38,759 bases of DNA, taken from Candidatus Aerophobetes bacterium Ae_b3b. GTDB taxonomy: Bacteria > Aerophobota > Aerophobia > Aerophobales > AE-B3A. The stretch spans positions 1 through 38,759 of the forward strand of contig NJBP01000014.1 of NCBI GenBank assembly GCA_005223085.1, in the 5' to 3' direction. Each line of letters starts with the position of its first letter. Position 1 is the first letter of the stretch. Shown here piece after piece: positions 1-38,759 of the stretch. The notes under the pieces were generated by a model. The model searched no databases. It saw only the letters and a list, made by a program, of their open reading frames with translations, and was not told the DNA's origin. The translations under genes were made by a program, and so were the position numbers.

Positions 1-3
1 TGC

Positions 4-180
4 TTAATCAATGGCGTTTCTCCCCCTTTCCTTGGTTCTTATCCTTATAACGTGCTCAACCGGGATGACGAAGATCTTGCCTGCTCCTATTTTGTTAGTT
101 TTAGCCAGGGACTGGATAGTGCCTATCATCTCCTCTACCTTGTCCTCCTCGGTTACTATCTCCAACTTTACCTTGGGCAT
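4..180 (-). CDS. C-terminal half of a P-II (GlnB/GlnK-like) signalling protein
   Basis: The 58-residue product begins MPKVKLEIV and ends IRIRTKERGRNAID. It matches the second half of P-II proteins, with the strand after the T-loop (PKVKIEIV in the family), the B-loop region (NKIGAGKIFV for TGKIGDGKIFV) and the C-terminal VIRIRTxE stretch. P-II proteins are normally about 112 residues and sense ATP/ADP and 2-oxoglutarate. The first beta-alpha unit and the T-loop are missing here. The frame stays open upstream but shows no P-II similarity, while AAGGAGG sits correctly before this ATG, so the short form may be translated. It could be a decayed gene or a half-length relative. The family call is strong; function is unknown. 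Confidence 0.7.
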   Translation of the reverse strand: MPKVKLEIVTEEDKVEEMIGTIQSLAKTNKIGAGKIFVIPVEHVIRIRTKERGRNAID

Positions 181-368
181 AAGTGCCTCCTTTTTGCCTT
201 CCTTCCAAAGAAAAGCTAAAAAGGCAAATATGATATAAGGGCTACTACTCTGCCTCCCGGATTTTTAGCCTTACTTACTAGGTTTCAGTATGATGGAAGT
301 CTCATCTGATTGTGAAGTGGCTACCATAACACCACTTACTATGTAGAAGACAATACTAAGAGGTGAGC

Positions 369-533
369 TCATCTTTTGGCCGGAACCTTTCCCATTAGTC
401 CAGAATGACTTATCTCTAAAACAAAGATCCTCTTTGCCTTAAGAATCTCATCAACTCCCTTTAGAGCAAGGATGGGAGTGATAGGAGTGTTTTTTTCATT
501 CTTGCAGTGAACCATACAGCTGACATCCTCCAC
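369..533 (-). pseudogene. Possible remnant related to the NagB/phosphosugar isomerase fold
   Basis: This is a 54-codon open frame that could start at GTG. It contains the stretch LALKGVDEILKAKRIFVLE, which resembles the 'LTxGxxxIxxAKxIxLL' strand-helix of glucosamine-6-phosphate deaminases and 6-phosphogluconolactonases. No convincing Shine-Dalgarno site is visible and the rest of the family is missing. It lies just downstream of a NagB-like gene on the same strand, so a duplicated and eroded fragment is conceivable. The match is short and could be chance. The remainder of 181-573 shows no recognisable gene. Confidence 0.2.
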
Positions 534-573
534 TTACCATCACTCTGATAGGCATACATCTATTTCCCTTATT

Positions 574-1275
574 TTAAGGAAGCAGTCTTTTGGGTTTAAT
601 CCTGCCCCAAACAGAATAGGCTCGAAAGCCCTCGGCAAAAGGCACTCCGCATTGGAGTCCCCGAAAAGAGGCCACCTTCCTCATAAAATCTACATAGTCA
701 ATTCCATCGTGCTCCTTAAGCCATTTGTATTGGGATTGGTGACAAAGGAGCATCTTTTCCTTTATATCTATGAAATCAGTAATGTCAACGTATTCAGTGG
801 GAAGAAAATTCACTCCGGCTAAGGTATCCATAAAAAAAATGGGGGGGATTAGAGCATGAGGCTTATGCTCTGTCTTATAGTTAGGTAAAGTAGCAATAAA
901 ACTGGCGTCTACGAGTAGCTTTGAGGTTGTAGTATGGTCGCACATATAGTCCTTGGGAGAATGAGTAATAACGAGGTCGGGTCGGGCAACTCTAACAAGG
1001 TCTACTACTTTTTTCCTCGATTCTTTGTCCGGATAAATATCGAGGTCGGGAAAAATTCCTCCTTGAATTTCTGCCCCCAGGATTTTAGCTGACTCCTCCG
1101 CCTCTTTCTTTCTAATTTTTGCTAGCTCAGGACTGGGGATTTCAAAATGGCCTTTATTCCCATTGCAGAGATAAAACATGAAAATCTCGACTTTTTTTTC
1201 TTTAAACTTGGCTAAAGTCCCAACACAGAGAAATTCGAGATCATCAGGATGGGCCCCCACTGCTAAAACGCGCAT
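574..1275 (-). CDS. PIG-L family zinc-dependent N-deacetylase
   Basis: This 233-residue cytoplasmic protein has the PIG-L/LmbE signature near its start (GAHPDDLEF, residues 7-15), whose His and Asp bind zinc. A later DHTTT motif supplies the second metal-binding histidine. Family members remove acetyl groups from N-acetylglucosaminyl or related substrates such as GlcNAc-PI, GlcNAc-inositol, bacillithiol precursors and free amino sugars. The length is normal for the family. The gene follows a NagB-like gene with a 13-bp gap on the same strand. That suggests sequential amino-sugar steps, deacetylation and then deamination or isomerisation. The exact substrate cannot be read from the sequence. 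Confidence 0.88.
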   Translation of the reverse strand: MRVLAVGAHPDDLEFLCVGTLAKFKEKKVEIFMFYLCNGNKGHFEIPSPELAKIRKKEAEESAKILGAEIQGGIFPDLDIYPDKESRKKVVDLVRVARPDLVITHSPKDYMCDHTTTSKLLVDASFIATLPNYKTEHKPHALIPPIFFMDTLAGVNFLPTEYVDITDFIDIKEKMLLCHQSQYKWLKEHDGIDYVDFMRKVASFRGLQCGVPFAEGFRAYSVWGRIKPKRLLP

Positions 1276-1288
1276 TTCTATCTCCTTT

Positions 1289-2209
1289 TCATTTTATACT
1301 TATCTCACAATTATCAGCAACTCCTCCCAAAAGTGTATATCTAGTAGGAACAGTTTGAAGGATAGATCCAGGAACAAGAGTATTTACCGGGCCATAGGCG
1401 ACAAGTCTGGCGATAAATCTTTGCCAGGATACTCCCCCTCCTAGGTAGCCATCCAGCCAGAAACTCCTCTCTTTTGCCCCCACGATTTGGCGAGGTCCAA
1501 TAGTGACTGCCTTAGGAGGAACAGAAGACCAGTCTCCACTAAATGAGTGAAGAGCATTTTGCATAATGGTCATAGGGTGAAGTTCTACTATACGAGGATT
1601 TGCCTTTTTATATGCCTCAATATCATCACCGAATTCCTCTCCCAGATGAGCTTCCCAGAAGGCAATATGCCCGCACCAACCAATTCCTCCGTAACATACA
1701 TCTATCTCACCGGCATCCTCTATCATCTTACCATAACCTTCAATATTCTTATCAGAGGGAAAGTGGAGCTGGTTCTCTGGCATCCGCAAATCCTTATCTA
1801 TAAGAGAAAAGAAATTCTCTATCATTGATTTTTTGAAAGAACCAGGCCAACTCTCAGGAGCAGTCTCTCCGGCTTCATTGGCATATTCATCCATATTAAA
1901 GGTATGAACGTGCCTCAAGGAAACTCCTAATTCATTAATGAGGCGAGCCGCTATCCTGTATTGAGGAATTGGCCCTGCCGGAAGAATCAAAACCAGCTTT
2001 TTGCCTTTCTCCAGAGCCTGTCTTATTCTGGTAACTATATCTAAGGCAAACTCAAAGTAAAACTCATCGGTATTTTCAATTACTCTGATTTTAAACTGCG
2101 CCTTAGGATGTTTACAGATATCCTCTCTCTTAATGGCTCTCACCTTTTCACAGATCTTCTTATCCCGATAGGGAATGAACTTGGCTAGATCGAATGCAAA
2201 CTCTGTCAT
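1289..2209 (-). CDS. NagB-like glucosamine-6-phosphate deaminase/isomerase family protein
   Basis: The start is ATG at 2209, preceded by AAGGAGAA; the open frame continues upstream but that part has no family similarity. The 306-residue product has the NagB fold: a phosphate loop (LILPAGPIPQYR, from about residue 74), NMDEY with Asp107 at the proton-transfer position, and GIGWCGHIAFWEA at 175-187. His181 and Glu186 of the catalytic relay are present. The Asp that precedes them in NagB (Asp141 in E. coli, GxGxDGHIAFNE) is Cys179 here. That argues against a standard GlcN6P deaminase and for a divergent isomerase/deaminase. It is followed 13 bp later by a PIG-L deacetylase, probably in one operon. 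Confidence 0.82.
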   Translation of the reverse strand: MTEFAFDLAKFIPYRDKKICEKVRAIKREDICKHPKAQFKIRVIENTDEFYFEFALDIVTRIRQALEKGKKLVLILPAGPIPQYRIAARLINELGVSLRHVHTFNMDEYANEAGETAPESWPGSFKKSMIENFFSLIDKDLRMPENQLHFPSDKNIEGYGKMIEDAGEIDVCYGGIGWCGHIAFWEAHLGEEFGDDIEAYKKANPRIVELHPMTIMQNALHSFSGDWSSVPPKAVTIGPRQIVGAKERSFWLDGYLGGGVSWQRFIARLVAYGPVNTLVPGSILQTVPTRYTLLGGVADNCEISIK

Positions 2210-2628
2210 TTCTTTCTCCTTGTTATATTCGTCTTTTTCCCATTGTCTATTTCTTACCTTTTTCTCAGGCTCTATTTTCTTTAATTTACAGCCACCAGTG
2301 GTTATCTTATCATTGCCAGACACTTTGTCAAAGGTAAGTTGGCGAAAAAACAGAAATGTTGGAGCAGCTTTAATTCGAAGAGTTGACATCTGAGGAAATT
2401 CATACAAAATGAGATACGTCAAATTAACCAAAGAAAGCGAGATTGGTAATTCAATTAAAAGAGACGGAACTGATCAATCATACCAGAGACGTATTTGTCG
2501 CCCCTCTCGCTTGCACCTCGACTGCTTCAATCTTTATAGCAAAAAAGTGGTGAAACCTGGGGGAAACTACACCACCCGAGATATAGGTTAATAACTAATC
2601 ATAGACTCTGTGAAAGAGGAGTAAAACA
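2210..2628. other. Intergenic region between divergent genes
   Basis: This 419-bp stretch separates the minus-strand NagB-like gene from the plus-strand DUF47 gene. It must hold the promoters of both transcription units. TTGACA occurs near 2380 on the plus strand, but no good -10 hexamer lies at the usual distance. A minus-strand frame stays open through its left half as an extension of the NagB-like gene, with no recognisable domain. A Shine-Dalgarno AGAGGAG lies at 2614-2620 for the downstream GTG. I see no RNA gene here. Confidence 0.4.
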
Positions 2629-3267
2629 GTGTTATTTAAAAAGAAAAGCAAAGTACAAGAACTGATCCAGGAACAGATTAACCTGGTGGCTCAGGGACTA
2701 GGGTTCTTGAAAGAAGCTGTTGAGCTTTATTTAGAAGGGGATAAAGAAGGGTGTGAGCTTAAAACCAGGGTTGTTGAGCAAATGGAAACCAAAGCGGATG
2801 AGGCAAAAAGAGAGGCAGAGAAAACCCTTTATGAGGGTAGTTATCTTCCCCTTTTCCGAGAGGACCTTTTGGATTTGATGGAACTTATAGATGATGTTGC
2901 CGATGAAGCAGAGAGGATAGCTGATTTCCTCTCCATAGAGAATCCTGAAATTCCCTCCCCATGGAATGAGAAAATGAGGGAAATTGTGGAAAAAGGCATC
3001 TTAGCCTTCAACCTCTTCCGGGAATCTTTTATGCTTCTCCATGAGGATACCCAGAAGGCATTCAGCCATGCCCACAAAGTAAAGGAGGTGGAAAAAGAGG
3101 TAGATCGCCTCCAGGATGGCTTGAATCGTGAGATTTTCCAATCTAACCTCCAGTTAGCTCATAAGATACAGTTAAGAGATTTGGTCATCAGAATGGGATT
3201 TATCTCTGACTCGTCGGAAAATGCTGCTGATAAGATAAGTATGATCTCCATCAAGAGGAGAATCTGA
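2629..3267 (+). CDS. DUF47 family PhoU-like phosphate-transport accessory protein
   Basis: The 212-residue protein is almost entirely charged helix, with DDVADEAERIADFL near the middle and an LRDLVIRMGFISDSSENAADK ending, both typical of DUF47/TIGR00153. Members are PhoU-like helical bundles encoded next to PiT-type permeases and thought to modulate phosphate uptake. The start is GTG at 2629 with AGAGGAG upstream. The stop TGA overlaps an ATG in an ATGA arrangement. That ATG now opens only a ten-codon peptide (MWFPGSVSLW), while the PiT gene that should begin there lies about 3.85 kb downstream. The last 13 bases, including the stop codon, lie in a 22-bp sequence repeated at the true PiT start. 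Confidence 0.9.
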   Translation: MLFKKKSKVQELIQEQINLVAQGLGFLKEAVELYLEGDKEGCELKTRVVEQMETKADEAKREAEKTLYEGSYLPLFREDLLDLMELIDDVADEAERIADFLSIENPEIPSPWNEKMREIVEKGILAFNLFRESFMLLHEDTQKAFSHAHKVKEVEKEVDRLQDGLNREIFQSNLQLAHKIQLRDLVIRMGFISDSSENAADKISMISIKRRI

Positions 3268-3276
3268 TGTGGTTTC
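3255..3276 (+). repeat. 22-bp direct repeat, left copy
   Basis: The sequence GAGGAGAATCTGATGTGG followed by TTTC is identical to 7108-7129. It spans the last codons and stop of DUF47 and an ATG equivalent to the PiT start. Together the copies bound a foreign-looking block. See the right copy and the block entry. Confidence 0.9.
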
Positions 3277-3580
3277 CAGGATCTGTTTCTTTGTGGTAAG
3301 AAAATATTGCTATGAAGTAGGCCTAAGGGATTACCTGCAAGATGATGAAAAGAGTCCAGATACCTTGGGCATCTCTTTAGAGGAGATGTCTGATGAGTTG
3401 AGAGAAAATCTTCAAACTGCCGATATAGTGATAGCGAAAGGTCAAGCAAACTACTATGCTCTATCAGAATGCAGGCCTAAAGCAGGAGGTAAGATAGCCT
3501 GTCTTTTCAGGACTAAATGTGATTATGTATCCAATGTCTTTGGCAAAAATGGAAAGGTCAATTTAGCTGTGATTCTTTAA
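3277..3580 (+). pseudogene. C-terminal fragment of a DUF89/ARMT1-like metal-dependent phosphatase
   Basis: About 100 residues in one frame include DTLGISLEEMSDEL, then ADIVIAKGQANYYALSE, then ACLFRTKCD and a closing KVNLAVIL. These match the end of DUF89 (damage-control phosphatase, ARMT1-like) proteins, where the Asp and the KGQxN segment bind metal and phosphate. The N-terminal two thirds are missing. The similarity begins soon after the left 22-bp repeat, and the only usable start (GTG at 3269) has no proper Shine-Dalgarno site. A short +2 frame running on to 3648 (ending KEKKPG) may be a shifted tail. It is most likely a non-functional remnant. Confidence 0.7.
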
Positions 3581-3770
3581 TTTTAGATAAAGCTATAGAA
3601 AAAAGAGGAGAAGAGGTAGAGCCTAAAAAAGAGAAAAAGCCAGGTTAAATTACCAGAGTCAATCGGGCCAGATGGGGGGTGAGAGGCTGAGATAGGCCAA
3701 CGGCTCTGTTTATGGGAATAGAGGAGAATTTAAACGAAGGAAGATGAGGAGAATAATGGAGGATATGACA

Positions 3771-5147
3771 ATGTTAAAGAAACTAAAAACAAAATTGACG
3801 GGTTTCTTTAGTCTCAAAAATCGGATAAATCTGTGTCCTAAACACAAGTGGGTGCTGGTCGGGCTGGCGGTTTTATTGTCTATTCCAACGGTCTCCGTGA
3901 TCGCAGCTGAGAAAGTGGAGATTACCTGGTGGCACGCCATGAGCGGGTCGCGTTTGAAGGTGGTGGATGCGATTGTCGAGAGCTTCAACGCCACCCACCC
4001 CGATATTGAGCTGAAACCGCTGTTCACCGGTACCTATGCGGAGACATTAACCAAGTTCATCGCCTCGTACCGTACCGGAACTGCTCCAAATCTGATTCAG
4101 GTCTACGAAGTGGGTACCCAGACCATGATCGACAGTGAGGCCATTCTGCCGGTCTATCAAATCCCCGGGATGTTGGGGGAGGCTTGGGACTGGGCGCAGT
4201 ATGTAATCCCCATCACCAACTACTACTCCGTAGAGGGGAATCTCTGGTCTATGCCGTTCAACTCGTCTTCGGCTATGCTCTATTACAACAAGGACATCTT
4301 TAGAGCAGCTGGACTCGATCCCAACAAGCCACCGACAACGTGGAAAGAGATGGAGGAGTACGGAGAACAGATCTTGGCGAGCGGCGTAGTAGATCATGTC
4401 TATTCCGGAGGCTGGCCCGGCTGGATCTGGGAACAGACGCTTGGCTACCATAATCACCTCTACGCGGACAATGATAACGGCCGCGCCGGATTGGCCAAAA
4501 AGGTCGTCTTCAACGACGAGTTCGGACACATGGTCTTTGAGACCATGGTAAGACTGCACGACAAAGGGATCTATATCTATGGAGGACCGGAGTACGCGGC
4601 GAACTCGGCATTCAAAGCCGGCCGGATCGCCATGCTCATCCAGTCCACTTCGTCGCTGACTGGAATTCTGAAAGCCTCTGAATTTGAAGTTGGCACCAGC
4701 TTCCTCCCGCGCTTTGAAGGATATCCGATCGGCAACTCCCTCGTCGGAGGCGGGAGCCTTTGGGTGACAAAAGGGAAAAGTGAAGAAGAAGTCCGCGCCG
4801 TTTGGGAGTTCCTGAAGTATCTTGGGCAAACGGAGATCGCTATCCAGTGGCACAAGGGGACGGGATACTTCCCGGTGACCAACGCAGCGCTCAAAGCGCT
4901 CTTGGACGAGGGTTGGTTCAGCAACCAAACCTACCTAACCGCCTTCCTTGAGATCCTTTCCGGAAGGCGAGATACGGCAGCGGCTACCGGCGCTCGGCTG
5001 GGTCCATTCGTGGCCATGCGGGAGCACTTCAGGGCTGCCTTGGAGAAGGCAATAGCTGGTGATCTCTCTCCTAAAGAGGCTCTGGATGAAGCAGCCCAGA
5101 AGATGAACCAGTTGCTCAAAGATTACGCTGAGCTGTATGGAGGATAG
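3771..5147 (+). CDS. ugpB: UgpB-like extracytoplasmic sugar/glycerol-3-phosphate-binding protein
   Basis: The product of about 458 residues has a basic N-terminus and a hydrophobic segment (VLVGLAVLLSIPTVSVIA) ending near AEKVEITWWH, so it is secreted and possibly membrane-tethered. It aligns along its length with E. coli UgpB: WWHAMSG near the start, YRTGTAPNLIQVYEVGTQTM, PFNSSSAMLYYNKDIFRAAGL, GGGSLWVTKGKS and WHKGTGYFPVT. UgpB delivers sn-glycerol-3-phosphate or glycerophosphodiesters to the UgpAE permease. A related sugar ligand is possible. The start at ATG 3771 is chosen because GGAGG lies eight bases upstream; 3744 and 3756 are in-frame alternatives. It is higher in G+C than neighbouring chromosomal genes. 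Confidence 0.85.
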   Translation: MLKKLKTKLTGFFSLKNRINLCPKHKWVLVGLAVLLSIPTVSVIAAEKVEITWWHAMSGSRLKVVDAIVESFNATHPDIELKPLFTGTYAETLTKFIASYRTGTAPNLIQVYEVGTQTMIDSEAILPVYQIPGMLGEAWDWAQYVIPITNYYSVEGNLWSMPFNSSSAMLYYNKDIFRAAGLDPNKPPTTWKEMEEYGEQILASGVVDHVYSGGWPGWIWEQTLGYHNHLYADNDNGRAGLAKKVVFNDEFGHMVFETMVRLHDKGIYIYGGPEYAANSAFKAGRIAMLIQSTSSLTGILKASEFEVGTSFLPRFEGYPIGNSLVGGGSLWVTKGKSEEEVRAVWEFLKYLGQTEIAIQWHKGTGYFPVTNAALKALLDEGWFSNQTYLTAFLEILSGRRDTAAATGARLGPFVAMREHFRAALEKAIAGDLSPKEALDEAAQKMNQLLKDYAELYGG

Positions 5148-5226
5148 ATAGGAACAGACTGCGGTGGGGGGCAAGCCTGAGGCTTGTCCTCCACATCTTG
5201 GTCCTTGCAGACCGAAGGGAGAAGCG

Positions 5227-6120
5227 ATGCAGGAAGAGAGATTCCCTGGATATAGGTGGTTGCCTTATTTACTGGTAGCTCCTTCTATCGCAGTAATTGT
5301 AATCTTCCTGGTTGTGCCTTTCGTTCAAAGCGTACGTGGGTCTTTCTTTATCTCAACGCCGTTTGGCACGAAAACCATCTACGTTGGACTCCGCAATTAT
5401 ATTCGTCTATTCTCCTCGCCAGATTATCAAAACAGTATCTTGACCACGCTTGCGTTCTCCTCTTTCGTCATTATTATTGGACTTTCCGTTTCACTGGGCA
5501 TCGCCCAACTGCTCAATCAGAAGATTAGAGGGCTGGGCTTCTATCAAGTCGCTCTTATCTGGACCTATGCCCTCTCCCCGGCGATCGCTGGAGTGATCTG
5601 GGCCTCAATGTTCGCTCCTGCCACTGGCCTCGTCCCCTACATCGTCTCCAAGTTGTCCGGCGGGTATGTGCTGAACTGGATGACCAACGGCCGGATAGCA
5701 CTGTTGGTGGTGGTCGCTGCCGCCACGTGGAAGATGTTGGGCTACAATATTGTCTTCTTATTAGCTGGGCTGCAAAACGTACCGAAAGCACTTATGGAAG
5801 CCGCCCGGGTGGATGGGGCAGGGCCCTGGAAAGCCTTCTGGCGTATCACGTTCCCTATGCTTTCTCCCACCACTACCTTTTTGTTATTTGTTAATATGCT
5901 CTATGCTTTCTTCCAGGTTTTTGGGCTTATAGATATTATGACACGGGGCGGGCCAGGGAATGCCACGGAGATCCTTGTGTACAAACTGTATCGTGATGGG
6001 TTCATCCATCTCAACACCGGATCCGCATCAGCCCAATCCTTCGTAATATTCTTTGTAATTTCTATTGGGGCAATCATTCAATTGCGAGTAGCTACGCGAA
6101 AAGCCATTTATGCTCGGTGA
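5227..6120 (+). CDS. ugpA: UgpA-like ABC transporter permease
   Basis: This 297-residue inner-membrane protein has about six hydrophobic helices, the first at LPYLLVAPSIAVIVIFLVVP. The EAA loop that docks the ATPase reads EAARVDGAGPWKAFWRITFP. It is the first permease of a ugp-type importer and follows ugpB after about 80 bp. ATG 5227 follows an AGGGAGAAG site; an in-frame upstream start at 5164 would add a non-hydrophobic, Pro/Cys-rich lead and is less likely. No ATP-binding subunit follows, so a shared MsiK/UgpC-type ATPase encoded elsewhere would be required. The ligand is inferred from UgpB. Confidence 0.87.
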   Translation: MQEERFPGYRWLPYLLVAPSIAVIVIFLVVPFVQSVRGSFFISTPFGTKTIYVGLRNYIRLFSSPDYQNSILTTLAFSSFVIIIGLSVSLGIAQLLNQKIRGLGFYQVALIWTYALSPAIAGVIWASMFAPATGLVPYIVSKLSGGYVLNWMTNGRIALLVVVAAATWKMLGYNIVFLLAGLQNVPKALMEAARVDGAGPWKAFWRITFPMLSPTTTFLLFVNMLYAFFQVFGLIDIMTRGGPGNATEILVYKLYRDGFIHLNTGSASAQSFVIFFVISIGAIIQLRVATRKAIYAR

Positions 6121-6124
6121 GGTG

Positions 6125-6958
6125 ATGCCTTTGTCTGGGAAAAACCGATACAAAATTCTTATTCATGGTCTGCTTATCCTACTGGTTCTAGTCCTTGCTT
6201 TCCCTGTGGTTTATGCTCTAATTACAAGTACCTTAAGTTTCCAGGAGTCCTACACATATCCGCCAAGACTTATACCGGGCAATCAATTCCTGGCCAATGC
6301 CGCCGTAGCCTGGCATCGAATCAAGTTGGGTCGGCTCTTGTTCAACACCTGGTTAATCTCAATAGTGGTGGCGTTAGCAAAAATCATTCTGTCACTGCTA
6401 GCTGCCTTTGCCTACACCCATTTCAAGTTTCGGGGCCGGGGGCTGCTATTCCCCATGTGCATGATCACTCAAATGCTGCCTCTCCCGGTCCGCATCGTTC
6501 CAACTTTTCAGTTGATGGCGAGCTTTGACTGGATAAATTCTTACTATGCCCTCACAATACCATTCTTTGCCAGCACAACAGGCATACTTCTTTTCCGACA
6601 GTTCTTCATGACCGTGCCTAGAGATCTTTCAGATGCAGCCCGGGTTGATGGGGCGGGCCCCATGCGTTATTTCCTGCAAATTCTAGTCCCTGTCTCAAAA
6701 ACCAACATCGCAGCTCTGTTTGTCATAGAATTTATTTTTATGTGGAGTCAGTACTTATGGCCGTTGATTGTGATAACCACCGGTGAAATGCGGGTTGTGC
6801 AAATCGGTGTCAAGATGTTGTTAGCCAGCGAACAAATAGCGCCTGAGTGGAATGTTATCATGGCTGGCACGGTAATGGCTATGCTCCCACCCCTCATGAT
6901 CCTCATCCTTTTCAGGAAAAGTTTTACTCAGGGAATCGCCATGCAATCACAAAAGTAG
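6125..6958 (+). CDS. ugpE: UgpE-like ABC transporter permease
   Basis: This is a 277-residue, six-helix inner-membrane permease. It closely follows E. coli UgpE: FPVVYALITSTLSFQ after the first helix, MLPLPVRIVPTFQLM, FFASTTGILLFRQFFMTVP, the EAA loop DAARVDGAGPMRYFLQILVP, and the late WSQYLWPLIVITT. It pairs with UgpA to form the channel. ATG 6125 starts five bases after the ugpA stop with GGTGAGG close by; ATG 6110, overlapping ugpA, is an alternative start. No UgpC ATPase is encoded next to it. Instead, a new gene begins at 6992 with a good Shine-Dalgarno site but is cut off at the right repeat. Confidence 0.87.
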   Translation: MPLSGKNRYKILIHGLLILLVLVLAFPVVYALITSTLSFQESYTYPPRLIPGNQFLANAAVAWHRIKLGRLLFNTWLISIVVALAKIILSLLAAFAYTHFKFRGRGLLFPMCMITQMLPLPVRIVPTFQLMASFDWINSYYALTIPFFASTTGILLFRQFFMTVPRDLSDAARVDGAGPMRYFLQILVPVSKTNIAALFVIEFIFMWSQYLWPLIVITTGEMRVVQIGVKMLLASEQIAPEWNVIMAGTVMAMLPPLMILILFRKSFTQGIAMQSQK

Positions 6959-6991
6959 GAGCGGTTTGTAACTGAAAGGAGGCTACGTTCT

Positions 6992-7120
6992 ATGAAGCTG
7001 ATGCAAGCCACGAATTTAGTTTCTAGAGCTGCCGCCCCACGGCTTCCAAGATTTTTCGTCCTCCTCGAATCAGGAGCTTTAGCCATATCTACCAGCAGAA
7101 AAGAGCTGAGGAGAATCTGA
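6992..7120 (+). pseudogene. 5' end of an unidentified gene, truncated at the right repeat
   Basis: An AAAGGAGG site eight bases upstream introduces ATG 6992. It opens a 42-codon frame, MKLMQATNLVSRAAAPRLPR and onward, ending ELRRI in the same codons that end DUF47 (RRI-stop). The last part lies in the 22-bp repeat, so the natural gene was probably cut here. It follows ugpE by 33 bp and looks like the next gene of the transferred operon. No family is recognisable from so short a stretch. Confidence 0.45.
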
Positions 7121-7129
7121 TGTGGTTTC
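7108..7129 (+). repeat. 22-bp direct repeat, right copy
   Basis: This is identical to 3255-3276. It contains GAGGAG, which serves as the Shine-Dalgarno site, and the ATG start of the PiT permease at 7120. It marks the right border of the ugp block. Confidence 0.9.
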
Positions 7130-8058
7130 TTTTATCCGGGATCTACCTGGGCTGGGCCCTGGGGGCAAATGATGCGGCTAATGTCTTTGGTACAGGAGTA
7201 ACCAGCGGATTGGTAAGCTATAAATTGGCGGTCATTTTAACCGCCATTTTTGTCATTTTAGGAGCGGTGATGGAGGGCACTAAACCCATGGATACAGTGG
7301 GCTACTTTACTAGCCTTACTCTTTTTACCGCTCTCTTAGTTACCTTATCTGCTGCCATTACGGTAACCCTGATGACCCGGCTTAAGCTACCAGTTTCCAC
7401 CTCTCAAGCTATACTGGGGGCTATTGTGGGAATTGCCATTGTGGGAGAAGGTTGGAGAGGGTTACCTATGGATAAATTAACCAAAGTGGTTCTTTGCTGG
7501 ATTTTTACTCCTCTGGGAGCAGCGGTCATCTCTTTTTTACTCTTCATGGGTTTGGGTTATTTGGTCAACAGGATAAGAGGATTGGCTGTTTTTACTCATC
7601 TTATGAGAATAGGAATTTTGGTCACAGGTTGCTTCAGTGCTTATGCCTTGGGTAGTAACAACGTGGCCAATACTACGGGAGCTTTTGTGGGGGCAGGCCT
7701 CATTACCCCAATTGAGGGAGCCTTAATTGGAAGTATTAGCATCGGGGTGGGAGCTCTCACCTACAGTCGAGGAGTAATGATATCTGTGGGAAGACGAATC
7801 TCTCTTCTGGATCCCTTTTCCGCCTTGGTGGTAGTTTTGGCCGGGGCTATCACGGTTTACCTTTATACTCAGATAGGAGTTCCTGTTTCAACCTCCCAGG
7901 CAGTGGTAGGAGCAGTGGCAGCAATTGGATTAGCTAAAGGAATCAGGACAATTAATAAGAAAATGCTTTTCTTTATCCTCCTGGGTTGGATATCCACCCC
8001 TATTCTGGCAGCCAGCCTCTCTATCCTGATGTTACTTCTATTCTCCGGAATAATTTAA
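7120..8058 (+). CDS. pit: PiT family inorganic phosphate permease
   Basis: This is a 312-residue membrane protein with about ten hydrophobic segments and the duplicated PiT signature: GANDAANVFGTG at residues 15-26 and GSNNVANTTGAFVGAG in the second half. Each is followed by a PVSTSQAxxGA motif (LPVSTSQAILGA and VPVSTSQAVVGA). PiT proteins take up metal-phosphate with H+ or Na+; some relatives carry sulfate. The start is fixed by GAGGAG in the 22-bp repeat. Its usual partner, DUF47, is 3.85 kb upstream, so co-transcription from the original promoter has probably been disturbed. Confidence 0.92.
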   Translation: MWFLLSGIYLGWALGANDAANVFGTGVTSGLVSYKLAVILTAIFVILGAVMEGTKPMDTVGYFTSLTLFTALLVTLSAAITVTLMTRLKLPVSTSQAILGAIVGIAIVGEGWRGLPMDKLTKVVLCWIFTPLGAAVISFLLFMGLGYLVNRIRGLAVFTHLMRIGILVTGCFSAYALGSNNVANTTGAFVGAGLITPIEGALIGSISIGVGALTYSRGVMISVGRRISLLDPFSALVVVLAGAITVYLYTQIGVPVSTSQAVVGAVAAIGLAKGIRTINKKMLFFILLGWISTPILAASLSILMLLLFSGII

Positions 8059-8104
8059 GAAGTTATCGCTGGAGTCCTTCTAGCCAGAGGAAGGCGGCTC
8101 CTTC

Positions 8105-8134
8105 TTGACAGTCGTCCTCTCATATGAGTATAAT
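8105..8134 (+). promoter_or_regulatory. Sigma-70-type promoter for the serine hydrolase gene
   Basis: TTGACA at 8105-8110 and a perfect TATAAT at 8129-8134 are separated by 18 bp, 23 bp ahead of the ATG at 8158. The transcript would have a very short leader containing the AGGGAGG ribosome site. Confidence 0.75.
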
Positions 8135-8157
8135 GCAAATGAAAAGGGAGGTATGTT

Positions 8158-9714
8158 ATGCGTTGGAAAAATGTCCTAATAATTATGTGTCTCATTTCTT
8201 TCTTCTCGTCTCTCGGTGCTCAAGGTGAACCTAAGCTTGTAAGCGACAAGGAACTTGGAGCAATATTGGCAAATTTTGAGCAATATGCGGAAAAAAGCAT
8301 GCGTGACTGGGAAACACCAGGTATGGCTGTGACAATTGTACAAGGAGACGATATCGTCTATACCAAGGCCTTTGGTGTTAAGACACACAAGGGAAATGAT
8401 CCGGTTACTGCGGACACTATGTTTCAGATTGGTTCGACATCCAAGGCGTTTACGGCGGCATTGGTAGCCATGTTAGCGGACGAGCGCAAAATAAGATGGA
8501 AAGATCCTGTTATTGAACATCTGCCGGATTTTGAAATGTACGATCCCTGGGTTACCAGGGAGTTCATGATAGAGGACCTGATGGCTCAACGAAGCGGGAT
8601 GCCATCTCATGCCATAGATGCACTGGTAATGCTCGGCTTTGACAGAGATTATATCAGACATGCAATTCGTTACGCAAAACCTACCAGCAGCTTTCGTTCT
8701 GAATTCGCATACCAGAACAACCTTTTCCTCGTAGCTGCCGAACTCATAGAAAAACATACAGGGAAAAGCTGGGAAGAGAATATCAAAGAACGTATTTTTG
8801 AACCGCTTGGCATGTCTGATTCCAGCATGGATATAAAATCATTTCAAGACGCCAAAGACGTAATTTCTTTGCACCACAGGTTCGGGGACAAAATCATTAC
8901 TCTTTCCAAGGACTGGCCATACTTACACTGGACATATGTATATGGGCCGGCAGGGGGTATCAATTCGAATATAACCGATATGGCCCAGTGGCTGAAGTTT
9001 CAGGTCAATAACGGTGTATTTGATGGAAAGCCTTTAGTTACAGAAGAAAGCATGAACTTTATGCATACGCCGAAAACTATTACTATGCTAACTACGGGAA
9101 AAAGACAATACTATGCTCAGGCATGGGTTTATAGAGAAAATACTCCCTACCCGATTGTCTGGCACAATGGCGGTACGACAGGGTGTAAAACGATGGTAGC
9201 AATAGTACCGGAGGCAAAGGTCGGCATAGTCGTTCTTTCCAATTTAATAGACTCCAGTCTGCCCGACGCTCTGGCGTTCCGCTTCTTTGATATGTATTTG
9301 GGCAGTCCGGATGTGGACTGGAGCAGGGAAATGCTCGCCCAGATGAAAGAGGCGATGAAAAAGGCCGAGGCCAAACTCCCGGTTCCTCCCGAAAATCCCC
9401 TGCCAACTATGCCCTTGGAAAAGTACGTTGGTGATTACCGGAACAACGTTTACGGCAAAATGGATATTAGCGAGAAAGAGGGAGGTCTTGTTTTGACTAT
9501 AGGTCCTAACAAGGTCGAAATGTATCTGACGCCCTGGAATAGAGATACATTTTCTATATACTGGCCCTTCTATAATGACTCGAGTGAACCCGGTGGATTT
9601 GCATTGTTTCAAGCCGATCCGGAAGGGGCCATGAAAAGTGTAACCGTTACTCCATTAAATGAAGATGGATGTGGTGTTTTTGAGCCAATAACTACATTGC
9701 CGGGCAAAAACTAA
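8158..9714 (+). CDS. Secreted serine beta-lactamase/esterase-like hydrolase (class C fold) with C-terminal DUF3471-like domain
   Basis: The 518-residue protein starts with a signal peptide (MRWKNVLIIMCLISFFSSLG). The beta-lactamase/transpeptidase-like domain has the nucleophile motif S93-T-S-K96, Y185-Q-N187 in place of YxN, and H336-N-G in place of KTG. HNG is common in esterase or peptidase relatives (EstB, D-aminopeptidase-like) rather than antibiotic-hydrolysing AmpC. From about residue 400, EKYVGDYRNNVYGKMDI starts a beta-rich DUF3471-type domain. The protein should act outside the cytoplasmic membrane on peptides, esters or cell-wall pieces. It is a single gene with its own promoter. 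The substrate is unknown. Confidence 0.85.
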   Translation: MRWKNVLIIMCLISFFSSLGAQGEPKLVSDKELGAILANFEQYAEKSMRDWETPGMAVTIVQGDDIVYTKAFGVKTHKGNDPVTADTMFQIGSTSKAFTAALVAMLADERKIRWKDPVIEHLPDFEMYDPWVTREFMIEDLMAQRSGMPSHAIDALVMLGFDRDYIRHAIRYAKPTSSFRSEFAYQNNLFLVAAELIEKHTGKSWEENIKERIFEPLGMSDSSMDIKSFQDAKDVISLHHRFGDKIITLSKDWPYLHWTYVYGPAGGINSNITDMAQWLKFQVNNGVFDGKPLVTEESMNFMHTPKTITMLTTGKRQYYAQAWVYRENTPYPIVWHNGGTTGCKTMVAIVPEAKVGIVVLSNLIDSSLPDALAFRFFDMYLGSPDVDWSREMLAQMKEAMKKAEAKLPVPPENPLPTMPLEKYVGDYRNNVYGKMDISEKEGGLVLTIGPNKVEMYLTPWNRDTFSIYWPFYNDSSEPGGFALFQADPEGAMKSVTVTPLNEDGCGVFEPITTLPGKN

Positions 9715-9770
9715 GCCAATCTGGTAAGGAGTGCGGGTTCGGTAAGATTGTACCTGATTCAATTGGCAAG

Positions 9771-9799
9771 TTGGCCAAAGAGATACGTTTTGCTATAAT
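9771..9799 (+). promoter_or_regulatory. Promoter for the DUF4163/DUF3298 gene
   Basis: TTGGCC at 9771-9776, a 17-bp spacer and TATAAT at 9794-9799 lie 35 bp before ATG 9835. TTGGCAAGTTGGCCAA overlaps the -35 region and forms a small imperfect palindrome that could bind a regulator. Confidence 0.6.
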
Positions 9800-9834
9800 G
9801 AATTCCAGTTGAATAAAAAAGGAGGTAGGACAGT

Positions 9835-10617
9835 ATGCAAAACAAAAAAGTTTTCATTCTATTCGTAAGTGCCATCTGGCTATTATCAATAATAGGACTG
9901 CTCGTCAACGAAACCGATGCAAACCAGCCTTCCATTAGTTCCTTACCGGTGAACATTCAGTCTATTCGAGAATCAGATAGCTTTTTCTATGTGCAAGCCG
10001 AATATCCAGAGTTCGAGACAGCCGGCACAGATTTCAACCAGGAAATTGCCACTCTAATTTCTGGCAAAATTAATAGTTTCAAAGAGGAATCCAGGGACAA
10101 CTGGAAGGCCAGGCTGGATACGATGCCTGCCGATAAGCCATTACCCAAGGGTCCTCAGCAGCCTTTTGAATTTCTTGCCTCCTGGGACTCGGCTCAACTT
10201 AACAATACCTATTTAAGTTTGGTGATAAAGATATACTATTTCAGTGGTGGAGCTCATGGCAATGAGGAAATCCATGCCTTCAATTATGACATGGTCAAAA
10301 AGAAAAAGATAGAAATTAAGGATTTCTTTGATTCTGCTCAAGAGGCGTTGAAGAAAATATCCCAAATCTCAGCTGAGGATATTAAGAGCCAACTTCAATC
10401 CAGAGGATGGAAAGAAGATGACAATCTAAAAGAAATGGTAAATCAGGGGACGGCGCCTCTTTTTAAAAACTTCCAGAACTTTAATTTTGACAGTTACAAT
10501 CTGATTATTTATTTTCAGAGGTATCAGGTGGCCCCGGGTGCAGCTGGATCAATAATCGTCAGGATTGCAAAAGTAGCTTTGGAGCAAAATCTCCTTCAAT
10601 CGGATTACTTGAGGTAG
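9835..10617 (+). CDS. Exported DUF4163/DUF3298 domain protein (RsiV/PdaC-like)
   Basis: The 260-residue product has an N-terminal hydrophobic signal or anchor (VFILFVSAIWLLSIIGLLV). A DUF4163-like part follows (YVQAEYPEF, then a long helix). YYFSGGAHGNEEIHAFNYD leads into a DUF3298 domain with LIIYFQRYQVAPGAAGS near the end. This pair of domains occurs in RsiV, an anti-sigma factor that binds lysozyme, and in the deacetylase PdaC. Here there is no cytoplasmic sigma-binding region and no deacetylase domain, so it is a stand-alone extracytoplasmic protein of unknown ligand. AAGGAGG lies before ATG 9835. Confidence 0.75.
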   Translation: MQNKKVFILFVSAIWLLSIIGLLVNETDANQPSISSLPVNIQSIRESDSFFYVQAEYPEFETAGTDFNQEIATLISGKINSFKEESRDNWKARLDTMPADKPLPKGPQQPFEFLASWDSAQLNNTYLSLVIKIYYFSGGAHGNEEIHAFNYDMVKKKKIEIKDFFDSAQEALKKISQISAEDIKSQLQSRGWKEDDNLKEMVNQGTAPLFKNFQNFNFDSYNLIIYFQRYQVAPGAAGSIIVRIAKVALEQNLLQSDYLR

Positions 10618-10707
10618 TTCTCAGTAATCAGGCTCTAATAATGTTCTCCGAGTCCCATAAGGTCTGAAGTATTTCGCTTGTCAACCCCCTGCGTTAAACC
10701 ATGTATA

Positions 10708-10726
10708 AGAGAGCTCAGAGCTCTCT
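10708..10726 (+). terminator. Short perfect hairpin, possible weak terminator
   Basis: The arms AGAGAGCT and AGCTCTCT form eight base pairs around a three-base loop, followed by an AT-rich stretch rather than a clean T-run. It lies between the DUF3298 gene and the accD promoter, where a terminator would fit. Confidence 0.4.
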
Positions 10727-10737
10727 AATTCATAATT

Positions 10738-10765
10738 TTGACATTTTTGTCTGGCATGGTATTAT
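10738..10765 (+). promoter_or_regulatory. Promoter for accD
   Basis: TTGACA at 10738-10743 is followed after 16 bp by TATTAT at 10760-10765, about 29 bp upstream of the chosen accD start. Confidence 0.6.
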
Positions 10766-10793
10766 AAGCTTAAATTGAGCGGAGATGGCACAA

Positions 10794-11630
10794 ATGGGCT
10801 GGTTTGAGAGAACCTATAACCGGATAAAAAGGGGAAAGAAGAAAATAGACATTCCTCATGGGCTCTGGACCAAGTGCACCAACTGCTCTGAAATCGTTTA
10901 CAACAAGAGCCTGGAAGATAACCTTAAGGTCTGTCCCAAATGCGGATTTCACTTCTACCTGCGAGCAAGGAAAAGAATCGAGATTACCTTGGATAAAGAT
11001 AGTTTCATCGAATACGATTCGAAGATAAATTCCGATAATCCGCTTAACTTTCCAGGGTATGAAGAGAAATTAAGTAAAAGCGAAAAAGCCACTGGCCTGG
11101 ATGAGGCTGCTCTGATTGGAGAGGGGAAAATCGGAGGTAGATCGATAGCCGTTGGAGTTACTGATTTTGGCTTCATGGGAGGAAGCATGGGTTCAGTGGT
11201 TGGGGAAAGAATAACTCTCACCATAGAAAAGGCTATGGGAAAAAAATACCCACTCCTAATTATCTCCGGTTCAGGAGGTGGAGCTAGAATGCAAGAGGGA
11301 ATTATCTCTTTGATGCAAATGGCCAAGACCAGTGCCGCCATAGCTGAACTCAAAAGACTGGGACTGCTCTATATATCTTTGCTTACTCATCCGACCATGG
11401 GAGGGGTAATGGCTAGTTTCGCCAGTCGGGGAGATATTGTCCTCGCCGAGCCGGGAGCTCTCTTAGGATTTGCCGGGCCTCGGGTCATAAAGCAAACCAT
11501 TAAACAGCAAATGCCTAAAGGTTTTCAGCAGTCTGAATCACTGCTTGAACATGGGGTCATTGATTTAGTGGTGGAGAGAAGTAAAATTAGGTCCACCTTA
11601 ATCAGAATTCTGGACCTGGTTCTTTCATAA
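10794..11630 (+). CDS. accD: Acetyl-CoA carboxylase carboxyltransferase subunit beta
   Basis: This protein of about 278 residues carries the AccD N-terminal zinc ribbon (CTNC and CPKC, 15 residues apart) and a crotonase-like carboxyltransferase domain with GSGGGARMQEG and HPTMGGVMASFA. It transfers CO2 from carboxybiotin to acetyl-CoA, the first step of fatty-acid synthesis, and needs AccA, which does not follow here. ATG 10794 has GGAG nine bases upstream; ATG 10785 is in frame but leaves no spacer. Length and motifs are normal. The next gene is a ferredoxin 53 bp downstream, an unusual neighbour for accD. Confidence 0.93.
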   Translation: MGWFERTYNRIKRGKKKIDIPHGLWTKCTNCSEIVYNKSLEDNLKVCPKCGFHFYLRARKRIEITLDKDSFIEYDSKINSDNPLNFPGYEEKLSKSEKATGLDEAALIGEGKIGGRSIAVGVTDFGFMGGSMGSVVGERITLTIEKAMGKKYPLLIISGSGGGARMQEGIISLMQMAKTSAAIAELKRLGLLYISLLTHPTMGGVMASFASRGDIVLAEPGALLGFAGPRVIKQTIKQQMPKGFQQSESLLEHGVIDLVVERSKIRSTLIRILDLVLS

Positions 11631-11683
11631 AGCTTACATGCAGGGGAGAAAAGGACAAAAACTGACGCTCAAGGAGGTAAAAG

Positions 11684-11869
11684 ATGAAAAAGCCACTCAT
11701 AGATGAGGAGCTGTGTACAGGATGTGAGATCTGTATTGATGAGTGTCCAAATAACGCTCTGGAGATGGTAGATGACGTTGCTAAACTAGTTAAACCAGAA
11801 GACTGTGATGGCAAAGGGGAGTGTGCAGAGGCTTGTCCTGCAGAGGCTATCACTATGGAAGAGGAATAG
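11684..11869 (+). CDS. Small ferredoxin with one complete and one three-cysteine cluster motif
   Basis: This is a 61-residue, acidic ferredoxin. The first motif CTGCEICIDECP is a full Cx2Cx2Cx3CP set for [4Fe-4S]. The second, CDGKGECAEACP, has Lys where the second Cys should be, leaving three cysteines with otherwise correct spacing. Similar second motifs (CDGxGxC) occur in other small ferredoxins, where the cluster may be [3Fe-4S] or have a non-Cys ligand. It is a cytoplasmic electron carrier and could serve CODH or Rnf encoded nearby (inference). AAGGAGG lies before ATG 11684, and a strong hairpin follows directly. Confidence 0.88.
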   Translation: MKKPLIDEELCTGCEICIDECPNNALEMVDDVAKLVKPEDCDGKGECAEACPAEAITMEEE

Positions 11870-11876
11870 TCCAATA

Positions 11877-11919
11877 CAGGCCAGGCTGTCCATATTAAAT
11901 AAGGGCCGAGCCTGGCCTG
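11877..11919 (+). terminator. Strong hairpin after the ferredoxin gene
   Basis: CAGGCCAGGCT (11877-11887) and its exact complement AGCCTGGCCTG (11909-11919) form an 11-bp stem with a 21-base loop, followed by ATTTTATG. It starts eight bases after the ferredoxin stop and probably ends the accD-ferredoxin transcript. Confidence 0.7.
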
Positions 11920-12001
11920 ATTTTATGTGAGAAGGATACAAAAAAGAAAAATATCAGCTTAAATCTGCGGCTGAATAATTATGATTTTGAGGTAAAGGGA
12001 A

Positions 12002-13105
12002 GTGAAAAGAAGGAAAAGTCGAGAGGTAAAGATTGGTAGGTTAAAGATTGGTGGTGGCAACCCGGTGGTGGTGCAGGGAATGACCAAAACCAAAACCGAG
12101 GACGTTCCAGCCACAGTTGCCCAGATCAGAAAGCTCACCCAGGCTGGAGCAAAGATAGTGAGGATAGCTCTTCCCGATATGGTAGCTGCCAAGGACCTTT
12201 CTAAAATCAGGACCGAGGTGGATATTCCTCTGGTAGCTGATGTTCATTTTAATCATAAACTTGCCCTGGAAGCTATAGACCGGGGGATAGATAAAGTAAG
12301 AGTTAATCCCGGAAATATGGCCAAAAAAGAAATACTGAAGATAGCAGAAAAAGCTAAAAAAAAGGGAATTCCCCTTAGGGTAGGGATAAACTCAGGATCT
12401 TTAGAGAGAGGAGTTCTAAAGGACCATTTTTTAAAAGGAAGGGTAAGGGAGGATGAGGAAGAAAGATATCGGACCACAGTGGCTGAGGCCATGGCAAAAA
12501 GTGCCTTGAATACTGTGAAACTTCTAGAAAAAGTGGATTTTTCAGATATTGTTGTCTCTCTTAAAGCTAATGATGTGCTCACCACTATTCTTTCTTATCA
12601 ACTGATATCGGATAAGATTTCCTACCCTCTTCATCTAGGTATAACTGCTTCCGGCCCTCCTCCTGAAGGCATTATAAAATCATCCATAGCCATAGGAACT
12701 CTTCTTTTCCAGGGAATAGGGGATACTATCAGGGTTTCTTTAACTTGTGACCCAGTGGAGGAGGTCAAAATAGGATATCAGATCCTGAAATCTCTTGGCT
12801 TGTTTAAAGGGGGTCCGGATTTAATTTCCTGTCCTAGCTGTGGGAGGTGCCGGATAGACTTAGAATCAGTAGCAAAAGAGATTCTCTCCGAAATAGAAGG
12901 AATCAAGACTCCTTTAAAGATAGCAGTGATGGGGTGTGAAGTTAATGGGCCAGGCGAGGCCAGGGAAGCCGATATTGGCATAGCCTGTAACAAAAGAGGA
13001 GGGACGCTTTTTAAAAAGGGGAAACCGCTTAGAAAGGTTAAGGAGAAAGATATAGTCAGAGTTTTGTTAGAAGAGGTCGAGAAAATGAGCCAGGAGGCTG
13101 ATTAA
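12002..13105 (+). CDS. ispG: 4-hydroxy-3-methylbut-2-enyl diphosphate synthase (IspG/GcpE)
   Basis: The 367-residue product has the IspG TIM barrel, starting with the phosphate-binding [10 protein letters not shown] and continuing to [12 protein letters not shown] and DKVRVNPGN. It has the C-terminal [4Fe-4S] domain with SCPSCGRC and [10 protein letters not shown], where Cys, Cys, Cys and Glu ligate the cluster. It reduces MEcPP to HMBPP in the non-mevalonate isoprenoid pathway using ferredoxin or flavodoxin electrons. The start is GTG 12002, with GAGG about eight bases upstream. It is of the short bacterial length and leads a run of tightly spaced genes (five-base gap to pyrG). Confidence 0.95.
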
Positions 13106-13110
13106 TTGGG

Positions 13111-14706
13111 GTGAAGATGACCAAGTTTATCTTTGTCACGGGAGGGGTTCTTTCTTCCCTCGGTAAGGGAATAGCCTCAGCTTCCATTGGAGCTCTTCTT
13201 AAATCACGGGGCCTGAAGGTAAGTATGCTTAAGTTTGATCCTTATATCAATGTAGATCCAGGAACAATGAATCCTTATCAACACGGAGAGGTGTTTGTCA
13301 CCAGGGATGGAGCCGAGACCGATCTTGATTTGGGTCATTATGAGCGTTTTGTGGACATTGATTTATCATCTCATAACAATGCAACTACTGGTCAGATTTA
13401 TAGTGCCGTGATCGAGAAGGAAAGACGGGGCGAATATCTGGGAAGGACCATCCAGGTAGTTCCTCATATCACCGATGAGATACAGCAGAGGATAAAAAAA
13501 GTAGCCGAAAAAGATAGGGCCGAAGTAGTCATCACTGAAATAGGAGGAACAGTGGGAGATATCGAATCCCTTCCCTTCCTGGAAGCAATAAGACAGTTTC
13601 GTCTCAAGATAGGCAGGGAAAATACGCTATTTATTCACCTAACCCTTCTTCCGTATGTCGCTTCTTCGGATGAACTTAAAACTAAACCAACTCAGCACAG
13701 TGTGGGTAGACTACGGGAGATAGGAATTCAGCCAGATTTAATTCTTTGTAGAACCCGAATTCCCTTAACTTCTGAGGCAAGGGGGAAGATCTCTCTTTTC
13801 TGTAATGTAGAGAGAGAAGATGTTATCCAGGCTATTGATGTAGATAATATCTACGAGGTCCCTCTTCGCTTCGACACTGAAGGATTGACCGACAATATTT
13901 TGCAAAAATTGGGTCTTTCCATTCCCAAAAAGAGTTTGGATAGCTGGCGAAAATGGGTGGAAAAGGTCAATAATCCTGACCAGGAAACAAGGATTGCTGT
14001 GGTGGGTAAGTATGTAAAAATGAAAGATGCCTATAAAAGTATACGCGAGGCTTTTATTCATGCCGGGGCTGCCAATAGGGTAAGGGTTAAGGTGGTGTGG
14101 CTAGAAGCAGAGAAGCTCGAGGCCGATCCACCAAAATATCTTTCCTCGGTGAAAGGGATTCTAGTTCCTGGTGGATTTGGTTCCCGAGGGATGGAAGGAA
14201 AGATAAGGGCTATCCAGTATGCTCGAGAAGAGAAAATTCCCTTGTTAGGAATTTGTCTGGGAATGCAATGTGCTACCATTGAGTTTGCCCGAAATGTGGC
14301 CGGGTTAAAAGGTGCTAACTCAACAGAGTTTGACCCTGATACCCCTTATGCTGTAATAGACCTTTTACCAGAACAAAAAAATATAAGGGATAAGGGTGGC
14401 ACTATGAGATTGGGTGCTTACCCCTGCCGATTGGACCCGGATAGTTATAGTTCTCGGGCTTACGGAAAGACCTTAGTTTACGAGCGTCACCGCCACCGGT
14501 ATGAGTTTAACAATGAGTATCGTCGTCTTTTTGGGCAGATGGGATTAAGGATAGCAGGCGTCTTTCGCCAGAAGGACCTGGTGGAAATCATTGAAATTTC
14601 TGATCATCCCTGGTTCGTGGCGGTTCAGTTTCACCCTGAATTTCAGTCCCATCCCCAATCTCCTCATCCCTTGTTCAGAGACTTTGTCAAGGCGGCTATG
14701 AAATGA
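13111..14706 (+). CDS. pyrG: CTP synthase
   Basis: This protein of about 531 residues has the synthetase domain ([19 protein letters not shown]-loop, [32 protein letters not shown]) followed by the glutaminase domain. The latter has the nucleophile Cys382 in GICLGMQ, and the catalytic His and Glu in HPEF near the end. It makes CTP from UTP, ATP and glutamine. GTG 13111 is in frame; ATG 13117, two codons later, could equally be the start. Its stop overlaps the rnfA start (ATGA), so the two are translationally coupled. CTP also feeds the cytidylyltransferase-type genes further downstream, though no direct link is shown. Confidence 0.95.
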
Positions 14707-15281
14707 GGTTTATCTTGCTTTTCCTTAGCGCAGCTTTAGTTAATAACTTCGTTTTAAGATACTTTTTAGGCATCTGTCCTTTTTTGGGAGTAACAGGAAG
14801 AATAGAATCTGCCGTGGCTATGGGCTTTGCAACTACCTTTGTTATGACCTTGACCGCTACTATTATCTGGCTGGTGAACCACTTTATTCTAGTTCAGTTC
14901 CATCTTCCTTTCTTACAGTATGTTACGGCTATTCTGGTTATTGCCTCACTGGTGCAGCTAATAGAGATGTTTATTCGCAAAGTAAGCCCTGGTCTTTACC
15001 GGTCTTTAGGGATATACCTCCCCCTTATTACTACCAATTGCGCCATATTCTTCGTAGCTCTTTTTATTCCCTTGAGAAATTATGGCTTTATTGAGAGCAT
15101 CGTTTTTGGCTTTGGAGCCGGTCTAGGATTCACTCTAGTTATGTGGATGATGGCCGGAATTAGAGAACAGTTGGACTTTGCTGAGGTTCCTGAACCTCTC
15201 AAAGGGGCTGCCATTACCTTGATTACGGCTGGCCTACTGGCTCTAGCTTTTATGGGGTTCACTGGCCTTATTGGCAGCTAG
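14703..15281 (+). CDS. rnfA: RnfA subunit of the ion-pumping ferredoxin:NAD oxidoreductase
   Basis: The 192-residue integral membrane protein has six hydrophobic helices. It opens with the RnfA-specific [17 protein letters not shown] rather than the RnfE/NqrD version, and TTNCAIFF provides the conserved Cys in mid-membrane, a candidate ligand for the shared membrane iron-sulfur site. RnfA and RnfE together bury this site, which passes electrons across the membrane. Its start overlaps pyrG by four bases, and rnfB follows after 15 bp. The usual rnfC, D, G and E are absent from this window. Confidence 0.92.
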
Positions 15282-15296
15282 CTAAAAAGCGGAAAA

Positions 15297-16100
15297 ATGA
15301 ATTTAATCTTGCTTTCCACATTAACCATGGGAGGACTGGCCGCTGTCTTTGCTCTTTTTTTGTCTATAGCTCACAAGAAATTAAAAGTGGAAGAGGACCC
15401 CCGGACGGAGCAAGTTCTAGGGTACCTGCCCGGTGTTAACTGCGGAGCATGTGGACGTGCTAGTTGCCGGAGTCTCGCAGAAGCAATCGTTAAGGGAGAG
15501 GCTTTAGCTAGCGCCTGTGTAGCGGGCGGAAATGATGTGGGTCAGAAAATAGCTGCTTTAATGGGAGTAGAGTCAGGGTCTACTCAGAGTAAGGTGGCTG
15601 TGCTTCACTGCGGAGCTTTACATTCGGAGAGGGGGAAAAAAGCAGAATACGAAGGAGTAAAAAGCTGCCAGGCAGCCGATCTACTGATGGGAGGAAATCT
15701 AGCCTGTGGGTATGGTTGCCTGGGGTATGGTGATTGCCAGGCTTCCTGCCCATTTGATGCTATTAGCATGCGTGGGGGTCTACCCCGGATCGACGCTGCT
15801 AAATGTACTGGATGTGGAAATTGTGTCAAAGCGTGTCCCAGAAATCTAATCACTCTCGAGGTTTTAGATGGAGAGCCACGTTACCGGGTTGTCTGTTCTT
15901 CTTTGGATAAGGGGAAAAAAGCCAGGAAGGTTTGTAAAAAAGCTTGTATAGCTTGCGGTTTATGCGTCAAGGTATGCCCCTTTGATGCTTGTGAGCTACA
16001 GGATAATCTGGCCGTGATCGATGAGAGAAATTGTCAATCATGTGGGGTATGTGCCCAAAGATGTCCCACCGGAGCAATATCCCTGAATTCACTTTGTTAA
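15297..16100 (+). CDS. rnfB: RnfB iron-sulfur subunit of the Rnf complex
   Basis: This 267-residue protein has an N-terminal membrane anchor (LSTLTMGGLAAVFALFLSIA). A four-Cys domain follows (NCGACGRASC and a later C). After it come several ferredoxin motifs: CGYGCLGYGDCQASCP, CTGCGNCVKACP, CIACGLCVKVCP and CQSCGVCAQRCP. That is the RnfB layout, which takes electrons from reduced ferredoxin at the membrane. The end is normal (ISLNSLC). It is last in the pyrG-rnfA-rnfB group. The cooC promoter and gene lie 160 bp downstream, so Rnf and the acetyl-CoA pathway are physically linked, as expected for an acetogen-like energy scheme. Confidence 0.93.
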   Translation: MNLILLSTLTMGGLAAVFALFLSIAHKKLKVEEDPRTEQVLGYLPGVNCGACGRASCRSLAEAIVKGEALASACVAGGNDVGQKIAALMGVESGSTQSKVAVLHCGALHSERGKKAEYEGVKSCQAADLLMGGNLACGYGCLGYGDCQASCPFDAISMRGGLPRIDAAKCTGCGNCVKACPRNLITLEVLDGEPRYRVVCSSLDKGKKARKVCKKACIACGLCVKVCPFDACELQDNLAVIDERNCQSCGVCAQRCPTGAISLNSLC

Positions 16101-16204
16101 TTTATGAGGAGCCAGGGGTTGAAGTTTTTTTTATTGGGCCTTGTGAAAATAATTACAAGCTTGCAGTTTCGGGCTCTATAAGGATTTTCAAGCTTGTTCA
16201 GTAC

Positions 16205-16232
16205 TTGACTAACTCAGAAGGGATGATAAAAT
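16205..16232 (+). promoter_or_regulatory. Promoter for the cooC-cooS-acs operon
   Basis: TTGACT at 16205-16210, a 16-bp spacer and TAAAAT at 16227-16232 lie 29 bp before the cooC ATG. The 160-bp rnfB-cooC gap holding it shows no clear terminator, so read-through from rnf is also possible. Confidence 0.6.
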
Positions 16233-16261
16233 ACAGGGACTTTGCCTTGAGGAAAATGGGG

Positions 16262-17044
16262 ATGAAAATTGCTGTAACCGGTAAGGGAGGAGTAGGGAAG
16301 ACTACCCTGGCCGCTGGTTTGGCTAGTGAGTTTTCTCGGGAGGGAAAGAAGGTCTTTGCTATAGATGCCGACCCCGACGCCAACCTCGCTTTAACCCTGG
16401 GATTCCCAAACCCCTCCAGAATAAAGCCCTTAATTGAGCTAAAGAAACTAATAGAAGAAAGAACTCATGCTAAGGTTGGCAGCCTAAATCCTTATTTTAA
16501 ACTAAATCCCAGGGTTGATGATATTCCTGAAAAGTACTTTGTTCATCACCAGGGGATAAACTTGATGGTGATGGGCACCGTAAGAGGAGGGGGATTGGGC
16601 TGTACCTGTCCGGAAAACGCTTTTTTAAAAGCCTTATTAAGCCATTTGATACTCGAACGTAAGGAAGTGGTTATCATGGATATGGAAGCAGGAATAGAGC
16701 ACCTGGGAAGAGGAACAGCCAGAGGAGTGGATCAATTAATCGTAGTGGTAGAGCCGGGAAGGCGAAGCATCCAGACAGCTTGTCGGATTGAGGATCTGGC
16801 TAAAGATATAGGAATAGAGAATATCGTGGTAGTAGGAAATAAAATCAGAACCAATTCTGATCGAAAGTTTCTCATTACCAATATGCCCGACTTTCGGTTT
16901 TTAGGCTTCATTCCCTATGAGGAAAAAATCGTGGAGGCGGACCTGGCCAATGTTTCACCCTTTGATTTGAACAAGGATATTTTACCCCAGATAAAAAAGA
17001 TTGTTGAGAAAATGGAGGAAAAGGTTGAATATGGACGAGACTAA
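16262..17044 (+). CDS. cooC: CooC/AcsF-type nickel-insertion ATPase for CO dehydrogenase or acetyl-CoA synthase
   Basis: This 260-residue MinD/ParA-like ATPase has the deviant Walker A GKGGVGKTT from residue 8 and IDADPDANLALTLG directly after it. The metal-binding CxC is in GLGCTCPEN, and MDMEAGIEHLGRGTA is the switch region. CooC dimers bind nickel through the CxC and help load the active-site clusters. Codons in front of ATG 16262 are open but overlap rnfB and have no similarity; TTGAGGA at the right distance supports 16262. The gene overlaps cooS by 14 bases. It could act on either CooS or AcsB; no second homologue is visible here. Confidence 0.92.
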   Translation: MKIAVTGKGGVGKTTLAAGLASEFSREGKKVFAIDADPDANLALTLGFPNPSRIKPLIELKKLIEERTHAKVGSLNPYFKLNPRVDDIPEKYFVHHQGINLMVMGTVRGGGLGCTCPENAFLKALLSHLILERKEVVIMDMEAGIEHLGRGTARGVDQLIVVVEPGRRSIQTACRIEDLAKDIGIENIVVVGNKIRTNSDRKFLITNMPDFRFLGFIPYEEKIVEADLANVSPFDLNKDILPQIKKIVEKMEEKVEYGRD

Positions 17045-18929
17045 AGAGCGCTCAGTAGATCCAGCTACCCAAAAATTACTAAAGAGAGCAAAAGAACAAA
17101 ATATTGTGACTGTTTGGGATAGATTCGAGGTAATGCGCCCTGGATGTAAGTTTGCTCAACAGGGTATCTGCTGTCGAATCTGCAATATGGGCCCTTGCCG
17201 TATTACCAAGAAGGCCGAACAAGGCGTCTGCGGTGCCAATGCTGATACTATTGTGGCTAGAAACCTGGCCAGAATGATTGTTGCGGGAGCTGCCGCTCAT
17301 TCTGATCACGGCCGCGATGTCGCCCATGCCTTACTTTTAGCCGCTCAGGGGAAGGCAAGTGCCTATAAAATTAAAGATGAGGAAAAACTGGTCGCTTTAG
17401 CTGCCGAATACGGGATAAAGGTGGAAGGAAGAAAAAAAGAAGAGATAGCAGAGGATCTGGCAAACAAGGCCTTAAGTGAATTCGGCCAGCAGCACGGCGA
17501 GCTTAGAATGGCCCTGAGAGCTCCCAAGAAACGGGTCCAGCTATGGAAAAAACTGGGAATTCTACCCCGAGGTGTGGATAGAGAGATAGTAGAGATGATG
17601 CATCGCACTCACATGGGGGTGGGGAATGACTATAGAAACATCCTTACCCATGGCCTGAGGGTTGCTCTCAGCGATGGCTGGGGAGGGTCTATGATAGCTA
17701 CCGAACTTTCCGATGTTCTCTTTGGGACTCCGGAGCCTCTTACGGCCAGATCAAATCTGGGAGTTCTGGCCGAAGATAAAGTCAATGTAGTGGTACATGG
17801 GCATGAGCCTACTCTTTCTGAGGTAGTGGTAGAGGCAAGTCATGACCCTGAACTTCTCGACTTAATTAAACAGAACGGAGCTAAGGGTATCAATATTGCA
17901 GGAATCTGTTGTACCTCTAACGAGATTCTTATGCGACATGGCATCCCCGTAGCAGGAAACTTTCTCCAGCAGGAACTGGCCCTCGTTACTGGAGCAGTGG
18001 AGGTAATGATGGTGGACGTACAGTGTCTGATGCCGGCCCTAGCCAGCGTGGCTAGCTGTTTTCATACCAAACTCGTTACTACCTCGCCTAAATGTAAGTT
18101 TCCCGGAGTGACTCATGTGGAATTTCAAGAAGAAAGAGCCTATGAGACGGCCAAAGAGATCCTTAAGCTGGCAGTCCAGAACTATAAAAATAGGAATAAA
18201 AACGGAGTGGAGATACCTAAGGAAAACCAGGGTCTGGTAGCTGGATTTACCGCAGAAAGTGTATTCAATTTCCTGGGAGGGAGATATAGAGCCACTTATC
18301 GGCCTCTCAACGATGCTATCATTCAGGGAAGACTAAGGGGAGCGGCTGGTGTGGTGGGCTGCAATAATCCCAACACAAGACATAACTATTCTCATATAGA
18401 GATGGCTAAGGAACTGATTAAAAATGATGTACTGGTGGTGGTAACGGGCTGCTCGGCTATTGCCGATGCTGAGGCGGGATTACTTCAGCCAGAGACAGCT
18501 TTCAAATATGCGGGTAAGGGGCTTCAGGAGATCTGTGAGGCGGTAGGAATTCCTCCCATTTTGCATGTTGGATCCTGTGTAGATAATAGTCGCATCTTAA
18601 TTACTCTAACCAATGTAGTGAATGAAGGGGGACTGGGGGAGGATATCAGCGACCTCCCAGTTGCCGGTGCAGCTCCGGAGTGGATGAGCGAGAAAGCTAT
18701 TTCCATCGGCTTTTATTTTGTAGCCTCCGGAGTCTTTACCGTTTTTGGGACCCCTCATCCTATTCTGGGATCAAAAAACGTCACTGACCTTGTATGTGGT
18801 GGTCTGGAGGAGATGGTGGGAGGAAAGTTTGCTTTTGAGTCTGACCCTATAAAAGCTGCTCACCTGATGATTGAGCATATGAATAAAAAACGCAAGGCTT
18901 TAAAGCTAAAACCGATGATGTATGAATAA
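17031..18929 (+). CDS. cooS: Anaerobic carbon-monoxide dehydrogenase catalytic subunit
   Basis: The 632-residue Ni-Fe CODH reversibly reduces CO2 to CO. Cys39 and Cys47 fit the D-cluster bridging the dimer. Cys48, Cys51, Cys56 and Cys67 fit the B-cluster (GICCRICNMGPCRI). C-cluster ligands are recognisable in VHGHEPTLSE, IAGICCTSNEIL, GVVGCNNPN, VVTGCSAIADA and LHVGSCVDN. The length is that of the bacterial CooS/AcsA type. ATG 17031 is used because the earlier frame lies inside cooC without similarity. Its position between cooC and acsB shows it works with acetyl-CoA synthase, which draws CO through the internal tunnel of the complex. Confidence 0.96.
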   Translation: MDETKERSVDPATQKLLKRAKEQNIVTVWDRFEVMRPGCKFAQQGICCRICNMGPCRITKKAEQGVCGANADTIVARNLARMIVAGAAAHSDHGRDVAHALLLAAQGKASAYKIKDEEKLVALAAEYGIKVEGRKKEEIAEDLANKALSEFGQQHGELRMALRAPKKRVQLWKKLGILPRGVDREIVEMMHRTHMGVGNDYRNILTHGLRVALSDGWGGSMIATELSDVLFGTPEPLTARSNLGVLAEDKVNVVVHGHEPTLSEVVVEASHDPELLDLIKQNGAKGINIAGICCTSNEILMRHGIPVAGNFLQQELALVTGAVEVMMVDVQCLMPALASVASCFHTKLVTTSPKCKFPGVTHVEFQEERAYETAKEILKLAVQNYKNRNKNGVEIPKENQGLVAGFTAESVFNFLGGRYRATYRPLNDAIIQGRLRGAAGVVGCNNPNTRHNYSHIEMAKELIKNDVLVVVTGCSAIADAEAGLLQPETAFKYAGKGLQEICEAVGIPPILHVGSCVDNSRILITLTNVVNEGGLGEDISDLPVAGAAPEWMSEKAISIGFYFVASGVFTVFGTPHPILGSKNVTDLVCGGLEEMVGGKFAFESDPIKAAHLMIEHMNKKRKALKLKPMMYE

Positions 18930-19063
18930 AGATAGATTATTCAGAAAAAAAGAGGTGGGTAAGGGGGTACTTTTTTAAGTATCTGCTTCTCGTGAGGAAA
19001 AAACCTAAAAGAACATAAGGGTTGTTGAACTAGAAAAAGATTTTCTAACCAGGAGGAAGGGAT

Positions 19064-22000
19064 ATGTCAAAGATAATTGCTTCGGCGGCCATTAGAGGAG
19101 CACATAAGTACGTCAAAGAGGCCGAAGAAAAATTAAATAAACTTATCGAGGAAAAAGGACCGGATGAGAAGGTGGCCTTTCCCAACACCGCTTATTACCT
19201 TCCCCTTATTTATGCTCTTTTGGGGATGGAGGTTAAGACTCTTCAGGACTTAGGAAGGGCTCTCCAGGAAGCAAGGCGACTCCTGCCTCCAGAACCAACT
19301 AAGAAATTGTGGCTGCCCTATCTGGGAAACGCCTTAGATGCAGGAATAGCTACTCTTATTGCTGAAGAAGCTATTGAGGCTTTGAAATACTTAACCGGGG
19401 ATGAACCGAAGGGAATATGGCTAGGATTTACCGATGATGCTATCCTTCGAACTCAGGGAATCAAACTGGTAGACGGAAGAATGCCTGGATTTGCTGCCTG
19501 TGCAGGGGCTCTTCCTACTAATGATGAAGCGGTTCAACTGGCTCGTGCCCTGCAGGAGAAAAGTATTCTCGTCTTTATGGCCTCGAGTTCCAATGGCAGG
19601 AGTATGGCTGAACAGTTAGCTGAGGAGGGGATCGAGATGAACTGGGATACTTTCCTTGTCCCCTATGGAAAAGATACCAGTGCGGCGGTCCATGCTCTAA
19701 ATTTTGCTGCTCGAGCAGCCATGACCTTTGGAGGACTTAAACCGGGGAATTTAGCCCAGGCAAGAGAAATTCTCCTTTATAATAAGGCAAGGGTTCATGC
19801 CTTTGTTCTAGCACTGGGTGTCGATCCCGGAGTAGATGGGGATCAGGTGATAACCGATGAAAAATATGCCACCGCCGCCGGAGCTATTAACTTTGGTTTT
19901 CCGGTCATCTCAGACGTAGATCTTCCCCAGATTCTGCCAACGGGAATTTGTACTTATGAACACGTAGTCTCCAACATTCCCCGGGAGACAATAGTGAGTA
20001 AGTCTATTGAGATTAGGGGTTTAGAGATAAAGGTGACTGAAATTCCCATTCCTGTTCCTTATGGAGCAGGCTTTGAAGGAGAAAGAGTTAGAAAAGAACA
20101 GATGCAGGTTGAATTTGGAGGAAAACGCAGCACTGCATTTGAGCTCTTAAGAGGAAAGCCCATGGGGGAGGTAGAGGACGGTAAGATCGAGATCATTGGC
20201 CCGGATGTGGATAAAGTCGAGGTGGGTGCAGCTATGCCCCTGGGGATATTGGTCGAGGTTGCCGGCCGAGAATTTCAGGAGGATTTCGAGAGCGTGCTGG
20301 AGCGCCGCATCCATGAGTTTATTTCCTGCGCTAATGGGATTTTCCATATGGGACAGAGAGCCATTACCTGGCTTCGCATCAGTAAAGAGGCTTTCCAGAA
20401 AGGATTTCGGCTAAGACACTTGGGAGAGATTCTCGTGGCCAAGATCCACGATGAGTACTCGAAAATTGTGGACAAAGTGCAGTTAAGGATTATCACTGAT
20501 GAGGCTCAGCTAGCAGAACCACTGGAAGAGGCGAGAGCGGTCTATCGAGAGCGTGATGAGAGAATAGGAAAAATGACGGATGAGGATGTAGACACCGTTT
20601 ATAGCTGTATTTTATGTCAAAGTTATGCGCCAAATCATGTATGCATTGTAACACCTCAAAGATTAGGTCTCTGTGGTGCTTATACCTGGCTTGACTGCAA
20701 GGCTTCCTTTCAGCTAAATCCCCATGGACCAAATGAGCCGGTAAAGAAGGGCAAAACCCTGGATTCTGTGAAAGGTCAATGGGAAGGAGTGAATAAGTAT
20801 CTCAAGGCGAAATCCCATGGAAATCTGGAAAGATTCAATGCCTATTCTATGATAGAGGACCCAATGACGAGCTGCGTTGTAGGAGAAACCGAGCTTATAA
20901 TTGATGGAAAGCCGGTTAAAATAGAGGATTTTGTCAACTCTCACCGGGGAAGTGAAAATTATACTAAATCTTCAGCTCTAACTCTTAAAGAGGGAAAAGC
21001 TGAGCAAGAACCTATAGTAGCTATGCAGCGGTTCCCAGCTCCTGAGACCTTAATTAAACTTCGTACAAAATCAGGAGTTGAATTAATCCTTACCCCTAAT
21101 CATGAGTTAGTTGTAGATAGATGGGAGAGGTTAGGATGGGTCCGAGCTGATGAAATTGGGATTGGTGACCGCATAATTTCATTATCCCAGCTTGGTTTAC
21201 CCTCAAATCTTCCTGAAATGGTGAATATTTTACCTGATGATTTCCGAGCGGCCGATCAGGATTTAATTGAGAAGATCAAAACTCAATTAATCTCTAAATA
21301 TGGTTCTCTACGTAAGGCCTTAAATCATATTCCCATAAAACTGCCCTCAGGTGTGAAATCTATAAAAATGGGAGATTTGAAAACTATAGCCTCGTATTTA
21401 GGAGTGGACTGGGAGGTGATTAAGACTCAAATAAAGACTGTAAATACAGCCTCCTCCTTTGTTAAATTACCTGAAAGACTATCTGAGGATATCTTTTATC
21501 TTATGGGTTTAATAGCTTCCGATGGCTCAATTACCAGAAGGGGTAAGTATGAGTATCATATTGATTTTATCAATACCGATGAAAGGTTAGGTGAGGTATT
21601 TACCTCCATCTATTTGCATAGTTTCCCCGATCGCAACGTAAATGTAATAAAAAGAAAAGAAACGGTATCCAAGATAAGAGGTAGAATCATAAAACCAACT
21701 AAACCCTGTTTCCACTACTACCTAAATAACCCTGTTTTGGGATATCTTAGTGAGTACTTTGGAATTTATGCAGGTTCCAATGGTAAGAGGAATCTGGGAA
21801 AGATGCTCGATTTACCTAAGGCCCATATCGCGGCTTTCCTGGCTGGACTCTTCGATGGTGATGGGAGTGTTAGATTACGTAGATATCAGGATAAATGGGA
21901 GGTCGGTGAAGGATACCTGTGTATTTTCGATAAAGATGGTGCAAGACATCTGCAACTTCTCCTGAGACGCCTGGGGATAGTGGGGAACCTGCGGAAAGAT

Positions 22001-22990
22001 AGACATGTATGGAAAGTTGAGCTTCACGGAGGCAACTTATCCCGATTTGCTTATACCATTCCTTCAAAACATCCTCAAAAAGAGGAGCTTCTCACCAGAG
22101 TGCGTCAATTAGCCAATGAGGATAATGCCAGGTTAGACAAAACTCAGAGAGAAGTTCTGCCTTACTATGTGGGGAAAGCTATTGCTGCTCTTCCAGCTAG
22201 TAAAAAAGTTCTTTCTCCCAGTACCCTATTTTACTATAAGACGGGACGATCTCGACCGATTATCTCTAATGCCAACAAAGTTCTTAAAGCTAATCTGGGA
22301 GTTAATTTACTTGATCCTCCCTCAGAAGAGAAAAAGCACTCCTCTCTTCTTGAAACCCATAATTCTCCAGAAAAACTCCTCTCACTGGGATTACAAGAGA
22401 GAGAATTGCAAGGAGAGGAAAGGCACCGATCTATTATTGAAGCGTCTCTCAAAACTGATTACTTCCTGGACATCATTACTAAAGTGGAAAATATCAAAAA
22501 TAATGGTAAATATAGTTATGTTTACAATTTGACCCTTAAGGATGTGCATGCCTACTTTGTCAATGGGGGTCCTCTGATAAAGAACTGTGGTTGCTTTGAG
22601 TGCATTACGGCTGTTCTACCCGAGACCAATGGCGTAATGATTGTCAATCGTGAGTTTACCGAAATGACCCCGGTGGGCATGGCTTTCAGCACCATGGCTG
22701 GAACTGTGGGTGGTGGGATACAGACCCCCGGATTTATTGGAATGGGGAAGGTGTACATCACCAGTGAGAAATTCATCTCTGCTGACGGAGGAATTAGAAG
22801 GGTTGTCTGGATGCCGCAAGGACTTAAGGAAGAGATAAAAGAAAGGCTCGAGAAGCGCTTGGCTGAAATTGGAGAACCTGAATTGATGGATAAAATCGCT
22901 ACTGAAAAGGATGCCGTGACCTCTGAGGATCTGGTAAAGTTCTTGCAAGAAAAGCAGCATCCAGCTCTCTCCATGCCACCTATGATGTAA
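19064..22990 (+). CDS. acsB: Acetyl-CoA synthase (CODH/ACS complex) with in-frame intein
   Basis: The precursor is 1308 residues. Removing the intein (604-1174) leaves 737, close to the usual bacterial AcsB of about 730. The enzyme joins CO, a methyl group from the corrinoid protein and CoA to give acetyl-CoA at the A-cluster. Cys515, Cys518, Cys527 and Cys537 have the same spacing (3, 9, 10) as the [4Fe-4S] ligands Cys506, 509, 518 and 528 of Moorella ACS. After splicing, CGC would be residues 604-606, again 67 after Cys537, matching Moorella Cys595-Gly-Cys597, the distal-nickel site. The bacterial N-terminal CODH-contact domain is present. AGGAGG precedes ATG 19064. Confidence 0.96.
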   Translation: MSKIIASAAIRGAHKYVKEAEEKLNKLIEEKGPDEKVAFPNTAYYLPLIYALLGMEVKTLQDLGRALQEARRLLPPEPTKKLWLPYLGNALDAGIATLIAEEAIEALKYLTGDEPKGIWLGFTDDAILRTQGIKLVDGRMPGFAACAGALPTNDEAVQLARALQEKSILVFMASSSNGRSMAEQLAEEGIEMNWDTFLVPYGKDTSAAVHALNFAARAAMTFGGLKPGNLAQAREILLYNKARVHAFVLALGVDPGVDGDQVITDEKYATAAGAINFGFPVISDVDLPQILPTGICTYEHVVSNIPRETIVSKSIEIRGLEIKVTEIPIPVPYGAGFEGERVRKEQMQVEFGGKRSTAFELLRGKPMGEVEDGKIEIIGPDVDKVEVGAAMPLGILVEVAGREFQEDFESVLERRIHEFISCANGIFHMGQRAITWLRISKEAFQKGFRLRHLGEILVAKIHDEYSKIVDKVQLRIITDEAQLAEPLEEARAVYRERDERIGKMTDEDVDTVYSCILCQSYAPNHVCIVTPQRLGLCGAYTWLDCKASFQLNPHGPNEPVKKGKTLDSVKGQWEGVNKYLKAKSHGNLERFNAYSMIEDPMTSCVVGETELIIDGKPVKIEDFVNSHRGSENYTKSSALTLKEGKAEQEPIVAMQRFPAPETLIKLRTKSGVELILTPNHELVVDRWERLGWVRADEIGIGDRIISLSQLGLPSNLPEMVNILPDDFRAADQDLIEKIKTQLISKYGSLRKALNHIPIKLPSGVKSIKMGDLKTIASYLGVDWEVIKTQIKTVNTASSFVKLPERLSEDIFYLMGLIASDGSITRRGKYEYHIDFINTDERLGEVFTSIYLHSFPDRNVNVIKRKETVSKIRGRIIKPTKPCFHYYLNNPVLGYLSEYFGIYAGSNGKRNLGKMLDLPKAHIAAFLAGLFDGDGSVRLRRYQDKWEVGEGYLCIFDKDGARHLQLLLRRLGIVGNLRKDRHVWKVELHGGNLSRFAYTIPSKHPQKEELLTRVRQLANEDNARLDKTQREVLPYYVGKAIAALPASKKVLSPSTLFYYKTGRSRPIISNANKVLKANLGVNLLDPPSEEKKHSSLLETHNSPEKLLSLGLQERELQGEERHRSIIEASLKTDYFLDIITKVENIKNNGKYSYVYNLTLKDVHAYFVNGGPLIKNCGCFECITAVLPETNGVMIVNREFTEMTPVGMAFSTMAGTVGGGIQTPGFIGMGKVYITSEKFISADGGIRRVVWMPQGLKEEIKERLEKRLAEIGEPELMDKIATEKDAVTSEDLVKFLQEKQHPALSMPPMM
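20873..22585 (+). mobile_element. Intein with LAGLIDADG homing endonuclease inside AcsB
   Basis: The 571-residue element starts with Cys1 (CVVGETELIIDGKPVKIEDF, block A) and ends LIKN before the extein Cys of CGCFEC. TPNH at intein residues 74-77 is the block B Thr-His motif, and VYNLTLKDVHAYFVNGGP near the end is block F. Two LAGLIDADG helices, LMGLIASDG (from 210) and LAGLFDGDG (from 323), each with its acidic residue, indicate a probably intact endonuclease. The penultimate residue is Lys rather than the usual His, and the terminal Asn and Cys+1 are present. It is a class 1 intein expected to excise itself by protein splicing, and its +1 nucleophile is a catalytic A-cluster ligand. Confidence 0.95.
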
Positions 22991-23006
22991 TTAAGGAGGA
23001 AGGGAA

Positions 23007-24353
23007 ATGGCTTTAACCGGATTAGGAATCTATAAGCATCTACCAAAAACTAACTGTGGGGATTGTAATTTTCCTACCTGTATGGCTTTTGCTATGCAAT
23101 TAGCGGCCAAGAAAGTTTCTTTAGATCAGTGTCCCCACGTATCTGATGAGGGAAAGGCGGCTCTGGCAGAAGCCTCAGCTCCTCCTATGAAGCTGGTCAA
23201 AATTGGCAAGAACAGTCATGAACTACTTATAGGCCAGGAAACTGTTCTTTTCCGACATCAAGAAAAGTTTCACCATCCTACTGGAATTGCTGTCAAAGTT
23301 AAAGATGATCTGGCTGAGGAGGAGTTGACTAATCGGATAGAAGCAATTAACAACTTACATTTTGTTCGGGTTGGAGAAGAAATTGGAGTAGATCTGATAG
23401 CAGTTGAACACAGCTCCACCTCACCTCAAGGATATGCCCGAGTGGTCAAAAAGGTAAAAGAGATGAGTGATCTTCCTCTTGTTCTTCTTAGTCCCGATCC
23501 CAAGATAGCTGAGGCTGGCCTTGAGGTTAGTGCCGAAAGAAGACCTCTTATTTATGCTGCCACCGGGAAAAACTGGCAGCAAATGGCATCATTAGCTAAA
23601 AAGCATAGCTCTCCTCTTGCCTTAAAGGGAGAAAGCCTGGAGGAGCTAGCTGATCTTACCCAGCAAATCAAAAAACTGGGGGTGGACGATCTTGTCCTCA
23701 GTGTTGATGGCCCTCGAGTGGCCGACACTCTCCAGGATCTCACTCGAATCAGGCGGTTAACTTTAAGCAAGACATTTCGTCCCCTGGGATATCCAACTAT
23801 TGCTTTTGTTACGGGAAAAGATCCTTTCCAGCAGGTGGGTCAGGCGGCTACCTATATCTGTAAGTATGGCAGCATCGTAGTAATGGAAGGGACAGAGCCC
23901 TGGAAGATTCTTCCCTTATTAACTATAAGGCAGAACATATATACTGATCCCCAGGTTCCTAATGCAGTAGAAGCCAAACTTTACGAGATCGGGGAGGTAA
24001 CTTCTCACTCTCCGGTACTGGTTACCACCAATTTTTCTCTTACCTACTTTACGGTAGAAGGAGAAGTAGAAAACAGTAAGATACCGACTTATATTTCCGT
24101 GGTGGAGACAGAAGGTTTGGGCGTACTCAATGCCTATGCCGGAGACAAGTGGTCAGCAGAGAAGATTGGCAAGACCCTGGAGGAACAAAAAATTAAGGAG
24201 AGAATCAACCATAACTCAGTAATTATACCCGGGCTGGTGGCTGTCTTTAGAGCTGAGTTAGAAGAGGATTTTGGCTGGAAGGTTTTAGTTGGTCCTGAGG
24301 AAGCAGCAAGAATTCCTAGCTTTCTCAAAAACGAATGGAAGGTAACTTCTTAA
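23007..24353 (+). CDS. acsC: Corrinoid iron-sulfur protein large subunit
   Basis: The 448-residue protein has an N-terminal [4Fe-4S] domain with Cys17, Cys20, Cys25 and Cys42 (Cx2Cx4Cx16C), exactly the CFeSP pattern. A TIM-barrel region follows, and then a C-terminal cobalamin-binding region with TTNFSLTYFTVEGEVE and NHNSVIIPGLVAVFRAELEE. With AcsD it carries the methylcobamide between AcsE and AcsB; the cluster re-reduces cob(II)amide. Full length. AAGGAGGAAGG precedes ATG 23007, 16 bp after acsB. Confidence 0.95.
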   Translation: MALTGLGIYKHLPKTNCGDCNFPTCMAFAMQLAAKKVSLDQCPHVSDEGKAALAEASAPPMKLVKIGKNSHELLIGQETVLFRHQEKFHHPTGIAVKVKDDLAEEELTNRIEAINNLHFVRVGEEIGVDLIAVEHSSTSPQGYARVVKKVKEMSDLPLVLLSPDPKIAEAGLEVSAERRPLIYAATGKNWQQMASLAKKHSSPLALKGESLEELADLTQQIKKLGVDDLVLSVDGPRVADTLQDLTRIRRLTLSKTFRPLGYPTIAFVTGKDPFQQVGQAATYICKYGSIVVMEGTEPWKILPLLTIRQNIYTDPQVPNAVEAKLYEIGEVTSHSPVLVTTNFSLTYFTVEGEVENSKIPTYISVVETEGLGVLNAYAGDKWSAEKIGKTLEEQKIKERINHNSVIIPGLVAVFRAELEEDFGWKVLVGPEEAARIPSFLKNEWKVTS

Positions 24354-24366
24354 AGGAGGATTTAAG

Positions 24367-25329
24367 ATGTTGATCCCTGAAGTGAGGCAAAAGTGGGCTA
24401 ATCCCATTAACACTATTACTATAGGGGCTACCCCGGAGGAAGGAGGAACAAGAACTCGTACCGTAACTGTGGGAGGTTCTACTACCTTACCTTTCCTCCA
24501 TTTTGAAGGAAAGATTCCTCATCGTCCAGCCCTCGCCATGGAAGTTCAGGATATTACTCCTAAAGATTGGCCAGAGATTTTAGGTGAGCATTTTTCGGAT
24601 GTATGGGATGACCCGGGGAGATGGGCAAAAAAGTGTGTAGACCAATTGGGAGCTGACCTGGTTTGTCTCAGGCTGGCCGGATGCGATCCAGACGGCGAGA
24701 ACAAGAGCCCAGATGAGGCGGCTGTCGCAGTAAAATCGGTTTTAGAGGCGGTAGGAGTTCCTCTCATTGTATGGGGCTGTGGGGACAATGACAAAGATAA
24801 CGAAGTTCTTCCCCAATGTAGTGAGATTTCAGCGGGGGAGAGATCTCTTTTCGGCTCGATTACTGAAGATAACTACAAAACACTGGTGGCCCTTTGTAAA
24901 GCTGATGGTCATAAACTAATTGCCGAGTCTCCAGTGGATATCAATATCGCAAAACAGGTAAATGTTCTGGCTACCGACTTGGGACTGGATCCAAAGGATA
25001 TTGTTATTTATCCTACCTCCGGTGCCCTGGGATATGGAATGGAATATGTCTATTCCATTATGGAAAGAGGCAGAATAGCTGGACTCGATGGAGATACCAT
25101 GTGGGCCATGCCCATTCTCTGCGATATTGGAAAAGAGGTCTGGAAGGTTAAAGAAGCTGTAAGTGATGAAATTGCAGAATGGGGAGATCAATCTCAAAGA
25201 GGCCCTCTCTGGGAGGCAACTACGGCCTATGTTTATCTTCTGGCAGGGGCCGATATACTGATAATGCGCCATCCTAAGGCGGTGAGTGAAGTTAAAAAAT
25301 ATCTGGAAAAACTGATAGAATCAAAATGA
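24367..25329 (+). CDS. acsD: Corrinoid iron-sulfur protein small subunit
   Basis: The 320-residue TIM-barrel subunit begins VRQKWANPINTITIGATPEE, followed by TRTVTVGGSTTLPFLHFEGK, both characteristic of AcsD/CdhD-type proteins. Later segments DLVCLRLAGCDPDGENKSPD, VPLIVWGCGDNDKDNEVLP and YPTSGALGYGMEYVYSIMER also fit. It pairs with AcsC to enclose the corrinoid in the methyl-transfer complex. AAAGGAGG lies before ATG 24367, 13 bp after acsC, so the subunits are co-translated. Length and ends are normal. Confidence 0.95.
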   Translation: MLIPEVRQKWANPINTITIGATPEEGGTRTRTVTVGGSTTLPFLHFEGKIPHRPALAMEVQDITPKDWPEILGEHFSDVWDDPGRWAKKCVDQLGADLVCLRLAGCDPDGENKSPDEAAVAVKSVLEAVGVPLIVWGCGDNDKDNEVLPQCSEISAGERSLFGSITEDNYKTLVALCKADGHKLIAESPVDINIAKQVNVLATDLGLDPKDIVIYPTSGALGYGMEYVYSIMERGRIAGLDGDTMWAMPILCDIGKEVWKVKEAVSDEIAEWGDQSQRGPLWEATTAYVYLLAGADILIMRHPKAVSEVKKYLEKLIESK

Positions 25330-25348
25330 AGAAAGGAGGAAAATCGGG

Positions 25349-26155
25349 ATGATCTTCATTGGTGAGCGAATCAACGGCGGATTCAAAGATATAGTCAAGG
25401 CTATAAAAGAAAAGGATAAGGATATTATTAAAAAATGGGCCATTCGGCAAACCCGGGCAGGAGCAGATTACATTGACGTCAACATAGGAGCAGTTTCCAA
25501 TAAAGTGAAGGACTATATCTGGATGATAGAAACTGTCCAGGAGACAGTGCCCACTCCCATTTCTATAGATACTAACAAATTGGAGTTCGTTAAGGAAGCG
25601 CTAAAACTGTGTCAGAAGACTCCTCTCATCAATTCTACCACGGCCCACGATGAAAAATTAGACCAACTTGTTCCCTTGGCGGCCGAGCACGAAGTCGGCT
25701 TGATTGGAGTTTGTATGGATGAGAAGGGCAGCCCTCAGGACGTAAATAGAAGGGTAGAACTAGCGGCAAAGATCTTTACCCATGCCGTAGAGAAAGGCTT
25801 ACCACCGGAAAGACTCTTCTTGGATCCAGTAATTATGCCTCTGAAGTTTCTTCAACCTCAGGCCGCTAATGTTCTCGAGGCTATTCGTCAGTTTAAACTC
25901 CTTTCTGACCCACCGCCCCATATAGGAGTGGGACTTAGTAATATTTCCTCTCAGACTATAGAATCAAGATTAATCAATAGAACTTTCCTGGTAATGGCTA
26001 TAGAAGCAGGATTAGATGCAGCTATCTGTGATGTCACCGACACCGAACTAGTCAATGCTGCCATTACTGCAGAATTAATAAAGGGTGAGCATATCTATTC
26101 CGATTCATTTATAAAGGCCTATCAGGCAGCCAAAAAACCAGGGGTTGGTGACTAG
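25349..26155 (+). CDS. acsE: Methyltetrahydrofolate:corrinoid iron-sulfur protein methyltransferase
   Basis: The 268-residue pterin-binding TIM barrel starts MIFIGERINGGFKDIV. It has ADYIDVNIGAVS, SIDTNKLEFVKEAL and the characteristic LINSTTAHDEKL, followed by DPVIMPLKFLQP and GLSNISSQ; these line the methyl-THF site. It moves the methyl group from CH3-THF to cob(I)amide of AcsCD. It closes the operon and follows acsD by 19 bp with AAAGGAGG. No metF, folD or fhs genes for making methyl-THF lie in the window. The length is close to Moorella AcsE. Confidence 0.95.
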   Translation: MIFIGERINGGFKDIVKAIKEKDKDIIKKWAIRQTRAGADYIDVNIGAVSNKVKDYIWMIETVQETVPTPISIDTNKLEFVKEALKLCQKTPLINSTTAHDEKLDQLVPLAAEHEVGLIGVCMDEKGSPQDVNRRVELAAKIFTHAVEKGLPPERLFLDPVIMPLKFLQPQAANVLEAIRQFKLLSDPPPHIGVGLSNISSQTIESRLINRTFLVMAIEAGLDAAICDVTDTELVNAAITAELIKGEHIYSDSFIKAYQAAKKPGVGD

Positions 26156-26293
26156 TGGTGGGTCTGCCACTTTTCGGCTCCGTCCGCTTGATTATCTATA
26201 GGAAAGAAGACTCTCCGAATGGACTTAGAGTTTTGTCTTTTCTCCCCCTTCATTACCAGCCGGATGTTTTTTTCATCAGCGGTTCTCCATGAG

Positions 26294-26325
26294 ATTGCCA
26301 CGGTTGTTCTCAACAACCTCGCAAT
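26294..26325. repeat. Interspersed palindromic element-like hairpin
   Basis: ATTGC-CAC-GGTTGTT, a three-base loop, then AACAACC-TC-GCAAT, folds into a long imperfect hairpin inside the 335-bp gap between acsE and the next gene. The surrounding words GAGATTGCCACG and CTCGCAATGACAG resemble small dispersed palindromic repeats seen in many bacterial genomes (recalled, not searched). No protein is recognisable in 26156-26490. Confidence 0.45.
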
Positions 26326-26357
26326 GACAGCGACGGAGGGGAAAAGTCCAGATTCTC

Positions 26358-26386
26358 TTGACAGTATTGACAAATTCACGTAAAAT
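26358..26386 (+). promoter_or_regulatory. Promoter for the cytidylyltransferase pair
   Basis: TTGACA at 26358-26363, a 17-bp spacer and TAAAAT at 26381-26386 give a near-consensus sigma-70 site about 105 bp before the gene. A second TTGACA starts ten bases after the first, inside the spacer. Confidence 0.65.
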
Positions 26387-26490
26387 AAAGATACAAAGCC
26401 TTTTAGCTACAATGGCCGTTAAAAAGACCAAGAATTTGTCTGGAAAATCCTGAGAAGGGAGTAAAATTTGGTCGGATAAGGATTCAGGAG

Positions 26491-27219
26491 GTGATGAAAA
26501 AAATAATGGTAAAAAATAAGAATATGAAGGCGGTAATTCTAGCAGCCGGTGAAGGGACGAGAATCAAATTAAAGATCCCCAAGCCTCTGGTGATAATAAA
26601 TGGTCTCTCACTCCTGGAAAGGACGATTCTCACCTTTGCTGACTTGAATGTACAGGAACTGGTGATAGTAGTTGGGTATCAGGCTGACAAAATCAAGGGA
26701 CACGTAGCCAACATGCCCATTATTCAAGACTATAAGATTACCTGGGTAGAAAACAGAGAGTTTCATCGAGGCAATGGACTTTCCGTTCTCTTAACTCAAG
26801 ATTATGTGGGAGATCGTTTTCTCTTAAGCATGGTCGATCATATCTATGACTCCAATCTATTCTTCAATCTGTTATTCTGTTCAGGGGATCTGGTCTGTGT
26901 AATTGATTCTCAGCCAAGGTTTGCTGATCTTGGAGATGCTACTAAGGTGTTGGTTCAGGATGGTAAGATTCAAAAGATAGGCAAAGGTTTAGCTGAGTTT
27001 AATGGTTTGGACTGTGGAATGTTTTTGTGTTCAAGAAAGATATTTCCCATTTTGGAGGAGACAATCGGGGAGGGGAAGGAGGAATGGGATGACGCCAAGG
27101 AGAAATTTGCCGAGAGATTTAAGCTAGATTTCTTTGATATCCACGGTGCACTTTGGCTGGATGTAGATACACCGGAAGATGCGGCAAAGGCAAGAAAGCT
27201 TCTCAGCAAAAGGGAATGA
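26491..27219 (+). CDS. Sugar/inositol-phosphate nucleotidyltransferase, resembling inositol-1-phosphate cytidylyltransferase
   Basis: The product of about 242 residues has the nucleotidyltransferase start MKAVILAAGEGTRIKLKIPK, with the G-x-G-T-R nucleotide loop and the PKPL lysine. NREFHRGNGLSVLL and FLLSMVDHIYDS resemble the NGxS and MxDH segments of inositol-1-phosphate cytidylyltransferases. An ending of ALWLDVDTPEDAAKARKLL is common to the fold. It probably activates a polyol or sugar phosphate with CTP. Several in-frame starts exist (GTG 26491, ATG 26494, ATG 26506, ATG 26524); AGGAGG ends at 26491, so 26506 is plausible. Its stop overlaps the next gene (ATGA), which fuses the same fold to a CDP-alcohol transferase. 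Confidence 0.75.
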   Translation: MMKKIMVKNKNMKAVILAAGEGTRIKLKIPKPLVIINGLSLLERTILTFADLNVQELVIVVGYQADKIKGHVANMPIIQDYKITWVENREFHRGNGLSVLLTQDYVGDRFLLSMVDHIYDSNLFFNLLFCSGDLVCVIDSQPRFADLGDATKVLVQDGKIQKIGKGLAEFNGLDCGMFLCSRKIFPILEETIGEGKEEWDDAKEKFAERFKLDFFDIHGALWLDVDTPEDAAKARKLLSKRE

Positions 27220-28565
27220 AGGCGATAATCATTGCTGCAGGAAAGGGATTAGAATCTAAAGATACCCCTCCCAAAATTCTCCCTAAGTTGTGCGGTGGTT
27301 CCCTATTAAAAAGAGATTTCTATCTTCTCAGGACGGTGGGGATCAGGGATGTTATTGTTCTGGGGGAGAGCCATATCCCTGAGATAGAAAAAGAGATAAG
27401 AAATGGAAGAAAATTGGGGATGAGGCTAGATTTCGTAAGGAAAGAAGGATGGTCTCAGGCTCTCTTCTCTCTGTCCCAAGGGATGGAGTCCGATCTCTTC
27501 CTTCTCATTGACGGCGACTGTGTCTTCGAAATTGGCCTTCTCAGGATTCTTTTAGACTATAAGAAAGTTGCCCTTTGCTGCGATAGTCAGTCGGATGAAA
27601 ACAGCGGCGGCGGGTCTCCCAGAATTCTCTGTGAGGACGGACAAATCCAGAGGATCGGAAAAGATTTAAAAAGTTGGAACAAAATTTATACCGGAGTAGC
27701 TCTCTGTAACCGCAGAATTCTCTCTCTGTTAGAGGACCAGGGTGTAAACCTCACTGATTGGCCAGTCTCTCTTGATCGGGTGCTCTCTCAGCAGGATGTG
27801 AGCTGCCTCGATTTATCCGAAGCCGCCTCTTATGATTCAGAACTGCGTCGGAAGATTAAACCTTTCTGGGGGAAAATAAACTCCGCGCAGGATTTAAAGG
27901 AGGCGAAGAAAAGACTTGTCACGGGAACCCAGAAAAGAACCCTTGACGTGATGGCCTGGTATGTCCACCGGCCTATTGAGAACAGAATTACCTACTATCT
28001 TTCGGAACTTCCCTTAACACCCAATCAACTGACCATATTTACCAATATCCTTGCCTTTTTTATAACATTTCTCTTCTTTAAAGGATATCTTCTCGTTGCT
28101 TCCCTTCTTATTTTTGTAGTGAACATCATGGATGGCCTCGATGGAAAACAAGCACGGGCAAAGGGTCTATTTACCCACGTCGGCAATCTTGAACACTCAC
28201 TCGATACCCTTTATGAGCAGTCCTGGTATATAGCTTTCTCCTGGGCCATTTTTACCATCAGCCGATCCTTGGTACCACTACAGCTCTGCCTGGCAATAAT
28301 CCTCTTTGATAGCTTCAATCGCCATTGTAGCATGCAATTTCGAGCTGTTATGGGGGTTCCCCTGGCAGATTATAGTCCATTCGATCGAGCATTCAGACGT
28401 TTTGATGGAAGAAGAAATATTTATACCGTTTATATACTGGTGGGAATACTCATTGGCCAGCCTATCTATTCATTATTGGCTATGTTGATCCACGCCATCG
28501 TCACCGGTCTGGTCTACTTCTTAAGATCGGCCAGACACATGCATGCTGCCGATATGGACCGCTAG
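27216..28565 (+). CDS. Fusion of degenerate nucleotidyltransferase and CDP-alcohol phosphatidyltransferase-type domain (IPCT/DIPPS-like)
   Basis: This is a 449-residue protein. Residues 1-230 have the nucleotidyltransferase fold, but the loop reads AAGKGLESKDTPPK, without the Thr-Arg of GxGTR. From about 250 a membrane domain with several helices carries D306-x2-D309-G-x2-A-R314-x8-G323, then Glu326 and Asp330. The standard motif is Gx3Dx3D, so the third Asp is Glu with a spacer one residue shorter. The architecture matches archaeal and thermophile enzymes making di-inositol phosphate from CDP-inositol, and also phospholipid synthases. With the partner gene it could build a phosphodiester solute or an inositol-type lipid. 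Start ATG 27216 overlaps the preceding stop. Confidence 0.72.
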   Translation: MKAIIIAAGKGLESKDTPPKILPKLCGGSLLKRDFYLLRTVGIRDVIVLGESHIPEIEKEIRNGRKLGMRLDFVRKEGWSQALFSLSQGMESDLFLLIDGDCVFEIGLLRILLDYKKVALCCDSQSDENSGGGSPRILCEDGQIQRIGKDLKSWNKIYTGVALCNRRILSLLEDQGVNLTDWPVSLDRVLSQQDVSCLDLSEAASYDSELRRKIKPFWGKINSAQDLKEAKKRLVTGTQKRTLDVMAWYVHRPIENRITYYLSELPLTPNQLTIFTNILAFFITFLFFKGYLLVASLLIFVVNIMDGLDGKQARAKGLFTHVGNLEHSLDTLYEQSWYIAFSWAIFTISRSLVPLQLCLAIILFDSFNRHCSMQFRAVMGVPLADYSPFDRAFRRFDGRRNIYTVYILVGILIGQPIYSLLAMLIHAIVTGLVYFLRSARHMHAADMDR

Positions 28566-28594
28566 TCCAAATTTGGATGCTTCTTTCTTTTTAG

Positions 28595-28623
28595 TTGACA
28601 AAAAATAGTGGTTATGTTATAAA
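28595..28623 (+). promoter_or_regulatory. Promoter for the ABC-2 transporter operon
   Basis: TTGACA at 28595-28600, a 17-bp spacer and TATAAA at 28618-28623 lie 44 bp ahead of ATG 28668. A small palindrome TCCAAATTTGGA followed by T-rich sequence just upstream may end the previous operon. Confidence 0.7.
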
Positions 28624-28667
28624 TTACACCCTAGGAAAATTTCTCTTTCATTTTTAGGGAGGAAGGA

Positions 28668-29618
28668 ATGATTAGAACGGAGAACTTGACCAAAGAATAT
28701 GACGGATTCAAGGCAGTTGATAATCTCAACCTTGACGTAAAGGAAGGTGAGATTTACGGCTTCTTAGGCCCTAACGGAGCGGGCAAAACTACCACTATTT
28801 TAATGCTTTTAGGCATCTTAAGACCAACCCGCGGCAGGATTTACCTTCTTGAGGAAGAGCTAACTAAGAACTTTCTCTCCCTTAAAAGGAGAATTGGAGT
28901 AGTTTCGGAAAAACAGTACCTTTATAAGGAGATGGCGGCCGGAGAGTATCTTGATTTCTTTGCCGATCTTTATGGAGTAAAAGATAAAAAGAAAAAAATA
29001 GATCAGCTTCTGAAGTCAGTGGGCCTACTTGAGGTAAAAAATAGAAAATTGGGAGCTTTTTCTCGGGGTATGCAGCAAAAGATCGGCTTTGCCAGGGCCC
29101 TCCTGCCTGATCCGGAGCTTCTCCTTCTTGACGAACCGGTGTCTGGACTTGATCCTACGGGAATAAAGCAGATTAGGAACCTCATTGAAAAAGAAAATAA
29201 AAAGGGCAGGACCATATTTATTTCCTCTCACTTATTATCCGAGGTAGAAAAACTCTGTAGGGAGGTGGCCATTATAAATGAGGGAAAGCTTTTGGCTGAA
29301 GATACTATGGAAAATTTGAGAAAGAAACTGTCCAAAACTGTGGAACTCGAAATAGAACTCTCTCAGGCGAAAGAAGAAATTACGAAAGCTCTCTCTTCTT
29401 TTGATTTTATCCAGGCCATAAAACAACGAGAGAATCTCTTAACCTTAAGGGTAAAATCAGATCAGGACTATCGAGCCCCAATCTCGGAGACTATCTCCCG
29501 CCAGGGGGGGATTGTTCTGGGTATCAAGGTCAAAGAGATGAGCCTGGAAGAAGCTTTCATTACCATCACCCAGAAGAACATCTCCTTACTTGCTCCCCTG
29601 GAGGAGGTGACTAAATGA
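28668..29618 (+). CDS. ABC transporter ATP-binding protein (ABC-2 exporter type)
   Basis: The 316-residue cytoplasmic ATPase has Walker A GPNGAGKTTT from about residue 35, the signature FSRGMQQKIG, Walker B ELLLLDEPVSGLDP and the switch His in IFISSHLL. The C-terminal 90 residues form the extra domain seen in CcmA/NatA-type exporters, ending SLEEAFITITQ. It powers the permease two genes downstream. AGGGAGGAAGG precedes the ATG, and the gene overlaps the next by ATGA. The substrate is not evident. NosDFY-, NatAB- and gliding-type systems share this layout. Confidence 0.9.
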   Translation: MIRTENLTKEYDGFKAVDNLNLDVKEGEIYGFLGPNGAGKTTTILMLLGILRPTRGRIYLLEEELTKNFLSLKRRIGVVSEKQYLYKEMAAGEYLDFFADLYGVKDKKKKIDQLLKSVGLLEVKNRKLGAFSRGMQQKIGFARALLPDPELLLLDEPVSGLDPTGIKQIRNLIEKENKKGRTIFISSHLLSEVEKLCREVAIINEGKLLAEDTMENLRKKLSKTVELEIELSQAKEEITKALSSFDFIQAIKQRENLLTLRVKSDQDYRAPISETISRQGGIVLGIKVKEMSLEEAFITITQKNISLLAPLEEVTK

Positions 29619-30316
29619 AGAAATCCATCCTCTACCTGATAGTAGGCCTCATAGCCCTGGTGGTTTTGGTTGTTGGCTTTAACCTGAGGAGCGAAAAATA
29701 CGGTACAGTGAAAGGAAAGATAGTGGATGCCCTAAGCGAAGATCCCGTATGGGAAGTAAATATTGTTCTTGATGGCAAATCTACCACCAAGTACATGGGC
29801 AAAACTTACCGTTTTACCGGGATCAAACCTGGATCCCACACCTTTAAAGCCACAGCTCCCAATTACTATAGCTTCAGCAAAGAAATCAAAGTGAAAAAGG
29901 GAGAGAATATTCTGGATGTTTCCCTGAAAGGGGAAAAGATTCCCGATCTGCAAGGTATTATTGTCTTTACCGAATCCCAGGAAAAAGGGATCCAGCTGGA
30001 GATAAGATTTACCGATAGCAAGGGAGAAGGGATAACAAAATTTCCCCGTCTTTCTTTGAATTTGGAGGGAAAGCTATACCTGAGGCTGGGTGACGAGGAG
30101 AACTATACCCGTGGGAAAGAGTTGTTCAGTGGTCCCATAGAGCTTTTCTGGGACTCGCAAGCTTTTCTAGCTAAAAACAAGGGTATAGTCCCTTGGGAAA
30201 AGATCGGCGAGCATCTCGAAATTGAAAAATACGGTATTCTTGATGTCGTTTTTCATACACCTCAGGGGGACTTCGAGGATACAGTTGATGATGTAAAGCT
30301 TTACCAGGAGGAATAG
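29615..30316 (+). CDS. Membrane-anchored exported protein with carboxypeptidase-regulatory-like beta domain
   Basis: The 233-residue protein has one N-terminal helix (SILYLIVGLIALVVLVVGFN) and the rest outside. Residues 30-105 resemble a PEGA/CarboxypepD_reg fold: GTVKGKIVDALSEDPVWEVN, then YRFTGIKPGSHTFKATAPNY. The second half is rich in strands and acidic residues and is not recognised. It lies between ATPase and permease in the same operon with a four-base overlap, so it probably works with the transporter as an accessory or receptor. It has no lipobox Cys. Confidence 0.6.
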   Translation: MKKSILYLIVGLIALVVLVVGFNLRSEKYGTVKGKIVDALSEDPVWEVNIVLDGKSTTKYMGKTYRFTGIKPGSHTFKATAPNYYSFSKEIKVKKGENILDVSLKGEKIPDLQGIIVFTESQEKGIQLEIRFTDSKGEGITKFPRLSLNLEGKLYLRLGDEENYTRGKELFSGPIELFWDSQAFLAKNKGIVPWEKIGEHLEIEKYGILDVVFHTPQGDFEDTVDDVKLYQEE

Positions 30317-30317
30317 A

Positions 30318-31157
30318 GTGAGCAAAGAGAAAGGTTTCTTATCAACTAAGACGATTAAGGTTCTGACCCGAAGAGATCTTGGTTCCGCCTTACACGGATG
30401 GGGGATCTATGCAGTAACTGTTATCTCCTTCTTACTTTCTTCTTTTTTTCTGGGAAGATATCTGGGAGGTATCAGGGAAAATAATATTCGGATTTCTCCT
30501 GACCCCTTAAGTGGCTTCTTTTTCTTTCCTTCCGTGATCATAATATCTTTCTATTTAACCGTACTTTCCTCGGTTTCCGTGTCTCGGGAAAGGGATCAGG
30601 GAACTCTGGAAATTCTATTTTATGGGCCTGTCAACTCCTCAGCTTTCATTTTTTCAAAGTATCTTAAGGAGATGCTAACCTACCTCATCATTGTGGTCTT
30701 CTTTTTCGCCTATTTCTGGGGAGTCTCTGGCTTAACCAACCTCGGTTTTTCCCTTGGTTTGGTCAAAGCTATTTTTCTCTCCATTTTTCTGGTGTCCTGC
30801 TGGATAAGCTTTGGCTTATTTATATCTTCTCTCACCAGTAGAGTGAGAAATTCTATTCTCTGGGTGGTGGGAGTATTCGGGGCTCTCTGGGCCCTCTATT
30901 TTGGACAGGGACTACTGCTCAGTCTCTCCACTGAGGAGATGCCTGCTTTCCTCTCCTACATGGGGGGAGCTGTTTCCGTTATCTATCAAGCAGTATGGTG
31001 GATCTCTCCCCTGTCTTATCTAAGCCGGGGAATGGATGCGGTTAACGTGGGAAGCCTTTGGCTCTATGGAATGAGTATACTTTACTCTATAATTTATTCG
31101 GTCGTCTTGATAATTCTTTCCATATTCATCCTTAAGAGGAAGGGGGTAAGGGGATGA
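30318..31157 (+). CDS. ABC-2 type transporter permease
   Basis: This is a 279-residue, six-helix membrane protein. VSVSRERDQGTLEILFYGPV after the second helix is the hallmark of ABC-2 permeases (SRERExGTLExL). Later helices include LVSCWISFGLFISSLTSRVR. The start is GTG 30318 with AGGAGG six bases upstream, one base after the preceding stop. Its stop overlaps the next gene by four bases. It would pair as a homodimer with the ATPase encoded at 28668 to move an unknown substrate out of the cell. Confidence 0.85.
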   Translation: MSKEKGFLSTKTIKVLTRRDLGSALHGWGIYAVTVISFLLSSFFLGRYLGGIRENNIRISPDPLSGFFFFPSVIIISFYLTVLSSVSVSRERDQGTLEILFYGPVNSSAFIFSKYLKEMLTYLIIVVFFFAYFWGVSGLTNLGFSLGLVKAIFLSIFLVSCWISFGLFISSLTSRVRNSILWVVGVFGALWALYFGQGLLLSLSTEEMPAFLSYMGGAVSVIYQAVWWISPLSYLSRGMDAVNVGSLWLYGMSILYSIIYSVVLIILSIFILKRKGVRG

Positions 31158-32488
31158 GAAAAATCGTTATTTTTTGGGGAGTGTTTTTCGGTCTTCTGCT
31201 TTACCTGCAGGCCACCTCTATGGCTCAAACTCCAATAATGAGCGAACAACTCGTTTACAGCTTAAATGTTTATAACGGAAAAGGGTACGGAGGTGCTTTC
31301 ACTCCTCAGACAGAGGACACTATCTATCTTATGGCTGACAAAAATAGTGCCATTTTTGCTCGCACAACTTTAGTTTATTTCTGGCCTATTACGGCAAAAT
31401 TTATGGCCGGGTTCCAGACCTTAAATGAAGAGGTAGTGGGTACTTTAGAGATTCTGAAGGGGGGAAAACTCCTCAAATCCTTGAAACCACAGGATAATTC
31501 ACTCTATTATCCTGAAGGCTATTGGGGAGAGACCAGCGTACTTTCCATAGATGAAGAGGCTCGTACCTACTATGAGAAGTATAAGAAAGCTGTCGATGAA
31601 TATTACCAGAAAATCAGTGAGTTTTATAAGGCCCGAATTGAACACCGCAAAAAGATGGATGAGTTTCTTGAAGAGATAAAGAAGAGAAGAGAGGCGGGAG
31701 AAGAATTTACCAGCGAGGAAATAGAAAAAAGCATTCCTAGAGAGCCCAAGCCACCTGAGGGACCCAAATTCTATACCACTGAACCTCGCCAAGACTATAT
31801 CATTAACCTACCGGTGGGCACCTACCGCATAAGGATAAGAGCAGAAGATGGGACCATAATTCAGGACAGCCAGAAGAATCTGGTGGTCTTCACCTCCAGA
31901 AGAACAGGAGGAACCGGCTATGAAATAATACCGGGAAATAGATGGACCATGAGAGAGCCCTGCGATGATCCGGCAAGGATAATTTATGCCGCTGGAAAGA
32001 ATGCTCTTTACTTTAACCCCTTCACTCAGGACGAGTATAATGAGCTTTACTACAACAAACTGGAGGATCCTCAGAATCCGGGAAGGGTGGAGAGGTGGAG
32101 ATGGGTTCATATTACTCCCATTAAGGATGTAACTCTTCTCTTTCTGAAAGGTAAGGAGGTGCTTCAGAGGGTGAAGAGACTTCCTTATTCGGTAAAACAG
32201 GTACCCGGTGCCACCCTGGGATATGACATTATTGAATATGACCAAGAAAAGCAACCTTATGAAAAGCCAACCTTCGAAGGATATAAACTTGATCTATCCC
32301 CAACGCTAGAAAACACAGGTTATCAGATTAACTTAGAGAAAAAGACGGGGGGATTTTTTAAAGGGGGAAAAAGAGAAGTAAGACTGGTGAGAAAAGAAAA
32401 CTCCCGATTATTATACGCCCTTTCTATTTTTCCTCTAGTTATTGGAGTGGTAGTCTTTCTGAAGAGAAGAAAGAGATTAGTTCCCTGA
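31154..32488 (+). CDS. Large exported protein with C-terminal membrane anchor, unknown family
   Basis: The 444-residue protein has a signal peptide (VIFWGVFFGLLLYLQATSMA, then QTPIMSE) and a C-terminal helix (LLYALSIFPLVIGVVVFL) before KRRKRLVP. Most of it should therefore face outward, with a short positive cytoplasmic tail. Residues 140-190 form a charged coiled-coil-like stretch (EKYKKAVDEYYQKISEFYKA), followed by a Pro-rich linker and a strand-rich domain with LPVGTYRIRIRAEDGTII. I do not recognise the family. It is the last gene of the ABC-2 operon, coupled by ATGA. It may be the partner or cargo of the transporter. Confidence 0.55.
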   Translation: MRKIVIFWGVFFGLLLYLQATSMAQTPIMSEQLVYSLNVYNGKGYGGAFTPQTEDTIYLMADKNSAIFARTTLVYFWPITAKFMAGFQTLNEEVVGTLEILKGGKLLKSLKPQDNSLYYPEGYWGETSVLSIDEEARTYYEKYKKAVDEYYQKISEFYKARIEHRKKMDEFLEEIKKRREAGEEFTSEEIEKSIPREPKPPEGPKFYTTEPRQDYIINLPVGTYRIRIRAEDGTIIQDSQKNLVVFTSRRTGGTGYEIIPGNRWTMREPCDDPARIIYAAGKNALYFNPFTQDEYNELYYNKLEDPQNPGRVERWRWVHITPIKDVTLLFLKGKEVLQRVKRLPYSVKQVPGATLGYDIIEYDQEKQPYEKPTFEGYKLDLSPTLENTGYQINLEKKTGGFFKGGKREVRLVRKENSRLLYALSIFPLVIGVVVFLKRRKRLVP

Positions 32489-32495
32489 CCATATT

Positions 32496-32660
<165 letters not shown>

Positions 32661-32727
32661 TTAGAGTTGTCAGAGTATTTGACAGGGCCAGTAAATCCCA
32701 AAAGGGATTGAAAGGAGCCTTATAAAA

Positions 32728-32976
32728 ATGAAGAAGGCAAGAACGTTTACCAGCCAGTTCAAGCGGGAAGTTATAGAGGAACTACTTAGTGAAATCACCG
32801 GGCCTGCCCAGTTGTGCAGGAGATACAATCTCTCCTCAGGTCTTTTATATCATTGGAAGAAGCAGTATGTAAGGGGTAGGTTCAATAACGAGCCCACTCA
32901 GGAAGCGGCTATGCTCGATAGGATCAATGCTCTTGAGAAGGTGGTGGGCAGGCTCACCTTAGAAATGAGTTTTTAA
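32728..32976 (+). CDS. IS3-family transposase OrfA (HTH protein)
   Basis: The 82-residue product MKKARTFTSQFKREVIEELL onward has the OrfA helix-turn-helix (PAQLCRRYNLSSGLLYHWKK) and the start of the leucine-zipper region (RINALEKVVGRLTLEMSF). It ends at TAA inside TTTTTAAAAAAAAG. A -1 shift on the T-run, or restoring one A in GAAATGAG, would continue as ENEFLKK in the OrfB frame. So either programmed frameshifting or a one-base deletion applies. It binds the element's ends during transposition. Confidence 0.8.
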   Translation: MKKARTFTSQFKREVIEELLSEITGPAQLCRRYNLSSGLLYHWKKQYVRGRFNNEPTQEAAMLDRINALEKVVGRLTLEMSF

Positions 32977-33077
32977 AAAAAAGCGCTACAGAATACTCTC
33001 AAGGAGCAAGAAAGAAAAGAGAGTTCATTACCACTTTTCAATCCCTTGTCAAAAGTATCGGGAGGGGGTATGAGTTC

Positions 33078-33623
33078 ATGAGAATTGCTCGAAGTACCTT
33101 TTATTATGAGCCTGAGGAAAAATCTTTATATGAGCTTAAAGTAAAGGCAGATCTTAAAGGTGAAATCGAGAAAATCTGCTTGGAATTTCCCGGATATGGA
33201 TACCGGAGAGTTACCAAAGAGCTTAAGCGAAGGGGCTGGATGGTGAACCACAAGAGAGTGCTTAAGATAATGCGGAAAAATGATCTTCTCTGTCGGCAAA
33301 GAAAACGTGGGGTGAGGACTACCAACAGCGATCACTCTCATCCGGTATTTCCTGATCTCATCAAGGATTTGGTTATCAAAGGTATAAATCAGGCCTGGGT
33401 AGCTGATATCATCTACATCCGTATCTTAACTGCCTTTGTCTATCTGGCCGTTATTCTGGATCTTCACTCCCGAAAGGTTATTGGATATAGTCTATCAAAA
33501 GATATCGATACGGGACTTACCTTGACAGCTTTACGGATGGCGATAAAGAGGAGAAAACCATCCCCAGGATGCATTCACCATTCGGATCAAGGGGTTCAGT
33601 CCACTTTGCACTTGAGTCAATAA
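33078..33623 (+). pseudogene. IS3-family transposase OrfB, C-terminally truncated
   Basis: This is a 181-residue piece of a normally 270-residue integrase. It contains the N-terminal YGYRRVTKELKRRG and KRVLKIMRKNDLL region, then the rve domain with WVADIIYI (first Asp) and VILDLHSRKVIGYS (second Asp). HHSDQGVQ then runs into an unrelated tail and stops. The third catalytic residue (Glu of the DDE triad) is missing, so it cannot be active. The frame is open upstream to the A-run at the end of orfA. Confidence 0.82.
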
Positions 33624-33827
33624 AAGTAGAAAAGTTAGTGGTGTCATATAAAAGACACTCCAGGCGAATGTGAAATTTATCATCTCCTTGCCTTGGAGTA
33701 TACAGAGCTTTTTATCCAATTTTATTCCTCATTTGGAAAAAACTCTTCCCTTTAAGACAATTCTTGCTGAGGGGACCCTTTTTTCCTAGAAAATCTATGA
33801 GAAAGAGCGAAGACTTAAACCACCTTT

Positions 33828-34235
33828 CTATTTGTAGAACTCCAGTATATTTCCCTCTGGGTCAGTAAAGAAAGCGACTGTACAGGTCCCACAATCTATT
33901 GGCTGAATGTCGAAAACAACTCCCTTTGCCTCTAGCTCCCTCACCGTCTTATCAACATCATCCACTTCAAAGGCAATATGGGCCAGCCCTGGTGTCTCCC
34001 GGGTTGCCATTTTTCCTTGTTCTTCAGTAAAGGGTTCATAATCGAGCAATTCAATGACAGTGTTGCCGGCATCAAGAAAAACTGCTTTTTTTTCGATCTT
34101 CAAATTCCCCAGAATACGTCCTGGCTCGTTGTTATCTTCCTTTATGAAGCTCATACCCAGCGTATCCCGGTAAAATTTCACCATCTTCTCCATATCCTGC
34201 ACCACTATTCCTATATGTATTACGCTGCTGATCAT
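33828..34235 (-). CDS. VOC superfamily (glyoxalase/methylmalonyl-CoA epimerase-like) protein
   Basis: The 135-residue protein has two beta-alpha-beta-beta-beta units. The first opens with VIHIGIVVQDMEKMVKFYRD and the second with GLAHIAFEVDDVDKTVRELE. His7, the His in GLAHIAF and Glu in GNILEFYK are probable metal ligands. Members include glyoxalase I, methylmalonyl-CoA epimerase and ring-cleavage dioxygenases; this one cannot be assigned further. ATG 34235 is fixed by AGGAGGCAGGC upstream; the longer frame has no similarity before it. The intact gene sits between a broken IS and a broken aminotransferase, so it is one of few survivors in this eroded segment. Confidence 0.82.
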   Translation of the reverse strand: MISSVIHIGIVVQDMEKMVKFYRDTLGMSFIKEDNNEPGRILGNLKIEKKAVFLDAGNTVIELLDYEPFTEEQGKMATRETPGLAHIAFEVDDVDKTVRELEAKGVVFDIQPIDCGTCTVAFFTDPEGNILEFYK

Positions 34236-34284
34236 GCCTGCCTCCTGGTTTTCGTAACTGCAATTCCGCAGTATATTTTTAGCC

Positions 34285-34600
34285 TTACGCGAGATGGAAT
34301 TTCCTCTCTGTCCGAGTAAAAACAGTGTCAAATATCTTAAGGGCTCTGTCTACCTGTTCTCGGGAGATACCCAGCGGGGGAATGAGAGAAAATCTGTTTC
34401 CAAAATAGCCGCTGTGTTGGACACCCCTTTTGCAATATCCATAAAAGGAGCCTGGCTGTTCTGGAAGAAGTATTCCAGAAATTTAAGGACGCTTGTTGAA
34501 CATGACTACCCCTGCTGGCAGAGCCTTCAGTCCTTGAGAAAACATCTTCTCAGATCTCTTAATGCTAAAATTTGCCGTTTCATCCTTCCATTTGAATAGG
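34285..34600 (-). pseudogene. Eroded class III (glutamate-1-semialdehyde-type) aminotransferase
   Basis: Reading the minus strand, the right part gives RSEKMFSQGLKALPAGVVMF, the N-terminal SExLFxxAxxxxPGGV motif of class III aminotransferases, followed by a stop. The left part, in another frame, gives NRFSLIPPLGISREQVDRAL and IFDTVF to a stop at 34285, the usual C-terminus of the family. The roughly 350 residues between them, including the PLP lysine, are deleted. Both ends in order on one strand make a decayed gene much more likely than chance. It lies right after the SDR gene, so the two may once have been an operon. Confidence 0.72.
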
Positions 34601-34611
34601 TTCTCTAAGGC

Positions 34612-35388
34612 TCAACGGAATTCCATCCCACCGGTGACATTTATGGACTGACCGGTCAGATAATCTGCATCCGCAGAGGCCAAAAAGACAACGACTCTAG
34701 CCACATCCTCCGGTGTACCCATTCTTCGCAGGGGAATGGTAGCAAGAGCTTCATCTTTCAGTTCTTCCAAGGACATTCCTCTTACTTTTCGGTCCCATTC
34801 CCACTCCCATCTTTGCATATCAGTTTCAATGATACCCGGAGCGACAGAATTGACATTTATCCCGTACGGAGCGAGTTCCAAGGCCAGGGTCTGGCTAAAG
34901 ACCATCACGGCGGCTTTGGAGGCACAGTAGTGTGCGTACCGGGGAACACCTACCTTTCCCAGGCGAGAGGAGACATTTATGATCTTACCACTCTTTTGTT
35001 TAATCATCTGTTTGGCTACCGCCCGGCAGCATAAGAATACCCCTTTAGCGTTGACCTCCATAATCTTATCCCATTCCTTTTCCTGAAGATCCACTACTGG
35101 TGCGATAGAGATGATACCGGCATTACTAACCAGAATGTCTATACGTTTGAACTCATCAAGAGTTGCTTTTACTAGATTGTGAATTTCCTCACTTTGACTG
35201 ACATCTGTTCTCACAAATAAGCACTCACTGCCTTGCTTCTTAATGTCATCCATAACCTCCCTTGCCTTGGTTTCATTCCTAGCAGCAATAATAACCTTCG
35301 CCCCCTCCTGGGCAAAGGCTAGGCTAATAGCTCTTCCTATTCCTCTGTTACCTCCTGTTACGATGACAATCTTGTTTCTTAACGTCAC
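34612..35388 (-). CDS. Short-chain dehydrogenase/reductase (FabG-like)
   Basis: This 258-residue classical SDR has the Rossmann motif TGGNRGIGRA at residues 11-20, VSNAGI for NNAG, Ser in INVSSRLG, and the catalytic Tyr and Lys in YCASK. PGIIETDMQ and a C-terminal TGQSINVTGG follow. Arg at the end of the second strand (IIAARN) suggests NADPH. It reduces or oxidises a sugar, polyol or keto group. The start is GTG 35388 with GGGAGAG upstream. Its C-terminus is very like the IS-truncated SDR fragment at 32496-32633, so two paralogues once lay here. Confidence 0.9.
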   Translation of the reverse strand: MTLRNKIVIVTGGNRGIGRAISLAFAQEGAKVIIAARNETKAREVMDDIKKQGSECLFVRTDVSQSEEIHNLVKATLDEFKRIDILVSNAGIISIAPVVDLQEKEWDKIMEVNAKGVFLCCRAVAKQMIKQKSGKIINVSSRLGKVGVPRYAHYCASKAAVMVFSQTLALELAPYGINVNSVAPGIIETDMQRWEWEWDRKVRGMSLEELKDEALATIPLRRMGTPEDVARVVVFLASADADYLTGQSINVTGGMEFR

Positions 35389-35422
35389 CTTACTCTCCCT
35401 CGGACCAGAATTTTGACTCGGT

Positions 35423-36392
35423 TCATTCTTCCCTTCTCCTTGGAAAGCCTTCTTTTATTTCCCAGCTAATGGCCATATTTATTCTCTCACCTCCCTCTGG
35501 CCTTATTTTTAGCTCTTTTCTTGCTAAAGATCTAACTTCATTACTAATTATTAACACATTTTTTTTATCAAGAGGCTGACTCATTTTCTTTTGAATACCT
35601 GATGAGCCGTAGGAACCATCTCCAGTTAAGGATTTTGTCTTTATACCAAACTCCTCTTTGGCCTCATCGATGAGTGGCTCTGCCATATCTTGATCGGGGA
35701 AATTTGCTGCTGCATCATTATTGGTGACAATATCTGAGGATGCATCTTTGGTAATGTGAGTTTTGTATCCGTTAAATTTGCCAGCGCCTGATTTTCTGCC
35801 ATAACGCATTTCAGGATCAGTAGTGGAGATAACACGATCTTTGGCAACTCCCTTTCTTATCCTGGGTTCACCTCTTTTATCTTCTTCTATATCCTGGGAA
35901 ACTATTTTAGCTAAGAGGTTAGCAGCATTTTTTAGCTTAGCATCTATATCCTCTTTGCTGGTATCAACATGTTGTAAAACTTTCCTTACATCAGAGACTA
36001 AAAGGAAAAGAAGCTCCTGGCGCTCTTTCTTATCTTTCCAGCTAATCTTTGGTTTGGGATCACCTTTGCCGTTTGCTTTTAGAGAAAGATTTATCTTGGA
36101 CTTTGTCTTTTTATCCATACAGGAAAGAATTTTTCGTATACCGTCTCGTAAAAGCTCGTAAGTGTCCTTCACTGCTCCAGCTCCAAGCATGGGGGTGGGA
36201 GTCTATGAGTTGATCTACTTCCTTTTTTAAAAGACCTGTTTCTCTTGCAAGTTCGAGGGTCTTTTTAAAGATCATCTTCTCTTTTTTATTTACAAGGAGA
36301 CAAGTTAAGAAATAGACCAAGAGGGAGCGATCAAAACCCTCATAGTCGATGGGGATACATTTAAGGCGTACTTCCATGCTATGTTCAACCAT
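35423..36392 (-). pseudogene. Frameshifted and truncated IS1182-type transposase
   Basis: Two overlapping frames make one protein. The first part (from 36392) has IPIDYEGFDRSLLVYFLTCL and ETGLLKKEVDQLIDS, then loses homology. The second begins MLGAGAVKDTYELLRDGIRK at 36190 and goes on to DPEMRYGRKSGAGKFNGYKT and SLTGDGSYGSSG. The junction should read IDSTPMLGAGAV, so a frameshift lies near 36190. The catalytic region has the GxKTH and DG(S/A)Y parts of DDE_Tnp_1, but the C-terminal catalytic end is missing. It is inactive. An ATG-poor frame in the gap upstream (from about 36443) could be the start of the same gene. Confidence 0.75.
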
Positions 36393-36673
36393 AGCATTTC
36401 AAGGACTTGTCTATCTTCTTTTCCCAACAATTTTGTCTCCTTATCATGGTATTTTTGGCTTAAGAGATCATTTTATTATACCACAGAAAGGATTCTGTAA
36501 AATATTATTTGAGAAAGAGCAGGGTTCGGATAAAAATATGAAAAAATTGGGACTTTTTCACCAGTCTCCTAGTTTGTTGTTGCTCTTCAGTGATCAATGC
36601 TCTTTTTCTCTTCGATAGTACCTTACCTTATTTTCGTTCTTAAAAGGGCTACAAAAAAATACAAAGATGCTCC
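36393..36673. other. Gap holding the presumed end of the IS1182-type element
   Basis: No complete gene is visible. GGGACTTTTTCACCAG at about 36549-36564 resembles terminal inverted repeats of several transposons, so the right end of the decayed element may be here. On the minus strand TATAAT near 36478 and AAGGAGA near 36447 could be the old transposase promoter and ribosome site. Confidence 0.35.
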
Positions 36674-37558
36674 TTAAACATGTTCTCGCCAGGTAAATTT
36701 TGGTTCATATCCAAGGTCTTTTTGTGCTTTTGTTATATCAAACAATGCCTTTTTCTTATCTAACAAAAATCCTTCTTCGTTTAAGATCATCTTAACGTCG
36801 GGGTAATAGCGTTTGATTAGTTCCAATGAGTCTACTTGTGAAAATATATCTCTAGCACCAATATTGTATATGCCATAGCCCAGGTCATAATCTCCCAGTT
36901 TCTCCAAGGACAACCGAAAAGCTTGAGCTGCATCTCTTGCATCTACATAGGCCCAAATAGAGTCCTTGAATTGCACTCTGTCAGGCAACATGTAGAACTC
37001 AGGGTTCTCAACCTCACTCACCCAATGCTCAGCTTCTTGGGACCCAGGATATAGAATTGTAGCCAGACGCAGACAGATAATCAGTGTCCCATATCGTCTG
37101 CTATACCCATAACAGAGTTTTTCGCCAATCATCTTACTCATACCATAACTGTCATCAGGCTTGCATGGATGTTTTTCGTCAAGAGGAAAATAGTCGGGCG
37201 TAAAGGGCTTACTCCAAAATTCAAATCCGTAAGCGTCAATACTGCTGGCAGCTACTATTTTCTTGGTATTACTCTGTGCAGCTGCCTCCAAAAGGTTGAA
37301 AGTTCCCGTTACATTCGTCTGCCATATTTTGTGAACTTCTCCTGTATCAATAGGAATAGCTGCGAGATGGATAACAGCTTGGGTATCTTCTAAGGCTCTC
37401 TTGACATCTTCAAAATGCGCCAGGTTTGCCTCAATGAATTGATGCTGGTTGTCCTTTGGCTTAACTAAATCAAGAATTGTTATATCATGATCCTTCTTCA
37501 ACTCTTCAACCACGTACTTACCTAACTGTCCCCCCCCACCGGTGACAAGTACTTTCAC
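36674..37558 (-). CDS. NAD-dependent epimerase/dehydratase family protein (extended SDR)
   Basis: This 294-residue protein has a Rossmann motif (VKVLVTGGGGQLGKYVVEEL), the second-strand acidic Asp (ITILDLV, an NAD preference), HLAAIPIDTGE, and NVTGTFNLLEAA. Ser is in ASSIDAYG and the catalytic Tyr and Lys in YGMSK. It is a likely sugar-nucleotide or sugar-acid epimerase, dehydratase or uronate dehydrogenase. GTG 37558 is preferred, as GGAGG lies eight bases upstream; ATG 37573 overlaps that site. It is near a minus-strand zinc dehydrogenase, so the two may work in sugar or polyol oxidation. Confidence 0.85.
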   Translation of the reverse strand: MKVLVTGGGGQLGKYVVEELKKDHDITILDLVKPKDNQHQFIEANLAHFEDVKRALEDTQAVIHLAAIPIDTGEVHKIWQTNVTGTFNLLEAAAQSNTKKIVAASSIDAYGFEFWSKPFTPDYFPLDEKHPCKPDDSYGMSKMIGEKLCYGYSRRYGTLIICLRLATILYPGSQEAEHWVSEVENPEFYMLPDRVQFKDSIWAYVDARDAAQAFRLSLEKLGDYDLGYGIYNIGARDIFSQVDSLELIKRYYPDVKMILNEEGFLLDKKKALFDITKAQKDLGYEPKFTWREHV

Positions 37559-37667
37559 TTCGTTTGCCTCCATTTATATTATGGTACAATAGAACCGCAG
37601 GCCTTATTTTGCGGTACTCCAAAGAGGATGCTGTTATTCCTGATGCCAAATAGCACAAGAAAACGGG

Positions 37668-38759
37668 CTAGAGTTTCCGTGGTCCAATAACCACCTTTGT
37701 TACCTCTCTATCATCAATCTTTTTGTTAACCATAGCCTCCTTGAGTCTCTCCAGAGGTAATACATGAGAAATCAGTTTGGAAAAAGGAATCTCGTTTTTT
37801 TCTAGGATGGGAAGTGCTTGAACAAAGTGTTTTTTTTCATTGTCAAAGACCCCCTCAATGGTTATATTCTTGCACAGAATATCAAGAGCGGGGTTAATTT
37901 CCACAACGCCCGCATTTGCTACAGTCCCGACTTCACAGAAAATGCCACTATCCCGTAGGTGTTGCAATCCTTCCGAGACAGCCGAAAGTGCACCGGAACA
38001 TTCAAATACTACATCTGCTCCATATCCGGTAAAGGAATTTTCCTTCGTAATCTTAACTCTTTCCTCTTTCTCAGGAATCTCTTCTATGTTTATACTCAAA
38101 TCGGCTCCCAATTCTCTAGCTACCCTCAATCTTTCTTTCCTGCTTCTCCCTATCACGATTGTTTGTGTTGCTCCTGCTAGCTTGGCATAAACGAGTGTAA
38201 GTAAGCCAAGCGCTCCTGAGCCCAGCACAACCACGGTATCGCCTGGTTTAATGTGCGCTCTATTCACGGCGTGCACAGCCATAGCTGCTGGTTCTGCTAG
38301 CACTGCTACTTTAGCGGGTGCATTGGTTTTGAAGAACGCTGTGCTTGGATCGTGAAGATACAAATACTCTGCATACCCTCCTGTGAAATAAGGCTCTTTG
38401 TCAGGATCAGGAAAAAATCCGTACTGAACTGCATTAGGACATTTAGTGGGTGTTTTTGCAACGCTACAGAAATAACATCTTCCACAATGAACGGCTGGCA
38501 AAAGGGCAACTCTATCCCTTGTTTCAACAGGTCTACCTAAGAAATCAGTTTCTACTCCTCTTCCCAGAGCAATAATCCTACCAGTAATCTCGTGTCCTAG
38601 AATTAAGGGAAAGGGGATCTCAGGAACATACCCATGATAAATATGTATGTCGGTTCCGCACACTCCGCATAGTTCTATCTGCAATAGCACGGTCCCCGGG
38701 GCCGGATCTGGCACAGGGTACTCCCTTATTTCAAAGTTTCCTTTGGGTTTGTCTAAAAT
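37668..38759 (-). CDS. Zinc-dependent alcohol/polyol dehydrogenase (MDR family), 5' end outside window
   Basis: At least 363 residues are encoded; the frame is open to the right edge (ILDKPKGNFEIREYPVPDPA), so only a few N-terminal residues are missing. Features in order are CGVCGTDIHIYHG (catalytic-zinc Cys), GHEITGRI, the structural-zinc cysteines CGRCYFCSVAKTPTKC, LAEPAAMAVHAV and the Rossmann motif VVLGSGALGLL. It oxidises a secondary alcohol or polyol such as sorbitol or threonine, with NAD(P). The structural-zinc loop has a two-residue longer last spacing than most (CxxCxxCx7C). The gene ends 94-110 bp before the epimerase starts on the same strand. Confidence 0.9.
   Translation of the reverse strand: MLDKPKGNFEIREYPVPDPAPGTVLLQIELCGVCGTDIHIYHGYVPEIPFPLILGHEITGRIIALGRGVETDFLGRPVETRDRVALLPAVHCGRCYFCSVAKTPTKCPNAVQYGFFPDPDKEPYFTGGYAEYLYLHDPSTAFFKTNAPAKVAVLAEPAAMAVHAVNRAHIKPGDTVVVLGSGALGLLTLVYAKLAGATQTIVIGRSRKERLRVARELGADLSINIEEIPEKEERVKITKENSFTGYGADVVFECSGALSAVSEGLQHLRDSGIFCEVGTVANAGVVEINPALDILCKNITIEGVFDNEKKHFVQALPILEKNEIPFSKLISHVLPLERLKEAMVNKKIDDREVTKVVIGPRKL

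Follow-up and report, generated by a model that had tools for sequence, protein, structure and literature searches.

The closest known counterparts of the element reported here are class 1 inteins with a LAGLIDADG homing endonuclease, such as intein homing endonuclease II (2cw7), PI-PfuI (1dq3) and TliVMA (7qss), which combine a HINT domain with a two-motif endonuclease and have Cys1, a terminal Asn and Cys+1. Inteins at Prp8 sites a-g, DnaB i1/i2, SufB and the RadA P-loop are inserted at functional residues and can occupy more than one site per protein (PMC6805012, PMC6195587). We analyzed a window of 38,759 nucleotides from Candidatus Aerophobetes bacterium Ae_b3b (contig NJBP01000014.1), in which the gene for acetyl-CoA synthase (ACS), acsB, carries an intein, AcsB-b, that has all of the class 1 features above. 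It differs from the three structures in (i) its identity to them, which is below 20%; (ii) its host protein; (iii) a penultimate Lys in place of the usual His; and (iv) added helical regions flanking the endonuclease core. ACS inteins also occupy functional residues at more than one site, but in ACS each of the two +1 nucleophiles supplies a thiolate to one and the same catalytic nickel. As the preliminary description of this DNA had supposed, we found no report of an intein in ACS in the open-access literature; a Desulfonema paper considered as such a report (PMC6390638) was rejected, as its subject is GyrB and DnaE inteins. To the extent of our searches, no intein had been reported in ACS before these, which lie at two catalytic-nickel cysteines and in six phyla.

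The coordinates of the intein, its host gene and the surrounding operon are given in Table 1. The precursor matched NF040764 (1006 bits) as well as CODH_A_N, CdhC and ACS_CODH_B_C. Removal of the intein restores DPMTS-CGCFEC, and the spliced protein aligned end to end with the solved ACS structures 7zkj, 1ru3 and 1oao (E about 1e-206 to 1e-203), with no gap at the splice junction. All six A-cluster cysteines are present with correct spacing (515, 518, 527, 537, 604 and 606). Cys518 aligns with Cys512 of C. hydrogenoformans ACS, equivalent to Moorella Cys509, and Cys604 and Cys606 align with its Cys598 and Cys600, equivalent to Moorella Cys595 and Cys597 (1ru3 numbering, +4 offset). The Cys-Gly-Cys of ACS binds the distal nickel, Ni(d), and bridges it to the proximal nickel, Ni(p) (PMC10299331). 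The structure alignment bears out what had been read from the DNA, namely an interval of 67 residues between cysteines 537 and 604 and a +1 nucleophile that is itself an A-cluster ligand; the insertion boundaries (20873-22585, 571 residues) were likewise correct to the base.

Table 1. Features of the acsB locus and its operon in the window.
Feature	Position	Strand	Remarks
CODH/ACS operon surrounding acsB	15297..26155	+	
Ferredoxin-like protein and CooC/AcsF-like ATPase genes	within 15297..26155	+	operon members
CODH gene	17001-18929	+	operon member
acsB precursor ORF (acetyl-CoA synthase)	19064..22990	+	1308 aa unspliced, 737 aa spliced
N-extein, residues 1-603	19064..20872	+	C-terminal end ...IEDPMTS; alignment to 7zkj/1ru3/1oao
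A-cluster Fe4S4 cysteine motif (Cys515, 518, 527, 537)	20606..20674	+	
Cys518, Fe4S4-Ni(p) bridge	20615-20617	+	+1 residue of second intein site in relatives
AcsB-b intein, class 1	20873..22585	+	571 aa; Cys1 ... Asn571, penultimate Lys570
Intein block A, nucleophile Cys1	20873..20899	+	Cys1 in 21/21 aligned site-b inteins
Intein block B (GVELILTPNHELVV)	21074..21115	+	His77 invariant
First LAGLIDADG motif (YLMGLIASDGS)	21497..21529	+	catalytic Asp present
Second LAGLIDADG motif (AFLAGLFDGDGSV)	21833..21871	+	catalytic Asp present; PF14528
Intein blocks F and G (YSYVYNLTLKDVHAYF / VNGGPLIKN)	22511..22585	+	
C-extein, first residue Cys+1 of Cys-Gly-Cys	22586..22990	+	Moorella Cys595
AcsC-like gene	23007-24353	+	operon member
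AcsD-like gene	24367-25329	+	operon member
Pterin-binding methyltransferase gene	25349-26155	+	operon member

The assignment to class 1 LAGLIDADG inteins, made from the letters of the DNA, was supported by profiles, block alignment and a structural model. Matches exceeded the cut-offs for Intein_splicing (PF14890, 46.2 bits, cut-off 35.8), LAGLIDADG_3 (PF14528, 49.4 bits, cut-off 22.5) and intein_Nterm (TIGR01445, 38.4 bits, cut-off 24.5). An AlphaFold model of the intein (pLDDT 86, pTM 0.86) has a HINT plus LAGLIDADG fold, with Foldseek matches to 2cw7 (E 1.9e-19) and TliVMA 7qss (E 1.5e-18); a sequence search of the PDB gave only weak endonuclease and intein matches. Cys1, the block-B His and the terminal Asn are invariant across 21 aligned site-b inteins, as is T74 of the block-B T-x-x-H, and both LAGLIDADG motifs of AcsB-b (YLMGLIASDGS and AFLAGLFDGDGS) have their catalytic Asp. 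Asn571 and the Cys at +1 are as class 1 demands. The one typical, non-obligatory feature that AcsB-b lacks is the penultimate His. Lys stands there in 31 of 34 inteins across both ACS sites, with Ala in two and Arg in one. The penultimate position varies in known inteins, for example Ser/Ala in cyanobacterial DnaE (PMC5874633), so His is a common rather than a defining feature of the class. In the Chloroflexota copies the block-F His is also replaced, by Asn. Given these two substitutions, the rate and efficiency of splicing cannot be assumed.

A scan of about 85,000 prokaryote genomes with the junction DNA gave 69 genome pattern matches, about 39 of which lay outside ACS and were dropped as chance. 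The scan identified 30 further ACS genes with an intein at the AcsB-b site (site b), which is thus occupied in at least 31 genomes, from Chloroflexota, Omnitrophota, Bipolaricaulota/Acetothermia, Actinomycetota, Poribacteria and Aerophobetes. These inteins share 40-73% identity with that of the window. A large ORF of 1183 aa in genome G060 was rejected as an intein carrier, being ACS fused to the next subunit. Some relatives carry an intein at a second site (site a), where the +1 nucleophile is Moorella Cys509, which bridges Fe4S4 and the proximal nickel; five genomes have both sites occupied. Intein relatives at one or the other nickel-holding cysteine occur in at least six phyla of uncultured bacteria. 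Site-a inteins are probably a sister family of AcsB-b: the two families cluster among the inteins compared (support 97/93, with long outgroup branches) and have the unusual penultimate Lys in common. In Prp8, by contrast, the inteins at different sites have been interpreted as separately acquired. A protein search found no intein relatives in viral contigs, and three viral pattern matches to the junction were judged chance.

Nearly all of the source genomes are metagenome assemblies, which could raise the concern of an assembly or binning artefact. This reading has a negligible probability and is in practice already refuted, because the identical junction with a homologous intein recurs in 30 other assemblies, which come from many projects. 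A second, uninterrupted acsB had also been named as a possible source of the enzyme. The window's genome has a single ACS locus (assembly 88.6% complete), and no uninterrupted ACS C-terminal domain was seen in the 30 further site-b genomes.

We compared the intein and extein by dN/dS and by synonymous divergence, defined as the share of differing codons among those with an unchanged amino acid. The dN/dS was 0.10-0.25 for the splicing domain and 0.11-0.32 for the endonuclease (full-length pairs), indicating purifying selection on both, and 0.05-0.17 for the extein. Fewer synonymous codons differed in the intein than in the extein between the window and Ae_b3a (35% vs 51%, p 1e-6), Ae_b3a and CSMAG_1292 (25% vs 60%, p 2e-11) and a Chloroflexi pair (17% vs 38%, p 5e-8); between Poribacteria and the window, identity was higher for the intein (62%) than for the extein (57%). 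Relatives of intein bearers have intact ACS genes, and the distribution of the alleles is patchy even among members of one family. Together with the lower synonymous divergence in several pairs, this distribution points to horizontal transfer of inteins to one site. Other pairs show equal divergence of intein and extein at synonymous codons, and the distances of the two correlate overall (Mantel r 0.79), so much of the descent is vertical. Six site-b copies are mini-inteins of 169-222 aa that have lost the endonuclease but keep the splicing blocks intact, which argues that splicing is retained where homing is lost.

The element has the full set of splicing blocks as well as both LAGLIDADG motifs, is inserted directly before a Cys, and belongs to a family that shares its architecture and its insertion codon across six phyla. 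We consider it very probable that AcsB-b is a splicing-competent, horizontally moving class 1 homing intein that targets the most conserved DNA of acsB, and that ACS function depends on its splicing. Splicing would proceed by an N-S acyl shift at Cys1, transthioesterification to Cys+1, which later becomes a Ni ligand, cyclization of Asn571 and an S-N shift, yielding ...PMTS-CGC... with the A-cluster site intact. For spread, the endonuclease would cut intein-free acsB at an extremely conserved stretch, and the break would be repaired from an intein-bearing copy. The active-site position would then be an outcome of the choice of homing target rather than of a regulatory role, because homing targets conserved DNA, a Cys is usable as +1 and only precise loss is tolerated. 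An organism with the intein in acsB could not make complete ACS without protein splicing. The stronger claim, that no Ni site can form in the unspliced protein, needs narrowing. An isolated C-terminal 15-kDa ACS fragment that starts adjoining Cys595 can bind Ni in square-planar geometry at its distal site, and Ni proteins were also made from variants carrying extra residues ahead of Cys595 (PMC8910529); hence the block likely extends only to assembly of the complete A-cluster. An AlphaFold model of the C-terminal precursor before splicing (803 aa) gave a good intein but an extein of low confidence (pLDDT mostly 26-47 over residues 1-100), so that it does not bear on disruption of the A-cluster site.

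Could splicing instead be crippled, with acsB dead or dying and ACS no longer made? The missing penultimate His, the Chloroflexota copies that also lack the block-F His, and the loss of the catalytic Asp from some endonucleases (L161 at site b, L160 at site a) would fit such decay. We regard it as highly improbable, given the low dN/dS of the extein, long open frames retained in six phyla, a complete CODH/ACS operon, invariant splicing residues and the splicing blocks kept by the mini-inteins. Also improbable, if less so, is a conditional switch, in which splicing is withheld until the redox state, the Ni/Fe-S supply or another cue is right, activating ACS post-translationally. The metal-ligand Cys+1 would double as a sensor, and metal or oxidant on Cys+1 or Cys1 would stall splicing. 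The cysteines of both ACS sites do bind the proximal Ni. Stalling is known from other inteins, in one case by Zn and Cu at catalytic residues (PMC6805012) and in the class 3 DnaB intein by oxidation (PMC6195587), and the penultimate Lys may slow Asn cyclization. However, Cys1 is the only conserved cysteine in either intein family, for which reason we rejected a disulfide switch inside the intein as a shared property. The patchy alleles, low synonymous divergence, and conservation of the endonuclease in some copies and its loss in others resemble a homing element, and the redox, metal or temperature control suggested in the preliminary description found no support. A broader proposal, that an intein lineage specialized on the proximal-nickel cysteines of ACS, moved between two ligand cysteines, exchanged His for Lys and in some hosts makes A-cluster assembly depend on splicing that metal or oxidant gates at the shared cysteine, seems to us unlikely.

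If AcsB-b is the homing intein that we favor, acetyl-CoA synthesis in intein-bearing organisms would have to await protein splicing. Automated annotation may split or overlook such acsB genes, so that Anaerolineae, Omnitrophota and Aerophobetes can be misjudged as to their capacity for the Wood-Ljungdahl pathway; ACS is the center of this pathway, which is among the oldest routes of carbon fixation. With two related inteins at different codons, acsB provides a natural example in which to study how a homing endonuclease switches sites, and conservation of Lys at the penultimate position offers a test of Asn cyclization without His. We note that the window's genome has other inteins, in the 2-oxoacid:ferredoxin oxidoreductase beta subunit, A-type ATPase subunit A and RtcB, which end in His-Asn or Ser-Asn as opposed to the Lys-Asn of AcsB-b.

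Pfam matches to the flanks of the insert in the window's acsB (CODH_A_N, CdhC and ACS_CODH_B_C) and to the insert itself (Intein_splicing and LAGLIDADG_3) were all above their cut-offs, and NCBIfam intein_Nterm also matched the insert; the NCBIfam matches included no model of an intein-containing acetyl-CoA synthase (ACS). The spliced AcsB, of 737 residues, aligns end to end with solved ACS structures, and this alignment places the six cysteine positions of the A-cluster, the catalytic Fe4S4-Ni(p)-Ni(d) centre, at Cys515, Cys518, Cys527, Cys537 and Cys604/606. Reading frame and alignment bear out the coordinates and residue arithmetic of the preliminary description. Cys604, the first residue after the intein (+1) at this insertion point (site b), corresponds to C. 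hydrogenoformans Cys598 and Moorella Cys595, which with Cys597 binds both Ni(p) and Ni(d), the proximal and distal nickel; Cys518 corresponds to C. hydrogenoformans Cys512 and Moorella Cys509, the bridge between Fe4S4 and Ni(p) (PMC10299331, PMC8910529). A full CODH/ACS operon surrounds the gene.

Features of the window's acsB, genomes with both ACS insertion points, and additional loci
Feature	Locus or genome	Position	Strand	Detail
acsB precursor frame	window	19064-22990	+	1308 open codons
571-residue insert	window	20873-22585	+	between DPMTS and CGCFEC
Sites a and b	L052/G193, L100/G214, L115/G221			Anaerolineae
Sites a and b	L084/G208			Omnitrophota
Sites a and b	L091/G212			Poribacteria
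Intein, 2-oxoacid:ferredoxin oxidoreductase beta subunit	L196, G000 C80	~10356		window's genome
Intein, A-type ATPase subunit A	L197, G000 C45	~5949-7415		at P-loop
Intein, RtcB	L198, G000 C57	~23455-24966		window's genome
Archaeal-type ACS beta subunit	L210, G102 C157	14577-15869	-	two in-frame TGA
Archaeal-type ACS beta subunit	L211, G901 C49	7744-8985	-	two in-frame TGA

We scanned the GTDB genome collection for DNA that encodes N|CGCFEC. Uninterrupted ACS genes escape this pattern because residue -1 was Ser, Ala or Gly in the intact genes sampled. The scan gave 69 matches; 30 of these lie in further ACS genes, where the sequence before the junction is the C-terminal end of an intein. The genomes concerned are recorded as Anaerolineae/Caldilineaceae/Chloroflexi, Omnitrophota, Bipolaricaulota/Acetothermia, Actinomycetota, Poribacteria and Aerophobetes; three come from the window's own family (Ae_b3a, CSMAG_1292 and CSMAG_1269). 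Since the pattern overlooks variants such as CGCFEV, at least 31 genomes carry site b. Site b occurs patchily and at low frequency: in 4 of 9 genomes with ACS in the window's phylum (site a in two), 2 of 45 in Chloroflexota and 4 of 127 in Omnitrophota (site a in 2), the latter two counts each including one genome chosen as sample centre. In one member of the window's family (L025, G006:C32) the place of the bacterial AcsB found in other members is taken by a CdhC of archaeal type, with a frame of 414 aa and 43% identity across the C-terminal domain, and L049 (G060:C242) is a single 1183-residue frame in which ACS is fused to an apparent CODH/ACS corrinoid-protein subunit.

At site a, two genomes of the window's order (G010 and G013) carry an intein of 534-535 residues between Cys-Ile-Leu and Cys518; site a is likewise occupied in G782 (Omnitrophota), and five genomes have both sites. 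The splicing nucleophile at either point is a Ni(p) ligand. A maximum-likelihood tree that included four other inteins grouped each site as one clade (100% bootstrap) and joined the two with support of 97/93; because the outgroup branches are very long, we regard the families as likely rather than proven sisters. Mean a-b identity is 27%, versus 20-21% to the four other inteins. Reading frames identified the hosts of three additional inteins in the window's genome.

AlphaFold, given 20 homologues, modelled the window's intein confidently (pLDDT 86, pTM 0.86), and the closest solved structures are the endonuclease-bearing inteins 2cw7, 7qss and 1dq3. All 21 aligned site-b inteins have Cys1, Thr74 and His77 of block B, and Asn as their last residue. 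The penultimate residue, His in most class-1 inteins, is Lys in these 21 except for Ala in two Omnitrophota; block-F His is likewise replaced, by Asn, in Chloroflexota inteins, and site-a inteins end in Lys-Asn or Arg-Asn. The window's endonuclease retains both catalytic Asp. In L160 (Poribacteria, site a; ASGGC, DGGGH) and L161 (Anaerolineae, site b; ASGGS) the LAGLIDADG catalytic Asp is Gly with splicing blocks intact, and these endonucleases look dead.

As a measure of mobility, we compared the share of differing codons among those with unchanged amino acid between intein and extein, the flanking host part (Fisher test). The intein value was lower for window and Ae_b3a (0.35 versus 0.51), Ae_b3a and CSMAG_1292 (0.25 versus 0.60), window and CSMAG_1292 (0.38 versus 0.63), and CG2_30_64_16 and HGW-Chloroflexi-1 (0.17 versus 0.38), with p from 2e-6 to 2e-11; in these pairs the common ancestor of the inteins appears to be younger than that of the flanking genes. 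Other pairs showed no intein-extein difference in this measure, and intein and extein distances correlate overall (Mantel r 0.79). The element is therefore passed on by descent as well as by transfer, the pattern that a homing intein should show.

An intact second acsB, which the preliminary description held would count against dependence on splicing, did not turn up: we found one ACS locus in the window's genome (assembly 88.6% complete), and no uninterrupted ACS C-terminal domain in the 30 other site-b genomes. Six inteins, of 169-222 residues, have lost the endonuclease, which is the classical end stage, when splicing is the one function still maintained. dN/dS was 0.05-0.17 for exteins (pairs where computable), 0.10-0.25 for splicing domains and 0.11-0.32 for endonucleases (full-length pairs).

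Sequence comparison establishes the motifs, exact restoration of the host sequence, conservation, transfer, and endonuclease loss with splicing blocks kept. We infer that the precursor would splice, that the endonuclease would cut an empty acsB site, and that a complete A-cluster would form only after splicing. The statement that unspliced protein cannot assemble the Ni site goes too far: the precursor could possibly bind Ni partially, because truncated ACS starting beside Cys595, including variants with residues inserted before it, served as distal-Ni proteins (PMC8910529). The suggested redox, metal or temperature control is not supported. The mycobacterial DnaB intein has an intrinsic disulfide switch (PMC6195587), whereas neither ACS intein family has a conserved cysteine besides Cys1, so such a switch is unlikely to be their common property. 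Metals or oxidants may still act by way of Cys1 or Cys+1, as with the Prp8 intein (PMC6805012), but this would apply to inteins in general.

The open-access papers searched, on the Wood-Ljungdahl pathway and carbon monoxide dehydrogenase as well as on ACS, yielded no report of an intein in ACS (AcsB/CdhC). Active-site residues are well-known intein locations; new, to our knowledge, are ACS as the host, insertion at two nickel ligands, the occurrence across six phyla and a conserved Lys in the penultimate position.

Among other ACS genes, L210 and L211, from both genomes examined of one bacterial phylum and only 38% identical, have in-frame TGA at both Ni(d) Cys-Gly-Cys cysteines (TGA GGG TGA TTC GAG), a candidate Sec-Gly-Sec nickel site. 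A 2026 review of the prokaryotic selenoproteome names only a gamma-subunit-type protein (PMC13188914). The genome of L210 has a tRNA-Sec match of 75.3 bits (gathering score 47).
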